From NCBI GenBank assembly GCA_943329845.2, contig CALQFM020000015.1, forward strand, positions 1 to 64,000: a stretch of 64,000 nucleotides of DNA. The letters run 5' to 3'. The position numbers were made by a program, and so were the translations under genes. The number at the start of each line of letters is the position of its first letter. Positions within the stretch are counted from its first letter, which is position 1. The notes under the pieces are model-generated. The model ran no database searches and had not been told where the DNA came from. It saw only the letters and a list, made by a program, of their open reading frames with translations. Shown here piece after piece: positions 1 through 64,000 of the stretch. The stretch comes from Candidatus Kuenenia stuttgartensis (GTDB lineage: Bacteria > Pseudomonadota > Alphaproteobacteria > SMXS01).

Positions 1-264
1 GGCAAGGCCATGGCGGCGTTCGTGGCCAGGATCACTGTCGGGACGATCTCCGCCCACCACGGCCACATGCCCGAGATCGACATCCTGTCGCCGACGACCG
101 CCAAGGGCATCTGGGCCATGGAGGACCGGCTCTGGCAGCCACCCGGCGCTCCGGCACGGCTGATGCATGGCTGGGGCCACTACCATGAAACCTACGAGAA
201 GCGCAAAGGACGCTGGCTGATCGCCAGCATGCGGATCACCAAGCTGCGCAACGAGTTGTCGTGA
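1..264 (+). CDS. SnoaL-like / NTF2-fold protein, C-terminal part (truncated by window edge)
   Basis: ORF tail WGHYHETYEKRKGRWLIASMRITKLR is typical of SnoaL-like polyketide cyclase-fold proteins; 5' end is outside the window. Confidence 0.6.
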   Translation, partial: GKAMAAFVARITVGTISAHHGHMPEIDILSPTTAKGIWAMEDRLWQPPGAPARLMHGWGHYHETYEKRKGRWLIASMRITKLRNELS

Positions 265-935
265 GCTCCGCGCGACAGAAGGCCTGCGTGTCCTGGAGTT
301 CGGGCAAGGACAGCGCCTTCGCGCTGTGGGAGGCGCAGCGTGCGGGCCTGCTCGACGTGGCCTGCGTACTGACCACCGTCAACGAGGCCTACAGCCGCGT
401 CGCCATGCACGGCGTCCGCGACGCACTGCTCGACCTCCAGGTCGCGGCGCTGGGCCTGCCCTGCCTGAAGGTGAGCATTCCCAGCCCTTGTCCCAACGAG
501 GTCTACGCGGCCCGCATGCGCGAGGCGACGGCGCGGCTCAAGCAGGACGGCATCACCCACATGGTGTTCGGCGACCTTTTCCTTGAGGATATCCGGGCCT
601 ACCGCGAGGAGCGGCTGCGCGAGGCGGGCATGACCGGCGTCTATCCGTTATGGGCGCGCGACACGAAGGCGCTGGCGCGCGACATGATCGCCAGCGGCCT
701 CGTCGCGTACCTGACCTGTATCGATCCTCGCCGGCTCGACCGGTCGTTCGCGGGACGACGGTTCGACGCCGGGCTGCTCGCCGACCTGCCGGAGGGCGTC
801 GATCCGTGCGGCGAGAACGGCGAGTTTCATACAGTGGTGACGGATGGCCCGATGTTCCGCGCGCCCATCACGGTGCAGGCGGGCGAGGTCGTCGAGCGCG
901 ACGGATTCATATTCGCCGACGTGGTTCCCACCTAG
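261..935 (+). CDS. Adenine nucleotide alpha-hydrolase / Dph6-like ATP-binding protein
   Basis: SWSSGKDSAFALWEAQ PP-loop motif near N-terminus, GDLFLEDIRAYREER, GENGEFHT. Confidence 0.8.
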   Translation: MSSARQKACVSWSSGKDSAFALWEAQRAGLLDVACVLTTVNEAYSRVAMHGVRDALLDLQVAALGLPCLKVSIPSPCPNEVYAARMREATARLKQDGITHMVFGDLFLEDIRAYREERLREAGMTGVYPLWARDTKALARDMIASGLVAYLTCIDPRRLDRSFAGRRFDAGLLADLPEGVDPCGENGEFHTVVTDGPMFRAPITVQAGEVVERDGFIFADVVPT

Positions 936-1711
936 CCGATCGGGCGGCGCGGATTCATCACGTCGGCGCGCAGCATCTGCCAAAGCTCCTCGGCGCTGTC
1001 GGCGAAGCCAAAGCTTTCCAGGTCGGAGGCGTCGATCATGCCATTGTCGAGCAGCACCTGGAAATTCACCACCGACTGCCAGTATTCGCGGTCGAACAGC
1101 AGCACCGGTATGGGCTGGAACTTGCCGGTCTGGCGCAGGGTCAGAATCTCGAACATCTCGTCCATGGTGCCGAACCCGCCCGGAAATACCACAAGGGCGT
1201 TCGCCCGCATCGCCAGGTGCATCTTGCGCATGGCGAAATAATGGAAGCGGAAGGTCAGTTCGGGCGTCGAGTAGGCGTTGGGCGCCTGCTCGTCCGGCAG
1301 GGTGATGTTCAATCCCACCGTCGGCGCGCCGGCTTCCCGCGCGCCGCGGTTGGCCGCTTCCATGATGCCCGGCCCGCCGCCGGTGGCGATGACGTTGTCG
1401 CGCGCATCGCCATACGGCATCAGCGCACCGCCCTGCTGCGAAGCGATGCGGCCGAATTCCCGGGCCTGATCGTACCAACGGGTCTGCTTGCCCGGCCCGT
1501 CCTCGCGGATGCGGGCACCGCCGAAGACCACGATGGTCGAGCGGATGTGCCACTGGCGGAGTACCTGCTCGGCCTTGGCGTATTCCAGCAGGAACCGCAC
1601 CCCGCGCATGGAATCTCCCAGCAGGAAGTCCTGGTCCAGCGCGGGCAGTTGATAGGAAGGCGAGTCGAGTTGCGCCTTGTTGGAGGCGCGTTGTTTTGCT
1701 TTTGTGGCCAT
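932..1711 (-). CDS. LOG family (TIGR00730) protein, Rossmann-fold nucleotide-binding
   Basis: Contains VIATGGGPGIMEAANRGA and VVFPGGFGTMDEMFE, the LOG motifs; start chosen at MATKAKQ. Confidence 0.85.
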   Translation of the reverse strand: MATKAKQRASNKAQLDSPSYQLPALDQDFLLGDSMRGVRFLLEYAKAEQVLRQWHIRSTIVVFGGARIREDGPGKQTRWYDQAREFGRIASQQGGALMPYGDARDNVIATGGGPGIMEAANRGAREAGAPTVGLNITLPDEQAPNAYSTPELTFRFHYFAMRKMHLAMRANALVVFPGGFGTMDEMFEILTLRQTGKFQPIPVLLFDREYWQSVVNFQVLLDNGMIDASDLESFGFADSAEELWQMLRADVMNPRRPIG

Positions 1712-1993
1712 ACGCATCATGTAGTCGACCAATCGCGTTTGGCCAAGGGCGTGTCGCCGACGCGGCAGCGGCCTTGCGCCTGCATTTGTCCTGGACAGAA
1801 ACAGCGCGCGGTCAAAAACCGTCAGAACCGTCCACATTTTGTGTTACAATTCGATTGCGCCGACTAACGAGTGTGTGAGGGGTTTTGCCTCCCTCGACAT
1901 GACGGCAAACCCTCCCTTCATTCCGGGCCGGTGGAGCATTGTGCCCGGGGCGAACGCCCCGGTCGGGGAGACCTTGGGAGATAGGAGTGGAGA

Positions 1994-2353
1994 ATGAACG
2001 CGTTGATCGCCGTGATCGGCACCGCAATTCTCGGTTGGGTTTGGTTAATGGTTTACAACTATGCCAGCGGGTTTGACGACCTGTTCCTGCTGGGCTCGTT
2101 CGCGGCGGCGACGCTGCACTTTCCCACATATAATGCGGAAGCCAGCGTCGGAAACTTCCTGCGCGCGCGCGTGCACGAACTCAAGCAGTGCGCGTGTATC
2201 GTCATCGCCTGCATCGCCATCGGCCTGATGATGATCGCACCCGACGGCGGCATTCCCGATATCACCTGGAGCGCGATCATCCAGATTACAGTTACGTCCA
2301 TCGGCGCGGTGGTGATCGTGCACACAATCGGCCGCCTGCTCTGGCGGGTCTGA
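1994..2353 (+). CDS. Small hypothetical membrane protein
   Basis: 119-aa ORF with hydrophobic segments; purine-rich RBS (ggagataggagtggag) just upstream. Confidence 0.6.
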   Translation: MNALIAVIGTAILGWVWLMVYNYASGFDDLFLLGSFAAATLHFPTYNAEASVGNFLRARVHELKQCACIVIACIAIGLMMIAPDGGIPDITWSAIIQITVTSIGAVVIVHTIGRLLWRV

Positions 2354-2467
2354 GGCTTCACATAACCTGCTGACGCCGCCGCCTCCGGGCGGCGGCTACG
2401 GCATCTTTGACTCGCGTCCCGCCGGGCAGCATGATCGCGCGCATTTTTCCGGGCGGAGAGGCTATCG

Positions 2468-3100
2468 ATGATCACGGTCCATCACCTGAACAATTCCAAG
2501 TCGCAGCGCATCGTCTGGCTGCTGGAGGAGCTGGGGCTCGATTACCAGCTCGAATTCTACACGCGCGAGCCGACCCTCGCCGCGCCGCCCGCGATGCGCG
2601 ACATCCATCCTCTCGGCAAGGCGCCGATCGTCGAGATCGACGGGCGGGTGATGGCGGAATCCGGCGCGATCATCGAATACATCGTGCATCGTTACGGCAA
2701 AGGCCGGCTGATGCCTGACCCGGCGTCGGCCGATTACGCCCAATACCTGGAGGTGCTGCACTACGCGGAAGGCTCGGCCAACACGATCCTGCTCGTCAGC
2801 ATGATCGTGACCATGTTCGGCATCGACAATCCGATGCTTACCGGCTTCCGCGACAGCGCCGTCAAGCTGCACCTCGACTACATCGAGGGGCTGCTCGAAG
2901 GCGGCGACTACTTCGCCGGCGACCAGTTCACCGCCGCCGACCTGCACATCACCTTCAACCTGCAGATGGCGCAGGCGTCGAACCTGATCGGCGACCGGCC
3001 GAGGATGCTGGCCTTCCTCGACCGGGTAACGACGCGCCCCGCCTATCGGCGTGCGATCGACAAGGGCGGTCCGTTCGACCTGCGCTCCAACCGGCGCTGA
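2468..3100 (+). CDS. Glutathione S-transferase family protein
   Basis: N-terminal thioredoxin fold with NPLGKAPIVEIDG-like and MAESGAIIEYI motifs; C-terminal helical domain. Confidence 0.85.
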   Translation: MITVHHLNNSKSQRIVWLLEELGLDYQLEFYTREPTLAAPPAMRDIHPLGKAPIVEIDGRVMAESGAIIEYIVHRYGKGRLMPDPASADYAQYLEVLHYAEGSANTILLVSMIVTMFGIDNPMLTGFRDSAVKLHLDYIEGLLEGGDYFAGDQFTAADLHITFNLQMAQASNLIGDRPRMLAFLDRVTTRPAYRRAIDKGGPFDLRSNRR

Positions 3101-3103
3101 ATC

Positions 3104-3131
3104 GGAAAAGGCCCGGGCACCGCCCGGGCCT
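3104..3131 (-). terminator. Rho-independent terminator between convergent genes
   Basis: Perfect 9-bp GC stem ggcccgggc/gcccgggcc; U-tract (CCTTTTCC) on the - strand. Confidence 0.65.
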
Positions 3132-3151
3132 CTCCATCGGCCTCATTCGGA

Positions 3152-3577
3152 TTACTGCGTCTTGGTGTCGGACGGCTTGGCATCAGCAGCCATCCTCAGG
3201 CTGGAGATCCTGGCGGCAAGCGCCGGATCGGCATTCATGGCCACGAAGATCGCGTTGTACTCCTGAGTACTCAGGCCTTCCGATTCCACCGCGTCCGCGA
3301 GATCGATGTTCTTTAACTGCACGACCTGGCGTTTCGCGGCCTCGTCAGCGGCGTTGATGCGGCCCTCATACTGCCTGTTCAGCACGCTGACCTTCTTGCG
3401 CGCGGCAGCGAACGAGGCGAGCTTGGCGTCGGTGAATTTCGCCGGCTGGGTCTGCGCCGAGGCCACAGGAGCGGCGGCCTTGGCCGCGGGCTTGTCGACA
3501 TTCGCCGCGAACGACGGCGCGGCGACCGCCACACCCAGCGCGAACAGCGAAGCACCAATCACTTTAGGATAAGACAT
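3152..3577 (-). CDS. Secreted hypothetical protein
   Basis: Signal peptide MSYPKVIGASLFALGVAVAAPSFAA then Ala/Lys-rich sequence. Confidence 0.6.
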   Translation of the reverse strand: MSYPKVIGASLFALGVAVAAPSFAANVDKPAAKAAAPVASAQTQPAKFTDAKLASFAAARKKVSVLNRQYEGRINAADEAAKRQVVQLKNIDLADAVESEGLSTQEYNAIFVAMNADPALAARISSLRMAADAKPSDTKTQ

Positions 3578-3925
3578 GGCTCTTCCTTTCCGGTTCATTG
3601 CTGATCTGATGGCCGTGGACCACCAGAGCATAGACGAGTAAGCTTCATTGGGAACAATGTTCCCAAGCAACGCTGTCCTCAATTGCATCGGGTGGTTTCC
3701 AGGACATGAGAATCACCGATGTTGCAGAACCAATCTTGAACAACGTTACTTCCATAACACCGGATACTACTTATTCCATCCTGAACACCCGATGAACCAT
3801 TTGGCGCCTGCGCGGGATTCTGAATACTCTGTTTATTATTTCGCTCCGCTTGAAACCGCTTTAGGCTTCCCGGCGGGAAGACAGGCAGGCTGCGGCCCGC
3901 CAAAAGCATTGATGGGAGAGGGAAG

Positions 3926-5191
3926 ATGGAAGGAACCACCGACGCCGTCCGCGGCGCCGCGCCGATGGGGAACGGCGCCAAACCGCTGTCCGGTACGCCG
4001 CTGGAGCGGATCGCCCGGCTCAGGGACGTGATCGCCAGGGGCGGCGACGAGGCGCAGAAGCTCCGCCGCCTGCCCAACGAGACGGTGGACGCGCTGGTCG
4101 ACGAAGGCATCTTCCGCTTTGCCATGCCGACCGAGCTGGGCGGCGAGAACGCCAGCGCCTGCGAGACCGTCGAGATCCTCGAGGCGATCTCGGCCATCGA
4201 CGCCTCGGTAGGCTGGAACGTCATGCTGGGGTCCGAGATCAACGCCATGGCCGCCGGCGGCATGGACCCCGCGCTGGCTAGGGAAGTCTACGTCGACAAC
4301 CCTCGCGTCATCATGTGCGGCGGCGGCGGTCCCGGCTCCATGCCATCCCGCGCCGAGGCACAGCCCGATGGCAGCTACAAGGTCTGGGGCGAAGCGACGT
4401 TCATCTCAGGCGTCTATAACGCCGAATGGTGTTTCATGGCTGCCCCCGTCGTGCCGGCGGGCCAGGGCTTCACCGGAAGCCCTCTGGATGCGCGCATGTG
4501 GTTCCTGCACAAGTCCCAGTACGAAATCCTGGACGTCTGGGACATGGCCGGCCTGCGTGGTTCCGGCTCCAACACCGTGCGCGCCGACGGCGCCGTGGTG
4601 CCGGCGAAATTCGCCGAGGTGCAGCTCGTCACCGTGCCGCCCTACTACGACAACCCGGTGTTCCGCATCCCGACGCCGCTGCGCCTGTCCTACAACAAGG
4701 TCGCCGTGGCGCTGGGCGTGGCACGCGGCGCGCTCGACGCCTTCGTCGAGATCGCCAACAACAAGGTGCCGTTCCTGTCGGGCTCCAAGCTGACCGAGCG
4801 TCCCATCGCCCAGCACCGCATGGGTGAGGCCGAAGGCAAGTTCCGCGCCGCCCGCGCCTATGTCCTCGATGCCATGAACGAGGTCGAGGAAGAGCTCCGC
4901 AAGGGCGCCGAGGCGCCCGGCGCGTGGACCACGCAGAACGCCCGCCTCGCCTGCACCCACGGCGCGCAGGCGTGCATGGAGGTGGTCGACCTGCTGCACA
5001 ACACGGCGGGCACCAGCGGCATGCAGATGAAGAGCCCGCTGGAGCGCAAGCTGCGCGACGCCCATGGCTGCGCCACCCACCGCTGGGTCGCCCATCCGCT
5101 GTTCACCGACCTGGGCAAGATCCTGCTCGGCCACGAAGCCGGACCCGAGTTCGCCGGCACCGGCGGCCCGGGCCTCGGCGCCAAGAAGTAG
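3926..5191 (+). CDS. Acyl-CoA dehydrogenase-fold flavin-dependent monooxygenase (HsaA/HpaB-like)
   Basis: ACAD N-terminal and C-terminal type-2 pattern (ISAIDASVGWNVMLGS; DLLHNTAGTSGMQMKSPLERKLRDAH). Confidence 0.8.
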   Translation: MEGTTDAVRGAAPMGNGAKPLSGTPLERIARLRDVIARGGDEAQKLRRLPNETVDALVDEGIFRFAMPTELGGENASACETVEILEAISAIDASVGWNVMLGSEINAMAAGGMDPALAREVYVDNPRVIMCGGGGPGSMPSRAEAQPDGSYKVWGEATFISGVYNAEWCFMAAPVVPAGQGFTGSPLDARMWFLHKSQYEILDVWDMAGLRGSGSNTVRADGAVVPAKFAEVQLVTVPPYYDNPVFRIPTPLRLSYNKVAVALGVARGALDAFVEIANNKVPFLSGSKLTERPIAQHRMGEAEGKFRAARAYVLDAMNEVEEELRKGAEAPGAWTTQNARLACTHGAQACMEVVDLLHNTAGTSGMQMKSPLERKLRDAHGCATHRWVAHPLFTDLGKILLGHEAGPEFAGTGGPGLGAKK

Positions 5192-5193
5192 GC

Positions 5194-5598
5194 ATGCGCC
5201 TTCGACTGCCGATTATCGTGGGCGCGCTGCTGCTGTGGAGCGGCGGCGCGTTCGCCCAGGCCGACAAGTTCGAGGACCAGCCGCCGGCGCCCGCCGGCGA
5301 CGGCGGACAGGGCACGCTGATCCAGATGTGCAACGAGGACGACGTGCAGGCCGCCCTGCGCGAGTGCCAGTCGAAGATCCGCTACTACGAGACCGAGATC
5401 CGTGAGTTCGAACGCCGCAAGGCGCGCAAGGACACGGACGCCACCTCGCGCCAGCTCCAGTGGCTGCGCAACATGCAGTACGACCTGACCCGCTACAAGG
5501 ACGCCTGCGCGAAGATCGAATACGGCCTGCAGCAACTCCGCGCCCATCCGGAAACCCGCTGCGACGCCAACGGCGAGAAGTTCAAGAAGGCGGAGTAG
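5194..5598 (+). CDS. Small secreted hypothetical protein
   Basis: Signal peptide MRLRLPIIVGALLLWSGGAFAQ; 2 nt after previous stop. Confidence 0.6.
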   Translation: MRLRLPIIVGALLLWSGGAFAQADKFEDQPPAPAGDGGQGTLIQMCNEDDVQAALRECQSKIRYYETEIREFERRKARKDTDATSRQLQWLRNMQYDLTRYKDACAKIEYGLQQLRAHPETRCDANGEKFKKAE

Positions 5599-6772
5599 CG
5601 GCCAGCAGCGCCGCTGCGTCCTCCAGTTTCATGGCCGACTGCGATCCGTCCCGCCGCCGCAGGGCGACGGAGCCGTCCGCCGCCTCGCGGTCGCCGACGA
5701 TGGCCATCACCGGAATGCCGGCCTCGTGGGCCCCGACGATGCGGCGGGACAGGGTCTCGTTGCCGTCCCGCATGACCACGCGCAGGCCCGCGCGGTCGAG
5801 GGTCTCCCACACCTGACGCGCGTAGCCGCCCTGCCGGTCCGAGACCGGCGCCACCGCCACCTGTTCCGGCGCGAGCCAGAACGGCAGCGCGCCGCCATGG
5901 TGTTCCAGCAGCACGCCGACGAAGCGGCCCATGGAACCGAACACGGCGTGATGGATCATCACCGGCACGGCGCGCGAGCCATCGGGCGCCACATAGGACG
6001 CCTCGAGCCGTCCCGGGAGGACGCAATCGAGCTGCACGGTACCGCACTGCCATGACCGGCCAAGCCGGTCGCGCAGGATGAACTCCAGCTTGGGGCCGTA
6101 GAACGCGCCCTCGCCCGGCTTGATGAAGAATGCCAGGCCACGCGACCGCGCCGCCTCCTCGAGCCGCGCCTCGGCCCAATCCCATTGCGCGTCGGAGCCG
6201 GCGCGCTGGTCCGGACGGGTCGCCAGCGCCACCTCATATCCGGAGAAGCCCAGCGCGGCATAGACCTCATGCAGCAGGTCGACGAACCGGCCCATCTCCT
6301 CCACCGCCTGATCCTCGTGGCAGAACACGTGGGCGTCGTCCTGCTCGAAGCCACGGGTACGCATCAGGCCGTGCATCGAGCCCGATGACTCGTTTCGATG
6401 GCACTGGCCGAACTCGGCGTAGCGGATCGGCAGCTCGCGCCACGAGCGCAGGCCCTTGTTGAAGATCTGCACGTGGCACGGGCACGACATGGGTTTCAAT
6501 GCCATCTCGCGGCCGCCCTCGTCCTCGACGAGGAACATGTTGTCGCGGAATTTCTCCCAGTGGCCGCTGCGTTCCCACAGCACGCGCGGCAGCACCATGG
6601 GGGTGCGCACCTCGGCATAGCCCAGGCGGCGCATGCGGCGTCTGATGTAGTCCTCCAGCACCCGGTAGACGGCATAGCCGCGCGGATGCCAGAACACCAT
6701 GCCGGGCGCGTCGTCCTGCAGGTGGTAGAGTTCGAGCCTGCTGCCCAGGCTGCGGTGATCGAGATCGTCCAT
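5582..6772 (-). CDS. Truncated threonyl-tRNA synthetase (catalytic and anticodon-binding domains only)
   Basis: Class II ThrRS motifs: HPRGYAVYRVLEDY, MALKPMSCPCHVQIFNKGLRSWRELPIRYAEFGQCHRNESSGSMHGLMRTRGFEQDDAHVFC, GEGAFYGPKLEF, CGTVQLD, HHAVFGSMGRF, C-terminal VPVMAIVGDRE-like. Starts at the point equivalent to the beginning of the catalytic domain, so TGS and N2 editing domains are absent. Confidence 0.93.
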   Translation of the reverse strand: MDDLDHRSLGSRLELYHLQDDAPGMVFWHPRGYAVYRVLEDYIRRRMRRLGYAEVRTPMVLPRVLWERSGHWEKFRDNMFLVEDEGGREMALKPMSCPCHVQIFNKGLRSWRELPIRYAEFGQCHRNESSGSMHGLMRTRGFEQDDAHVFCHEDQAVEEMGRFVDLLHEVYAALGFSGYEVALATRPDQRAGSDAQWDWAEARLEEAARSRGLAFFIKPGEGAFYGPKLEFILRDRLGRSWQCGTVQLDCVLPGRLEASYVAPDGSRAVPVMIHHAVFGSMGRFVGVLLEHHGGALPFWLAPEQVAVAPVSDRQGGYARQVWETLDRAGLRVVMRDGNETLSRRIVGAHEAGIPVMAIVGDREAADGSVALRRRDGSQSAMKLEDAAALLAATPPS

Positions 6773-6826
6773 TTGCTGTACTCCTTGGGTTGAGGGGCAC
6801 GGCGGGGCGTTCTGCTGCGCAAAAGA

Positions 6827-6856
6827 AAAGGCCCCGTCGTCGCCGGCGGGGCCTTT
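6827..6856 (-). terminator. Intrinsic terminator/attenuator in the leader of the truncated thrS
   Basis: - strand AAAGGCCCCG-CCGGCGACGA-CGGGGCCTTTTCTTTT: perfect 10-bp stem plus U-rich tract, 55 nt upstream of the synthetase start. Confidence 0.9.
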
Positions 6857-6877
6857 GCTGGTGAATGCGGTGAGAGT

Positions 6878-6958
6878 TTACCGCGCGCGACCACAAGACC
6901 GACCGCCGGAGGCGGTGGTCGTCGTCGTCGTGCTCGGGTTTTGGCGCATCGCGTTCAT
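6878..6958 (-). CDS. Threonine-rich leader peptide MNAMRQNPSTTTTTTASGGRSCGRAR
   Basis: ATG...TAA ORF with six consecutive Thr codons (ACG x4, ACC x2) followed by a terminator and then a ThrRS gene. Confidence 0.88.
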   Translation of the reverse strand: MNAMRQNPSTTTTTTASGGRSCGRAR

Positions 6959-6964
6959 GGCGGT

Positions 6965-6993
6965 TTTATGCTCTCGCGATGTCGCTCGGTCAA
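6965..6993 (-). promoter_or_regulatory. sigma70-like promoter for leader peptide and thrS
   Basis: - strand TTGACC-N17-CATAAA; the expected start lies at or next to the A of the leader ATG. Confidence 0.6.
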
Positions 6994-7000
6994 GCCCGCC

Positions 7001-7139
7001 CTAGAACCTGAACGCCACCGTGGCGCGGCCGGTCTAGTTGTTGCCGTTGTCGCCGATCAGGCCGTCATAGCCCAGCGAAACCCGGACCGAGGCGGCCCAG
7101 CAACGGCGTCGAGCTGAACGACAGGGCCGCCGTCCACGG
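7001..7139 (-). pseudogene. C-terminal remnant of an autotransporter / outer-membrane beta-barrel protein
   Basis: - strand reads RVSLGYDGLIGDNGNN*TGRATVAFRF*, a typical autotransporter barrel end with terminal Phe, interrupted by an in-frame stop; WTAALSFSSTPLLG in another frame just upstream. Confidence 0.6.
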
Positions 7140-7994
7140 CTACAGCGTCTTCAGTGGGCTGAACCCGTCGACCACGCCGACGGTCGCGCCGACCACCCAC
7201 CAGCCGATCAGCCGTTGCACGACGCGGGGCATCTGCCTGACCGTGTCGCGCGGCACTGACAGATAGAGGTTCTCCTGCTGCCGCAGCCAGCCCCGGTTGT
7301 AGGTGAGGATGATCGACCGCCTGATGGCATCGGAGTTGTTGGCGCCGCCCGCGTGCCAGAGCGATCCGTCCCAGAGGATCGCCGAGCCCGCGGGCGTCAC
7401 GGCCCGTGTCGTCGGCAAGCCGGGATTGTCGTAGTCCGGCTGCTTGTGCGAGCGCGGCATGACGATGGTCGCGCCATTGTCCTGGCGGTAGTCGTCGATC
7501 GGCCAGGCGACGCTGACCGAGATCGGCGGGAACGGCTTGCCGGTCCGGTAGTAGGTGTCGTCCTCGTGCAGCACCTGCGCAGCCTGCCCCGGAAAGATCG
7601 AGTAGGACGCGGCGCTCGAAAGCTGGATCTGGTCGTTCAGGTGGCCTTCGACGACGGCGAGCACATCCGGATGCGCCGCCAGCTCCCACACCGCCGGCAT
7701 CTTTCCCATCAGCCCGTAAATGCGCTGGGCATTCTCGCCCTCGAAGGGACTGCGTCCGAACGGCGTGACCTTGTGCAGTTCGTCCATGCCGGTGCGCAAC
7801 GCCGCCAGATGCTCAGGGGACAGCAGACCCGGGAGGATGACCCAGCCTTCCCGATCGAGGCTCTCGATCTGCACCGCCATACGCGCCCGCTGATCAGGCG
7901 AGGTGATGCGCTCCTGCGCCGCCAGATCCTGGGCTTCCTTGCCCATGGGATCGAGCGCGAAGGCCTGCTTCGGATTGGCCGTCGTCTCAGTCAC
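7140..7994 (-). CDS. Phytanoyl-CoA dioxygenase (PhyH) family protein
   Basis: DREGWVILPGLLSPEHLAALR; Fe/2OG ligand context HEDDTYY and GSLWHAGGANNS. Confidence 0.85.
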   Translation of the reverse strand: MTETTANPKQAFALDPMGKEAQDLAAQERITSPDQRARMAVQIESLDREGWVILPGLLSPEHLAALRTGMDELHKVTPFGRSPFEGENAQRIYGLMGKMPAVWELAAHPDVLAVVEGHLNDQIQLSSAASYSIFPGQAAQVLHEDDTYYRTGKPFPPISVSVAWPIDDYRQDNGATIVMPRSHKQPDYDNPGLPTTRAVTPAGSAILWDGSLWHAGGANNSDAIRRSIILTYNRGWLRQQENLYLSVPRDTVRQMPRVVQRLIGWWVVGATVGVVDGFSPLKTL

Positions 7995-8583
7995 CGTCGC
8001 CGTGCTTCCAGTCGGCGCCGGTTCCGGCCAGCAGTTCTTCCAGCAGAACGCCGATCGGCCGGATCGGATCGCTGCCGTCCCAGGTGTCGGCCGCGTGCTT
8101 GATCATGCCGAACAGCTTGATGTAGAGCGGATCGTGCATCATCAGCTGCACCATGGTGCCCGGATGGTCGATCGAATCCAGGTAGACGTGCCGGTTACGG
8201 TTGGTCTGGGTGATGTCGATATAGGACTGGGTCACCTCGAACCGCCTTCCCTCGGCCTTGAGCTTGTTCACCACATCGTCGGGCTCCTCGGCCCATACCG
8301 CGATGTGCTGCAGGCCGCCCTCCGGCACGCGCTTCAGATAGTCCTTGTAGATGCTGGGTGCGTCGCCGTGGGGCTGTATCAGTTCGATCTGCTGGTCGCC
8401 CGAATAGGTGAACGCCGGCGACAACTCGAATTCGTACTGCTTGCCGTAGTAGAGACCGGGAAGCTTGAGATGCTCGTCCACGTAGAACGGTCCGATACCG
8501 ATCTCGATCCAGTGCCTGGTGGCCTCGCGCATGTTGGGAACCACATAGCCCTGCTGGATCACAGGTCCGAAAATCCGGCTCAT
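7987..8583 (-). CDS. VOC family (glyoxalase-like) protein
   Basis: GPVIQQGYVVPNMREATRHWIEIGIGPFY ... GGLQHIAVWAEE ... GTMVQLM; overlaps the downstream PhyH start. Confidence 0.8.
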   Translation of the reverse strand: MSRIFGPVIQQGYVVPNMREATRHWIEIGIGPFYVDEHLKLPGLYYGKQYEFELSPAFTYSGDQQIELIQPHGDAPSIYKDYLKRVPEGGLQHIAVWAEEPDDVVNKLKAEGRRFEVTQSYIDITQTNRNRHVYLDSIDHPGTMVQLMMHDPLYIKLFGMIKHAADTWDGSDPIRPIGVLLEELLAGTGADWKHGDGD

Positions 8584-8795
8584 GACAAGTCTCCCGTTTC
8601 GTATCGCCGCAGGATGGTCATCCCCGGAACGGTCGACGGCGCAAGCGGCCCCCCTCCGAGCCACTGGCGCCGTCCCGTCTCCCCCAGGTAGATCACTATG
8701 TGTGGCCGAAGGTTACTGTTGGTCAACTCTTTGTGCAACCTTAAATAAAACACGTTTTTATCGGCAGTTGCTGGGTGGCACGCGTGAATGAATCA

Positions 8796-9443
8796 TCAGA
8801 AAGTGGCGGCGCCGATGAATTGGCGATGTAGCCCTTCCAGCCGTTCCTGCAGCGCGTCGCGGGTCCTGCCCGCGGTCAACGGGATCAGGATCTCGCACAT
8901 GGACATCATGTACAGTGACTCGAGATTACCGATCGAGACCGTCCCGTTTCCCCACTGGATCATCAGCGCGTTCTGGCCCATCAGCAGGCGGCGCGCCGTC
9001 AGCTGAAGATCGGCCCAGTCCAGGAAATCGCCCTGCTCGCGGATTTCTTCCAGGCAGCCGAGGAAATGCGCCACCGGCGTCTCGATGGTGTAGATCGATA
9101 TCTTGTTTGAGGCGAGCACCGACGCGTAGGCCCGCGAGAAGTTCTCGCTGGCGGCGATGCTGTCGACGATGGCCGAGTTCATGCGGACGAGGTGATCGAG
9201 CCCCTTGACGTCGATGGCCTGCTCGATCCGCTCGAACACGATCCGCAGCCGCCCCCGGAAGGCCTCGCCGAGCAGCGCGTCCTTGCCGCCATACATTTCA
9301 TACAGGGTTCGGGTCGAGATGCCCGTGCGTTTGGACAGCTCGCGCATGGTGACGCCTTCATAGCCGCGCTCCGCCATGAGCCGCCAGGCCTCTGCCTGAA
9401 TGCCCTGGCGCCGCTCGACCTGCTTGTCGTCGCCGTCCGCCAC
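8796..9443 (-). CDS. TetR/AcrR family transcriptional regulator
   Basis: N-terminal HTH: AWRLMAERGYEGVTMRELSKRTGISTRTLYEMYGGKDALLGEAF. Confidence 0.88.
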   Translation of the reverse strand: MADGDDKQVERRQGIQAEAWRLMAERGYEGVTMRELSKRTGISTRTLYEMYGGKDALLGEAFRGRLRIVFERIEQAIDVKGLDHLVRMNSAIVDSIAASENFSRAYASVLASNKISIYTIETPVAHFLGCLEEIREQGDFLDWADLQLTARRLLMGQNALMIQWGNGTVSIGNLESLYMMSMCEILIPLTAGRTRDALQERLEGLHRQFIGAATF

Positions 9444-9488
9444 GCAAACCCCCTCGATTTGCCGGTCGGCTTTCTATACCGATCGAGT

Positions 9489-9502
9489 GTGACATCTGTC
9501 AC
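9489..9502. promoter_or_regulatory. Candidate TetR operator palindrome
   Basis: gtgaca-tc-tgtcac inverted repeat 46 nt upstream of the TetR start. Confidence 0.4.
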
Positions 9503-9560
9503 TGCGCATAGATCACAGCCACGAACATGTGATCAACCGGCGATTGCGACAGCCCGTCGC

Positions 9561-9827
9561 CTAGAGATACTTCGCCAGGTCGGTCAGCCTGCCCAGCCTC
9601 TCGCGCGCCTCGCGGCTCAAAGGTCCCACGACCTCCTCCAGGTGATGCTCGATGTGATCGGCAACCAGCACGGTTTTTGCCTTTTCGAGCGCACTGACGA
9701 CCGCCTGCAATTGCTGGGCGGTCTCCAGGCCGTCGCGGTTGTCCTCGATCATCCTGATGATGGTTGCCAGATGCCCTTGGGCACGCTTCAGGCGATTCAT
9801 CAGGTCTGCGTTATAGGCGTGGCTCAA
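9561..9827 (-). CDS. rcnR: Metal-sensing repressor, CsoR/RcnR (FrmR) family
   Basis: MNRLKRAQGHLATIIRMIEDNRDGLETAQQLQAVVSALEKAKTVLVADHIEHHLEE. Confidence 0.85.
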   Translation of the reverse strand: MSHAYNADLMNRLKRAQGHLATIIRMIEDNRDGLETAQQLQAVVSALEKAKTVLVADHIEHHLEEVVGPLSREARERLGRLTDLAKYL

Positions 9828-9851
9828 GGGTCGCTCCCGAACAGGGCCGGA

Positions 9852-10970
9852 TTAGGCCGGCAAATGCATCCAGCCATTCACACCGAGGTAAAGACCGATC
9901 AGCAGAATCACCACGGCCGAGACGTAAGGTGCCTTGCGCACGATCTCGCCAAACCCGGAAAAGCGCCTGGATACATGCTTCACGCTGATCGCGGCGATGA
10001 CGCCCGACGCCACCATGGTGAGCGCAAGGCCGATGCTGAAGCACAGCACCAGCGACGCACCAAGTGCGAACTCCTTCAGCTGGATGCACAGCAGCAGCAC
10101 GGTGATCGCCCCCGGACACGGGATCAGTCCTCCCGTCAGGCCGAAGATGGCGATCTGCCCCGTGGAGACGTTCCGGTCGGCGAAACGCCGACGGATGTCG
10201 TTGGCATGAGCCAGTTCGTGGCTGTCCTGGTAGCCGGCGGAGACATCCAGGCCCCGGAGTTCCTCGTGAATGTGGTCGTGCCCGTTTTCGCTTTCCGTGA
10301 ACGGCACGTCGTAGCTGTGCACATGATCGCCATGCCCGATGCCGAGGCGCGCCATGAAGTCATGCGGCTCGGGCACTTCTTCGACCGACTCGAGAAATCC
10401 CTGGCGCTCGGCGAAGGCGAAGCGCTGCCGGGTCCCGTCCGGCCGCTCGGTCTCCAGGCTGACGTCGTGGGCCGCGACCGCATGTCCCCGCCCCGCCCGG
10501 ACGCGAAAGCGCGGCGGTACGCCGGCCTCGAATATCTCCAGTTCCAGCGTTCCGTGGCCGGTATCGATCCGCGCCGCGCCGCCGCCATGATGGTGATCAT
10601 GGTCATGTCCGGCCACGGCCATCGCCTGGTCGCGGCGGACACGCCAGAACATCCAGGCACCCATGCCGATAATGATCACTGCGGAGGCGACCTGCAGATA
10701 TGGCTCGATGATCTCCGGCGCGAGGCCTCTCCAGAGATAGAGCCCGCCGAGCGCGACCACCCAGACCACCAGTGTGTGGGAAAGAGTCGCGCAGAGCCCA
10801 AGCAACACGGCCTGCCGGACCGTCCCCCTGATCGCAATGATGAACGCCGCCATCATGGTCTTGGAATGCCCCGGCTCCAGGCCGTGCATGGCGCCCAGCA
10901 GGATGGCGGTCGGCACGAACAGCCAGGCGTTGGCCGCACCCTGGTTGAGAAGATCGGAAAAGGATGTCAT
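9852..10970 (-). CDS. rcnA: Nickel/cobalt efflux permease RcnA-like
   Basis: NicO family: AILLGAMHGLEPGHSKTMMAAF, His-rich loop GHDHDHHHGGG, GGLIPCPGAITVLLLC; next to rcnR. Confidence 0.87.
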   Translation of the reverse strand: MTSFSDLLNQGAANAWLFVPTAILLGAMHGLEPGHSKTMMAAFIIAIRGTVRQAVLLGLCATLSHTLVVWVVALGGLYLWRGLAPEIIEPYLQVASAVIIIGMGAWMFWRVRRDQAMAVAGHDHDHHHGGGAARIDTGHGTLELEIFEAGVPPRFRVRAGRGHAVAAHDVSLETERPDGTRQRFAFAERQGFLESVEEVPEPHDFMARLGIGHGDHVHSYDVPFTESENGHDHIHEELRGLDVSAGYQDSHELAHANDIRRRFADRNVSTGQIAIFGLTGGLIPCPGAITVLLLCIQLKEFALGASLVLCFSIGLALTMVASGVIAAISVKHVSRRFSGFGEIVRKAPYVSAVVILLIGLYLGVNGWMHLPA

Positions 10971-10981
10971 GCCGGAATACC

Positions 10982-11000
10982 TATCCCCCTGGAGGGGATA
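10982..11000. promoter_or_regulatory. Candidate RcnR operator
   Basis: TATCCCC-CTGGA-GGGGATA: 7-bp arms with G/C tracts, 12 nt upstream of the rcnA start. Confidence 0.6.
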
Positions 11001-11046
11001 TTACAAGTTGCTCGATGTCCCGCCATACGAGATCATCGAGAATGCA

Positions 11047-11892
11047 TCAGGCGTCCTGCACCACCAGCTGGCTCTGTTCGCCCAGGCCCTCGACGCCCAG
11101 CCGGATCCGCTGGCCAGGACGCAGGTAGGTCTCGGGCTTCATGCCCTGGCCCACGCCCGCCGGCGTGCCGGTGGTGATGATGTCGCCCGCGTGCAGGGTC
11201 ATGAACCGGCTGAGGTAACTGACCAGGAACCGCACGCCGAAGATCATGTCGGCGGTGGTGCCGTTCTGACGGCGCTCGCCGTCCACCTCCAGCCAGATGC
11301 GCAGGTTCTGCGGATCGGGGATTTCGTCGCGGGTCACCAGCCACGGGCCGATGGGGCCGAAATTGTCGCCCGACTTGCCCTTGACGAACTGGCCTTCCCG
11401 GTCCTTCTGGAATTCCCGTTCGGACACGTCGTTGACCACGCAATAGCCGGCAACATGGTCAAAGGCGTTGGCCTCGGCGATGTACTTGCCGGTCGTGCCG
11501 ATGACGATGCCCAGCTCGGCTTCCCAGTCCAGCTTGGTCGAGCCGCGCGGCCTTATGACGTCGTCGTTGGGCCCGCAGATCGCGTAGACCGACTTGGTGA
11601 ACAGCATGGGCTCCGTCGGCACCCGCGCGCCGGTCTCGGCCGCATGGTCGCGGTAGTTGAGGCCGATGGCGTGAAACATGCCGGTGCCGGCGACGCAGGG
11701 GCCGATCCGCTGCTTGCCCGGCACCAGCGGCAGCGATTCCGTGTCCAGCGAGCGCAGCTGCGCCAGGGCACCGTCGGACAGGTTCGGCCCGTCAAGATCG
11801 CGGATCACCCCCGACAGGTCGCGGATGGCGCCGTGACGGTCGATGATACCCGGCTTCTCATGACCCTTCGGGCCATAGCGCAGCAGTCGCAT
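11047..11892 (-). CDS. Fumarylacetoacetate hydrolase family protein
   Basis: IGLNYRDHAAETG, DWEAELGIVIG, GDIITTGTPAGVGQG. Confidence 0.9.
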   Translation of the reverse strand: MRLLRYGPKGHEKPGIIDRHGAIRDLSGVIRDLDGPNLSDGALAQLRSLDTESLPLVPGKQRIGPCVAGTGMFHAIGLNYRDHAAETGARVPTEPMLFTKSVYAICGPNDDVIRPRGSTKLDWEAELGIVIGTTGKYIAEANAFDHVAGYCVVNDVSEREFQKDREGQFVKGKSGDNFGPIGPWLVTRDEIPDPQNLRIWLEVDGERRQNGTTADMIFGVRFLVSYLSRFMTLHAGDIITTGTPAGVGQGMKPETYLRPGQRIRLGVEGLGEQSQLVVQDA

Positions 11893-11896
11893 GAAC

Positions 11897-12745
11897 TCAG
11901 CCCTTCAGCACGCAGCGGCCGTTGTTGATCACCATCACGTCCCGCTCCTTCAGCCGGCTGCGATAGGAGACCACGTTGCCGTCGACCCACATGTCGACGA
12001 TCACCGTCTCGCCTGGATAGACCGGCGATGAGAACCGGGCGTCGAACGCGGTGATCCTGGTGTGGTCGTAGTCGCAGATGGTCTGCAGCACCGCCCGGCA
12101 CGACACGCCGTAGGTGCACAGGCCGTGCAGGATCGGCTTCGGGAAGCCCGCCGCCGTCGCCACGTCCGGGTCGCAGTGCAGCGGGTTCCGGTCCCCCGAC
12201 AGACGGTACAGCAGCGCCTGGTCCTCGCGGGTCGCCAGTTCGCAGGTGGCGTCCGGCTTGCGGTCGGGGATCGGATGGGTCTCGGCCGGCGCCGGGCCGT
12301 TCGGGCCGCCGAAGCCGCCGTCGCCGCGGGCGAAGATGCTGGACAGGGACGTGGACACCGGTGCGCCCGTGTCCTTCAGCCGGGTCTTGGTCTCCAGGTA
12401 GATCACCGCACCCTTGCCGGCGCCCTTGTCGAGCGCCTCGGCGACGCGCGCCTCGACCAGCAGGTCGGCTTTCCAGGGCAGCGGCTGGTGCAGGGTGATC
12501 CGCTGCTCGCCGTGCACGACCATGGTGTAGTTGACGCCTTCCAGCAGGTTGCCGCGCGCGCCGAACAGCGCCGCCATGGTCGGTACCGTCTTCAGGTTCT
12601 TCTCGTAGGTGTACAGCAGTTCCTGCGGATCGAGCGGCGCGCGCCCCATGCCCAGCCCAAGCGCGTAAAGCATGGTCTCGCGGTCGCCATAGGAATATTC
12701 GCCCTTGGCGCTGCGCGCCTTGATCTCGTCATACGTAAAAGCCAT
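11897..12745 (-). CDS. MaoC family dehydratase (hydratase-2 like)
   Basis: ALLYRLSGDRNPLHCDPDVATAAGFPKPILHGLCTYG hydratase-2 motif. Confidence 0.88.
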   Translation of the reverse strand: MAFTYDEIKARSAKGEYSYGDRETMLYALGLGMGRAPLDPQELLYTYEKNLKTVPTMAALFGARGNLLEGVNYTMVVHGEQRITLHQPLPWKADLLVEARVAEALDKGAGKGAVIYLETKTRLKDTGAPVSTSLSSIFARGDGGFGGPNGPAPAETHPIPDRKPDATCELATREDQALLYRLSGDRNPLHCDPDVATAAGFPKPILHGLCTYGVSCRAVLQTICDYDHTRITAFDARFSSPVYPGETVIVDMWVDGNVVSYRSRLKERDVMVINNGRCVLKG

Positions 12746-12873
12746 GGTTTTCCTCCCTCAGACTTCTCCCGCCGGCATCCTAGGCCGGTTTGTCGTCCGC
12801 GATAAAGTGGCGAGTGCGTTGCCACGCACCCGCCCCGTTGCTAGCGTCGTGACACCATGCTTGGGGAACTGCA

Positions 12874-13596
12874 TTGTCAGACAGCACTTCAATACCGCGC
12901 ATGATCGACTATGGGCGCACGGCGCTGCTGGCGTTTTCAACCACACTGTTCGTCATCACGGGCGCAGCCGCGCAGTCGGAACGGCTGCTGGTAAACATGC
13001 CCAAGGGGTTCTGCCGCATTGAAAGGCAGCTGAACGCCACTGAATCCGCGATGGTTTACAAGCTCGATGGTGGCCCCAGTGCCATGGTCGCCATTGCCGC
13101 CGTCTACGTGGACTGCCCTTCCATGCCGCTATTCGCCAAGGGGGCGTATGGCGACGTTAAACGCTGGGCGGTGATCGCCACCGGGCGATCAGAAACCAGG
13201 ATCACCTCGCGCAAGGACTTCGTCGACTCCTTCGCCAACAACTACGTCATCGATTCCGGCGAGTTGCTGGACCGGCTCTACGGTGCCGTCGACGCCTATA
13301 CCGCCAATTTTGCGACCAATCCGAAACATGGCCGGGACCAACCCACGACCCTGGGCATCATCGACCGCGATGACCGCGCCATCTACAAGGCGTCGATCAT
13401 CAACCTCACTGTCGGCGGGCGATCCAGGATCTATACCTCGGTCAACGGCATGACGGTCGTCGGACAGACCATCGTCCGACTCAGCATGCATGCGCCGCAT
13501 CGGCGGAACACCGTTTACGCCGACCTGCTCGGGTCGGTCCGGCGAGCCGTGATCGATATCGACACCACGCCGACCCCATCCCCTCGCAAGCCGTGA
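12874..13596 (+). CDS. Secreted hypothetical protein
   Basis: Hydrophobic N-terminus ALLAFSTTLFVITGAAAQ; start may be 12901. Confidence 0.5.
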   Translation: MSDSTSIPRMIDYGRTALLAFSTTLFVITGAAAQSERLLVNMPKGFCRIERQLNATESAMVYKLDGGPSAMVAIAAVYVDCPSMPLFAKGAYGDVKRWAVIATGRSETRITSRKDFVDSFANNYVIDSGELLDRLYGAVDAYTANFATNPKHGRDQPTTLGIIDRDDRAIYKASIINLTVGGRSRIYTSVNGMTVVGQTIVRLSMHAPHRRNTVYADLLGSVRRAVIDIDTTPTPSPRKP

Positions 13597-13660
13597 AGCT
13601 TGGGCCTTATATCCGGTGTTCCCAGGTGGTAATATCTCTCTCGGAACGGACGGAGGAACC

Positions 13661-14674
13661 ATGAGCCTGAGAACGCCGCTGTGCGACATCCTTGGCATCG
13701 AGCATCCGGTGATGCTGGCCGGCATGGGGGGCGTTTCCTATGCCGAGCTGTGCGCCGCCGTGTCCGAGGCCGGCGGCTTCGGCTCGCTGGGCATGGCCTC
13801 GGTCCCGCCCGACGGCATCCGCGACCAGATGCGCCGGGTGAAGGACCTGACCGACAAGCCGTTCGGCGTCGACCTTCTCGCCGCCATCCCGGAATCGCTC
13901 ACCCGGTCGGTTGACATCATCATCGAGGAAGGCGCGAAGGCGTTCATCTCCGGCCTCGGCGTCCCGTCCTCCATCCTGAAAGTGCTGCAGGACGCCGGCA
14001 TCGTCGTCATCCAGATGTGCGGCGCGGTCAAGCATGCGGTGAAGGGCGAGCAGGCCGGCATCGACATCGTCATCGGCCAGGGCACGGAAGGCGGCGGCCA
14101 TACCGGCCAGGTCGCCGGCATGGCGCTGATCCCGCAGATGGTCGAGGCGGTGAAGATTCCGGTGGTCGCCGCCGGCGCCATCACCGATGGGCGCGGACTC
14201 GCGGCGGCGCTCGCCATGGGCGCTCAGGGCGTATGGATCGGCACCCGCTTCATCGCTTCGCGAGAGGCGCACGCCGCCCTGGGCTACAAGCAGGCGATCC
14301 TCGACGCCGCTGATACCGACACGGTCATCTCCCGGTCCTATTCGGGCAAGCCCATGCGGGTGATCCGCAACGACTGGACCGCCGACTGGGAGTCCCGTCC
14401 GCAGGACATCAGGCCATTCGGTGAGCAGAACCTGGTCTCCCGCGATGCCGGCGTGATGCGGCCCCTGATGGGCGATACCCGAAGCTACGACCGCGCCCGA
14501 GACGCGACCGCCGCCGGCCAGGGCGTGGGCGCCATCCGCGACATTCCCGCGGCGGGCGACATCGTCCGCGACGTTGTCGCCGAGGCCGAGGCCACCATCG
14601 CCCGCCTGTCCGGCATCGCAGCGGGGACTTATCAGGCGTCACCCCGTCAAGGCAGCCGGAAGATCGGGGCGTAA
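13661..14674 (+). CDS. Nitronate monooxygenase family protein
   Basis: LCDILGIEHPVMLAGMGGVSYAELCAAVSEAGGFGSLG; GQGTEGGGHTGQ; VVAAGAITDGRGLAAALAMGAQGVWIGTRF. Confidence 0.9.
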   Translation: MSLRTPLCDILGIEHPVMLAGMGGVSYAELCAAVSEAGGFGSLGMASVPPDGIRDQMRRVKDLTDKPFGVDLLAAIPESLTRSVDIIIEEGAKAFISGLGVPSSILKVLQDAGIVVIQMCGAVKHAVKGEQAGIDIVIGQGTEGGGHTGQVAGMALIPQMVEAVKIPVVAAGAITDGRGLAAALAMGAQGVWIGTRFIASREAHAALGYKQAILDAADTDTVISRSYSGKPMRVIRNDWTADWESRPQDIRPFGEQNLVSRDAGVMRPLMGDTRSYDRARDATAAGQGVGAIRDIPAAGDIVRDVVAEAEATIARLSGIAAGTYQASPRQGSRKIGA

Positions 14675-14866
14675 ATGCAGGGCGCGACAGCGACGCTATT
14701 GCTCGCGGCTGTCATGAGCGCCTCGGCGCATGCACAGCCTCTGCAGCCCCTGCAGGATTCGGTTCGCGGAATCCCTTTGGCACAGTTTCTCGGCAGTGCC
14801 CGGATTCTGGGTGAATGGCGGCTTCTGAAGGGAACGGCAACCTTGGGCAGCCCGTGCGCCCACTGA
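14675..14866 (+). CDS. Short secreted hypothetical ORF
   Basis: 63 aa, starts immediately after the previous stop, signal-like MQGATATLLLAAVMSASAHAQ. Confidence 0.3.
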   Translation: MQGATATLLLAAVMSASAHAQPLQPLQDSVRGIPLAQFLGSARILGEWRLLKGTATLGSPCAH

Positions 14867-14934
14867 CGGCGCTTTGCTTGCCCTGGCCCCGATGCTAGGG
14901 TGCAAGCGGCGTCAAAGCCTCGGGGGCGGGCTGC

Positions 14935-16368
14935 TTGCTGTTCAATTCCAACGTCTTCCTGTTCATTTTCCTGCCGGTCGTCCTCGCTGGATTCCACCTG
15001 CTGAGGGGGCGATCCAACGCGCGCTGGGCCATGGGCTGGCTGGCCGGCGCCTCGCTCGCCTTCTACGGCTACTGGGACCCGCGCTACCTGCCGCTGCTGC
15101 TGGGCTCGATCACGGCCAACTACCTGCTGTCGCGCGCAATTCGTCCCGGCGGCCACCGCAGCATCCTGATCGCCGGGCTGGCGTTCAACCTGGGCCTGCT
15201 GGCGTTCTTCAAATACGCCAACTTCTTCGTCGCCAATGTTGGCACGCTGACCGGCACCGAGATCGCGATGCGGCAGATCGTGCTGCCTATCGGCATCTCG
15301 TTCTTCACCTTCACCCAGATCGCCTTCCTGGTGGACCGCTTTCAGGGCAAGGCGGCGCAGCCGGGCGTGATCAACTACGCCCTGTTCGCGACCTTCTTCC
15401 CGCACCTGATCGCCGGCCCCATCCTCCACCACAAGGAGATGATGAGCCAGTTCGAGTCGCCCGAAGCCCGGAGGTGGCAGGGCGGCGCGTTCAATGCCGG
15501 GTTGTTCCTGCTGGCAGTCGGCCTCGTAAAGAAGATGGTGATCGCCGACAGCGTCGGCGGCTTCGCCGCCCAGCGCTTCGCCCGTGCCGCGGCGGGTGAG
15601 CATCTGGAGGCGATGGTCGCGTGGCTGACCGCGCTGGCCTATCATCTTCAGATCTATTTCGATTTCTCGGCCTATTGCGAGATGGCCATGGGCATCTCGC
15701 TGCTGTTCGGCATCCGCTTCCCGGCCAATTTCGACTCGCCCTACCAGTCGCGCAGCATCATCGACTTCTGGCGGCGCTGGCACATGACCCTGTCGCGCTT
15801 CCTGCGCGACTATCTCTACATCCCGCTCGGCGGCAACCGGCACGGCGAAGCTCGGCGGCTCGCCAACCTGATAATCGTTATGCTGCTGGGCGGCCTTTGG
15901 CACGGCGCGGCATGGACCTTCGTGCTGTGGGGCGGCCTACACGGCCTCTACCTGGTCGTCAACCACACCTGGGACAGGCTTGGTCTGAAGCTGCCGTGGG
16001 GCTGGCTGGCGCTGCTGCTGACCAACCTGGCGGTGATCGTCGCCTGGGTTCCCTTCCGAGCCGACTCCATCGAGACGGCCGCGTCGATCTATCGGTCCAT
16101 GTTCTTCCTGGGCGACACCGGACTGCCGCTGGAATTCGCACCGTTGGTGAAGAAGCTGGGCCTGCAGGCCCACTATTTCGCGGAGAACAACCGTCAGGAG
16201 TTCTATATCGGCGTGCTCTGGATCCTCGGCGCCGGCGCCACCGCGCTGTCCGCGCCAAACGCGCTCCGGCTGCTCGCATTCACGCCGATTGCCACGGACC
16301 AAGCAGCGCTGGAGGCGCGCTGGACCGAGCGCGACGCAATGGCCGACGCCACCTTGCTGGCCGCGTGA
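14935..16368 (+). CDS. MBOAT family O-acyltransferase (AlgI/DltB-like)
   Basis: FWRRWHMTLSRFLRDYLYIPLGGNRHG and GGLWHGAAWTFVLWGGLHG; multiple TM segments; TTG start. C-terminus (..DATLLAA) lacks an FxYxxF-type hexapeptide. Confidence 0.9.
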   Translation: MLFNSNVFLFIFLPVVLAGFHLLRGRSNARWAMGWLAGASLAFYGYWDPRYLPLLLGSITANYLLSRAIRPGGHRSILIAGLAFNLGLLAFFKYANFFVANVGTLTGTEIAMRQIVLPIGISFFTFTQIAFLVDRFQGKAAQPGVINYALFATFFPHLIAGPILHHKEMMSQFESPEARRWQGGAFNAGLFLLAVGLVKKMVIADSVGGFAAQRFARAAAGEHLEAMVAWLTALAYHLQIYFDFSAYCEMAMGISLLFGIRFPANFDSPYQSRSIIDFWRRWHMTLSRFLRDYLYIPLGGNRHGEARRLANLIIVMLLGGLWHGAAWTFVLWGGLHGLYLVVNHTWDRLGLKLPWGWLALLLTNLAVIVAWVPFRADSIETAASIYRSMFFLGDTGLPLEFAPLVKKLGLQAHYFAENNRQEFYIGVLWILGAGATALSAPNALRLLAFTPIATDQAALEARWTERDAMADATLLAA

Positions 16369-16472
16369 CGTTCACCGCGGCGACCGCCTGCGTCACCGGG
16401 CTGCTGCTGTTTATCAGCGTCCGCCTGATTAATTCGGCGCCGCCGTCCGAGTTCCTCTATTTCCAGTTCTAG
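16365..16472 (+). CDS. Candidate DltX-like acyl-shuttle microprotein: VTFTAATACVTGLLLFISVRLINSAPPSEFLYFQF
   Basis: GTG start overlapping the MBOAT stop (GTGA); single TM segment; C-terminal FLYFQF hexapeptide; located between the MBOAT and SGNH-like genes. Confidence 0.75.
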   Translation: MTFTAATACVTGLLLFISVRLINSAPPSEFLYFQF

Positions 16473-16485
16473 CGGGGAACGGTCC

Positions 16486-17451
16486 ATGGGGCAGACATCG
16501 GCAAGGTTCGCGGTCATCGCCGTCACCGTGTTCGCCTTGGCCATGGCGCTCAACCTCGGCGCCTTTGCCGTGGCATTCAAGCTGCCCGACAAGCGGTCCA
16601 TCGGCGTGTGTTCCATGGTCGACCAGCGCATCGCCCTGGCGAAGGCGGCGCCCTCGCCGAAGATGCTGTTGGTCGGCGGGTCGGGCACGACCCAGGGCGT
16701 CAACGCCCAGGCGCTGAGCGATGCGCTGGGAATCAGGGCGCAGAATTTCGGGCTGCAGGGATCGTTCGGCCCCGGCTTCGAGCTGTTCCTGGCCCAGAAG
16801 GCACTGCGCCCGGGCGACACCGTGCTGCTAAGCCTGGAATATTCAGCCTATGTGATGGACAAGCCCACCGACATCGCGCTCGACGTGATGGCCGGCTGCG
16901 GCCGCGACTACCTGGCCCGCTATGCTCTCGCAGAACGGCTGCAGATCGCGGCGGGGTTCCCGCTGAACGCGCTGCTCGACCGCGCCACGTTCGCCGCCGC
17001 CCCCGAGACGCCCAAGGACCTGCCGGCCTACACGGCCTGGGGCGACCGGCCGCCGGGCTATTACGCCGCCCCGGCCAAGGCGCAGATGCGCCGCGTCGCG
17101 CTTTACCGGCCGATCCACGTGATCATGCTGCCGGATGCGGCGGCCGCGCGGGAGATCACCGAATTCCTCGACTGGGCGCAAGACAATCAGGTCTCGGTGA
17201 TCGCGACCTGGCCCAACACGCTGGAGTTCGAGGAGTACCGGACGATGCCCGGCTTTGGCCAGATCCGGCGCTTTTACGAAGATCTGGGCGTGCCGGTCGT
17301 CGGTGAACCGCAGATCGCTATGCTGACTGCGGAGTACATGAACGACACCCAGTACCATCTCAACGATGCCGGAATCCACGTGCGAACGGCGCGCCTGGCC
17401 GAAGCGCTCGCACAACGGCCGGAGCTGCTTGCCTCGCTTCGGTCGAATTGA
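16486..17451 (+). CDS. SGNH-hydrolase-like / DltD-type acyltransferase partner
   Basis: N-terminal TM anchor, MLLVGGSGTTQGVNAQAL block-I-like Ser, C-terminal YHLNDAGIHVRTARLAEAL His motif; follows the MBOAT. Confidence 0.6.
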   Translation: MGQTSARFAVIAVTVFALAMALNLGAFAVAFKLPDKRSIGVCSMVDQRIALAKAAPSPKMLLVGGSGTTQGVNAQALSDALGIRAQNFGLQGSFGPGFELFLAQKALRPGDTVLLSLEYSAYVMDKPTDIALDVMAGCGRDYLARYALAERLQIAAGFPLNALLDRATFAAAPETPKDLPAYTAWGDRPPGYYAAPAKAQMRRVALYRPIHVIMLPDAAAAREITEFLDWAQDNQVSVIATWPNTLEFEEYRTMPGFGQIRRFYEDLGVPVVGEPQIAMLTAEYMNDTQYHLNDAGIHVRTARLAEALAQRPELLASLRSN

Positions 17452-18187
17452 CTACTTCACCGCGACGACGGCGAACAGGCGCCCCGCCGGCCCGTTGTGC
17501 GCTACCCGCAGCCCCGCGCCTGCCAGTTCCTGCACCACCCACGAAACCGCCAGGCGCAGCTTGCGGTAGCTGCTCTTGTGCAGCGTCCAAGCCGCGCCGT
17601 CGCGGACGTGGACCAGGTCGTGCACCACCACCGTCCCGGGCTCGTATTCAAGGAAGCAGGTCATCACCCGGTCGACATCGGCGGCGACCGGGATGAACCT
17701 GTCCGTGCCGGTCAGCTCGATGGACAGGTCCCGCCAGGTCAGCACGCAGGCGCCCCCCCGGCGCCAGCGCCGTGGCGATATCCCGGAACAGGTGCGACAC
17801 ATCGTCGCGGCGCTCCAGATGGGTCAGCGTGTCGCCCATGCAGACCACCGCATCGGCACCGCCTGCCGCGACCAGCGACGGCAAGGCGCGCAGGTCGGCC
17901 TCGACGGTTTCGACGGGTCGCCCCTCGCGCCGCACGTTCAGCTCCCCGAGCAGGGCGGCGCTGCTGTCGACGGCCAGCACGCGGGAAAAGCCCATGTCGG
18001 CCAGTGCCACCGCCTGGAAGCCCGAGCCGCAACCAAGGTCGACCGCCACGCTTCGAGCCCGAGGCGCGACGCCGAAGCCTTCCAGCAAGTTCCGCTGCTC
18101 GGCCACCTTATCGGCGAACGACATGCCGAACATCCAGGTGTAATGCCGCGCCAGCAGCGTCTCGTAGTGGGCCGCCACCTCGCTCAT
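17452..18187 (-). pseudogene. SAM-dependent methyltransferase, frameshifted in a 7-nt homopolymer
   Basis: VAVDLGCGSGFQAVALADMGFSRVLAVDSS and VVCMGDTLTHL in one frame; continuation ACVLTWRDLSIELTGTDRF...FAVVAVK in another. Removing one G of the 7-G run (17753-17759) restores a single ORF (ALAPGGACVLTWRD). Confidence 0.8.
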
Positions 18188-18197
18188 GGCGACGGCG

Positions 18198-18617
18198 CTA
18201 CCACTCGCCGGTGTTGCCCATGCTGGCCCACGGCTCGGCGGGAGGCAGCGACTGGCCCTTCTGCAGCAGCTCGATCGAGATGTTGTCGGGCGAGCGGACG
18301 AAGGCCATGCGGCCGTCGCGTGGCGGCCGGTTGATGGTTACGCCCTTGTCCATCAGCTTCTGGCAGGTGGCGTAGATGTCGTCGACCTCGTAGGCCAGGT
18401 GGCCGAAATTGCGGCCGCCGCCATAGTCCTTCTCGTCCCAGTTGTAGGTCAGCTCGACCTGTGCGTCGGGCTGGCCCGGCGGCGCCAGGAAGATCAGCGT
18501 GAAGCGTCCCTGAGGCACCTCGTGGCGGCGCAGTTCCTCGAGCCCCAGCTTGTTGACGAAGAAGTCCAGCGCCTTGTCGACGTCGCCGACGCGCAGCATG
18601 GTGTGTAGGTAACGCAT
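18198..18617 (-). CDS. VOC family / lactoylglutathione lyase-like protein
   Basis: [31 protein letters not shown] ... [23 protein letters not shown] ... [14 protein letters not shown]. Confidence 0.88.
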
Positions 18618-18631
18618 GGCTCTCCCACCGG

Positions 18632-18681
18632 ATTGAGTTCGACCCCAGTATAGCGGATGATCGCGGTGGGCAACCATCCGC
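18632..18681 (+). repeat. Intergenic direct repeat, copy 1
   Basis: attgagttcgaccccagtatagcggatgatcgcggtg matches 19572 at 33/37 positions; contains TATACT on the - strand. Confidence 0.6.
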
Positions 18682-18715
18682 AACGGGCGGGCATCAGGAT
18701 GGATATCGGGCACCC

Positions 18716-19552
18716 ATGATTACCGCGTACCGGGAACCTCCGCACAGGCGGCTGCTCCGCGCATTGCCCGTTCCGGCGAGGAAGCTGGCACGCCGGATGG
18801 TTTATCTGGCGCGGATCGTCCGCGCCCTGGCGGTCATGCCGCTCGGCGGGCTCGGCTACACGTCGCGAATCCTGCCGCTGGTTTCCGGTCAGTTTCCGCG
18901 GCACTGCCCGCTCTGCGGCTACCACGGCCATTTCACCGCCTTCGGCATGCCGCCCCGCTTCGACGCGCAGTGTCCGAACTGCGATTCCCTCGAACGGCAC
19001 CGGCTGTTCTACCTGTACTGCCTCGAGCGGAACCATCTGGGCAAAGTCGACAGCCTGCTCCACTTCGCGCCGGAAAACGTCCTGCGCCCACTGTTGGCGG
19101 AACGCGTGCCCTCCTACATCACCGCCGACGCGTACAAGGGCGGCGTCGACCGGAAGCTCGACATCGAAGCCATCGACATGCCGTCCGGTGGTCTCGATGC
19201 AGTGGTCTGCAACCATGTGCTGGAGCATGTGGACGCGGACGCCGCCCTGCGCGAGATCCACCGCGTCCTGCGCCCCGGCGGGGTGCTGATCTGCACCGTG
19301 CCGATCGTCGAGGGCTGGGCGGAAAGCTATGAGAATCCGGCGATCGTCGATCCCGCCGGACGCACGCTCCATTTCGGCCAGTACGACCATGTGCGCTGGT
19401 TCGGACGCGATTTCCGCGACCGCCTCGGCGCCGCCGGGTTCGGGCTTCAGGAGCTGACCGCGACCGGCGAGGAGGCGGTCGAATTTGGCCTCGTGCCCGG
19501 CGAGACGCTGTTCCTGTGCCGCAAGCCGGCGGGCGAGTCGGGCGCTTCCTAA
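18716..19552 (+). CDS. Class I SAM-dependent methyltransferase with N-terminal zinc-ribbon-like segment
   Basis: [10 protein letters not shown]...[52 protein letters not shown]. Confidence 0.85.
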
Positions 19553-19571
19553 CGCGTTGTTTCCGCGTCGC

Positions 19572-19619
19572 ATTGAGTTCGCGGCCAGTATAGCGGATGA
19601 TCACGGTGCAATGATCCGC
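19572..19619 (+). repeat. Intergenic direct repeat, copy 2
   Basis: attgagttcgcggccagtatagcggatgatcacggtg; same orientation as copy 1. Confidence 0.6.
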
Positions 19620-19643
19620 GCCACGCGGAACGGGAGGGGGAAA

Positions 19644-20216
19644 ATGCTCTATGTATTGATCGCCGCCGGCGTCGTGCTGCTGGTGCTCTACATGCTGTAC
19701 GTGAAGCTGATCACGCGACGCAACAAGGCGCGCGAGGCGTTGTCGACCATCGACGTGCAGCTTCGCCAGCGCCATGACCTGATCCCGAACGTGGTCACCC
19801 TGGCGCAGAAGTTCATGACGCACGAACGGGAACTGCTGGAGAGCGTCGTCGCCGCCCGCAACCAGGCGCAGCAGTCCTACCGGGCCGACGATCCGGGCGC
19901 CGTGCGCCAGCACCTCGAGGCCGAGGCAAAGCTTACGTCCGGACTGGGGCGGCTGTTCGCCGTCGCCGAGAGCTATCCCGAGCTGCGGTCGTCCGACACC
20001 ATCGTGACCGCCCAGCAGACCCTCAACGAGGTGGAAGGCCATATCGCCGCCGCCCGGCGGTTCTACAACTCGGCGGTCACCGAACTCAACAATGCGGTGG
20101 AGATCTTCCCGTCCAGCGTCGTCGCCGGCATGGTCGGCGTGCAGAAGATGCCGTTCTACGAGGTCGAGGACGCGGCCGCCCGGGCGCCGGTGAACGTCGC
20201 CGACTATATGAAGTAG
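19644..20216 (+). CDS. lemA: LemA family protein
   Basis: N-terminal TM, LITRRNKAREALSTIDVQLRQRHDLIPNVVTLAQKFMTHE, ARRFYNSAVTELNNAVEIFPS. Confidence 0.92.
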   Translation: MLYVLIAAGVVLLVLYMLYVKLITRRNKAREALSTIDVQLRQRHDLIPNVVTLAQKFMTHERELLESVVAARNQAQQSYRADDPGAVRQHLEAEAKLTSGLGRLFAVAESYPELRSSDTIVTAQQTLNEVEGHIAAARRFYNSAVTELNNAVEIFPSSVVAGMVGVQKMPFYEVEDAAARAPVNVADYMK

Positions 20217-20226
20217 GCCGCGCGCC

Positions 20227-21168
20227 ATGGCCGACGATGCCGCACCCTGGCTGACCGGGTTCGACGAATTCCGCGCCCGCGAGATCGAGCCCATGATCGG
20301 CGCGCTGGAATCAGCCCGTCTAGAGGCGCGCAACGCCGCGTTGAAACGGGCGTCGTGGCTGATCCCGCTGGCACTGCTCGCCGTGGGTCTGGTCTGGCTC
20401 TATCTGCCGGAAGACTTCCTGATCTTCGCCATCTTTTTCGCGGTGGGCGGCAGCTGGGCCTGGATCCAGTATCCGATCATCCAGCACCAGAAGGACGTGA
20501 AGCAGAAGCTGATCACACGGCTGTGCGGGTTTTTCGGTCTTGAGTACTTCATGGAACCGAAGCGCGATCCGATTCCCGAGTTGCGCCGGGTCGGCCTGCT
20601 GCCGAGCCACAACCGCGAATCCCTTGAGGACCAGGTCTCGGGTGTCTATGGCGGCGTGCGGCTGGAGATGACCGACCTGCGCCTGCGCGAGGAGAGCGGC
20701 TCGGGCAAGGACAAACGCGAGGTGACGGTGTTCGAGGGGCCGGTGTTCAGCTTCTCGTTCCCGAAACGCCTCAACGGCACCACCATCATCAAGGCCGACG
20801 GCTCGCTGATCGGCAATTTCTTCGGCGGCATCGGCATGGGCGACCGCGAGCGCGTGACACTGGAAGACCCGGAGTTCGAAAAGTGCTTCGAGGTCTACGG
20901 CACCGACCAGGTGGAGGCCCGCTATCTGCTGACGCCCGGCTTCATGCAGCAACTCATGGACCTGCGCGAAAGCCTTGGCGACAGGATGCAGGCCGCGTTC
21001 AACGGCGACAGCCTCTACATCGTCGCCAACAACGGCCAGAACAAGTTCGAGGTGCAGGGCTATTCGGGCCAGGCTGTCAATGTCCAGCTCGACAAGTTCA
21101 TCGCCGACATCGGCATCCTGTTCCGGGTCATCGACACGCTGAACCTGGATTCGAAGACACGGCTTTAG
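20227..21168 (+). CDS. DUF3137-type membrane protein
   Basis: Two TM segments, then VTLEDPEFEKCFEVYGTDQVEARYLLTPGFMQQLMDL; follows lemA. Confidence 0.75.
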   Translation: MADDAAPWLTGFDEFRAREIEPMIGALESARLEARNAALKRASWLIPLALLAVGLVWLYLPEDFLIFAIFFAVGGSWAWIQYPIIQHQKDVKQKLITRLCGFFGLEYFMEPKRDPIPELRRVGLLPSHNRESLEDQVSGVYGGVRLEMTDLRLREESGSGKDKREVTVFEGPVFSFSFPKRLNGTTIIKADGSLIGNFFGGIGMGDRERVTLEDPEFEKCFEVYGTDQVEARYLLTPGFMQQLMDLRESLGDRMQAAFNGDSLYIVANNGQNKFEVQGYSGQAVNVQLDKFIADIGILFRVIDTLNLDSKTRL

Positions 21169-21299
21169 CGGACATGGCTCGACCGGATCCCGCATCCCGA
21201 CCCAGCTTTTCCCCCGGCGCGAGCGTCGCAGGGTCGCGGAGCGGATCATCGGTCGACGCGCTCGCCCTCGAAGGCCTTGTCGGATAGGGTGGAACCATC

Positions 21300-21641
21300 A
21301 TGACCCGCATCTTCCCCAATCTCGTCGCCAGACTTTACATCCTGCTCGCCTGCGCGGCGTCGAGCCCTGCCTTCGCGGCCGGCTCATCGGACATCGCAGC
21401 CGGCCATGCCCTGGCGAGCGCCCGCTGCGCCGCTTGCCACGCGGTGGACAAGCAAGGTGATAGCCCGCTGGCCGCCGCGCCGCCCTTCCGCACGCTGGCG
21501 CGCAATTATCCACTGGAGAACCTGGAGGAAGCCCTCGCGGAGGGCATCTTCGCCGGTCATCCGGATATGCCGGCCGATCCTTGGGAGCCTGCGGACATCC
21601 AGCGGCTGATCGCATATCTGAAGACCATACAGACACCGTAA
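21300..21641 (+). CDS. Class I c-type cytochrome
   Basis: Signal peptide; CAACH haem motif; Met ligand context AGHPDMPADPWEPADIQRLIAYLKTIQ. Confidence 0.85.
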   Translation: MTRIFPNLVARLYILLACAASSPAFAAGSSDIAAGHALASARCAACHAVDKQGDSPLAAAPPFRTLARNYPLENLEEALAEGIFAGHPDMPADPWEPADIQRLIAYLKTIQTP

Positions 21642-21713
21642 ATCTGCTGGCGCAGGTTGCGCCTCGCCTCCACACGGTGCAAATTTCAGCCAGAATGTGA
21701 AACAGGTGCCACC

Positions 21714-22706
21714 ATGAACCGCCGCAAGCTGCCATTTTCCGATGTCGAGTTTTCACGCCTGGGCCTGGGCTGCATGAGCATGTCCGCGGCCTACGGCACG
21801 CCGGACGAAGGCCAGGCGGAGATCACCCTGCGGCGCGCCGTCGAGCTGGGCGTGACCTTCCTCGATACCGCGAACGTCTACGGCATGGGCCATAACGAGG
21901 AGCTGATCGGCCGCGTCCTCGGCCCGGTGCGCGACCAGGTGCAGATCGGCACCAAATTCGGCTTCGTGCCCGGCGAGAACGGCGCCCTGTCGGTGGACGG
22001 CCGCCCGGAAGTGGTCCGCGCCCGCTGCGAGGAAAGCCTCAAGCGCCTCGGCACCGACTACATCGACCTCTACTACGCCCACCGCGTCGATCCCAATGTG
22101 CCCGTGGAGCACACGGTCGACGTCATGGGTTCGCTGGTGACCAGCGGTCTGGTGCGCGCCATCGGCCTGTGCGAGGTGAACTCGGAAACCCTGCGCCGCG
22201 CCCACCGTATCCATCCGATCTCGGCGGTACAGTCGGAATATTCGCTGTGGAACCGCGAGCCCGAGGGCGGGATCATCGATACCTGCCGCGAGCTGGGCGT
22301 TGCCTTCATCCCGTTCAGCCCGCTAGGCCGCGGCATGCTGACCGGCACCCTGACCGAGGCCACCCAGTTCGCCAAGGGCGACATGCGCTCGTTCCTGCCA
22401 CGGTTCAGCGAGGGCAATTTCGAAAAGAACCTGGCGCTGGTCACCCGGCTGAGACAGATCGCGCTGGCGAAGAACTGCACCCCGGCACAGCTCGCCCTCG
22501 CGTGGGTCATGGCCAAGGGCGACGACATCACCCCGATCCCCGGTACCAAGCGGATCGAGATCCTGGAAGAGAATGTCGGTGCCCTCGATATCGTCATGGA
22601 CAAGGACACCATGGCCCAGCTCGAGGCGCTGTTCCCGGTCGGTGCCGCCGTCGGCGAGCGCTACCCGGCCCAGATGAGCCGGCTGGCCCAATCCGAGCGC
22701 CGGTGA
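21714..22706 (+). CDS. Aldo/keto reductase
   Basis: RLGLGCMSMSAAYG, FLDTANVYGMGHNEELIG, DYIDLYYAHRVDPNVPVE, TPIPGTKR. Confidence 0.92.
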   Translation: MNRRKLPFSDVEFSRLGLGCMSMSAAYGTPDEGQAEITLRRAVELGVTFLDTANVYGMGHNEELIGRVLGPVRDQVQIGTKFGFVPGENGALSVDGRPEVVRARCEESLKRLGTDYIDLYYAHRVDPNVPVEHTVDVMGSLVTSGLVRAIGLCEVNSETLRRAHRIHPISAVQSEYSLWNREPEGGIIDTCRELGVAFIPFSPLGRGMLTGTLTEATQFAKGDMRSFLPRFSEGNFEKNLALVTRLRQIALAKNCTPAQLALAWVMAKGDDITPIPGTKRIEILEENVGALDIVMDKDTMAQLEALFPVGAAVGERYPAQMSRLAQSERR

Positions 22707-22719
22707 GGGCATATAAGGC

Positions 22720-23436
22720 ATGAGGATCGAGCAGCTTCACGACGCCATGCGGCTGGCGCTGGAGAAAGCGGGCGGCAAGACGCCGTTCGCCATCACCGGC
22801 AACAAGCCCACCGGCAGGCAGGCCGACGTCATCTTCCGGCCCGACGGCGTGGTCGCCGAAGTGCAGCTCTACCAGGAGACCCAGCTCGGCATCGAGCAGT
22901 TCATATCGGTGTTCTACGACACCTACAATCGCTGGCTGTTCACCTATGAGACGCCGCTGGTGCGGGGCCGCGGCCAGATCGACACCGCGAACCTGCCGCG
23001 AGAATCCGCCGACCAACTGATGCGCATCCTGACGCGCAACCTGTCAGCGCCGCTGATCACCGCCAACAAGCAGATCAAGCAAGGCAAGATCGACTTCGCC
23101 ATGCGCACCGCACACGGCCTGCTGGCCCTGGTGATGCCGCTGGGCGTGCCGATAGACCCGGCGATCGTGCTCCACGGCATCTCCCGGGTTTTCGCCTCGT
23201 CGCCGGACGACTGGGACCACATCGACCACATTCTTCTGGCCACCTGCCGGGTCGACGAGATCGACCCCGACCACCGCCCGCCCTACTGGTCGATCATCAC
23301 CCGCGCAGGCCAGGAGCTGCTGCCGGCCGGCTTCGAGGAGAGGTTGAAGAGCGCCTGGTTCGGCATCCTGAGCACGCATTTTGGCAAGGATATAGAGCCG
23401 ACCGAGGCGGAAGTGTTCACGGGCTTCGGCCCCTGA
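22720..23436 (+). CDS. Hypothetical protein (possible PD-(D/E)XK-like core)
   Basis: Uninterrupted 238-aa ORF in operon orientation; ADVIFRPDGVVAEVQLYQ resembles a D-x(n)-ExQ core. Confidence 0.5.
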   Translation: MRIEQLHDAMRLALEKAGGKTPFAITGNKPTGRQADVIFRPDGVVAEVQLYQETQLGIEQFISVFYDTYNRWLFTYETPLVRGRGQIDTANLPRESADQLMRILTRNLSAPLITANKQIKQGKIDFAMRTAHGLLALVMPLGVPIDPAIVLHGISRVFASSPDDWDHIDHILLATCRVDEIDPDHRPPYWSIITRAGQELLPAGFEERLKSAWFGILSTHFGKDIEPTEAEVFTGFGP

Positions 23437-23580
23437 CGCCTCGCGCCGCTGCCATACCAGGCTTGCCCAGATTTCAGTAGAACTGTCGTGCGGCGCGCGG
23501 GAGCGCGGAACCCCGGTCCGTAGCCGGTCGTTTGTCTGATAGCGCAGGCATCATCTGCGCCTATCCAACGGGAGCCGCTA

Positions 23581-23976
23581 ATGAACAGAATCGCAATTTT
23601 GACCGGCGCAGCGCTGCTGGCCGCAGCTGCCGCTACGGGCGGTGCCGCTTATGGACAGGGTGCGCCACAGAACGTGCAGCTGGTCAGGGTGGACGTCACC
23701 ACGCTGGCGTCGGGTTACCGCGCCTCCAAGGTCATCGGCAGTAACGTCGTGAACGACGGCAATGACAAGATCGGCGCCATCGACGATCTGCTTGTAAGCC
23801 CTGATGGAAAGAGGCCCTTCGCCGTATTGTCGGTCGGCGGTTTCCTCGGAATGGGAACGCGTTATGTCATCGTTCCCTACGAGGCCCTCGTCTTTGGCAA
23901 GGACAAGATCATCTTGCCGGGCGGTTCCGTGGACGGTCTGAAGACACTGCCGGAATTCAAATACGCGACCGATTGA
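23581..23976 (+). CDS. PRC-barrel domain protein, exported
   Basis: Signal peptide; YRASKVIGSNVVNDGNDKIGAIDDLLVSPDGKRPFAVLSVGGFLGMGTRYVIVPYEAL. Confidence 0.85.
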   Translation: MNRIAILTGAALLAAAAATGGAAYGQGAPQNVQLVRVDVTTLASGYRASKVIGSNVVNDGNDKIGAIDDLLVSPDGKRPFAVLSVGGFLGMGTRYVIVPYEALVFGKDKIILPGGSVDGLKTLPEFKYATD

Positions 23977-24095
23977 TCGGTACAAAGCACAGCGCCGGTG
24001 CGCCGTTTGGCAGGGGAAGCTCCTGCCGGGACGTCTGAACAATGGGGCATGGGGGTATACCGGCTGCCCTCCATCCTCACTCCAGGGAGCATCGA

Positions 24096-24392
24096 ATGGC
24101 ACCCAAACCTAGATCGCGAGATGGACGCGCCGCGGATGGCAAGTCGCCAACGCCGCAGACGACCGGCTCGAGCGATGCTGATGAACAGGCCAGCCGTGGT
24201 CGCAGCCAGTATGGGCAGGTTGGCGGCACGCGGGAGACCGCAGCCGATGAGGGCGGATACGGACCGGATGGCCGGCAGGGCGGCTTGGGCGAGGAGAAGC
24301 CCGAGGCGCAGGCTGCAAGAGGTCAGGACGCGCCCGGCAAGAACCTGGGACGACGCAGCGGCACCCCAGACACGGGACCCGACAAGAAGTAG
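24096..24392 (+). CDS. Small hydrophilic, probably disordered protein
   Basis: 98-aa Gly/Lys/Glu/Gln-rich ORF with an upstream aggga RBS. Confidence 0.5.
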   Translation: MAPKPRSRDGRAADGKSPTPQTTGSSDADEQASRGRSQYGQVGGTRETAADEGGYGPDGRQGGLGEEKPEAQAARGQDAPGKNLGRRSGTPDTGPDKK

Positions 24393-24446
24393 TGGTCGCA
24401 CCTTAAGCGCGGTGAGCGGATCGGCCGAAGGTGAAGCCGGAATCTC

Positions 24447-24872
<426 letters not shown>

Positions 24873-24876
24873 GACG

Positions 24877-25308
24877 CTACAGCGCGGCGGCGGCGGCCAG
24901 TGCCTGCGACATGCCGGTGTAGGAGCCTTCCAGCATCCTGGCGACCTCGTTCGCGTCGGCTCCCGGGACGGCTTCGAACTCGCCCGTCCAGTTCAGCCGG
25001 CAGCCGCCCGGCCGCTCGCTGACCACCACCTTCCCCTTGTACTGAGCCATGCCGATCGGCTGGCCGGCGACCAGCGTGTAGACCTGCGTGCGGGTGCCGT
25101 GGTCCAGCGTGTCGAGGCGCTCGGCCATCTGGCCGATACCGGGAAGGTTGAGGTGACGGGTCATGCCGACACCCGGGCCGCCGGTGATCTCGATGGTGCG
25201 CCCCGGGTCCGTGCCGGTCCAGTTCAGGAAGCCGGCGAAATCCGCCAGCACCTTCCACACCGCATCCGCCGGCACCGGCAGATCCTGTTCGACTTTCACG
25301 GTTCCCAT
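24877..25308 (-). CDS. SRPBCC family protein
   Basis: VEQDLPVPADAVWKVLADFAGFLNWTG ... GCRLNWTGEFEA. Confidence 0.85.
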   Translation of the reverse strand: MGTVKVEQDLPVPADAVWKVLADFAGFLNWTGTDPGRTIEITGGPGVGMTRHLNLPGIGQMAERLDTLDHGTRTQVYTLVAGQPIGMAQYKGKVVVSERPGGCRLNWTGEFEAVPGADANEVARMLEGSYTGMSQALAAAAAL

Positions 25309-25389
25309 CGGCCTCTCCCCAAATTGGCTGCGCCGCGGACGACCGTCCGCGGCGCAGGAACCATATCACCGCCGCGCCGGGCGGAGAAA

Positions 25390-25923
25390 CTAGCGGATAT
25401 CGACGAACGGGCTGTCGCCGGGCTTCCACAACTCATGCGCCCGCTTCAACGACGTCCAGCGCTCCCGCATCTTGGGCGGCGGGTCGCCGTGGAGCTCGGT
25501 GAAGCAGCCATTGACCGAGCGCGTGTCGAAATAGGCCGCGTCCACATGGTCGGCATGCAGACGGGAGGCGCATTCGAAGCCCATGTCCTGGAGGCGATTG
25601 AACTCGCCCTCGAAGTCGCGGGCCAGGAAGGCGACGTGATGGAAACCCTCCTCGCCGCGCTTGTACATGTCGCGGTAGATGGACGGCTTCTCGTCATGCT
25701 GCTCGATGAACTGGATCATGATGTCGCCCAGGTAACCGAACGCATAGGATACGTCGGCCTCGATGTCCTGGCCGCGGTACTCGAAACTGTCGGTCTTGTG
25801 GTGCGCCGCGATGCGGAACGGCCCGGCGCCGTAGAGATCGCTCCACTTCCTGGCCGCCTCCTCGACGCTGTTGACGAAGTAGGCCTGCTGGAACATCGGA
25901 TAACCATTGCGTGGGTCAGCCAT
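25390..25923 (-). CDS. VOC family protein
   Basis: Glyoxalase-like fold signature; paralogue of the adjacent upstream ORF. Confidence 0.8.
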   Translation of the reverse strand: MADPRNGYPMFQQAYFVNSVEEAARKWSDLYGAGPFRIAAHHKTDSFEYRGQDIEADVSYAFGYLGDIMIQFIEQHDEKPSIYRDMYKRGEEGFHHVAFLARDFEGEFNRLQDMGFECASRLHADHVDAAYFDTRSVNGCFTELHGDPPPKMRERWTSLKRAHELWKPGDSPFVDIR

Positions 25924-25932
25924 GATTGCCTC

Positions 25933-26460
25933 CTACAGGGTCAGGAACGGGCTGTCGCCGGGGCGCCACAGCTCGTGGGCGCGGTGCATGGCCATCCAGC
26001 GGCCCATCAGGTGGGGCGGATCGCCATGCAGTTCGGTGAAGCCGCCATTGACCGATCTTGTGTCGAAATAGCAGGCGTCCACTTCGTCGGCGTACAGCCG
26101 GCAGGCGCTTTCGAATCCCATGTCCTGCCACCGCTTGAACTCGCCCTCGAAGTCGTGGACCAGCGTGGCGACGTGATGGAAGCCCTCTTCGCCCTTCTTG
26201 TACATGTCGCGGTAGATCGACGGTTTGTCGTCATGCTGCTGGATGAACTGGATCATCATGTTGCCGAGGTACCCGAACGCATAGGACACGTCGGCCTCGG
26301 TGTCGGTGCCGCGGTACTCGAACTTGACGGTCTTGTGGTGCGGCACGATGCGGAACGGGCCGGCGCCGAACAGCCGGCTCCATTTCACGATCGACTCTTC
26401 CAGGTCGTTGACCAGATAGGCCTCCTGGAACAGCGGATAGGATTTACGGAAATCGACCAT
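25933..26460 (-). CDS. VOC family protein (tandem paralogue)
   Basis: Shares EEGFHHVA, SYAFGYLG, FDTRSVNG and FTELHGDPP with the 25390 ORF. Confidence 0.8.
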   Translation of the reverse strand: MVDFRKSYPLFQEAYLVNDLEESIVKWSRLFGAGPFRIVPHHKTVKFEYRGTDTEADVSYAFGYLGNMMIQFIQQHDDKPSIYRDMYKKGEEGFHHVATLVHDFEGEFKRWQDMGFESACRLYADEVDACYFDTRSVNGGFTELHGDPPHLMGRWMAMHRAHELWRPGDSPFLTL

Positions 26461-26544
26461 GACGTCTCCCTCGTTCTGTCGGTGCCGGAGTCTTGCGGCA
26501 AAACCGCTCCGAAGGGAAGAGGGGAACATGCATGAGTGAATTTT

Positions 26545-26952
26545 TCAGGCAGGCAACTCCACCGTCGCCGTCCCCTTGAGCGGCGGCTCGGTGTTGGGGC
26601 GCTCCAGCCAGATGTCGCAGTCGGCCAGCCGTTTGCCGGCTTCCTCGCGAACCGCGGTCACAACACCCTTCGCGGTGATGTGGTCACCGTCGAGGACCGC
26701 CATCGGAAAGGTCATGACCAGGCGCCGGATCGTGCCGGGACCGGCCCATTCGTGCAGCATGTTGATCATGTAGCTCAGCCCCAGCGGCCCCTGGTTGATG
26801 GTGTGCTGGCCGAAGCCCAGCGCAGCGACCGACTTGCGGTCCCAATGGACCGGGTTGGGATCGCGCAGGATGGCGGCCATGGTGCGCATCCGCTCGGGAC
26901 GCACGCTTTCCATCACCCAATCGGGAATCTTGTCGCCTGCCTTGACGTTCAC
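26545..26952 (-). CDS. MaoC-like dehydratase subunit
   Basis: AAILRDPNPVHWDRKSVAALGFGQHTINQGPLGLSYM. Confidence 0.85.
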   Translation of the reverse strand: MNVKAGDKIPDWVMESVRPERMRTMAAILRDPNPVHWDRKSVAALGFGQHTINQGPLGLSYMINMLHEWAGPGTIRRLVMTFPMAVLDGDHITAKGVVTAVREEAGKRLADCDIWLERPNTEPPLKGTATVELPA

Positions 26953-27407
26953 AGCACGCCCCTCCGGTAATGCCAGGTAATGGTGGTCCGCGCCGCCAGT
27001 GCACCGTCCGGCTGCGCCACCTCGAACTGGAACTGGATGCGGTCATACAATCGGTCGTTCCGCGATGTCCGGCGTTCCGCTGAAACGATCTTGCCGGAGA
27101 TGCGGTAGGGCACGTCTTCCTTCAACGGCACGAACATTTCCCAGTCATAGCTCTCGATGCCGATCGAGAAGTCGGACTCGGCCTGCCCAAGGGCGAACAT
27201 CTCGCCGATGGTGGTCTTGCTGCCCAGGATCGGCATGTGGAACAGCACCACGGGATGGACCATCCCGTCGGGCAGCAACTCGGCGCCGGTGCATTCGGTG
27301 AGCAGGAAGTTTTCCCAATGCTCGACCATGTAGACGCCGCCTGGAAAGGCGTGGCCGACGATGCCGATGATCTCCGCCTCGGGCGGAACGGGCCTGGTTG
27401 CTGTCAT
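26949..27407 (-). CDS. MaoC / FAS1-like dehydratase partner subunit
   Basis: Hotdog-type sequence; 4-nt overlap with the MaoC ORF; hydratase subunits often occur as such pairs. Confidence 0.65.
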   Translation of the reverse strand: MTATRPVPPEAEIIGIVGHAFPGGVYMVEHWENFLLTECTGAELLPDGMVHPVVLFHMPILGSKTTIGEMFALGQAESDFSIGIESYDWEMFVPLKEDVPYRISGKIVSAERRTSRNDRLYDRIQFQFEVAQPDGALAARTTITWHYRRGVL

Positions 27408-27544
27408 GATCTTCCCCGGTTGCAGACGGCGCCTAGGTTATGCGCACGCCCATGGACCGGTCAAACCCGCAGAAAATGCGTGCTTGCCGATTTCATTGGT
27501 CCGCAAACCGGGCTAGGCTGTGCCGAACGGACGGGGAGGTTCGC

Positions 27545-27895
27545 ATGCCGATGATCGTGGAACGCAACTGCTTTTCGGGGCTCGACGGGGTCTATGACCA
27601 GCTCAAGGCGCGTCAGCTGTGGCCGCTGACGTCGGTGCACGAGAAGGCGCTGCAGCGCGAGGCGCCGCACTGGCACCCCTACAACAACCACGTTTTCCTG
27701 CTGGAAGGCACGGCCAGCTTCTTCGACGAGGATGCCGGCATTCGCTACGACCTGAAAGGGGGCGACCTCTGCATCGTTCCCGCCAAGACGCTTCACGCGG
27801 CCGCGTCGGACGGGCCGATGGTGCTGATGGTCTGCTTCGACGAGCCGACACCTGGCTCGAAGATCAAGGCAAACCCGGCCGAAGAGCCGCGCTGA
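27545..27895 (+). CDS. Cupin domain protein
   Basis: HWHPYNNHVFLLEGTASFFDEDAGIRYDLKGGDLCIVPAKTLHAA. Confidence 0.85.
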   Translation: MPMIVERNCFSGLDGVYDQLKARQLWPLTSVHEKALQREAPHWHPYNNHVFLLEGTASFFDEDAGIRYDLKGGDLCIVPAKTLHAAASDGPMVLMVCFDEPTPGSKIKANPAEEPR

Positions 27896-27902
27896 AAAGA
27901 AT

Positions 27903-27924
27903 AGGGCGCGCCAGAGCGCGCCCT
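27903..27924. terminator. Bidirectional hairpin between convergent genes
   Basis: agggcgcgccagagcgcgccct between the cupin (+) and the 27951 gene (-). Confidence 0.5.
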
Positions 27925-27950
27925 TCTCGTCCAGCTAGTGGCTGGGACGA

Positions 27951-28214
27951 TTATTTCTTCGAAGTCACGGTCAGCGAGGAAACCTCGAACAGGCCCTTCT
28001 TCGATTCGTACTTGGCGCGGATCGAGGAACCCGGCGTCAGGTCGGCCTCGTTCACGTCGTCGCCGTAGTGCAGCTCGACGCCGTTCTTCAGGCGGATGAT
28101 GTTGTTCTCGGCGTCGACCTTATCGATCCGGCCGCGGATATCGGCGGCCTGGGCGGCGCCAATGGTGGCGACGGCGAGGACGCCGGCCACCGCAAGAGAC
28201 ACAATCTTCTTCAT
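27951..28214 (-). CDS. Secreted DUF1344-like protein
   Basis: Signal peptide MKKIVSLAVAGVLAVATIGAAQA; IRGRIDKVDAENNIIRLKNGVELHYGDDV. Confidence 0.7.
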   Translation of the reverse strand: MKKIVSLAVAGVLAVATIGAAQAADIRGRIDKVDAENNIIRLKNGVELHYGDDVNEADLTPGSSIRAKYESKKGLFEVSSLTVTSKK

Positions 28215-28425
28215 TGTACTACCTTCCATGGGTACGTTGCTGGCGCGGCTTATATCGGAGTGTAATAGCCATTCCATCCAGCATCGCTGCAACGCAGCCG
28301 TGCATTTATGCGCGCGTGCATGTTTTCACGCGGGCTGTGCGGGAATGCGCCGTCTGGGCCGCGGAGGAAGAAATGTAACGTGGGTGTGTCACGGAACTGA
28401 AACAATCGGCTGCTAGACCGGCCTG

Positions 28426-29397
28426 ATGCTGGATCGCGTCGGCCTGATCTCCGCCTATCATTTCGACGGCCGCGGCAATGCGCGCCCGGTCGGCTGGGAC
28501 GACCTGCCGGCGCTGAACGACATCGACGGTTTCACCTGGATCCACCTGCAGCAGAACGCCACCTACACGAAGGACTGGCTGAGCCGCGAGAGCGGGCTCG
28601 ACCCGGTGGTTGTCGAGGGGTTGCTGGCGCGGCAGTCGCGGCCGCGTTGCACCGAGTTCGTCGACGGCCTGCTGCTCGACCTGCGGGGCGTCAACCTGGA
28701 CCCGACCTGCGAGGAGGAGATGGCGCCGCTCCATGTCTGGGTGGAACAGAAGCGGTTGATCACCGTGCGGCTCTACCGCATCAAGGCGACCCGCGACATC
28801 CGCGATCAGCTCGCCGCCGGCCACGCGCCATCGTCCATCGGCGGGCTGCTGGCGCGGCTGACCCACCGGCTGATCGAGCGTGTCGAGCCGGCGGTCACCG
28901 CCATCGACGACGACATGGATCTGCTCGAGCACGACATGGTCGAGGACCGGAGTGCCGCCACCCGCGCGCGGCTCAACGGCCTGCGCCGGCGCGCGGTCGC
29001 GCTGCACCGTTATGTGGGGCCGCAGCAGATGGCGCTCGCCAGGCTCGCCAACCAGCGGGCGCTCGACATCGACGACCATGCGCGCGGCCGGCTGCGCGAC
29101 GTGGCCGATGACGCCAGCCGCTCGGTCGCCGACCTGGACGCCATCCGCGAGCGCGGCAAGCTGATCCACGAGGAGATGGAGGCCCGCGTCAACGACCGGA
29201 TGCAGGCCAACATGTACCTGCTGTCCATGGTCTCGGTGGTGTTCCTGCCGCTGACCCTGCTGACCGGCCTGCTCGGCATCAACGTGGCCGGCATTCCTGC
29301 CTCCGAAAGCCCGCACGCGTTCTGGAGCGTCTGCTTTATCCTGCTCGTGCTGGGCGTCATCGAGATCTGGTATCTGCGCCGGCGCTACCTGTCCTGA
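28426..29397 (+). CDS. CorA/ZntB-type divalent cation transporter
   Basis: Two C-terminal TMs and GLLGINVAGIP variant of the GxN motif; N-terminal GFTWIHLQ. Confidence 0.85.
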   Translation: MLDRVGLISAYHFDGRGNARPVGWDDLPALNDIDGFTWIHLQQNATYTKDWLSRESGLDPVVVEGLLARQSRPRCTEFVDGLLLDLRGVNLDPTCEEEMAPLHVWVEQKRLITVRLYRIKATRDIRDQLAAGHAPSSIGGLLARLTHRLIERVEPAVTAIDDDMDLLEHDMVEDRSAATRARLNGLRRRAVALHRYVGPQQMALARLANQRALDIDDHARGRLRDVADDASRSVADLDAIRERGKLIHEEMEARVNDRMQANMYLLSMVSVVFLPLTLLTGLLGINVAGIPASESPHAFWSVCFILLVLGVIEIWYLRRRYLS

Positions 29398-29449
29398 CCG
29401 GCAGCACTGCCGGTGTCCGACAAGCGCGACTGGAATCCCGGAACGGAAT

Positions 29450-30868
29450 TTGCCATTGTCGGCACCGGGGAAGACTACACGGGGACGCATGATGAACAGG
29501 ATGGACTTTCCGGCCGCCCGCAGCTTCGCGCTCAATCCCGAGGCCAAGCCCGGCTCGTCCGAGGCGTTGTCGCCGTACCAGGATTACGGCGACCGCTTCT
29601 ATTCCACCGACCGCTACGTGTCGCCCGAATGGGCGCGGCGGGAATGGGAGAACATGTGGACCCGCGTCTGGACCCTCGCCGGGATCGCCCGGGACATTCC
29701 GGAAGTTGGCGACTACTTCAAGTACGATCTGGGTCCGGAAAGCTTCATCGTCACCCGCCACGGCGACGGTGCGGACGACATCTCGGCCTACTACAATGTC
29801 TGCCATCACCGCGGCAACCGGCTGGTGATGAGCGAGTTCGGCCACGCAAGCTCGTTCAAATGCGCCTTCCATTCCTGGGAATGGAACCTGGACGGCACCC
29901 TGAAGAACATCCAGGACCGCGAGACCTTCCGCAACGCCGTCGTCGAGGACAATCCACCGCTGACCCCGGTCCGCTGCGAGATCTGGTCCGGCCTGGTGTT
30001 CATCAACATGGACATGGACGCCGCGCCCCTGCTCGACTTCCTGGGTGAGGTGGCCGATCACCTGCAGCCGTTCCACTTCGAGAACATGCATGTTGTGAAG
30101 GACCTGGAGACGCAGTGGCCGTGCAACTGGAAGATCGGCCATGACGCGTTCATCGAGGTCTATCATGTCCACGCGGTGCATCCGGAGATCCTGACGTTCT
30201 TCAACGACCGCGAGGTGCAGTGGGACACTTATCCCAACGGCATGAGCCGCCAGCTGCTGAAATTCGGCGAGGTCAGCCCCAAGCTGGATGACCACGACAC
30301 GCTGAACGACGGCCTGGCCTACCTGCTGTCCGAGGTCGAGGTCACGCCCGAGGACTTCGGCAAGCGGTCGCCCAACGACGCGCGCCGGGTGATCCAGCAG
30401 GCCAAGCGTAAATGGGCCGAGAAGCGCGGCATCGACTACAGCGAATTCACCGACAACCAGCTGACCGACGACTGGAACTACTCCTTCTTCCCCAACATCA
30501 CGCTGAACGCCCATCCCGAGGGCCTGCTGATCCAGCGCTTCCGGCCGCACCGGTCGGACCCGGAGAAGATGACCTACGACCTGCTGGTGCTGATCCGCCC
30601 GGTGGCCGATCCCAACTACAAGGTTCCCGCCTATATGGGCGTGGAGGACGGCACCGACCTGTCGGGCGAGACCCGGCCCGAGCGCATGCACATCGAATAT
30701 GGCAAGCCGGGCCTGGGCTACGTCATCAACCAGGACGCGACCATGATGGGCTTCGTCCATCAGGGCGTGCAGTCGCGCGGCTACAGGGGCGCCCGCTACT
30801 CGGACCAGGAGCAGCAACTGCGCCACTGGCACAACGAGCTGGAGCGTTATGTGCGGGGCGAGAAGTAA
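29450..30868 (+). CDS. Rieske [2Fe-2S] aromatic ring-hydroxylating dioxygenase alpha subunit
   Basis: Rieske ligands NVCHHRGNRLV ... CAFHSWEWNLDGTL; catalytic-domain HDAFIEVYHVHAVHPE; true start may be 29489-29501. Confidence 0.9.
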   Translation: MPLSAPGKTTRGRMMNRMDFPAARSFALNPEAKPGSSEALSPYQDYGDRFYSTDRYVSPEWARREWENMWTRVWTLAGIARDIPEVGDYFKYDLGPESFIVTRHGDGADDISAYYNVCHHRGNRLVMSEFGHASSFKCAFHSWEWNLDGTLKNIQDRETFRNAVVEDNPPLTPVRCEIWSGLVFINMDMDAAPLLDFLGEVADHLQPFHFENMHVVKDLETQWPCNWKIGHDAFIEVYHVHAVHPEILTFFNDREVQWDTYPNGMSRQLLKFGEVSPKLDDHDTLNDGLAYLLSEVEVTPEDFGKRSPNDARRVIQQAKRKWAEKRGIDYSEFTDNQLTDDWNYSFFPNITLNAHPEGLLIQRFRPHRSDPEKMTYDLLVLIRPVADPNYKVPAYMGVEDGTDLSGETRPERMHIEYGKPGLGYVINQDATMMGFVHQGVQSRGYRGARYSDQEQQLRHWHNELERYVRGEK

Positions 30869-30948
30869 GGGGTTTCGCCTCCCCACGTTGTCATCCCCGC
30901 CAAGCGAAGCGCGCGCGGGGACCCATGTCGATGCAGGCCAAAACATCA

Positions 30949-31023
30949 CCGTGTCCCTGAGCTTGTCCAAGGGCCTGCACCAACGGTTGTGCAATGCCCT
31001 TCGACAAACTCAGGGGCACGGAT
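30949..31023. repeat. Imperfect inverted repeat (REP-like intergenic element)
   Basis: ccgtgtccctgagcttgtccaagggc ... gcccttcgacaaactcaggggcacgg. Confidence 0.7.
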
Positions 31024-31093
31024 AGTAAGGTCTCGCCCATACATGAGTCCCGCGTTCGCTGTGCTCAGCGGCGATGACACGAAAGCTGGAGAA

Positions 31094-32122
31094 TTACGGC
31101 CGCGGCGTGATCTGCACGTCCAGCGTCTGCTGCTGGCCGCCGCGCAGGATTTCCAGCCGCACCGACTGACCGGCCTGCAGCCGTTCCGCCTGGTACTGCA
31201 GATCCTTGGGCTGCGCGATCGCATGGCCGTCGAAGGCCACGATGATGTCCCCGCGGCGCAGGCCGGCCTTTTGCGCCGGGCTTCCCAACACGGCATTCAG
31301 CACATAGGCGCCCTCGGTGCCCTGCGCGCCGGTCCGGTACGCCGTCTGCGGCGACACCGGCGCGACCTGGACGCCGAGCCAGCCGGGCGCGCCGGAACGC
31401 GCGTAGGGCCCGGCCATCTGCGGCGCGGTGCCGCCATAGCCGTTGCGGGCCGCGTCCTCGGTCAGGGCCCGCTGCTCGAGGCGCTGTTCGCCTTTGCCGG
31501 CATCCTGCTCCATGCACCGGCGGTACTCCTCGCGCTTCTGCTCGTACTGACGGAAGAAGTCGTCGGAGCACTGGCGGAACGCGGGGTTGGGCCGGCCAGG
31601 CTCGGCGCTGGCCCGCGCTGAGGCGCAGGCCTGGTCGCGCGGTCGCATGGGATTGTCCGGCGGGCCACGGAACTGCTCCAGCTCGTCGGCCACATCGTCG
31701 CACGAGCTGCGCACGCCTGCCTGGTCGTCATAGTGCGGCGCACCCGGCCCACCGGGAGGCGCACCACCATAGGAGCGCGGCGCGCCCTGGCCGTAGGAGG
31801 GCGGCGGCGCGCTGCGCGGCGACGGCTGGGGCGCATAGGACGGCACGCCGCCCGGCCCGGGCAGCCGCGTCGGGCCGGTCGTCGACCCGGTCGCCGGATC
31901 ATAGGCGCCGCCGGCGGCCGGATCCGCGTAGGGATTTTCGCCCGTGTCGGTCTCATCGTCGGCCGGCGCGCCATAGGATTGGCCACGACCTGACTGGTCA
32001 GACGGCCGGTCATAGCTGCCGTCCTCGCCTGGAGGGGGCTGGAGCGATTCGCTGGTGACCTGGGCGTGCGCCGTTCCGGCGAACAGGAGCAGGACTGTAA
32101 TGGCGATAGCGCGGCAAACCAC
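31094..32122 (-). CDS. Exported PDZ-domain protein with Pro/Gly-rich linker
   Basis: Signal VVCRAIAITVLLLFAGTAHAQ; C-terminal PDZ GWLGVQVAPVS...GAYVLNAVLGSPAQKAGLRRGDIIVAFDG; probable GTG start with AAAGAGG upstream. Confidence 0.75.
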   Translation of the reverse strand: MVCRAIAITVLLLFAGTAHAQVTSESLQPPPGEDGSYDRPSDQSGRGQSYGAPADDETDTGENPYADPAAGGAYDPATGSTTGPTRLPGPGGVPSYAPQPSPRSAPPPSYGQGAPRSYGGAPPGGPGAPHYDDQAGVRSSCDDVADELEQFRGPPDNPMRPRDQACASARASAEPGRPNPAFRQCSDDFFRQYEQKREEYRRCMEQDAGKGEQRLEQRALTEDAARNGYGGTAPQMAGPYARSGAPGWLGVQVAPVSPQTAYRTGAQGTEGAYVLNAVLGSPAQKAGLRRGDIIVAFDGHAIAQPKDLQYQAERLQAGQSVRLEILRGGQQQTLDVQITPRP

Positions 32123-32294
32123 GGGCAACCTCTTTCGTCTACAATTGGCGTCGTCGACTCCGGCGGTATCATTCCGCAGGGCTGCGGCCAATACCATCCG
32201 CCTGAGGAAATGGGTATTCCCAACGTGATCCGCACGCCGGTTGTGTTCCCTACCGGCGATCCTTACTGTTTTGGCGGGGAATACGGGGAAGCGC

Positions 32295-33932
32295 ATGAAC
32301 CGACATCGCATCGAGGCGACCACCTTTGGCGACCTGCTGCTCAAGGCAGCGGACCGCTGGCCGGACAATGATGCCATCGTGTTCCCCGAAAGCCGCCGCA
32401 CCTACCGCCAGACTGTCGAAAAGGCCTATGAGATCGCCCGGTCGCTGATCGCGCTGGGCGTGGAGCCCGGCCAGCACGTCGGCATCCTGATGCCCAACTG
32501 CATGCCCTATGTGGACCTGATCCTGGGCTGCGCCCTGGCGGGCATCGTGTCGGTGCCGATCAACGCCCGATTCAAGGCCCACGAGATGGGCTACGTGATC
32601 GAGAACGCCGACCTGGTCGCGCTGTTCACCAGCGACCTGATCTCCGAATACGCCGATTTTGCCGCCGTGTTGGGCGACGCGTTCCCCGACCTGAAACACC
32701 AGCAGGACGTGCGCTGCCTTGACCTGAAGGGCGCGCCGCTGCTGAAAACCCTGGTCATGTATGGCGGCGCCTCGCCGCAGGGATTCATGAACTGGCGGGA
32801 TTTCGAGGCGTTGAAGGGCGGCGCCACCGATGACGACGTCGAGCGGCGCCGCATCGCCGTGGCGCTGAACGACCCATGCATCATGATGTACACGTCGGGC
32901 ACCACGGCGAACCCGAAGGGCTGCCCGATCACCCATGAACACCTGGTGCGCAACGGCATCAACATGAACCGGGAAAATTACCTGATGGGTCCGGCCGACC
33001 GTATGTGGGACCCGCTGCCGTTGTTCCACATGTCGACCATCCTGCCCATGGCCGCCCTGTTCGATGCCGGTGCCACCTTCGTCACCTCTACCCATTTCGA
33101 GGCGGGCGCAGCGCTGCAGATGATCGAGGAGGAGAAGGCGACCGTGCTGTTCGCCGCCTTCCCCACCATCACCGCAGCCCTGGTCAACCATCCGGACTTC
33201 AAGACCCGCGACCTCAGCCGGGTAAAGCGCATCAACAACGTGGCGCCGCCCGACCTGATGCGCCAGTTCGAGGCCGCCTTTCCACAGGCCCGGCAGACCG
33301 CCGCCTACGGCCTCACCGAAGTCGGCGGCGTCATCGCCTTCGGCCATCCTGACGACAGCGAGGAGCATCGCCTCCGCGCCTGCGGCACGCCGTTCCCGGG
33401 CATCGAGGTCCGCGTCACCGATCCTGACACGGGCGAGCAAATGCCCAACGGCCAGCGCGGCGAGCTGGTCATCCGGGGATACGCGGTGTTTGACGGCTAC
33501 TACAAGGACCCGGTCAAGACCGCCGAGACATTCCGCGACGGCTGGTTCCGTACCGGCGACCTAGGGATGGTGGACGATGCCGGCCAGATCTTCTTCCTCG
33601 GCCGTCTCAAGGACATGCTCAAGGTCGGCGGCGAGAACGTCGCCGCCGTGGAGATCGAGTCCTTCATCTCCAACCATCCGGCGGTGAAGCTGGTGCAGGT
33701 CGTCGGCGTGCCCGATGCGCGCCTCGTCGAGGTGGCGGCCGCGTTCATCGAGCTGCGCCCCGGCGCCCAGGCCACCGAACAGGAGATCATCGACTTCTGC
33801 AAGGGCAGGATCGCCAGCTTCAAGGTGCCGCGCCATGTGCGCTTCGTCACCGAGTGGCCCATGTCCTCGACCAAGATCCAGAAATATAAGCTGCGGGACG
33901 ACTTCGTCGCCGACCAGGCGGCCGCCGAGTGA
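32295..33932 (+). CDS. AMP-dependent acyl-CoA synthetase/ligase
   Basis: IMMYTSGTTANPKGCPITH, AYGLTEVGG, GWFRTGDLGMVDDAGQIFFLGRLKDMLKVGGENV, SSTKIQKYKLRD. Confidence 0.93.
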   Translation: MNRHRIEATTFGDLLLKAADRWPDNDAIVFPESRRTYRQTVEKAYEIARSLIALGVEPGQHVGILMPNCMPYVDLILGCALAGIVSVPINARFKAHEMGYVIENADLVALFTSDLISEYADFAAVLGDAFPDLKHQQDVRCLDLKGAPLLKTLVMYGGASPQGFMNWRDFEALKGGATDDDVERRRIAVALNDPCIMMYTSGTTANPKGCPITHEHLVRNGINMNRENYLMGPADRMWDPLPLFHMSTILPMAALFDAGATFVTSTHFEAGAALQMIEEEKATVLFAAFPTITAALVNHPDFKTRDLSRVKRINNVAPPDLMRQFEAAFPQARQTAAYGLTEVGGVIAFGHPDDSEEHRLRACGTPFPGIEVRVTDPDTGEQMPNGQRGELVIRGYAVFDGYYKDPVKTAETFRDGWFRTGDLGMVDDAGQIFFLGRLKDMLKVGGENVAAVEIESFISNHPAVKLVQVVGVPDARLVEVAAAFIELRPGAQATEQEIIDFCKGRIASFKVPRHVRFVTEWPMSSTKIQKYKLRDDFVADQAAAE

Positions 33933-35269
33933 GCGTCCCCTCCGCCGTCGCCGCCGACGCTCCCTATCCGGCGCTGTCGAAGGCCTGGCAGGCCCTCGGA
34001 ATACTGGCGATCGCCACCGTGTTCGCGTTCGTCGACCGGCACCTGCTCTATATCCTGAGCGAGCCGGTCAAGCAGACGCTGGCCATCACCGACACCCAGA
34101 TCAGCCTGCTCCAGGGCATGGCGTTCGTTGTGTTCTACGCCCTGTTCGGCTTGCCCATCGGCCGGCTGGTGGACCGCAGGAACCGGCGCAACATCGTCAT
34201 CGCGGGCATCGTCGCCTGGAGCCTGATGACGATCGCGTGCGGCATGGCGACGGATTTCTGGACGCTGGCCGCCGCCCGCGCTGGCGTCGGCATCGGCGAG
34301 GCGGCCCTCGCGCCTGCCGCGTTCTCGATGATCGCCGACTATTTCCCGCCGCGGCTGCGCGGGCGCGCCATGGCCGTGATCGTCATGTCGGTCACGCTTG
34401 GCTCGGGCTGCTCATACCTGATCGGCGCCGGCATGGCCAATCTCGTACCTGGCGCCGAGCAGGTGGAACTGCCTCTGCTGGGCGCGACCTATGGCTGGCA
34501 GCTTACCTTCTATGTTTGCGCCCTGCCCGGCTTCCTGGTCGCCGTCATGCTGCTCTTCATCGGCGAGCCGGCGCGGCGCAAGACGGTCCCGCAGGCCATC
34601 ACCGAAGACACGCCCATCGGCGGCGTCACGCTCTGGTCCTACGCCGGCCGCCACCGGGTGATCCTGTTCTGCCTGATGCTGGGTGCCGGCTTCGTGGCAA
34701 TCGTGTCCTATGCCGTCGTCGCCTGGATGACGGCCCTCTATGTCCGGTACTTCGGCTATACCGTTGCCACCATCGGCACGACGCTGGGCCTGATCAATAT
34801 CATCGCCGGCCTTCCCGGCGGCATGGTCGGCGGCTATCTGAGCGACTATTTCGCCAATCGCGGGTCGCGCGGCGGCCGGTTCAACGTGATGGTCATCGGC
34901 ATCGTGCTCGGCATTCCGGTGCTGATCCTCTGGCCGACCGTGGACTCGGCCTTGGCCAGTCTCGCCTGCCTCGCCGGGCTGATGTTCATCATGCCGCTGA
35001 TCGTCGCCAGCATCCCGAGCACGCTGCAGGCCATCGTGCCCAACCAGTTCCGGGGACAGCTTACCGCCGTGCTCTACCTGATCAACGGCATCTTCGGGGT
35101 GGCGCTGGGGCCGCTGCTGATCGCGCTGGGTACGGACTATCTGTTCGCAGAAGGCGGCCTGCGGCAATCGTTGCTGGTGATCCTGCCCGGCATGATGACC
35201 ATCGCCTGGGTGCTGATCCTCATCGGCCGGCCGGCCTACGAACGCGCCCGCCTCGAGCTGCCGGAATAG
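33929..35269 (+). CDS. MFS transporter (spinster-like)
   Basis: GMAFVVFYALFGLPIGRLVDRRNRRNIVIAG; 12 TM pattern; overlaps the previous stop. Confidence 0.9.
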   Translation: MSVPSAVAADAPYPALSKAWQALGILAIATVFAFVDRHLLYILSEPVKQTLAITDTQISLLQGMAFVVFYALFGLPIGRLVDRRNRRNIVIAGIVAWSLMTIACGMATDFWTLAAARAGVGIGEAALAPAAFSMIADYFPPRLRGRAMAVIVMSVTLGSGCSYLIGAGMANLVPGAEQVELPLLGATYGWQLTFYVCALPGFLVAVMLLFIGEPARRKTVPQAITEDTPIGGVTLWSYAGRHRVILFCLMLGAGFVAIVSYAVVAWMTALYVRYFGYTVATIGTTLGLINIIAGLPGGMVGGYLSDYFANRGSRGGRFNVMVIGIVLGIPVLILWPTVDSALASLACLAGLMFIMPLIVASIPSTLQAIVPNQFRGQLTAVLYLINGIFGVALGPLLIALGTDYLFAEGGLRQSLLVILPGMMTIAWVLILIGRPAYERARLELPE

Positions 35270-35272
35270 GAC

Positions 35273-36601
35273 TCAGCCGGCCATGTCCATCCTCGCGCGC
35301 TGGTAGCCGCGCCAGCCCAGCAACGAGAGCCCGAACGCCAGCGTCATGGTGATCGGCGGCAGCACAAGCAGCGACATCCTCACGCCGCTCTCGACGAACA
35401 GGTAGTCGGTTGCCAGCGCGATGGATACCGACCCCACGCCGACCCCGAAGATGCCGTTGATCAGGTAGAGGACCGCGATGATCTGCCCCCGGAACTGGTT
35501 GGGCACGATCTCCTGCATGGCGCTGGGAATGCCCACCGAGACGATGTTCATGATCAGGTGGGTCGCCAGCAGGAAGGCGATGCTGAGCGGCACTGAACCG
35601 ACCGCCACCCAGAGCACCAGGAATGGCACGCACGCCAGTGTCGCCAGGCAGATCACGTTGTAGCGGCCGCCCCGCCATGCCCGCGAGGAAAAGAAGTCGC
35701 TGAACCACCCGCCCGTCAGCCCGCCGCTGATGCCCGCCACGATGCTGAGGACGCCGATGATGATGCCCACCTGCCCGACGGGCAGGCCGAAATGCCGCAA
35801 ATAATAGGTCGCCATCCACGCGGACACGGCATAGGCGGTTACCGCGAACATGGCCGCCGCGCCGAGGAAACAGGCGAGCAGAGCACCATTCCGGCGGACG
35901 AAGCTCCACAGCGTCGCCGGCACGACGACGCCGGCATCCGGGTCCGGCAATGCGGGCACGGTTTCCCGGCGCGGCGCTTCCCGGATGGTGAACAGCAGCA
36001 GCGCGATCAGCAGGCCGGGCAGGCCGGCTGCGAAGAACGCGATCTGCCAGCCGAAGGACAGCCCGACCAGCGGCAGGTCCACCTGGCTGGCGCCCGGCAC
36101 GAGGCTGAGGACAAGACTGCCGAGCAGGAACGACGACCCCGAGCCGATCGGCGCCGCGAGTACCACGCAGGCCATGGCGCGCCCGCGCAGGCGCTGCGGG
36201 AAATAGTCCGAGATCAGCGAATAGGCCGCCGGCGCGAGGCACGCCTCACCGACACCGACGCCGGCACGGGCCGCGAACAGCGTCCAGAAATTGTCCGCCA
36301 TGCCGCACAGCACGGTCATGACGCTCCAGAGAAGGATGCCGCCGATGACGATGTTGCGCCGGTTGCGGCGATCGACCAGCCGTCCGATGGGCAGGCCGAA
36401 CAGCGCATAGAAAACGATGAATGCCATGCCCTGCAGCAGGCCGAGCTGGGTGTCGGTAAAGCCAAGCGTCTGGCGTATGGGATCGACAAGGATGTAGAGG
36501 AGCTGCCGGTCCAGATAGGAGAACACCGTGGCGATGGCGAGCACGCCCACCGCCTGCCAGGCGTGGGATCGGCGCGGATAGGCCGGCTCGGTGTCGGTCA
36601 C
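35273..36601 (-). CDS. MFS transporter (paralogue of 33929-35269)
   Basis: GMAFIVFYALFGLPIGRLVDRRNRRNIVIGG; extensive similarity to the convergent neighbour. Confidence 0.9.
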   Translation of the reverse strand: MTDTEPAYPRRSHAWQAVGVLAIATVFSYLDRQLLYILVDPIRQTLGFTDTQLGLLQGMAFIVFYALFGLPIGRLVDRRNRRNIVIGGILLWSVMTVLCGMADNFWTLFAARAGVGVGEACLAPAAYSLISDYFPQRLRGRAMACVVLAAPIGSGSSFLLGSLVLSLVPGASQVDLPLVGLSFGWQIAFFAAGLPGLLIALLLFTIREAPRRETVPALPDPDAGVVVPATLWSFVRRNGALLACFLGAAAMFAVTAYAVSAWMATYYLRHFGLPVGQVGIIIGVLSIVAGISGGLTGGWFSDFFSSRAWRGGRYNVICLATLACVPFLVLWVAVGSVPLSIAFLLATHLIMNIVSVGIPSAMQEIVPNQFRGQIIAVLYLINGIFGVGVGSVSIALATDYLFVESGVRMSLLVLPPITMTLAFGLSLLGWRGYQRARMDMAG

Positions 36602-36619
36602 ACCGTCACATACGACACG

Positions 36620-38581
36620 TCAAAGCGCCCGGGCCGCGAGGTTGGCCGTACGGAACGCGTGCGGCAGGAACGCCTGCTCGACGGCGTCACCCACCACGTG
36701 GACCGGAATCCCCCGCGCCTCGATCTCGTCGGCCAGCGTGTTGTTGGGACGGTTGGGCGTCACCAGCACGACGGTCTCGGCCGAAACGGCCATGTCCGGC
36801 CAGCCTTCCAGCGATCCGACAACGGCGTCGTCCGACCCGATCTCCTTCAGGTAGGCCCTGGTCACCAGCCTGAAGCGCCCATCCTTGTTGAGCCGCTCCA
36901 GCGCCGGCACGGCGACGCCGGGCACCATCATCTTCGGCGCGAAGATTTCCTTGGTGGTGACGAAGGTGACGGTCGCGCCCTTCTCCACCAGGAATTCGGC
37001 GGCGCCGATGCCCTCGTAGCCGCCCACGTCGTCGAGCACCAGCGCGGTGCCGCCGATCTGGTTGTGGCGGCCGGTCAGCAGTTGCGCGGTCGACACCACA
37101 TGGTCCTGGTTCACGCCGCCCGGATGGCTATCGGGCATCGCCGTCTGGACCCCGTCCATGCGCGGCGACGCGCCGGTCGCGAGGATTACTGCGTCTGGCT
37201 TGTGATCGTCGAGATAGGCCTGGTCGACCCAGGTGTTGAGCAGCACACGCACGCCGCGCCGGTCCATTTCATCCTCGAGCCAGTCGACCACGTCGCCGAT
37301 ACCGGCATGCTTGGGCGCCAGCCGCGCCACCTGAACCGTGCCGCCCAGCCTGGGTCCCGCCTCCGCCAGGGTGACGCGGTGGCCCCGCAGCGCCGCCACC
37401 CGCGCCGCCTCCATGCCGGCCGGGCCGCCGCCCACCACCAGCACGTCCTTCGGCGACGACGCGGGCGGCAGATCCTCGCCGAGGGTCAGCTCGCGGCCCG
37501 CGACCACGTTCACCGTGCAGGCGATGCGTCCCGCCATCAGCCCGCCGAGGCAACCCTGGTTGCAGCCGATGCACGGCCTGATCTCGTGGCCGCGCCCCTC
37601 CAGCGTCTTGCGGACGATGTCCGGGTCGGCGATGTGGGCGCGGGTCATGCCGACCATGTCGGCGTCGCCGCGGGCGATGGCGTCGTCCACATCCTGCAGC
37701 GTTCTGAACCGGCCGGTGACGAAGCGCGGGATGCGGTCCTTGGCCACCCGCATCACCGGCACGCTCATGTGCAGTTCGTAGCCGGTGTCCTCATGCATGG
37801 CGCCGATGATCTTGGAGCTGGCCGTCCCCGAGGCGCCGTGGGAGACGTCGAGGAAATCTATCAGGTCCTCCTGCAGCACCCGCGCAACGATCTGCTGGTG
37901 TTCCTCGACATTGAGCCAGCCCGGCGCGTTGTTCGGCCCGACCCGCAGGCCAAAGGGGTATTTCGGGCCGACCATGGCCCGCACGGCGCGCAGCGTCTCC
38001 ATCAGCAGCCGCATGCGGTTCTCGAAGCTGCCGCCATACTCGTCGGTACGGTGGTTGAACTTCTCGGAAATGAACTGCTGGAACAGGAAGTTGTGGGCCG
38101 CATGCACCTCGACGCCGTCGAGCCCGCCCTCGACCGCGCGACGCGCCGCCTGGGCGAAGGCGTCGACGACCTCGGCGATCTCGTCCTTCGTCATGGCGTG
38201 CGAGGTCATGCCGGTCAGCGGGTTGACCAGGATTTCCGATGCCGACCAGGGCTGCGCCCAGGGCGGCCCCTGCAGGTAACCCATATGGTTGATCTGCGAG
38301 AACATCCGCATGCCGTGCGGCTTCACCGCCTTCATCAGTTTTTGATAGCGCGGGATGATGTCGTCGCTCCAGGCGTGCATGGTCATGGGACCGGTCCTGT
38401 GCACGCTGGAGGCTTCGGTCAGCGACAGGCCGACGCCGCCCTTGGCCCGGGCTTCATGGTAGGCGATCAGATCGTCGGACAGATCGGCGCCGAGGTTCGT
38501 GCCGTGCGCCGTGCGCAGCACCCGGTTCTTGATTTCCAGCCCGTTGATCACGAGCGGACTGAACACGTGTTCCAGCGCCAT
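36620..38581 (-). CDS. NADH:flavin oxidoreductase / 2,4-dienoyl-CoA reductase-type OYE with Fe-S and FAD domains
   Basis: N-terminal OYE TIM barrel (LEIKNRVLRTAHGT, HAAHNFLFQQFISEKFNHRTDEYGGSFENR), CIGCNQGCLGG cluster, VLVVGGGPAGMEAARVAALRGHRVTLAE. Confidence 0.92.
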   Translation of the reverse strand: MALEHVFSPLVINGLEIKNRVLRTAHGTNLGADLSDDLIAYHEARAKGGVGLSLTEASSVHRTGPMTMHAWSDDIIPRYQKLMKAVKPHGMRMFSQINHMGYLQGPPWAQPWSASEILVNPLTGMTSHAMTKDEIAEVVDAFAQAARRAVEGGLDGVEVHAAHNFLFQQFISEKFNHRTDEYGGSFENRMRLLMETLRAVRAMVGPKYPFGLRVGPNNAPGWLNVEEHQQIVARVLQEDLIDFLDVSHGASGTASSKIIGAMHEDTGYELHMSVPVMRVAKDRIPRFVTGRFRTLQDVDDAIARGDADMVGMTRAHIADPDIVRKTLEGRGHEIRPCIGCNQGCLGGLMAGRIACTVNVVAGRELTLGEDLPPASSPKDVLVVGGGPAGMEAARVAALRGHRVTLAEAGPRLGGTVQVARLAPKHAGIGDVVDWLEDEMDRRGVRVLLNTWVDQAYLDDHKPDAVILATGASPRMDGVQTAMPDSHPGGVNQDHVVSTAQLLTGRHNQIGGTALVLDDVGGYEGIGAAEFLVEKGATVTFVTTKEIFAPKMMVPGVAVPALERLNKDGRFRLVTRAYLKEIGSDDAVVGSLEGWPDMAVSAETVVLVTPNRPNNTLADEIEARGIPVHVVGDAVEQAFLPHAFRTANLAARAL

Positions 38582-38766
38582 CCAGATTCCCCTGCAAGTC
38601 TCCCGGCGGCCATCATGGTGTGCGGGACAAGGTCCGTCAAACGTGACTTTTCTGCCGCGACCCGGGTGAAAAAAACCAAAGCTCTTTCATTAGACCCTGA
38701 TATGCCCCATATGTGGAGGTGCGCGGGGCGAAGGGCCGGTCACCGGGCCTGAAGCCCTTGTGAGAG

Positions 38767-39732
38767 TTGAGTTTCTTTCCCGCCGGACCGGCGGGTTGGC
38801 CGGCGTCCCTGCATATTCGTGGCGTCCGCCTATGGGGCTGGCACGGATTGCAAAAGGGCACGCAATCGTCATCGATCTCGATCAAGGATAGCTTGCGCTA
38901 CCTGCGCCGGCAGTTGCTGGTCTGCACGCCGCTCAACGTGCTGAACGCCTCGGTGCCCACGAACCGCATCGCCATCACCCGCAATATCGTCTACGGCCAG
39001 CACAAGCGGAAGCGCCTGGACGTCTACCGGCCGTCAGATATTCCGGGTCCGTTGCCGGTGGTGGTGTTCTTCTATGGCGGCAAGTGGACCCAGGGCCACC
39101 GCGAGGACTATCTGTTCGCCGGCCAGGGCCTGGCATCCATGGGCTACGTGGTGGTCGTCCCGGACTACCGGCTCTATCCGGAAGTGCGCTTTCCCGCCTT
39201 CATGCACGACGCCGCCGCCGCCGTGACCTGGGCGTCGAGATACGCCCAGGACTATCGCGGCGACCCGGACCGCATCTTTCTCGTCGGCCATTCGGCCGGC
39301 GCGTTCATGGCCGCCAAACTGGTGTTCAACCTGGAATATCTGGACCAGCGCGGCTATGACGCCCGCAAGCTGCGCGGGTTCGTCGGCCTGTCCGGCCCAT
39401 ACGATTTCCTGCCCATGCTCAAGAAGGACCACGAGCTGGGCCAGATCTTCCGCAACCACATCGATTCCGACCTCAGCCAGCCGATCACCTACGCCCATTC
39501 GGAAGCGCCGCCGACCCTGCTGCTGAGCGGCGAGAACGATCCCATCGTCTGGCCGGTGAACTCGGAGAACCTGCAGGCCCGCCTCACCGAACTGGGCGTG
39601 CATGCCGAATACAAGAGCTATCCCAACATCAGCCACGCCGGCACGGTCCTGGCGCTGGCGCACATGTTCCGCTGGCGTGCCGGCATCGCCGAGGACGTGA
39701 ACCGCTTCATCGACAAGTTCTCCCGCAAATGA
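38767..39732 (+). CDS. Alpha/beta hydrolase (esterase)
   Basis: VVVFFYGGKWTQGHRED oxyanion motif, GHSAGAF nucleophile elbow; start uncertain. Confidence 0.85.
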   Translation: MSFFPAGPAGWPASLHIRGVRLWGWHGLQKGTQSSSISIKDSLRYLRRQLLVCTPLNVLNASVPTNRIAITRNIVYGQHKRKRLDVYRPSDIPGPLPVVVFFYGGKWTQGHREDYLFAGQGLASMGYVVVVPDYRLYPEVRFPAFMHDAAAAVTWASRYAQDYRGDPDRIFLVGHSAGAFMAAKLVFNLEYLDQRGYDARKLRGFVGLSGPYDFLPMLKKDHELGQIFRNHIDSDLSQPITYAHSEAPPTLLLSGENDPIVWPVNSENLQARLTELGVHAEYKSYPNISHAGTVLALAHMFRWRAGIAEDVNRFIDKFSRK

Positions 39733-39967
39733 CCGTCTCCCGGAATCGCCTAAATTTGGGGCACGACTTACACGCGCAAGCGGTAAAGTGAAAGCGGCCG
39801 CCAATACCGCATCCATGACAAGTGAAAATGCTTTCCGGACTTGTCGACTTCCAGTCGCCGCAATACAGTCCTTGCAACCGCAAATAGTCATTGTCGAGAA
39901 TTAGGCGTTGCCCTCGACGGCAGCCCAGACTCATATTGGGGCACGAGCGAGGGGATTCTTTTGGGCA

Positions 39968-41881
39968 ATGATTGACGGATCGAGGCAATTGGCGCGCGCC
40001 ATGGCAGACATGGCATGGACGGCCCTGCCCGACGGCACCATCGATTTCGTCAACGACAGGGCCAAGTCCTATAGCGGGACTGCGCCGGGCGACACGGGCG
40101 GTCTGCTGGAGTCGCTGCACCCCGACGACCGGCAAGCCATGCTCGACAACTGGCGAACGTCGTTCCGGACGGGCGAAACCTTCGAACTTGAGGCCCGCGG
40201 ACTCCGCCACGACGGCATCTATCGCTGGTTCCGCATCCGGATCATACCAGTAATCGGCCACGACGGCGCCATCGACCACTGGTTCGGCATGTCCGCCGAC
40301 ATCCACGAGCAGCACGAGGCGCAGGACGCACTGCGGCAGGCACAGACCACGAACGAGTCCGTGCTGGCGCGACTCCAGCGCATTCTCGATCACTCGGTCG
40401 ACGCCATCTGTTCCTTCACCGCCGACGGCACCTGCGTCGAGATGAGCGCGCGGTCGAAGGACATCTGGGGCTATGAGCCCGCCGAGCTGGTCGGCCGCAA
40501 TTTCGGCGACCTGATCCATCCCGATGACCGGGAGGCATCGGGCCGCGACAATATCGAGATACGCTCAGGCCGCCAGGTCAGCGACATGCTGCAACGATAC
40601 CACCGCAAGGATGGCGGCCTGGTTCACATCCAGTGGTCGTCGGTCTGGTCCGACGAGGAGCAGCTGTTCTTCAACATTGCGCGCGATGTCACCGCCCAGA
40701 TCGAGGCCGAGGCCAGGCTGCGCCAGTCCCAGCGGCTCGAAACCTTGGGCCAGCTCACCGGCGGTGTCGCGCACGACTTCAACAACCTGCTGACGGTCAT
40801 TCTGGGCAATGCCGAGTTCCTCGCCGAACAGCTGCCGGAGGATGGCGACCTGCATCGTCTGGCCATCGCCATGCAGGATGCCGCCGAACGCGGTTCGGCG
40901 CTGAATCGCCGCTTGCTGGCCTTCGCGCGGCGACAGGCGCTCGAGCCACGGGTCACCGACGTCAACGCCCTGATGGGATCCATGGATCACCTGCTGCGCC
41001 GGACGCTGGGCGAGCATGTCGAGATCGAGATCGTCCGTGCGGGCGGGCTGTGGCGCGGCTTCGTGGACCCGGCGCAAATGGAATCGGCCATTCTCAACCT
41101 GTGCCTCAATGCGCGCGACGCCATGCCAGACGGCGGGCGGCTGACCATCGAGACCGCCAACGCCCATCTGGACGGCACCTATGCAGCGAGTCACGAGGAC
41201 GTACAACCGGGCCAGTATGTGATGGTCGCGGTCACCGACACCGGCCAGGGCATACCGCCGGATGTGGTCAACCGGGCCTTCGAGCCCTTCTTCACCACCA
41301 AGGACGTGGGCAAGGGCAGTGGGCTGGGCCTGTCCATGGTCTACGGCTTCGTCAAGCAGTCGGGCGGCCACATCAAGGTCTATTCCGAGGTCGGCCAGGG
41401 CACCGTCGTACGCATCTACCTGCCCCGCACCCGCGAGACCGCAGAGGACGCGGCCCCGTCTGCCGGCAGTGCCACGTCGCTGTCGGGCAGCGACAAGATC
41501 CTGCTGGTCGAGGACGACGACCTGGTCCGCAGCCATGTGGACAAGCAGCTTCGCGGCCTCGGCTACAGGGTGGTGGCCGTGGCCAACGGGCCCGAGGCGC
41601 TCGAGGTGCTGGGGAAGATTGCCGACTTCGACCTGCTGTTCACCGACGTGGTCATGCCGCGCGGCATGAACGGCCAGCAGCTCGCGGCCGAGGCTCGGCG
41701 GCTGCGTCCCGGGCTTCCCGTGCTGTTCACCTCCGGGTACACCGAGAACGCCATTATCCATCACGGCCGCCTCGATCCGGGCGTGCATCTGCTGAACAAG
41801 CGCTACCGGCGTGAGGAGATGGCCCGCAAGGTCCGCGAGGTGCTGGACGAGGCACGAGAGGCGGCGGGACAGACGACCTAG
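39968..41881 (+). CDS. PAS-domain hybrid histidine kinase with C-terminal receiver
   Basis: Two PAS-like regions, H-box LTGGVAHDFNNLLTVILGNAE, ATPase GQGIPPDVVNRAFEPFFTTKDVGKGSGLGLSMVYG, receiver ILLVEDDDLVRSHV ... LLFTDVVMP. Confidence 0.9.
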   Translation: MIDGSRQLARAMADMAWTALPDGTIDFVNDRAKSYSGTAPGDTGGLLESLHPDDRQAMLDNWRTSFRTGETFELEARGLRHDGIYRWFRIRIIPVIGHDGAIDHWFGMSADIHEQHEAQDALRQAQTTNESVLARLQRILDHSVDAICSFTADGTCVEMSARSKDIWGYEPAELVGRNFGDLIHPDDREASGRDNIEIRSGRQVSDMLQRYHRKDGGLVHIQWSSVWSDEEQLFFNIARDVTAQIEAEARLRQSQRLETLGQLTGGVAHDFNNLLTVILGNAEFLAEQLPEDGDLHRLAIAMQDAAERGSALNRRLLAFARRQALEPRVTDVNALMGSMDHLLRRTLGEHVEIEIVRAGGLWRGFVDPAQMESAILNLCLNARDAMPDGGRLTIETANAHLDGTYAASHEDVQPGQYVMVAVTDTGQGIPPDVVNRAFEPFFTTKDVGKGSGLGLSMVYGFVKQSGGHIKVYSEVGQGTVVRIYLPRTRETAEDAAPSAGSATSLSGSDKILLVEDDDLVRSHVDKQLRGLGYRVVAVANGPEALEVLGKIADFDLLFTDVVMPRGMNGQQLAAEARRLRPGLPVLFTSGYTENAIIHHGRLDPGVHLLNKRYRREEMARKVREVLDEAREAAGQTT

Positions 41882-42645
41882 TGATACCGACCGCGCCAGC
41901 CTACACTTCGCCAATGCTGGAATTGCGGGGCGTGGTGAAACGGTTCGGCGAGGCGCAGGCGTTGGGACCGCTGTCCCTCGCGATTCCCGAAGGCAGGACC
42001 ACCGTGCTCATCGGCCCCAGCGGCTGCGGCAAGTCCACGCTGCTGCGCATGTTGATCGGCCTCGCGCCGCCCGATGAGGGCGAGGCGCTGTTCGGCGGCG
42101 CGCCGCTTTCCGGCCAGCTCCCCGAAGCCCGGCGGCGCACAGGCTATGTCATCCAGGACGGCGGCCTGTTCCCGCACCTGACGGCGCGTGAAAACATCTG
42201 CCTGATGCCCGTCCATCTGGGCTGGACCGAGCGAGCCCAGGCGGAACGGGTGGATGCGCTGGCCGCCCTCACCCGCTTTCCCGCCGAACGCCTCGACGCC
42301 TGGCCGGCGGAACTGTCGGGCGGCCAGCGGCAGCGGGTAGCCATCATGCGGGCACTGGCGCTCGATCCGGACGTGCTGCTGCTCGACGAGCCGCTCGGCG
42401 GCCTCGATCCGCTGGTCCGGCGCGGGCTGCAGGACGACCTGAGGGAAATCTTCCGCGCGCTGTCCAAGACCATCGTGCTGGTGACCCACGACATGCACGA
42501 GGCGGCTTTCTTCGGCGACCTGATCGTGCTGATGCGCGACGGCGCGGTCATGCAGCAGGGCTGTATCGCGGATCTGCTGGAGCATCCGGCCGACCCGTTC
42601 GTCACCGAATTCATCCGCGCCCAGCGCAGCGAGTTGCCGCTGTGA
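41881..42645 (+). CDS. Osmoprotectant-type ABC transporter ATP-binding protein
   Basis: Walker A LIGPSGCGKSTLLR, AELSGGQRQRVAIMRALALDPDVLLLDEP; true start may be 41914. Confidence 0.88.
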   Translation: MIPTAPAYTSPMLELRGVVKRFGEAQALGPLSLAIPEGRTTVLIGPSGCGKSTLLRMLIGLAPPDEGEALFGGAPLSGQLPEARRRTGYVIQDGGLFPHLTARENICLMPVHLGWTERAQAERVDALAALTRFPAERLDAWPAELSGGQRQRVAIMRALALDPDVLLLDEPLGGLDPLVRRGLQDDLREIFRALSKTIVLVTHDMHEAAFFGDLIVLMRDGAVMQQGCIADLLEHPADPFVTEFIRAQRSELPL

Positions 42646-44117
42646 GGCGCCTGCTGATCACGCTGATGCTGCTCGCGTGGCCGGCCCACTCCTGGGCGGT
42701 GACGGTCGGCTCCAAGGCGTTCACCGAGGGCGTGATTCTCGGCGAGATCCTGACCGGCACGCTGAAGGCGGCCGGCATCGACGCCACCCACCGCGCCGGA
42801 CTGGGCGGCACGCGCATTGTCTACGAAGCGCTGAAGGGCGGCGATATCGACGCCTATGTGGACTACACCGGTACGATTTCCGGCGAGATACTGGCGGGAC
42901 GCAATGCATCCACGCAAGACGCCATGCGCGCCGCCCTGCGCGAGGACGGCATCGGCATGACCGGCTCGCTGGGCTTCGAGAACACCTATGCCGTCGCCAT
43001 GCGCGCCGACCGCGCCCGGACGCTGGGCATCGCGGCGGTGTCCGACCTTCGTTCCCATCCCGACCTCGAATTGGTGTTCAGCAGTGAGTTCCTTGACCGC
43101 AAGGATGGGTGGCCGCTGCTGCGCGCGCGTTATGGCCTGCCGCAGTCCGATGTCCGCGGCATGGAGCACGAACTGGCCTACCGGGCGATCGGCGCGGGCG
43201 CCATCGACGCCACCGACGTCTACACCACCGACGCCAACATTCCGGCCTACGGGCTGACGCTGCTGCGCGACGACCTCGATGTTTTTCCGGAATATCAGGC
43301 CGTCATCCTCTACCGCCTCGACCTGCCCGCCGACGCCGTCGCCGCGCTCGGGCGCCTGGAGGGCCGCATCGACGTGGCGCGGATGCAGGCGTTGAACGCC
43401 GACGTCACCCTGCATGGCAAGTCCGAGCAGGCCGCCGCAGCGGCCTTCTTCCTGCCCGGCGCGCAGCGAGTCTCCAACGCCAGCGGCCTGTGGCGGCGCC
43501 TTGCCCGCACGACGGCAGAACACCTGAGCCTGGTCGCCATCTCGCTGGGTGCGGCGATCCTCGTCGCGGTGCCCCTGGGCATCCTTGCCTTTCGCCGGCC
43601 GCGTATCGGCCAGGCCGTGCTGGCGGCGGCGGGCGTGGCCCAGACCATCCCGTCGCTGGCGCTGTTCGTGTTCATGATTCCGCTGGTCGGGATCGGCGGC
43701 CCGCCAGCGCTCATCGCCCTGTTCCTCTACAGCCTGCTGCCGATCATCCGGAACACCCATGCCGGCCTGATCGGCATCCCGGCCTCGTTGCGGGAATCCG
43801 CCGAGGCGCTCGGCCTGCCGCGCGGCACCATCCTGCGGCGCATCGAGCTGCCGCTGGCCGCCCCGTCGATCATGGCCGGCATCAAGACCGCCGCCGTCAT
43901 CAATGTCGGCACCGCGACCCTGGGTGCGCTGATCGGTGCCGGCGGCTACGGCCAGCCGATCCTGACCGGCATTCGCCTCGCCGACACCGGCCTGATCCTG
44001 GAAGGCGCCGTGCCCGCCGCCCTGCTGGCGCTGCTCACGCAAGGCCTGTTCGAGCTCGCCGAACGCAGGCTCGTCCCCCGGGGATTGCGCTTGCCGCATC
44101 CGGCCCCCGGTGCATAA
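42642..44117 (+). CDS. Osmoprotectant ABC transporter: substrate-binding/permease fusion
   Basis: N-terminal OpuAC-like binding domain (VTVGSKAFTEGVILGEI; DAYVDYTGTISGE), then a BPD_transp_1-like permease (GVAQTIPSLALFVFMIPL; ESAEALGLPRGTILRRIELPLAAPSIMAGI). Confidence 0.88.
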   Translation: MRRLLITLMLLAWPAHSWAVTVGSKAFTEGVILGEILTGTLKAAGIDATHRAGLGGTRIVYEALKGGDIDAYVDYTGTISGEILAGRNASTQDAMRAALREDGIGMTGSLGFENTYAVAMRADRARTLGIAAVSDLRSHPDLELVFSSEFLDRKDGWPLLRARYGLPQSDVRGMEHELAYRAIGAGAIDATDVYTTDANIPAYGLTLLRDDLDVFPEYQAVILYRLDLPADAVAALGRLEGRIDVARMQALNADVTLHGKSEQAAAAAFFLPGAQRVSNASGLWRRLARTTAEHLSLVAISLGAAILVAVPLGILAFRRPRIGQAVLAAAGVAQTIPSLALFVFMIPLVGIGGPPALIALFLYSLLPIIRNTHAGLIGIPASLRESAEALGLPRGTILRRIELPLAAPSIMAGIKTAAVINVGTATLGALIGAGGYGQPILTGIRLADTGLILEGAVPAALLALLTQGLFELAERRLVPRGLRLPHPAPGA

Positions 44118-44126
44118 TCCCCGGCC

Positions 44127-44591
44127 ATGAGCGTAGACCCCGAAAAGTTCCAGCGGATGATCCAGAGCCAGAAGTTCCTGGACGGAATCCCGCACATGGG
44201 TGCGCTCGGTGTCCAGCTCGTCAATTTCGAAGTCGGCAAGGTGACGGTCCGCCTGCCTTACCGGCCGGAGATCGTCGGCAATCCGGACACCGGCGTCATC
44301 GCCGGCGGCGCGATCTCGGCGCTGCTCGACAATGTCTGCGGCTCGTCGGTCGTGGCCCGGGTCGCACGGCCAAACGCCTTCGCCACCCTGGATCTGCGGA
44401 TCGACTACATGAAACCAGCCGTGCCGGAACGCGACGTCTTCGCCTTCGCCGAATGCTACAAGGTGACCCGGCTGATCGCCTTTGTCCGCGGCTACGCCTA
44501 CCAGGACTCATCGGACGAACCGATCGCCAACGCCACCGCCACCTTCATGTTCACCGGAAAGGGCATGCTCGCCCAGGCGAAGGGCCTATGA
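44127..44591 (+). CDS. PaaI family thioesterase (hotdog)
   Basis: GNPDTGVIAGGAISALLDNVCG; TLDLRIDYMKPA. Confidence 0.85.
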   Translation: MSVDPEKFQRMIQSQKFLDGIPHMGALGVQLVNFEVGKVTVRLPYRPEIVGNPDTGVIAGGAISALLDNVCGSSVVARVARPNAFATLDLRIDYMKPAVPERDVFAFAECYKVTRLIAFVRGYAYQDSSDEPIANATATFMFTGKGMLAQAKGL

Positions 44592-45022
44592 CCGCCTTCC
44601 ATGAGACCTTCGGGCGCATGAAGCAGGCCAACGATTTCTCCGGCCTGCAGCAGGCCGTGCCCTATGCGAAGTTCCTCGGCATCTCCGCCGCCATCGAGGA
44701 AGGCCGGGTGATCACCAGCATGGCCTATGCCGACACGCTGATCGGCAACACGACCCTGCCGGCGCTTCATGGCGGCACCATCGCCGCGCTGCTGGAGCTG
44801 GCGGCCCTGTTCCAGATCGCCTACGAGATCGAGACCGAGGCGATGCCCAAGACCATCACCATCACCATCGACTACATGCGCTCGGGCGCGGCCCGCGACA
44901 CCTATGCCCGCGCCTGGGCCACCCGCATCGGCCGCCGGGTCGCGAACGTCCGCGCCGAAGCGTGGCAAGACGATCCGTCGAAGCCCATCGCCGCCGCCAA
45001 CGCCAATTTCCTGCTGGCGTAA
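44588..45022 (+). CDS. PaaI family thioesterase (hotdog), second copy
   Basis: GNTTLPALHGGTIAALLELAA; ITIDYMRSGAARDTYARA; 4-nt overlap with the previous ORF. Confidence 0.83.
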   Translation: MTAFHETFGRMKQANDFSGLQQAVPYAKFLGISAAIEEGRVITSMAYADTLIGNTTLPALHGGTIAALLELAALFQIAYEIETEAMPKTITITIDYMRSGAARDTYARAWATRIGRRVANVRAEAWQDDPSKPIAAANANFLLA

Positions 45023-45119
45023 ATTTCCTTCCTCGCTGCGCGTGCAAAATCACGGATGGTGAGAAATGTTCCCATGCGGTAAATAACGCACCGAGCATTC
45101 ATTCAGAACGGAACCTCCC

Positions 45120-46133
45120 ATGTCCCAGAATACCGTCGTGCGCTTCGTCAAGCGGCCCACCGGCTTCGTCGATGAGAGCAGCTTCGCCATCGAGACCGCG
45201 CCGATGCCGAAGCCGGCCGACGGCCAGATCCTGCTGCGCAATTTCTACCATTCGCTCGACCCGTATATGCGCCCGCGCATGACCGAGATGGACAGCTATA
45301 CACCGCCTTTCGAGGTCGGGCAGATCATGGACGGCGGCGGCATGGGCGTGGTCGTCGAGTCGCGGCACCCGGACTACCAGCCCGGCGACGTGGTGATGGG
45401 CATGCTGCAATGGGCTGAATACCAGGCGGCCACGCCCGGCGGCTTCATGCGCAAGATCGAGCCCGGCGTGGCGCCGTGGAAGGACTATCTCGGCGTGCTC
45501 GGCGGCGGCTCGCTGACCGCCTATGTGGGCATGAAGCTGATCGGCGAGCCCAAGCTGGGCGAGACGCTGTACGTCTCCGCCGCCTCCGGCGCGGTCGGCT
45601 CCATCGCCGCGCAGATGGGCAAGATCATGGGCTGCCGCGTGGTTGGCTCGGCCGGCACCGACGACAAGGTGGCCTGGCTGAAGGATGAGCTGGGGCTCGA
45701 CGCCGCGTTCAACTACCGCACCGTCGCCAGCATGGACACCGCGTTCAAGGAGCACTGCCCGGAAGGCATCGACATCGACTTCGAGAATGTCGGCGGCGTC
45801 ACCCTGCAGGCGGTGCTCGACCACATCCGCCCGCACGGCCGCATCATCATGTGCGGCGCCATCTCCGAGTACAACGTAGAAGGCCCGGGCCTGAAGCACA
45901 TCTTCCGCATCGTCAGCCACAAGGTGCGGATGCAGGGCTTCATCGTCTCCGACCATTTCGACATGATGCCCGCCTTCGCCGCCGACATGGCCGGCTGGCT
46001 GAAGGACGGCAAGATCAAGTACCGGGAAACCGTGGTCGAGGGCATCGAGAACATGCCGAAAACCCTGGTCGGCCTGTTCCGCGGCGAGAACTTCGGCAAG
46101 CTCATTGCCAAGGTTGGCCACGAGCCGAACTGA
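45120..46133 (+). CDS. NADP-dependent oxidoreductase (CurA-like MDR)
   Basis: LGVLGGGSLTAYVGMKLIG, ETLYVSAASGAVGSIAAQMGKIMGCRVVGSAGTDDK. Confidence 0.9.
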   Translation: MSQNTVVRFVKRPTGFVDESSFAIETAPMPKPADGQILLRNFYHSLDPYMRPRMTEMDSYTPPFEVGQIMDGGGMGVVVESRHPDYQPGDVVMGMLQWAEYQAATPGGFMRKIEPGVAPWKDYLGVLGGGSLTAYVGMKLIGEPKLGETLYVSAASGAVGSIAAQMGKIMGCRVVGSAGTDDKVAWLKDELGLDAAFNYRTVASMDTAFKEHCPEGIDIDFENVGGVTLQAVLDHIRPHGRIIMCGAISEYNVEGPGLKHIFRIVSHKVRMQGFIVSDHFDMMPAFAADMAGWLKDGKIKYRETVVEGIENMPKTLVGLFRGENFGKLIAKVGHEPN

Positions 46134-46143
46134 CGAATGGTGA

Positions 46144-46644
46144 CTACGCCTTCAGCAGCTCATAGGCCGCGATCACGCTCTTGAACCGCTCCGCAGCCTC
46201 GTCGTCGCCGGGATTGGCGTCGGGGTGATGCTTCTTAGCGAGGTCGCGGAAGGCGGCCTTGATTTCGGCCGGATCGGCGGCGCCGTCGAGGCCGAGCACG
46301 TCGAGCGCGGCATTGCGCTCGCGCTCCTCCTTGGTGACGCCGCTGGAGGTATCACGCCAGGTGCCCGCGTCACGAAAACCGCGCGCCTGTTTCATTTCCT
46401 CGCGCATCACCCGCGCCGCCTCTTCCTGGGTCAGGCCCTTGAAATAGTTCCAGTTGCGGTTGTAGGCGCCGGCGTGTTCCTGGCAGAACCAGAATTTTTC
46501 CGGGGAATCGCGGAACTTGGGCGCGGGGCAGTCGCCCGCCTCGTTGCAGCCGTCCCAGTCGCACATGCGGACGGACACAGCTTCCTGCCGTGTGTTGCCA
46601 TATCCGCCCCAGCGCGGAAAACCCCAACTCTTGGATCGCGTCAT
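46144..46644 (-). CDS. DnaJ domain protein
   Basis: C-terminal J domain [52 protein letters not shown] with HPD. Confidence 0.9.
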
Positions 46645-46710
46645 GTCGGTTCCGACTCATAGACCGGCGACTTTACCATGAAGCCGTGACAGCGATGCAG
46701 AACCGCGAGG

Positions 46711-48144
46711 TCATATCACCCCCCTGGACGATGGCGCGTCGTGCCATTCCGGGCCGGTTCCCGGCTGTGGTTCGGCTGGTTCCGCCGGTGGCGGCGCCCC
46801 CATGGCCGGCGCTGCGTCGGCCGGCGCCTCGGAAGGCGCGTTCGGCGTGTCGTCATCGGCTTCAAGCGGCTCCGGCGCTTCCCACTCCTCGTTCGGGAGC
46901 AGGGTATCGCGCGCGTTCGACTCGACGATCAGTCCCAGCGCCTGGGCGCCCGCCCGCGCACGCTCGGAAAGCTGGCCGGCAACCACCACGCCGCGCCACT
47001 TGATCTGCGGTGTCCGGTAGGCGGCGAGCGCCGCCGTCGTCCTGGCGAACCATTCGGTCCAGTGGATGCGGTCCGCGGGCATGGCCATGGCAAGGCCGCC
47101 GTCGCTGGTGACCATGGCCAGGTTGGCGTCCATCTCCTCGAACCGGACGATGGGATGAACCGTCGCGTGATAGGTGCGCATCATCTCCACCGACCGCTGC
47201 ATCAGCAACGCGGCCAGGTCGGAATCGACCAGGCTGGCGCGGCGGATCACAGCCTGCCGGTTCATCACGCCCTGCATGCTCTCGAGCGCCATGGTGATGA
47301 TCGTCTCGTGGCGCGGCGTGAAATAGTTGTTGTCCATGAAGGCGTCGATTTCCTTGCTGTCCGACCACATGGCCTTGAGCGCCTTGCGGTTGCGCATGCG
47401 CAGGTCCTCAGGCGTCATGTCGCGCAGGATCTGGTTCGCCTGCCACGTGTACTGGATGGCGCTGAGTGCCCTCCCCGCCATGGCGGGAAGCGAGACCGGG
47501 ATCATGGCGCCCTTGAAAGCCAGGCCGCCCGCGAAGCTGGCATAGGCGACGTCGTTGATCTCCTTCTGCAGGGTGACGTTCGCGGAATAGACGTCGATGC
47601 CCAGCTTAAACGCCACCTTGCGCTTCAGCGCCGAGTAGCCGAGCAGTTCGGCCGGATAGCGGTCTTCCTTGTCGCCCCGGCTGCCGGACGCCATCTCGCC
47701 CACCCGCTTGCCGAACTTCCAAAGGGCGACGGGCACGCCCTTGACCGTCTCGACCGGCGCCTCGATCAGCGCCTTGACGCCCTTGTAGGGGCTCTTGGCG
47801 GCCGATGCGAAGCCCGAGGCGAACGCCCTGGTGCTCCTGATCTTGCGCAACTGGGCGATGGCGCGGGTTTCGGCGACGTACTTTTCCAGCAGATCCTGGG
47901 TCACCACGTCGTAGCCGCCATAAATCGTCGACAGCATGTAGCGGTTCGAGAAGCCCTGCGCGGTGACCTCACCGATCACCTCGAACGCCTCGCCCTTCTG
48001 CAGTTCGGGCGGCAGCAATTGCGCCGCCGGAAACGTCACCGGCGGCTCGAAATCCTCGGCGCGAGCCCATCGGGATACCAAACCCAGCATTGGAAGGGCG
48101 GCCGCCGCCTTCAGCAATGTCCTGCGCTTCAATTCTGGCCTCAT
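46711..48144 (-). CDS. Exported hypothetical protein (possible Tat signal)
   Basis: N-terminus MRPELKRRTLLKAAAALPMLGLVSRWARA; 477-aa uninterrupted ORF. Confidence 0.6.
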   Translation of the reverse strand: MRPELKRRTLLKAAAALPMLGLVSRWARAEDFEPPVTFPAAQLLPPELQKGEAFEVIGEVTAQGFSNRYMLSTIYGGYDVVTQDLLEKYVAETRAIAQLRKIRSTRAFASGFASAAKSPYKGVKALIEAPVETVKGVPVALWKFGKRVGEMASGSRGDKEDRYPAELLGYSALKRKVAFKLGIDVYSANVTLQKEINDVAYASFAGGLAFKGAMIPVSLPAMAGRALSAIQYTWQANQILRDMTPEDLRMRNRKALKAMWSDSKEIDAFMDNNYFTPRHETIITMALESMQGVMNRQAVIRRASLVDSDLAALLMQRSVEMMRTYHATVHPIVRFEEMDANLAMVTSDGGLAMAMPADRIHWTEWFARTTAALAAYRTPQIKWRGVVVAGQLSERARAGAQALGLIVESNARDTLLPNEEWEAPEPLEADDDTPNAPSEAPADAAPAMGAPPPAEPAEPQPGTGPEWHDAPSSRGVI

Positions 48145-48175
48145 GGCCCTCCTTATAGGGATTGAGGATGGTCGA

Positions 48176-48209
48176 CGCCAAAAGAAACGGCGGGCCGAGG
48201 CCCACCGTT
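48176..48209 (-). terminator. Terminator downstream of pckA
   Basis: - strand AACGGTGGGCCTCGGCCCGCCGTTTCTTTTGG hairpin plus T-rich tract. Confidence 0.65.
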
Positions 48210-48234
48210 CCACAAGCCGGAAATGATTGGCGGA

Positions 48235-49863
<1,629 letters not shown>

Positions 49864-49991
49864 GACGAGTGGTGAGTGCGTCGAACGCCGTTTTCAAAGG
49901 TCCGCCCCAATTCGCGAATGGGTATAGTCACAGACGGGTTTGACTGGCAACGACAGAATTTACCGTATTGTGACACTGCCGCTCAAAGCCC

Positions 49992-50717
49992 TTATGACAT
50001 GGACGCAACACGTGCTCGCTTGACCAGATCGACCAGCGCCGCACGCGCCTCGTGAGATGACCCGACGAACGTGTCGAAAGTGAGACGCAGGCGTCTCGAT
50101 CCATCGGCGATATCAACGCCTTCGGGATCGATTCCGGTCATCCGCCAATCCCCGGGACCCGCGCCTTTCAACACAGTCGCATAGAGTGCGATGGCATCGG
50201 CGTGGTCCTCGTTCATATGCGAAACGATGCCGGCTTCCGCTTCGGCGAGAGGCACCCAGGCGGTTTCGGGCAGCAGCAATTCGCCGGCGTCGATCCAGGC
50301 GATTCGACCGAACCCGGCGATGAGATGCGCGCGTTCGACGGCGAAGCGCCACAGTCCGAAATCGGCAAAGCCGGCGTAGCGTTCCGCGCCGGAATGCTGC
50401 GCAACATACCGTGCCTTCAGCCTGGGATCGTCAGACGGCCGCAGCGCGCCGAGCAGCGTTAGCCGCGGGCCGTCGAGGCTGCCGCCGCTGCCGTCGACGA
50501 GCATGCTTGCGACGGGTGTTCGCCGCAGGTTCATGGTATGCTGCGCGAGATCGGAGATGAACACGACCGGCGCGCCGCCTCCATCGGCCGCGATCTCCAC
50601 CAGCGACACGTAGGGTGAACCGTCTTCCATCACCGTGCCCAGCGACGCGTGACGCGCAGCCCGAATCAGGAACCGTGCTGCAGTTGAGGCGTTAGAGGTA
50701 TCTGGTTCCGAAAGCAT
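49992..50717 (-). CDS. HugZ-like pyridoxamine 5'-phosphate oxidase family protein
   Basis: ARHASLGTVMEDGSPYVSLVEIAADGGGAPVVFISDLAQHTMNLR and C-terminal EAGIVSHMNEDHADAIALYA. Confidence 0.87.
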   Translation of the reverse strand: MLSEPDTSNASTAARFLIRAARHASLGTVMEDGSPYVSLVEIAADGGGAPVVFISDLAQHTMNLRRTPVASMLVDGSGGSLDGPRLTLLGALRPSDDPRLKARYVAQHSGAERYAGFADFGLWRFAVERAHLIAGFGRIAWIDAGELLLPETAWVPLAEAEAGIVSHMNEDHADAIALYATVLKGAGPGDWRMTGIDPEGVDIADGSRRLRLTFDTFVGSSHEARAALVDLVKRARVASMS

Positions 50718-50842
50718 GAAGGAGGTGCTGCCCTTATGTGGTCACGATTGATTGCGAAGGTTGCAAAAACGCGCATAACGTCAAGATACAAGGCACTCGG
50801 CAACTGGGCTGTCCGAGCCGTGGTTCGGACTGGGGAATAGCA

Positions 50843-51538
50843 ATGGCGACAATCGCACTGGTAGATGACGACCGCAATATCCTGACCTCCGTCGGCATGG
50901 CGCTGGAGGCGGAAGGGCTTGCGGTGCGTACCTATTCGGACGGCACCACGGCGCTCGCCGCGCTGACCGCCCAACCGGCGGACCTGGCCGTGCTGGACGT
51001 CAAGATGCCGCGCATTGATGGCATGGAACTGCTGCAGAAGCTGCGCCGCGTCACCGACATGCCGGTGATCTTCCTCACCTCCAAGGACGAGGAAATCGAC
51101 GAGGTGCTGGGCCTGAAGCTCGGCGCCGACGACTATATCCGCAAGCCGTTCTCGCAGCGGCTGCTGATCGAGCGCATCCGCGCCATCCTGCGCCGCGCCG
51201 AAGGCCGCGCCGCTGCTCCCAGCAGCGACAAGGTCATGGTGCGCGGCAAGCTGGTGATGGATCCGGGCCGCCATAGCTGTACCTGGGACGACCAGCCGGT
51301 CACCCTTACCGTCACCGAGTTCCTCATCCTGCAGGCCCTGGCGACCCGGCCGGGTCACGTCAAGACGCGGGACCAGTTGATGGACGCCGCCTATGACGAC
51401 CAGGTCTATGTGGACGACCGCACCATCGACAGCCACATCAAGCGGCTTCGCAAGAAGTTCCGCGAGATCGACGACAACTTCTCGGGCATCGAGACGCTAT
51501 ACGGCATCGGCTACCGCTACGCCGAGGAAAAGACCTGA
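50843..51538 (+). CDS. chvI: Two-component response regulator ChvI
   Basis: [26 protein letters not shown]; OmpR-type C-terminal DNA-binding domain; upstream of chvG/hprK. Confidence 0.9.
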
Positions 51539-51562
51539 GCATAGCGGCCGCGGAGCCGGGCG

Positions 51563-53293
51563 GTGAAACTCCGCAATTTCATCAAGACAAGCGGGAGCCG
51601 TCCAGCGGCTCCCGCGTCGACCTATACCAGGCTCCCCTTCTCCGGCCTGACCGGCCGCATCCTGATCCTCAACGTCATCGGCCTCGCCGTCCTGGTCGGC
51701 GGCATCCTCTATGTCGACCAGTACCGCACCGGCCTGATCGAGACCCGTCTGACGGCGCTGCGCAGCCAGGCTGAGATGCTGGCCGGCGCGCTGGCCGAGA
51801 CAGTCGACAGCGAGACCGAAACCGGCGCGCTCGAAAAGGAGCGCGCCGCCTCGCTGTTGCGGCGGCTTTCCGCCGATCGGGCCGACCGGGTGCGGCTGTT
51901 CGAGACCGACGGCACGCTCTCCCTCGATACCCGCAAGCTCAACCCGTCGACCCAGGTGGTCACCATACCGCTGCCGCCGCCCGGCCAGCGCGAACAGATC
52001 AGCATGCTGCAGGCGCTATGGGAGAAGTTCCGCGCCTTCTCGATCCGCGCCATGTCGTCGGACCCGAAGTACCCGCTCTACGAGGAGCGCTACGACCAGA
52101 CGGCCGCGGACTATCCGGAGGTGCTGAAGGCGCTGACCGGCGAGCCGGACCAGATGGTGCGGATCAAGCCGGACCGTTCGCTGGTGCTGACCGTGGCGAT
52201 GCCCGTCGAACATTTCCGCCATGTGCTGGGCTCGCTCCTGGTGTCGGTCGAAACCAGCGAGATCGAGGAAGTGGTGCGCCAGGAACGGCTGGCGATCCTG
52301 GAGATATTCCTGGTCGCGCTGTCGGTCACCATGTTGCTGTCGTTCCTGCTCGCAGGCACCATCGCCCGGCCCGTACAGCGCCTGGCCGCGTTCGCTCACA
52401 CGGTCCGGCAGGGCCGCGGACGGCAGGCGATCGTGCCCGATTTCTCCAGGCGCCGAGACGAGGTAGGCGACCTGTCCCGGGCGCTGCGCGACATGACCCA
52501 GGCGCTTTACCGGCGCATCGACACCATCGAGGGCTTCGCCGCCGATGTTGCTCATGAGGTCAAGAACCCGCTGACCTCGCTGCGCAGCGCCGTCGAGACG
52601 ATGGAACGGACGCAGAATCCGGATCACAAGACCAAGCTGATGCACATCATCAAGCATGACATCGACCGGCTGACCCGGCTGATCAGCGACATCTCCAATG
52701 CCTCCCGCCTCGACGCCGAATTGCTGCGCGCCGACATGCAGGAAATCGACGTACCGTCGATGATGCGCGAGATCATCGGCATCTACGCAACGCATGATGA
52801 AAAGGCCATGACCGGAAGGGCCATCCGGCGCCAGCGCATCGTGTTGGATGTGGAAGGCTATAACCTGGTGGTGTATGGAATCGAGAGCCACCTCGGACAG
52901 GTAATGCGCAACCTCATCGACAATGCCATCTCGTTCAGCCCGCCGGGCGGCGTCATCACCATCAAGGTGCGCCGCAATCGCGACACGCTGTTCATCGACG
53001 TCGAGGACGAGGGCCCCGGCATTCCCGACGAACGGTTCGAAGAGATCTTCGAGCGCTTCTATTCCGAGCGGCCGGAGGAAGAGGGCTTCGGCAGCCATTC
53101 GGGCCTGGGCCTGAACATCTCGCGGCAGATCATCGCGGTGCATGACGGCTCGATCCGGGCCGAGAACCGGTACAGCCCGGAGGGTCCGATCGGCCCGCCC
53201 ATGGGCGCCCGGTTCACCATCACCCTGCCGGCAGTCGGGGTGCAGCAGAAGAGCCCCAGGCCGTCCGACCGGACATCGACAGAGATCGCATGA
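51563..53293 (+). CDS. chvG: Sensor histidine kinase ChvG/ExoS
   Basis: Two TMs, HAMP, H-box FAADVAHEVKNPLTSLRSAVETM, ATPase domain; follows chvI. Confidence 0.9.
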   Translation: MKLRNFIKTSGSRPAAPASTYTRLPFSGLTGRILILNVIGLAVLVGGILYVDQYRTGLIETRLTALRSQAEMLAGALAETVDSETETGALEKERAASLLRRLSADRADRVRLFETDGTLSLDTRKLNPSTQVVTIPLPPPGQREQISMLQALWEKFRAFSIRAMSSDPKYPLYEERYDQTAADYPEVLKALTGEPDQMVRIKPDRSLVLTVAMPVEHFRHVLGSLLVSVETSEIEEVVRQERLAILEIFLVALSVTMLLSFLLAGTIARPVQRLAAFAHTVRQGRGRQAIVPDFSRRRDEVGDLSRALRDMTQALYRRIDTIEGFAADVAHEVKNPLTSLRSAVETMERTQNPDHKTKLMHIIKHDIDRLTRLISDISNASRLDAELLRADMQEIDVPSMMREIIGIYATHDEKAMTGRAIRRQRIVLDVEGYNLVVYGIESHLGQVMRNLIDNAISFSPPGGVITIKVRRNRDTLFIDVEDEGPGIPDERFEEIFERFYSERPEEEGFGSHSGLGLNISRQIIAVHDGSIRAENRYSPEGPIGPPMGARFTITLPAVGVQQKSPRPSDRTSTEIA

Positions 53294-53721
53294 CCACCAT
53301 CCACGCCACCTGCGTCGACATCGACGGCTTGGGCGTGCTGTTGCGCGGGCCGTCGGGTTCCGGCAAGTCGGACCTGGCGCTGCGCCTGATCGACGCCGGC
53401 GCCCAGCTGGTCAGCGACGACTACACCGTGCTTGAGGTCCGCAGCGGGCGCCTGATCGGGACCGCACCGCAAAGTATCAAGGGCATGCTGGAGGTGCGCG
53501 GCGTCGGCATCCTGCCCATGCCGATCAAGGCCCGGTCGGTGATCGCCATGGTGGCCGACATGGTCACCGACGGCGAGATCGAACGCCTGCCCGACCCGGA
53601 CGCCGCCGTGATCGACGGCGTCGTCGTGCCCAGGATCCAGGTCGCGCCGTTCGAGGTGTCGGCGGCCGCCAAGGTACGCCTCGCCGCGAAAAAGCACGCC
53701 CCGCAGGACGACACGGCATGA
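53290..53721 (+). CDS. hprK: HPr kinase/phosphorylase (short alphaproteobacterial form)
   Basis: GPSGSGKSDLALRLIDAGAQLVSDDYTVLE; EVRGVGILPM signature. Confidence 0.93.
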   Translation: MTTIHATCVDIDGLGVLLRGPSGSGKSDLALRLIDAGAQLVSDDYTVLEVRSGRLIGTAPQSIKGMLEVRGVGILPMPIKARSVIAMVADMVTDGEIERLPDPDAAVIDGVVVPRIQVAPFEVSAAAKVRLAAKKHAPQDDTA

Positions 53722-54644
53722 GCGCTCAGCCGGCACGCACCAGGATCGTCCTGGTTACCGGATTGTCGGGCGCCGGCCGCAGTTCGGCGCTCAAGGCGCT
53801 CGAGGATCTGGGCTACGAGGCCGTGGACAACGTGCCGTTCTCGCTGGTGCCCAATCTGGTCCAGCCCGCCGGCGACGATTCGGCCGACGAATCCATGGGC
53901 GCGGTGGCCGTCGGCATCGACTGCCGCACCCGCGCCTTCAGCGCCAACCGATTCGAGCGCCTGATGGCGACGCTACGCGCCCGCGACGACCTCGAGGCCA
54001 CGCTGATCTTCCTCGATGCCGGAGATCCGGTGCTGACCCGCCGCTTCACCGAAACCCGGCGACGTCATCCCATGGCCATGGACCGGCCCGTGCAGGACGG
54101 CATCGACCAGGAGCGCGCCCTGGTGGGACCGGTCCGCCAGTTCGCCGACGTGCTGATCGATACCTCGGACCTCACGGGTCACGACTTGCGCCGGCTCATC
54201 CGCAAGCAGTTCGATCTGGCGACGCCGCACGGGATCGCCATCACCGTGACGTCGTTCTCGTTCCCGCGCGGACTGCCGCGCGATGCCGACACGGTGTTCG
54301 ACGTCCGCTTCCTGCGCAATCCGCATTACGTGCCCGAACTGAAGGCGCTGACCGGGCGCGACGCCGGAGTCGCGGACTACATTCGCCAGGATCCCGAATT
54401 CGAGGGCTTCTTCGCCAGGATGAGCGACCTCGTTCTGAGTCTGCTGCCAAGCTATGGCCGCGAGGGAAAAGCCTACCTGACAATTGCGTTTGGCTGCACT
54501 GGAGGAAGGCACAGATCTGTCTTCCTCGCCGAATGCCTCAGCAGCCTATTGCGCGACCGGGGCTTCGGCGTTACCACCGTGCACCGCGACGCCGATGTGG
54601 AGTTCTCGGCATCGCCGGCGTCTGGTCGTCAGGATAGCGATTAA
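53718..54644 (+). CDS. rapZ: RNase adapter RapZ
   Basis: VTGLSGAGRSSALKALEDLGYEAVDNVP; FDVRFLRNPHYVPELKALTGRD; IAFGCTGGRHRSV. Confidence 0.95.
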   Translation: MSAQPARTRIVLVTGLSGAGRSSALKALEDLGYEAVDNVPFSLVPNLVQPAGDDSADESMGAVAVGIDCRTRAFSANRFERLMATLRARDDLEATLIFLDAGDPVLTRRFTETRRRHPMAMDRPVQDGIDQERALVGPVRQFADVLIDTSDLTGHDLRRLIRKQFDLATPHGIAITVTSFSFPRGLPRDADTVFDVRFLRNPHYVPELKALTGRDAGVADYIRQDPEFEGFFARMSDLVLSLLPSYGREGKAYLTIAFGCTGGRHRSVFLAECLSSLLRDRGFGVTTVHRDADVEFSASPASGRQDSD

Positions 54645-55049
54645 ATGATCGGGTTGGTTCTGGTTACCCATGGCCGTCTGGCCGAGGAATTCGTCGCCGC
54701 CATGGAGCATGTGGTGGGGCCGCAGCGACAGGTCCAGGCGATCTCCATCGGCCCCGAGGACGATATGGAGCGCCGCCGCAAGGACATCCTTGACGCCGTC
54801 GCGTCGGTGGATTCCGGCAAGGGCGTCGTCCTGCTTACCGACATGTTCGGCGGCACGCCGTCCAATCTCGCCATTTCGATCATGGACAAGGCCAAGGTCG
54901 AAGTCATCGCGGGCATCAATCTGCCCATGCTGATCAAGCTCGCGAGCGTCCGCGTTTCGAGTTCGCTGGAAGACGCTGTTGCGTCGGCCCAGGAATCCGG
55001 GCGAAAATATATCAACGTGGCCTCCAAGTTGTTGACGGGTAAGGACTGA
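54645..55049 (+). CDS. PTS EIIA (mannose-family) component
   Basis: MIGLVLVTHGRLAEEFVAAMEHVVG; GKGVVLLTDMFGGTPSNLAIS. Confidence 0.93.
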   Translation: MIGLVLVTHGRLAEEFVAAMEHVVGPQRQVQAISIGPEDDMERRRKDILDAVASVDSGKGVVLLTDMFGGTPSNLAISIMDKAKVEVIAGINLPMLIKLASVRVSSSLEDAVASAQESGRKYINVASKLLTGKD

Positions 55050-55334
55050 GTGGCGGGGGAACCTCCTCACAAGACCGTAATGATCACCAACCGCCGCGGG
55101 CTGCATGCTCGCGCGTCGGCGAAGTTCGTCAATCTGGCGGCCCAGTTCGACGCCACCGTCCACGTCACCGGACCCAATGACGGCGAGAAAGTCGTCGGCA
55201 CATCCATCATGGGATTGATGATGCTGGCCGCCGGCCCGGGCTCGAGCATCAGCATCGAAGCCAGCGGCCCACAGGCTGCAGAAGCCGTCAACGCCTTGGC
55301 AACATTGGTGGAATCCAAGTTCGACGAGGACTGA
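55050..55334 (+). CDS. Phosphocarrier protein HPr
   Basis: ITNRRGLHARASAKFVNLAAQF; GTSIMGLMMLAAGPGSSISIEASG; GTG start. Confidence 0.93.
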   Translation: MAGEPPHKTVMITNRRGLHARASAKFVNLAAQFDATVHVTGPNDGEKVVGTSIMGLMMLAAGPGSSISIEASGPQAAEAVNALATLVESKFDED

Positions 55335-55362
55335 GAGCCGCGTCGAATTTGAGATAGAAATA

Positions 55363-55380
55363 TATAAAGATATCTTTATA
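55363..55380. promoter_or_regulatory. Candidate SahR-type operator upstream of ahcY
   Basis: Perfect 18-bp AT-rich palindrome TATAAAGATATCTTTATA in a GC-rich genome, 60 nt before the ahcY start. Confidence 0.65.
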
Positions 55381-55439
55381 CTTACCCCCGCGCTGGACCC
55401 GGTCCGGTGCGCTCCCCGTGGTATGATGGCAGGACACCG

Positions 55440-56735
55440 ATGAACGCGTTTTCCGATTTCAAAGTAGCCGATATGTCGCTGGCGCCCTGGGGCCGCCGGG
55501 AAATCACCATCGCCGAGACCGAGATGCCGGGCCTGATGGCGCTGCGCAAGGAATACGGTGCCAGCCAGCCGCTGGCCGGTGCGCGGATCGCCGGCTGCCT
55601 GCACATGACCATCCAGACCGCCGTGCTGATCGAGACGCTGACGGCGCTGGGCGCCGAGATTCGCTGGAGCTCGTGCAATATCTTCTCGACCCAGGACCAG
55701 GCCGCCGCCGCCATTGCCGCCACGGGCGTGCCGGTTTTCGCCTGGAAGGGCCTGACCGAGCCCGAGTTCGACTGGTGCATCGAGCAGACCATCCTGGGCC
55801 CGGACGGCTGGCGCCCGAACATGATCCTGGATGACGGCGGCGACCTGACGGCGATGATGATGAACCGGTTCCCCGAGCTGATGCTCGAGGTCCGCGGCAT
55901 CTCGGAAGAGACCACCACGGGCGTGCTGCGCCTCTACCAGATCGAGAAGCAGGGCGGCCTTCCCGTTCCCTGCATCAACGTCAACGACTCCGTCACCAAG
56001 TCCAAGTTCGACAACCTCTATGGCTGCCGCGAGAGCCTGATCGACGGCATCAAGCGCGCCACCGACGTCATGCTGGCCGGCAAGGTCGCCGTGGTCGCCG
56101 GCTATGGCGACGTCGGCAAGGGCTGCGCCGCCAGCCTGCGCGGCCAAGGCGCCCGCGTGCTGGTTACCGAGATCGACCCGATCTGCGCGCTGCAGGCGGC
56201 GATGGAAGGCTACCAGGTCGTGACCATGGACGAGGCCGCCTCGTTCGGCGACATCTTCGTCACCGCCACCGGCAATATCGACATCATCACGCTCGACCAC
56301 ATGCACGAGATGAAGGACCGGGCGATCGTCTGCAACATCGGCCACTTCGACAGCGAGATCCAGGTCGCGCGCCTGCACAACTACTCGTGGCACGAGGTGA
56401 AGCCGCAGGTCGACGAGATCGAGTTCCCCAACGGCAAGCGCATCATCCTGCTGGCCAAGGGCCGGCTGGTGAACCTGGGCTGCGCCACCGGCCACCCCAG
56501 CTTCGTCATGAGCACCTCGTTCACCAACCAGGTGATCGCCCAGATCGAGCTGTGGCAGAACCACGAGAACTACGAGAAGAAGGTCTACGTCCTGCCCAAG
56601 CACCTGGACGAGAAGGTCGCCCGCCTGCACCTGGCACGCCTGAACGCCAAGCTCACCGTGCTGAAGGAAGATCAGGCGTCCTATATCGGCGTGACGCCAC
56701 AGGGCCCCTACAAGGCGGACCATTACCGCTACTGA
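55440..56735 (+). CDS. ahcY: Adenosylhomocysteinase
   Basis: [57 protein letters not shown], terminal YKADHYRY. Confidence 0.97.
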
Positions 56736-56760
56736 GTTTTCCGGCATCCCGGAACGGCAG

Positions 56761-56784
56761 CCCCCGCCTCGCGCGGGGGTTTTC
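56761..56784 (+). terminator. Rho-independent terminator of ahcY
   Basis: cccccgc-ctcgc-gcggggg-ttttcg. Confidence 0.85.
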
Positions 56785-56802
56785 GTTACTGCGTAGCCAC
56801 TG

Positions 56803-59253
56803 TCAGGTGATCCACGACGAGATCACCTCAACCTTCCATTCGGCACCATGTCGGGTAACCCGAAAAGCGCCACCGACCCAGCCAGCACTCCAGACGACGA
56901 AAGCCTTGTCGCCTGCATTGTTGAGTATAAGGGGTTGAAGCCATACGGCGTGGAAGTCAGGCGTCATTCGTTGGAGCCGTCGGATATCCTCGTCGGAGTA
57001 TACGAACATCATCCGGTCCGGCCGGAGCCCAGCGAATCTGGCGGCATTCCCGTGCACGAATATGGGCCGGTTGATCGAGACAATATCGCCAATGCCTCGC
57101 CCAACTGCCGCCGCCATGACATCGTTCCCAGCCGGCATGTCGATGCCCGTAATGATCGCACCCATCCGCATTGAAAACAGGGTCTGGAGAACCTGACTCA
57201 ACGCCTGAGCGGCCGCCCCACCCTGTGCTTTCCACGCGACATTGGGCATGGGATCTCTGTTGTCCGGAATGCCATCCCCGTCGGTATCCCGGTTTGTTGG
57301 AGACAGCAGCAGGTGGCCCTCCAGAATATCCGTAAGGCCATCGTGGTCCGTGTCTTGCTCAAGCAGCGATAGCGGTAGCTGAAGATATAGCCCCTTTGCT
57401 TGCCGCTTGCTCAACACGCCAATCGGCGGATAGACGATTTGCGACACGTCCACTTCCCGCACCTCGACCTCGATATTCAGGGTTTCGCCATCGATCATTG
57501 GCATGCTGGAATTGGCGACGACCACGTAGGGAAAATTCTCCGCGAGGCCGGTGTAGAGAGGTGGACGCCAGCTCTTGCCGCCGTCATCCGACACATGGAC
57601 CCAATAGCCCCCGGCAGTCAGTTCACCGGTAGGATCGACATCCTGCGACAGGCTAACTGAGACGATTCGTCTGCCTTGCTTCTCCACCCTCACCTGCATG
57701 AACCCGCCCAAGGGGGCCGTCGCGCCCCTCGGCCAGACAACTTCGGGAGCCGCCTCGAATGGGTCTTTGTTTGCGGGAGGGTTTTGGGGTGCATACTGCG
57801 CCGGTAACGGAAGCTCGGTGAACGGCGATGGCAAGGGTCCGGTATCGGTGATCCGAAGGGAACTGCCTTCTTCAAGCTGCTGCGAAGGTTGGCCGTTGAC
57901 AGCCGTGTCGTGCACTTTCACGTCGATCTTCCCTGGCACCAGCCGCAGCGCCGTCCTCACCGCGATCGTCATCCCGTCTGCCCCCACCGAGTCATCGTCG
58001 GCAGGTTCGATGGTTTTCAACATTGCCCTGGCCTGATCGCAGACCTCGGTGTAGCGGGTCGCTTCCAGCCGTTTACACAAGACCCCAGCCCACAGGGCAT
58101 TCCCGTTGTAAGACATGAAATTGGCGTTGAAGACATATTCGAGGACGTCATACGGATCTTCTTCCGGATGATTAAGCGCCAGGTCCAGCAATAAGGTATT
58201 GGAAATCGATGTGTCGCGGAGGGACTTACGCCAAGTGCCCAGGTCCCGCATTTGCCAGGCTCGCATGACGCGCCTTGCATTGAGCGCCGTCGAAGCCGCT
58301 GCAATCTTACCGACGGTGTCATCTTCGCCCGCTACGTAGTGGGCTGCCGAAAGCGTACGCCGGAACTCGCCCGGTGAGTCCAGACCGGTGATAGACAACT
58401 CGAGTCCGTCAACAATCCGGTCGGAGGGTTCTCCTCCACCGTCGAGAACACAGCCGGCGACCTCCGTTGGCAGCGTCCGGTAGAATGCCACGAGCTCGGC
58501 GGCCCGCCCCTCGCCAGCGAGACTGCTCAGATAGCCTTCCGCAAAGAACGCCCTCAACGCCACAAGGTCGGCATCGCTAACATGATCCGCGAGCACATCT
58601 CCGGTGAAAAACTTCTTCAGCTCTGACGAACCTATGCCACCCGGACCGTCGCTGATCGCCAGGTAGGCCATAACAGCCAGGGACTTCTGGGGCAGGGCCT
58701 CCATGTATGCCAAAGCCCATTCTGCACAATCCGAGACGCGCACGAGGCGCCATCCATCCCCGGGCATGTCCTCCGTGCCGCGAAGCAACGCGTGGTATGT
58801 CTCCGGATGGCATCGCCCGATATAGCTGACCGCGATCACGGCGGCCTCGACAACGAGTGGATTGCGGCCGGTTTCCGCGACCAGCGCGATAAAATCGCGA
58901 TCGATCGCCCGCCGCCGGGGCTCGAGTTCGGCGGGCGCGACGAAGTCATAATATTCATCCCATGTCACGCCACTCAGGCGAAACCACAATTGCTCGAGCG
59001 CGAGCATCTGAGCAGTGGTGAGCTGCGCGTCTTTCGCTAATCTTTCAGCGGCCCGAAGCGGACTCGGGTCGCTCTTCAGATACGCCTTCAGCGCGCCGTC
59101 CCAGTCGCTCGCGCGCGGCGGCAGCGTCGCTGGGCCACCCCAATCAAGGTAAATGGCAAGCGGCGGTTTCGGTTGCCTTTGAGCCGCCTCGGACGCTGCG
59201 GCCTGGGGGGATGCGAGGAAAACGAGGGCAAGAGCGGCAATATGACGGCGCAT
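56803..59253 (-). CDS. Large exported hypothetical protein with Ca-binding thrombospondin type-3-like repeats
   Basis: Signal peptide MRRHIAALALVFLASPQAAAS; DTDHDGLTDILEGHLLLSPTNRDTDGDGIPDNRDPMPN. Confidence 0.75.
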   Translation of the reverse strand: MRRHIAALALVFLASPQAAASEAAQRQPKPPLAIYLDWGGPATLPPRASDWDGALKAYLKSDPSPLRAAERLAKDAQLTTAQMLALEQLWFRLSGVTWDEYYDFVAPAELEPRRRAIDRDFIALVAETGRNPLVVEAAVIAVSYIGRCHPETYHALLRGTEDMPGDGWRLVRVSDCAEWALAYMEALPQKSLAVMAYLAISDGPGGIGSSELKKFFTGDVLADHVSDADLVALRAFFAEGYLSSLAGEGRAAELVAFYRTLPTEVAGCVLDGGGEPSDRIVDGLELSITGLDSPGEFRRTLSAAHYVAGEDDTVGKIAAASTALNARRVMRAWQMRDLGTWRKSLRDTSISNTLLLDLALNHPEEDPYDVLEYVFNANFMSYNGNALWAGVLCKRLEATRYTEVCDQARAMLKTIEPADDDSVGADGMTIAVRTALRLVPGKIDVKVHDTAVNGQPSQQLEEGSSLRITDTGPLPSPFTELPLPAQYAPQNPPANKDPFEAAPEVVWPRGATAPLGGFMQVRVEKQGRRIVSVSLSQDVDPTGELTAGGYWVHVSDDGGKSWRPPLYTGLAENFPYVVVANSSMPMIDGETLNIEVEVREVDVSQIVYPPIGVLSKRQAKGLYLQLPLSLLEQDTDHDGLTDILEGHLLLSPTNRDTDGDGIPDNRDPMPNVAWKAQGGAAAQALSQVLQTLFSMRMGAIITGIDMPAGNDVMAAAVGRGIGDIVSINRPIFVHGNAARFAGLRPDRMMFVYSDEDIRRLQRMTPDFHAVWLQPLILNNAGDKAFVVWSAGWVGGAFRVTRHGAEWKVEVISSWIT

Positions 59254-59419
59254 GATGATGCCTCCGAAGGAACGGCTGTGCTTTACCCTGCCGCTATCAA
59301 TGGGATCACTGTAAGCACTCGGCGCCGTCTTCCCGAGTTAACCCTTTGTAATGCTGGTTAAATATTTTTAATGCTGTTCTTTGATTCCTTTGCTCATCCG
59401 CCGCCACTACAAATAGAGC

Positions 59420-59887
59420 ATGCTCGTCGTCCCTCTGCCCGACATCGAAACCACCGCCCGGATCGCGCGGACGCTCGCGCCGCTGCTGAAGACTGGTGAC
59501 GTCGTCGCGCTCGAGGGCGACCTGGGCGCGGGCAAGACGGCGTTCGCGCGGTTCCTGATCCAGACGCTGGGCGTCGAGGACGAGGTGCCCAGCCCGACCT
59601 TCACGCTGGTACAGACCTACGCCGTCGAAGGCCGCGATTTCGACGCGGTCTGGCACTTCGACCTCTACCGCATCGAGGACCCGGAGGAGATCGAGGAACT
59701 TGGCATGGACGAGGCGTTCGACACCGGCGTCACCCTGATCGAATGGCCGGCGCGCATGGGCGGAAGATTGCCCGCCGACAGACTTTCCATCGGGCTGGGT
59801 TTGGTGGAGGATCGGCGCAGCATGACCCTGTCCGGCGGCCCGTCATGGACCGGCCGCCTCCAGCAAATCGGAGACCAGTTGAGTTGA
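59420..59887 (+). CDS. tsaE: tRNA threonylcarbamoyladenosine biosynthesis ATPase TsaE
   Basis: LEGDLGAGKTAFARFLIQTLGVEDEVPSPTFTLVQTY; FDLYRIEDPEEIEELGMDE. Confidence 0.93.
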   Translation: MLVVPLPDIETTARIARTLAPLLKTGDVVALEGDLGAGKTAFARFLIQTLGVEDEVPSPTFTLVQTYAVEGRDFDAVWHFDLYRIEDPEEIEELGMDEAFDTGVTLIEWPARMGGRLPADRLSIGLGLVEDRRSMTLSGGPSWTGRLQQIGDQLS

Positions 59888-60912
59888 GCCGCGAAGCCGA
59901 GATCGACGCGTTCCTGGGGAGAGTCTGGAAACCGGGCGCGCCGTGGCGGCCGCTGGCGGCCGACGCCTCGTTCCGCCGCTATTTCCGCGTCGACGGCGAT
60001 CCGCCGACGGTGCTGATGGACGCGCCGCCCGACAAGGAGGACGTGCGCCCCTTCATGGCCATCGGCGAGTATCTGGTCGAGAACGGCTTCAGCGCGCCGC
60101 GGCTGATCGCCGCCGACATCGCCGAGGGCTTCCTGCTGCTGGAGGATCTGGGCGACGACACGTTCACCCGGCTGATCGCCCGCGATGCCGGGCTGGAACG
60201 GACGCTTTACGAGCGTGCCATCGACGTGCTGGTCGAGCTCCACCGCATCGCGCCGCCGAAATATCTGCCGGTGCGCGGCGCGACGCCCTTCGAGCTGCCG
60301 ATTTACGACGACGACGCGCTGACCCGCGAGGTGCTGCTGTTCCCGGACTGGTACATGCCGGCGCGCACCGGCCATCCGACGCCGGGCGACGCCGGCGCCG
60401 AATTCGAGGCGCTGTGGCGGTCGGTGTTCCCGCTGGTGCGCGCGGGCGCCGAAACCCTGGTCCTGCTCGACTACCACGCCGACAACCTGATGGCCCTGCC
60501 CGACCGGCATGGGGCTGCCGCCATCGGCCTGCTCGACTTCCAGGACGGCAGGGTCGGCCCCGCCGCCTACGACATGGTCTCGCTGCTGCAGGACTGCCGC
60601 CGCGACGTGCCGCGCGACCTGGAGGAGGCCATGCTGGAGCGCTACCTGTCGGCCCGGCCGGAGCTGGACCGCGAGGCGTTCATGACCGCCTATTGGGTGC
60701 TGGGCGCCCAGCGCAACACCAAGATCATCGGCATCTTCACCCGGCTCTGGAAGCGCGACGGCAAGCCCCGCTACCCGAAGATGATCCCGAACATCTGGGG
60801 CCTGCTGGAGCGCGGCCTGGAGCATCCGGAGCTGGACGACCTGAAGCTGTGGTTCGACGCCTACTGCCCGAAGGACCAGCGCCGGCTGACGCTGCCGGGA
60901 GAGCCGCAATGA
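59884..60912 (+). CDS. amgK: Phosphotransferase, probable N-acetylmuramate/GlcNAc kinase AmgK
   Basis: APH fold: ASFRRYFRV, LLLEDLGDDTFTRL, LVLLDYHADNLM, IGLLDFQDGRVGPAAYD; TTG start overlapping the tsaE stop; followed by murU. Confidence 0.87.
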   Translation: MSREAEIDAFLGRVWKPGAPWRPLAADASFRRYFRVDGDPPTVLMDAPPDKEDVRPFMAIGEYLVENGFSAPRLIAADIAEGFLLLEDLGDDTFTRLIARDAGLERTLYERAIDVLVELHRIAPPKYLPVRGATPFELPIYDDDALTREVLLFPDWYMPARTGHPTPGDAGAEFEALWRSVFPLVRAGAETLVLLDYHADNLMALPDRHGAAAIGLLDFQDGRVGPAAYDMVSLLQDCRRDVPRDLEEAMLERYLSARPELDREAFMTAYWVLGAQRNTKIIGIFTRLWKRDGKPRYPKMIPNIWGLLERGLEHPELDDLKLWFDAYCPKDQRRLTLPGEPQ

Positions 60913-61643
60913 GCGCCGTGCCGCAGCGGGCCATGGTGATGGCGGCGGGCCTGGGCCTGCGCATGCGTCCGCTGACCGAGAATAAGCCCAAGGCGCTGAT
61001 CGACGTAGGCGGCAAGACGCTGGTGGACTGGGCACTGGATGCCCTCGCCCAGGCCGGAGTGCCCGAAGCCGTCGTCAACCATCACTATCTGGGCGGCCAG
61101 GTGATCGACCATATGGCAAGACGGCCCGCCGCGCCGCGCATCACCCTGTCCGACGAGACCGAACTGCTGCTGGAAACCGGCGGTGGCGTGGTGAAGGCGT
61201 TGCCCCTGCTCGGCGACGCGCCGTTCTACGTCATCAACGCCGATGTGGTCTGGACCGACGGCCGCGACGATACGCTGAGGCGCATGGCCGCTGCCTGGGA
61301 TCCAGAGCGCATGGACGCGCTGCTGCTGGTCGCGCCCAAGACCCGTGCCATCGGCTTCGACGGCCCCGGCGACTTCTTCCTCGACCCGGACGGGACGCTT
61401 CGCCGCCGCGCGCCTGCGCCGGAATCGCCCTGGGTGTATTGCGGCGTCCAGATCGTCGCGCCGCGCCTGTTCCGCGACCCGCCGGAAGGCCCGTTCTCGA
61501 CCAACGTCGTCTGGGACCGCGCCCGGGCCGAAGGCCGCCTGTTCGGCATCGAGCACGACGGCTGGTGGCTGCACATCGGCAGCCCCGACGGCCGCGACAA
61601 GGCGGAAGCATTCCTGCGCGAGCTTTGCCATAGTGAGGCATGA
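60909..61643 (+). CDS. murU: Nucleotidyltransferase, probable MurNAc-1-P uridylyltransferase MurU
   Basis: AMVMAAGLGLRMRPLTENKPKALIDVGGKTLVDWALDAL; YVINADVVW. Confidence 0.88.
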   Translation: MSAVPQRAMVMAAGLGLRMRPLTENKPKALIDVGGKTLVDWALDALAQAGVPEAVVNHHYLGGQVIDHMARRPAAPRITLSDETELLLETGGGVVKALPLLGDAPFYVINADVVWTDGRDDTLRRMAAAWDPERMDALLLVAPKTRAIGFDGPGDFFLDPDGTLRRRAPAPESPWVYCGVQIVAPRLFRDPPEGPFSTNVVWDRARAEGRLFGIEHDGWWLHIGSPDGRDKAEAFLRELCHSEA

Positions 61644-61669
61644 CCACGCGCCGCCGCGACCCCATTGAT

Positions 61670-61740
61670 TTGTCATCCCGGCGAAAGCCGGGACCCAGTC
61701 GAGCCGCTGTTCTGGGTCCCGGCTTTCGCCGGGATGACAA
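61670..61740. repeat. Perfect 29-bp inverted repeat (REP-like) with 13-nt loop
   Basis: ttgtcatcccggcgaaagccgggacccag / ctgggtcccggctttcgccgggatgacaa. Confidence 0.92.
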
Positions 61741-61764
61741 TGAAAAATATGGGCTTCGCGCCCC

Positions 61765-64000
61765 ATGACAAAGCCCGCCATCTTCACCATTCCGCCCGGC
61801 ACATCGTTCGTCGATGCCTTGGCGCGTGGGCTGATGGATCGATACGGCACCGATCCGCTGTCGCTGGCGCGCGTGCGCGTGCTGCTGCCCACGCGGCGCG
61901 CGGCAAGGACACTGCGCGAGGCGTTCCTGCGGCTGTCGGACGGCAAGGCGCTGATCCTGCCGGTGATGCAGCCGCTGGGCGACGTTGACGAGGGCGAGTT
62001 GTCCATCGTCGGCGATGGCGCCGACTCGCTCGGCATACCGCCCGCCATCCCGGCGCTGGAACGCTCCCTGCTGCTGTCGACACTGGTGCGCGACTGGGTT
62101 CGTCTGACACGCCGCGATGACGGCGACGACCCCGCGCAGCACTTCCGACTCGCCGCCGAACTGGGCGGGTTCATCGATCAGGTCCACACCGAAGGCTGTG
62201 ACGTCAACGATCTGCATGATCTGGTGCCCGACGAGTTCGCCGCCCATTGGCAGGTCACCATCGAATTCCTCCGGATCGTCATCGACACATGGCCCCGCGT
62301 ACTGGTCGAGCGCGGCTACATGGACCCCGCCCAGCGCCGCGACACGCTGCTGCGCCTGCTCGCCGACCGCTGGACGGCCAGTCCGCCGACAACGCCGGTG
62401 ATCGTGGCCGGCTCCACGGGCTCCATTCCGGCCAGCGCCGACCTGATCGGCGTCATCGCCAGGCTGCCGCAGGGCGCCGTGGTGCTGCCCGGCTTCCAGA
62501 CCGACATGGACGAGGAGAGCTGGAGCGCGCTGGCGCCCAGCCATCCGCAGTTCGGCATGAAGCAGCTCCTCGCCCGCATGACCGTGGACCGGGCGGAAGT
62601 GGGGCTCTGGCCGGGAGGCGACGACGCGCCGTCGCCCCGCGTATTGCTGCTCAACGAGGCGATGCGCCCCGCCGAAACCACCGCCGCCTGGCAGAACATC
62701 GAGATTGATCCGACGGCGGCCCTGTCCGGTCTCTACCGGATCGACGCGCCAAGCCCGCAGGAGGAAGCGGGCGCCATCGCCGTCATCCTGCGCGAGGCGC
62801 TGGAGACGCCGGGACGAACCGCAGCGCTGGTCACGCCCGATCGCGGCCTTGCCCGCAGGGTCGCCGCCGCGCTGCGCCGCTGGGACATCGCCATCGACGA
62901 CTCGGCGGGCACGCCGCTGCCCCAGACCCAGGCCGCCGCTTTCCTGCGGCTCACCGCCGACATGGCGCTGAAGGACGCCGCACCGGTGGCGCTGCTCGCC
63001 GTCCTGAAGCATCCGCTGGCCGCAGGCGGCCTGGAGCCGGGGCCGTTCCGGAACAGAGTCCGGCAGATGGAGCGCGCCGTGCTGCGCGGCCCCCGGCCCG
63101 CGCCTGGCCTCGATGGTCTGGGCCGTGCGCTGGCGTCGGCCGAGCCGCCAGTGCAACCGGCGCTGGTCGACTGGTGGGCCGGTCTCGCCGCCATGATCGA
63201 ACCGTTCATGGCGCTGTTCGAGCGCGGCCGGACCGGCTTGCCCGACCTGCTCCGTGCCCATGTCCAGATGGCAGAGGCGCTGGCCGCCACTGGAGCTGAA
63301 GCCGGCGCGGCGCGGCTGTGGGTCGAGGAAGCGGGCGAAGCTGCCGCCACCTTCCTGGAGGAATTCATCCACACGGCCGAGGGCACGGAGATCGAGGCGC
63401 GGCACTATCCGGCGCTGCTGGAGGCCGCCATGCAGGACGGTGTCGTGCGCCCCGCCTATGGAAGGCATCCCCGGCTGACGATCCTGGGCCCGCTGGAAGC
63501 CCGTCTGCACCACGCCGACGTCATGATCCTCGGTGGCCTGAACGAGGGCACCTGGCCGCCACAGGCCGGCGCCGATCCGTGGATGAGCCGCCCGATGAAG
63601 CAGCGCTTCGGCCTGCAGCCGCCGGAGCGCCGCATCGGCCTGTCCGCCCACGACTTCGTCCAGGGCGCCGCCGCGCCGCTGGTGTACCTGACCCGGGCGG
63701 AAAAGGTCGGCGGCGCGCCGACTCTGCCGTCACGCTGGCTGCTGCGGCTCGACGCGCTGGTCGGCCATGACAACTGGCCGCGTCCGCCGCAACTGGCGTG
63801 GCACCGGCTGCTCGATCACGTGGACCGCCCGGCGCCGCTGCCGCCGCCCACGCCGACGCCGCCGCTATCGGCCCGGCCGCGCAAGCTGTCGGTGACCCGC
63901 ATCGAGAACTGGCTGCGCGATCCCTACGCGCTCTACGCCCAGACCATCCTCGGGCTGCGGGTGATGGATCCGCTCGACGCCGACGCGGGCGCCGCCGACC
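61765..64000 (+). CDS. addB: Double-strand break repair protein AddB (3' end beyond window)
   Basis: Frame MTKPAIFTIPPGTSFVDALARGLMDRYG...; RVLLPTRRAARTLREAF; VILGGLNEGTWPP-like MILGGLNEGTWPPQAGADPWMSRPMK; no stop before window end. Confidence 0.9.
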   Translation, partial: MTKPAIFTIPPGTSFVDALARGLMDRYGTDPLSLARVRVLLPTRRAARTLREAFLRLSDGKALILPVMQPLGDVDEGELSIVGDGADSLGIPPAIPALERSLLLSTLVRDWVRLTRRDDGDDPAQHFRLAAELGGFIDQVHTEGCDVNDLHDLVPDEFAAHWQVTIEFLRIVIDTWPRVLVERGYMDPAQRRDTLLRLLADRWTASPPTTPVIVAGSTGSIPASADLIGVIARLPQGAVVLPGFQTDMDEESWSALAPSHPQFGMKQLLARMTVDRAEVGLWPGGDDAPSPRVLLLNEAMRPAETTAAWQNIEIDPTAALSGLYRIDAPSPQEEAGAIAVILREALETPGRTAALVTPDRGLARRVAAALRRWDIAIDDSAGTPLPQTQAAAFLRLTADMALKDAAPVALLAVLKHPLAAGGLEPGPFRNRVRQMERAVLRGPRPAPGLDGLGRALASAEPPVQPALVDWWAGLAAMIEPFMALFERGRTGLPDLLRAHVQMAEALAATGAEAGAARLWVEEAGEAAATFLEEFIHTAEGTEIEARHYPALLEAAMQDGVVRPAYGRHPRLTILGPLEARLHHADVMILGGLNEGTWPPQAGADPWMSRPMKQRFGLQPPERRIGLSAHDFVQGAAAPLVYLTRAEKVGGAPTLPSRWLLRLDALVGHDNWPRPPQLAWHRLLDHVDRPAPLPPPTPTPPLSARPRKLSVTRIENWLRDPYALYAQTILGLRVMDPLDADAGAAD

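Follow-up and report, generated by a model that had tools for sequence, protein, structure and literature searches.

A short threonyl-tRNA synthetase without editing domains, preceded by a threonine-codon leader, in Proteobacteria and Myxococcaceae

Bacterial threonyl-tRNA synthetase (ThrRS) is a textbook example of an enzyme that requires its editing domain. In the yeast mitochondrial ThrRS, MST1, the entire editing domain is missing and the protein consists of a catalytic core and an anticodon-binding domain; MST1 is functional in this form, although in vitro it does produce Ser-tRNA(Thr) (PMC4267643). Bacterial ThrRS truncated at the N-terminus in the laboratory is a dimer that activates threonine fully and charges tRNA more weakly (PMC4267643). 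Anabaena possesses a second, editing-impaired enzyme, T2 (thrS2), beside an accurate full-length ThrRS that edits in trans for it; in T2 the editing domain persists in a degenerate form that carries an insertion, and low zinc is the stress that induces the enzyme, via Zur (PMC4787780). Obafluorin producers also have a second ThrRS, ObaO, in which serine replaces G463 and methionine replaces L489; since the construct that was expressed covers residues 241-637, natural ObaO must be longer (PMC11252418). In the archaeal split system, ThrRS-cat is a catalytic protein without editing, which is supplied in trans by ThrRS-ed. Finally, the thrL attenuator of Streptomyces lividans places a threonine-containing leader peptide upstream of an ordinary thrS, with two Thr codons and no clear terminator (PMC8079986).

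Here we describe a gene for a 396-residue ThrRS, located on the minus strand at 5582..6772 of the window (the whole 64-kb stretch of DNA that was analyzed), that combines a class II catalytic core with an anticodon-binding domain. Its layout is that of MST1, as far as architecture goes. However, MST1 is the sole mitochondrial enzyme and about 34% identical in a structure alignment, whereas the short ThrRS is a second bacterial enzyme, apparently under attenuator control, that lies inside the proteobacterial ThrRS tree (MST1 is not in that tree). The domain boundary, including the DHR start, is identical to that of a truncated E. coli ThrRS construct comprising residues 242-642 (1evk, PMC11252418), which was made in the laboratory, whereas the short ThrRS is natural. 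The preliminary description of the locus had drawn a parallel to cyanobacteria. This holds for the presence of a second, editing-impaired ThrRS but is looser than proposed, since the editing domain of T2 is damaged rather than lost and Zur regulates the gene (PMC4787780), whereas the short ThrRS lacks the domain wholly and has a threonine leader as its apparent control element. It also differs from the archaeal split enzymes, being of bacterial-type sequence and without a separate editing protein, and from ObaO, neither of whose two substitutions occurs in the window's short form. Compared with S. lividans thrL, the leaders of short thrS genes usually contain 4-10 Thr codons and are followed by a strong terminator.

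Domain architecture and active site

The short thrS frame begins with ATG and is preceded by a Shine-Dalgarno-like AAGGAG (6781..6786, minus strand) that is kept within the genus. Its coordinates and length are exactly those given in the preliminary description, which had also stated that the TGS and N2 editing domains are missing. Profile searches and alignment confirm this. Only tRNA-synt_2b and HGTP_anticodon exceeded the Pfam cut-offs, and the NCBIfam thrS model TIGR00418 matched at 463.7 bits, above its curated cut-off of 383.65, although the match spans no more of the model than positions 172-558 of 565. Residues 243-615 of E. coli ThrRS (1qf6) align with the protein starting at its fifth residue (DHR), and the crystallized truncated E. 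coli core 1evk aligns with it nearly end to end. Likewise, the first structural matches of an AF2 model (pLDDT 82) are E. coli ThrRS catalytic constructs, with 8h99 as the top PDB match (TM 0.87). The protein is thus a ThrRS by family threshold and lacks the TGS and SAD editing domains of the canonical full-length enzyme. We also looked upstream of the ATG for a hidden in-frame TGS or editing region, which would speak against a truncated enzyme, and rejected it: the frame is open for just 35 codons, which are filled by terminator and spacer. No tRNA genes were found within the 64-kb window.

The residues that bind zinc and threonine, checked against E. coli numbering, are invariant across 15 aligned short forms. 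The zinc ligands C334, H385 and H511 and the motif 2 and 3 arginines R363 and R520 are present in all 15, in line with the earlier statement that the catalytic motifs and the Cys/His/His ligands are kept. A change from CPGH to CPCH had been noted, and comparison with full-length enzymes shows it to be common alphaproteobacterial background. Cysteine is the majority state at this position in alphaproteobacterial full-length ThrRS (24 of 40, against glycine in 10 and alanine in 6), the full-length ThrRS of the window's own genome has alanine, and the position varies inside the window's genus.

Other substitutions do mark the family. N333S is found in 15 of 15 short forms, V376T in 13, and R512H in 14 (with glutamine in the remaining one), where 40 of 40 full-length enzymes have arginine. 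Myxococcaceae short forms retain R512, so R512H is not clade-wide; those at loci L074, L086 and L096 have KPVSCPGH and HRAL in place of MSCP and HHAV. In the anticodon-binding domain, helix 580-589 is rewritten and several positions conserved in full-length ThrRS are altered there, for which reason the short forms may differ in their use of tRNA. N575 is lost in 8 of 15 short forms and retained in the window protein, as are E600 and R609.

Leader, terminator and antiterminator

The preliminary description had called the region upstream of the gene a Thr-responsive leader, and the architecture bears this out. On the minus strand, a sigma-70-like promoter (TTGACC-17-CATAAA, 6965..6993) directly precedes the ATG of a leader peptide frame, MNAMRQNPSTTTTTTASGGRSCGRAR (6878..6958), which contains six consecutive Thr codons (four ACG, two ACC; 6914..6931) that form the presumed stall site. 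Downstream lies an intrinsic terminator hairpin, AAAGGCCCCGCCGGCGACGACGGGGCCTTT, followed by TTCTTTT (6827..6856, −21.2 kcal/mol). The segment CCGGCGG (6903..6909) is complementary to CCGCCGG in the 5′ arm of this terminator and, in partition-function folds with a ribosome on the Thr codons, is the predicted antiterminator.

This plan recurs in relatives. A threonine-containing leader peptide lies upstream of short thrS at all of the approximately 48 loci inspected, with 2 to 10 Thr codons and usually 4-10; just two were noted in a single leader. A TTGAC-type −35 element stands at equivalent spacing in 27 of 29 leaders examined, and a terminator hairpin 17-37 nt past the leader stop in every proteobacterial short-thrS locus folded (27/27). 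Caballeronia and Burkholderia arboris share the order of promoter, leader and terminator. A further 18 short-thrS loci, two of which duplicate loci included before, all have the leader, and 14 have the terminator as scored by a strict text pattern. At three Myxococcaceae loci the leader is present and a U-tailed hairpin of comparable strength was not found; the leader begins with GTG at L074, L086 and L096.

Among full-length thrS genes, a Thr-rich upstream frame was seen in only 2 of 61, one of them convincing. In this one (L037, approximately 400-620), the leader MRTHPVLRSTATTTTTATGGRWRMRA and a hairpin resembling a terminator accompany an alphaproteobacterial thrS of full length, in a genome (G059) where no short form was found. 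Such a gene suggests that the attenuator may have had its origin at a thrS of the ordinary kind.

Folding links the leader to the terminator. When a ribosome is placed as if stalled at the Thr codons, upstream sequence pairs with the terminator's 5′ arm at a mean of 0.78 (taking the best stall position of each leader, by partition function), against 0.49 when the upstream sequence is shuffled. With the ribosome at the leader stop codon this pairing falls to 0.08, partly owing to the shorter free RNA. Equilibrium folding of the full leader still favors the terminator in most loci, so a switch would require the antiterminator to form co-transcriptionally, before the 3′ arm is made. In classical attenuators the antiterminator must likewise form ahead of 3′ arm synthesis. 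No T-box or other Rfam element was matched in the 64-kb window at the gathering threshold. The anatomy, namely a leader rich in cognate codons, an intervening intrinsic terminator and an alternative antiterminator freed by stalling, supports a stall-dependent switch that would sense a shortage of Thr-tRNA.

Distribution, phylogeny and genomic context

Three other genomes of the window's genus encode a short ThrRS of the same length, 89-90% identical. Two more genomes of the genus have an empty site at the syntenic position: the sequence of G006 skips from window position 5581 to 7039, and that of the complete genome G003 from 5567 to 8628. Beyond the genus, short forms were found in 14 of 387 alphaproteobacterial genomes and 9 of 398 genomes in a phylum sample, and every carrier in these two samples has at least two ThrRS matches, the second of which, where listed, is full length. 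A short form is carried by 20 of 119 genomes in the genus to which G549 belongs (placed in the tree near Bradyrhizobium sp. STM 3809), and in that of G635, beside Paraburkholderia lacunae, 39 of 121 genomes have a match with a short frame. A contig scan with a short motif was dominated by full-length ThrRS of Bacteroidota, yet yielded named carriers. Those named are Bradyrhizobium sp. STM 3809, Inquilinus limosus, an Azospirillaceae MAG, Paraburkholderia lacunae, Myxococcus and Corallococcus; large replicons of Caballeronia and Burkholderia arboris also carry short thrS. ThrRS-like genes are seen in mobile element collections as well, with matches in 566 Klebsiella plasmid records, coverage of at least 80% of the query in 106 of 695 matching plasmid records from all organisms, and ThrRS genes in phages such as Sinorhizobium phage Phosso.

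Phylogenetic analysis of the short ThrRS had been proposed as a check, and yielded a single clade. In a 105-row tree, a quick one whose full-length set is biased toward good matches of the query, 30 short forms are separated from all other rows by a branch whose SH-aLRT support is 100. The clade adjoins alphaproteobacterial full-length ThrRS (97) and spans Alphaproteobacteria, where it is sporadic, Betaproteobacteria and Myxococcota (Myxococcaceae). The full-length ThrRS of the window's genome lies deep within the alphaproteobacterial full-length group, so a recent truncation of the host's own thrS was rejected. The tree argues for the N-terminus having been lost once, with later horizontal spread, rather than for repeated truncation. 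Among four members of the genus dN/dS is 0.09-0.12, which indicates purifying selection and rejects a pseudogene. Outside the clade, L076 (Giovannonibacteria) has a ThrRS frame of 411 codons whose start also falls near the catalytic domain. It has no Thr leader and could stem from a separate truncation event or from a gene that is split.

Beyond close relatives, no neighboring genes around short thrS are shared between families. We therefore rejected a functional partner gene, and take the mobile unit to be the leader plus the gene. In the window, a PhyH-family dioxygenase gene (7140-7994, minus strand) separates the thrS leader from the next gene and is absent from this place in three other carriers. 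Within 7010-7140, a 49-base stretch matches the flank of the empty site in G006 at 84%, and may be what is left of a gene that the incoming cassette disrupted. Two Bradyrhizobium-type copies (G848:C1:1221872 and G815:C6:101585), one interrupted by an internal stop and one missing its N-terminus in the match, indicate that short thrS can be lost.

Searches of the rest of the genome for a full-length thrS and for free-standing editing domains had also been suggested. The former is present on contig 23 as a 684-codon frame with intact editing motifs HDAAH and DLCRGPH, and the short form is therefore not the genome's sole thrS, which would have weighed against a backup role. Apart from this protein, SAD editing domains occur only in a frame of 891 codons on contig 72 that we interpret as AlaRS. 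The genome-wide domain search found no archaeal-type editing domain, and no free-standing editing protein of either the SAD or the archaeal type. Trans-editing, if needed, must then come from the full-length ThrRS.

Function and rival explanations

In our reading, the short ThrRS is probably an accessory, horizontally spread backup enzyme that is induced by attenuation and whose Ser-tRNA(Thr) errors are cleared in trans by the full-length ThrRS. A stress-induced backup had been proposed before, and it remains plausible with a full-length gene elsewhere in the genome and a Thr leader upstream. Transcription would start at the promoter directly upstream of the leader. When charged Thr-tRNA is abundant, the ribosome would complete the leader and the terminator would end transcription; when it is scarce, the ribosome would stall at the Thr codons, the antiterminator would form and short ThrRS would be made. 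It is from this anatomy that we infer induction on Thr-tRNA shortage. The core alone would activate threonine and charge tRNA(Thr), buffering lost ThrRS capacity. Misacylation with serine is to be expected, as the editing domain is absent and the threonine pocket unchanged, and the housekeeping enzyme, free or in mixed dimers, would remove the product. The work on truncated ThrRS, MST1 and Anabaena makes emergency ThrRS capacity with delegated editing the best reading. Simple threonine starvation would be a weak selective reason, because an extra synthetase does not supply threonine; a housekeeping ThrRS that is lost or inhibited is the more coherent trigger. As to origin, the leader and gene would have arisen once in the history of proteobacterial ThrRS and then spread horizontally as a stand-alone cassette.

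In one rival explanation, the short ThrRS is itself insensitive to a natural inhibitor, whether borrelidin, obafluorin or a different compound, and its induction follows a block of the housekeeping enzyme. The attenuator would register blocked charging, the distribution is patchy and among soil bacteria, and producers do use second ThrRS genes for resistance, as with ObaO (PMC11252418). The preliminary description had likewise offered an inhibitor-resistant form, which the known borrelidin and obafluorin sites (PMC11252418, PMC4389257) do not bear out. G463 and H309 are present in 15 of 15 short forms and L489 in 14 (methionine in one other than the window's), so the window protein has neither G463 to S/A nor a change at L489 or H309, and Y462 and the other checked pocket sites match ordinary alphaproteobacterial full-length ThrRS. 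Conserved biosynthetic neighbors are also absent, and we regard this rival as unlikely. Raised ThrRS dosage alone gives E. coli borrelidin resistance (PMC4389257), and tolerance of this dosage type through the short ThrRS is possible. Considerably less probable is a zinc-stress paralogue that, like T2 of the Anabaena T1/T2 pair (PMC4787780), would substitute for zinc-depleted full-length ThrRS. It would account for a duplicated ThrRS with impaired editing and for N333S and R512H, which adjoin the zinc ligands C334 and H511. However, three of three zinc ligands are retained, no metallochaperone neighbor is held in common, and the upstream control element is a Thr leader rather than a recognized Zur-type switch.

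The natural loss of editing beside an unchanged threonine pocket, with induction predicted precisely at Thr-tRNA shortage, could also point to regulated mistranslation, in which the mobile, attenuation-induced enzyme would load serine on tRNA(Thr) as a regulated response, and serine at Thr codons would sustain translation. The carriers checked, however, have a full-length editing ThrRS that would clear Ser-tRNA(Thr), which makes this slightly more doubtful again than the zinc paralogue. Least probable of all, we judge, is a synthetase-like protein with a non-translational role or an altered tRNA substrate. The changes at 580-589 and the loss of N575 in about half of the short forms would fit it, but the window protein keeps N575, E600, R609 and every catalytic residue are retained, and the attenuator ties short thrS to the level of Thr-tRNA.

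The main point of the preliminary description holds, and the case is wider than the sequence by itself could show: rather than a lone truncation, leader and gene make up a conserved, mobile unit, which adds a new variant to the duplicated, editing-impaired ThrRS enzymes. We found no description of the family in the open-access literature searched, though one may still exist. A widespread, naturally editing-free ThrRS beside an editing-competent copy offers a system in which to test the delegation of editing to a second enzyme, and the pair could show how much serine-for-threonine error cells tolerate. The apparent Thr-tRNA sensor on short thrS, in turn, could reveal which stress exhausts ThrRS activity in bacteria.

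Follow-up and report, generated by a model that had tools for sequence, protein, structure and literature searches.

The window analysed here is a stretch of 64,000 nucleotides. Its minus strand carries a gene for a short threonyl-tRNA synthetase (ThrRS) preceded by a compact leader region, with the following features (window coordinates).

6965-6993, minus strand: putative sigma70-type promoter, read from the sequence (TTGACC at 6993-6988, a 17-nt spacer, CATAAA at 6970-6965)
6958-6878, minus strand: leader ORF encoding MNAMRQNPSTTTTTTASGGRSCGRAR*, 26 amino acids with six consecutive Thr codons; orthologous Thr leaders exist across the clade of short ThrRSs
6911-6920, minus strand: arm 1 (GACCACCGCC), overlapping the last Thr codons; its partner in the ribosome-free minimum free energy (MFE) structure is arm 2
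6890-6909, minus strand: arm 2 (CCGGCGGUCGGUCUUGUGGU), common to the 1:2 protector and the 2:3 antiterminator
6843-6862, minus strand: arm 3 (ACCAGCAAAGGCCCCGCCGG), pairing with arm 2 in the antiterminator and, by its inner part, with arm 4 in the terminator
6821-6856, minus strand: intrinsic terminator AAAGGCCCCG...CGGGGCCUUU with UUUUCUUUU; hairpin and U tract are kept in homologues
6781-6786, minus strand: Shine-Dalgarno sequence AAGGAG of the ThrRS gene, read from the sequence
5582-6772, minus strand: short ThrRS, 396 amino acids, class II core plus anticodon-binding domain (TIGR00418, PF00587, PF03129)

The gene product is a ThrRS by its class II core, its zinc site (C334/H385/H511), and its anticodon-binding domain, and among solved structures it is closest to catalytic fragments of bacterial ThrRS. 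Its match to TIGR00418, the ThrRS equivalog profile, spans only positions 172-558 of 565, and neither a TGS nor a SAD editing domain was found by Pfam or TIGR00418; the N-terminal TGS and SAD domains of a canonical full-length ThrRS are missing. The zinc ligands and the catalytic residues do not vary among the 44 rows classed as short (40 true clade members plus four fragments). The next gene upstream encodes a PhyH dioxygenase. A full-length ThrRS, 53% identical to the short one over the core, is present in the window's genome as well; SAD domains occur there in this full-length ThrRS and in one 891-amino-acid open frame, most likely AlaRS, and in no others.

In the first-pass annotation, the gene was described as a truncated ThrRS behind a Thr leader. 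The short enzyme was confirmed, but decay of a housekeeping gene does not account for it. Short ThrRSs make up an old clade of their own, second ThrRSs that lack editing and exist beside the full-length enzyme; in a tree built from catalytic cores, a 100/100 branch separates the 40 short enzymes from the other sequences. Four further candidates (L039, L075, L105, and L185) were rejected as short enzymes; the tree places them among the full-length ones, and they are contig-edge or low-quality fragments.

Relatives of the short ThrRS at about 61 to 72% identity are found in Bradyrhizobium, Tardiphaga, Mesorhizobium loti, and metagenome-assembled genomes (MAGs) of Azospirillaceae, Kiloniellales, and Rhodospirillales. 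Within the window's genus, the gene exists in three of five other genomes having any ThrRS match; it is also present in several further alphaproteobacterial families and in another class. The named betaproteobacterial copies lie on Burkholderia and Caballeronia replicons, including the conjugative plasmid pM7012. A full-length thrS accompanies the short gene in nearly all genomes; one MAG (G396) is the exception. The short gene is mostly set apart from its neighbors, which vary by locus; thus, leader and gene appear to be passed on together, and this pairing of switch and gene seems to recur in many bacteria associated with soil or plants. On pM7012 of Burkholderia sp. M701 (L195; NC_022995.1), a six-Thr leader precedes the short ThrRS, and its location on a conjugative plasmid suggests that the leader-ThrRS cassette is able to move between cells.

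The Thr leader ORF proposed from the window alone was found at 6958-6878, and its 26 codons, with six Thr codons in a row, were counted on the minus strand. It has the character expected of the leader of a ribosome-mediated attenuator, namely, a short, conserved ORF, predicted to be translated, with codons cognate to the controlled gene. The gap between the CATAAA box and the leader ATG is 6 nt (minus strand, 6993-6958); a simple promoter scan misses the TTGACC/CATAAA pair because the -10 box has no T at position 6. In 27 of 29 representative thrS leaders, a TTGAC motif lies 35 to 39 nt 5' of the leader ATG, a spacing from which transcription is expected to start at that ATG or directly beside it. 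Thus, the leader ORF of the window is probably read from a leaderless transcript, as judged at the consensus level and by analogy with trpL of Sinorhizobium meliloti, where the trp attenuator RNA begins exactly at the trpL AUG and is translated (PMC7298713, PMC10117765).

Arms 1 to 4 and the terminator with its U tract were located where the first-pass annotation had drawn them. The ribosome-free MFE structure of the leader consists of 1:2 plus 3:4 (-68.2 kcal/mol; z = -4.7 versus dinucleotide shuffles). The helices 1:2, 2:3, and 3:4 are mutually exclusive, and the intrinsic terminator stands between the leader ORF and the ThrRS gene. The 2:3 helix, earlier given as 13 pairs, is real but was drawn too short, since GUGGU (6894-6890) extends it distally by pairing with the ACCAGC stretch (6862-6857).

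A Thr-containing leader ORF, followed by a hairpin and a T-rich tract, precedes the gene in all 40 clade members, and at least two adjacent Thr codons exist in 37 of these 40 leaders. The leader also precedes six betaproteobacterial-type copies (three in genomes of another class, three on named Burkholderia/Caballeronia replicons). The leader peptides range over TTTATAYGGSPAGCAR (Bradyrhizobium), TTATTSLGGSSPGRMR, and VTTTTTTTTTANGGPGGGCTS (other class); the length and the neighbors of the Thr run differ (TTTATA, TTATT, TTTTTTTTT), while Thr is retained. Weak leaders have two Thr codons (L012), three with none adjacent (L018), or three scattered ones (L134). Among 72 upstream regions of full-length thrS used as a control, a Thr run of at least three was found in two, one of which looks real. 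Judged by this comparison of sequences, the Thr leader and terminator of the window are not a chance occurrence, because the same placement is seen before every short ThrRS examined, versus one real case among 72 full-length thrS genes. The Thr run and the arms are conserved in orthologous upstream regions across about 46 loci.

The RNA model used in these searches (R1) also matches attenuators of other genes, asd among them, with the same GGCCCCGCC terminator, and its matches were therefore sorted by leader and downstream gene instead of by score. Other leader-peptide candidates among them are L136 (Met/Leu/Val/Ile-rich), L141 (Phe/Trp/Tyr-rich), L128, L135, and L147. The terminator finder was unsuccessful on L133, L143, L146, and L158, of which L146 was redone separately. 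At L146 (G058:C2:1206760-1206950), a full-length thrS is preceded by a Thr leader (MRTHPVLRSTATTTTTATGGRWRMRA) together with alternative hairpins; this is the one real case among the 72 controls and a convincing Thr attenuator ahead of a full-length gene; a short ThrRS was looked for in this genome (G058), and none was found.

The antiterminator is a long composite helix with a conserved GGCGG/CCGCC core and a distal helix that varies by lineage (CUGG/CCAG, UUUCG/CGAAG, GGUGGG/CCCACC, and UCUGGAG/CUUCAGA). Across 19 lineages, the native distal 2:3 duplex has -13.9 kcal/mol versus -11.9 kcal/mol for swapped arms, although in three of the 19, the window included, the own distal partner is not among the better ones. 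As only 54 of 20,000 swaps were as good as the native pairing, the distal arms covary between lineages, and this covariation lies outside the conserved core. Helix pair counts on an alignment of 31, dominated by Bradyrhizobium, exceed those of shuffles. Terminator pairs were left out of the counts on alignment A1 because it misregisters arm 4 in the window's genus, where the loop is one base shorter. A fifth arm, between the U tract and the thrS Shine-Dalgarno sequence, can pair with arm 4 and the terminator loop (6848-6800 in the window, and at homologous loci). RNA polymerase reaches it once the termination decision has been made; 39 of 20,000 swaps were as good in the corresponding test, so that some covariation between lineages is seen, and in full folds of the readthrough RNA this pairing was not formed consistently.

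Equilibrium folding with the full terminator was discarded as uninformative for a kinetic switch, since the terminator always wins, which implies that the switch depends on cotranscriptional kinetics. Instead, folds were made of RNA ending immediately 5' of arm 4, and to represent the ribosome, everything as far as 11 nt beyond the A-site codon was taken out. In 31 leaders, the probability that arm 3 is held upstream was 0.91 for the best Thr stall and 0.72 on average over Thr stalls; it was 0.29 when no ribosome was present and 0.08 when the ribosome stood on the stop codon. Antiterminator competence drops at the end of the Thr run. The corresponding values for 12 leaders outside this set-up were 0.84, 0.68, 0.48, and 0.13. 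By folding, the position of the ribosome on the cognate codons decides between antiterminator and terminator, in that a stall on Thr codons favors the antiterminator in homologous leaders and a ribosome at the stop codon does not. In the lineages L117, L121, L124, and L134, upstream sequence holds arm 3 even when no ribosome is present, and a default-off state would therefore need active translation there. The presence of a run of GC-rich Thr codons could partly reflect the sequence needs of arm 1, yet only the last codons lie within arm 1.

Conservation at about 46 loci, arm covariation, and stall-dependent folding support the arm logic, the Thr specificity, and the gene target of the first-pass proposal. 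We consider it very likely (about 90%) that the leader acts as a ribosome-mediated transcription attenuator, with charged tRNA-Thr as its signal and an inducible second ThrRS as its target, a reading built on comparative and modeled data. With ample Thr-tRNA, the ribosome would reach the leader stop codon and cover arm 2, 3:4 would form, and transcription would end at about 130 nt. With no ribosome, 1:2 is expected to form in the window sequence, and the outcome would also be termination. When Thr-tRNA is scarce (upon Thr starvation, or when the housekeeping ThrRS is lost or inhibited), the ribosome would stall on the Thr run and mask arm 1, 2:3 would form before arm 4 is made, and RNA polymerase would read into the ThrRS gene. 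The enzyme induced in this way would be active but unable to proofread by itself, and it would restore charging alongside the editing-competent full-length ThrRS, perhaps in heterodimers with it.

Three other explanations were weighed. (i) The attenuator may work as described and the short ThrRS may serve mainly to confer inducible tolerance of ThrRS inhibitors (borrelidin, obafluorin) and not as a starvation backup. An inhibited housekeeping ThrRS would trigger the switch, and the patchy distribution of the gene, its changing context, and the copy on a conjugative plasmid fit such a role. However, the positions of Leu489 (E. coli numbering), which is presumably linked to borrelidin, and of Gly463 are L and G in 44 of 44 rows, as in full-length enzymes. 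Gly463 has been named as a resistance-linked ThrRS residue (PMC11252418). We regard this role as rather unlikely. (ii) It is very improbable that the product of the ORF is a small Thr-rich protein with a function of its own and that the terminator behind it is an ordinary one, with ThrRS expressed from its own promoter downstream of that terminator. Action in trans is known for leader peptides (S. meliloti peTrpL; PMC7298713), and the C-terminal GG.S.G..R part of the leader peptide is conserved too. Yet the codons of this conserved part coincide exactly with arm 2; the order of leader, Thr run, and terminator is constant and their spacing similar; the distal arms covary at the RNA level; and the promoter scan found no consensus promoter between the terminator and the ThrRS gene. 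(iii) A T-box or other tRNA-binding RNA, or ThrRS autorepression, in place of ribosome stalling is scarcely credible, because, although such control of thrS is established (T-boxes in Firmicutes, autorepression in E. coli), no Rfam family, including the T-box and the enterobacterial Thr leader (thrABC), reached its gathering score anywhere in the window, and neither mechanism needs a conserved Thr-codon ORF.

If the attenuator reading holds, it raises the question of why a proofreading-free ThrRS should be induced when Thr-tRNA is short. One answer, speculative and of low probability in our view, is that fidelity is traded for charging: Thr-tRNA shortage would induce a ThrRS unable to edit Ser-tRNA-Thr, giving either regulated Ser-for-Thr mistranslation or fidelity-keeping heterodimers with the full-length enzyme, the whole forming a mobile stress cassette common to Alpha- and Betaproteobacteria, with the fifth RNA arm as a second, posttermination layer of control. 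The annotation is a bare "threonine--tRNA ligase" with no sign of conditional expression; thus, two thrS genes per genome need not be redundant.

Ribosome-mediated attenuation is known for amino acid operons (E. coli trp, thr, his, and leu), and the mechanism itself is classical (trp/thr/pheST type). The classical attenuators, S. meliloti trpL among them, share with the window a leader ORF of cognate codons, arms 1 to 4, and an intrinsic terminator, and trpL is leaderless, as the window leader appears to be (PMC7298713, PMC10117765). They control biosynthetic operons, whereas the window system would control a tRNA synthetase paralogue. Attenuators of synthetase genes have been described for pheST in gammaproteobacteria and trpS/leuS in Streptomyces (PMC1262725) and for hisS paralogues in Bacillus (PMC2965389), and Streptomyces lividans has a weak Thr leader, thrL, before thrS (PMC8079986). 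In all of these, as is predicted for the window, codon-specific stalling controls the cognate synthetase. Unlike the window leader with its six Thr codons and a terminator, thrL has two Thr codons only and no clear terminator. Thr leaders before thrS thus have some precedent in S. lividans, while the uniform link of a Thr attenuator to an editing-free backup ThrRS appears to be new. In our literature search, which had limited coverage, no synthetase attenuator was found that is tied to an editing-less ThrRS clade or located in Alpha- or Betaproteobacteria. A comparative attenuation study by Lopatovskaya et al. from 2010 reportedly dealt with aminoacyl-tRNA operons and may hold related predictions.

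Leaders with Thr and Lys codons (e.g., MSTIKTSTTTKTTASAGRSLVRAG) and the same architecture exist in the window's own genome (L143; G000:C49:31140-31312) and at L123, L131, L144, L154, L155, L156, and L158. The product of the gene after them begins with VAIVGATGAVG, and this gene, in the window's genome and others, is most likely asd. A leader of this type would monitor the aspartate pathway through both of its end products. Its published Sinorhizobium counterpart is SEP5 of S. meliloti, a Thr/Lys small ORF whose translation was demonstrated (PMC10117765). SEP5 resembles the window leader in being a Thr-rich alphaproteobacterial leader ORF and differs in that it precedes an aspartate-family gene and includes Lys codons.

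Anabaena T2 is a zinc starvation ThrRS with impaired proofreading that exists beside the essential full-length T1, which edits in trans in heterodimers (PMC4787780). It is likewise a stress-induced second ThrRS; however, T2 keeps a degenerate editing domain and is under Zur control, whereas the window ThrRS is without N-terminal domains and is predicted to be under attenuation control.

Bacillus subtilis thrZ encodes a second ThrRS that is T-box controlled and induced by uncharged tRNA-Thr. Both would be backup ThrRSs, with the difference that the thrZ T-box binds tRNA directly, whereas in the window the sensor would be a stalled ribosome. The window system would thus be an example, from Alpha- and Betaproteobacteria, of amino-acid-codon attenuation acting on a synthetase paralogue instead of a biosynthetic operon, and would parallel thrZ of Bacillus with its T-box control.
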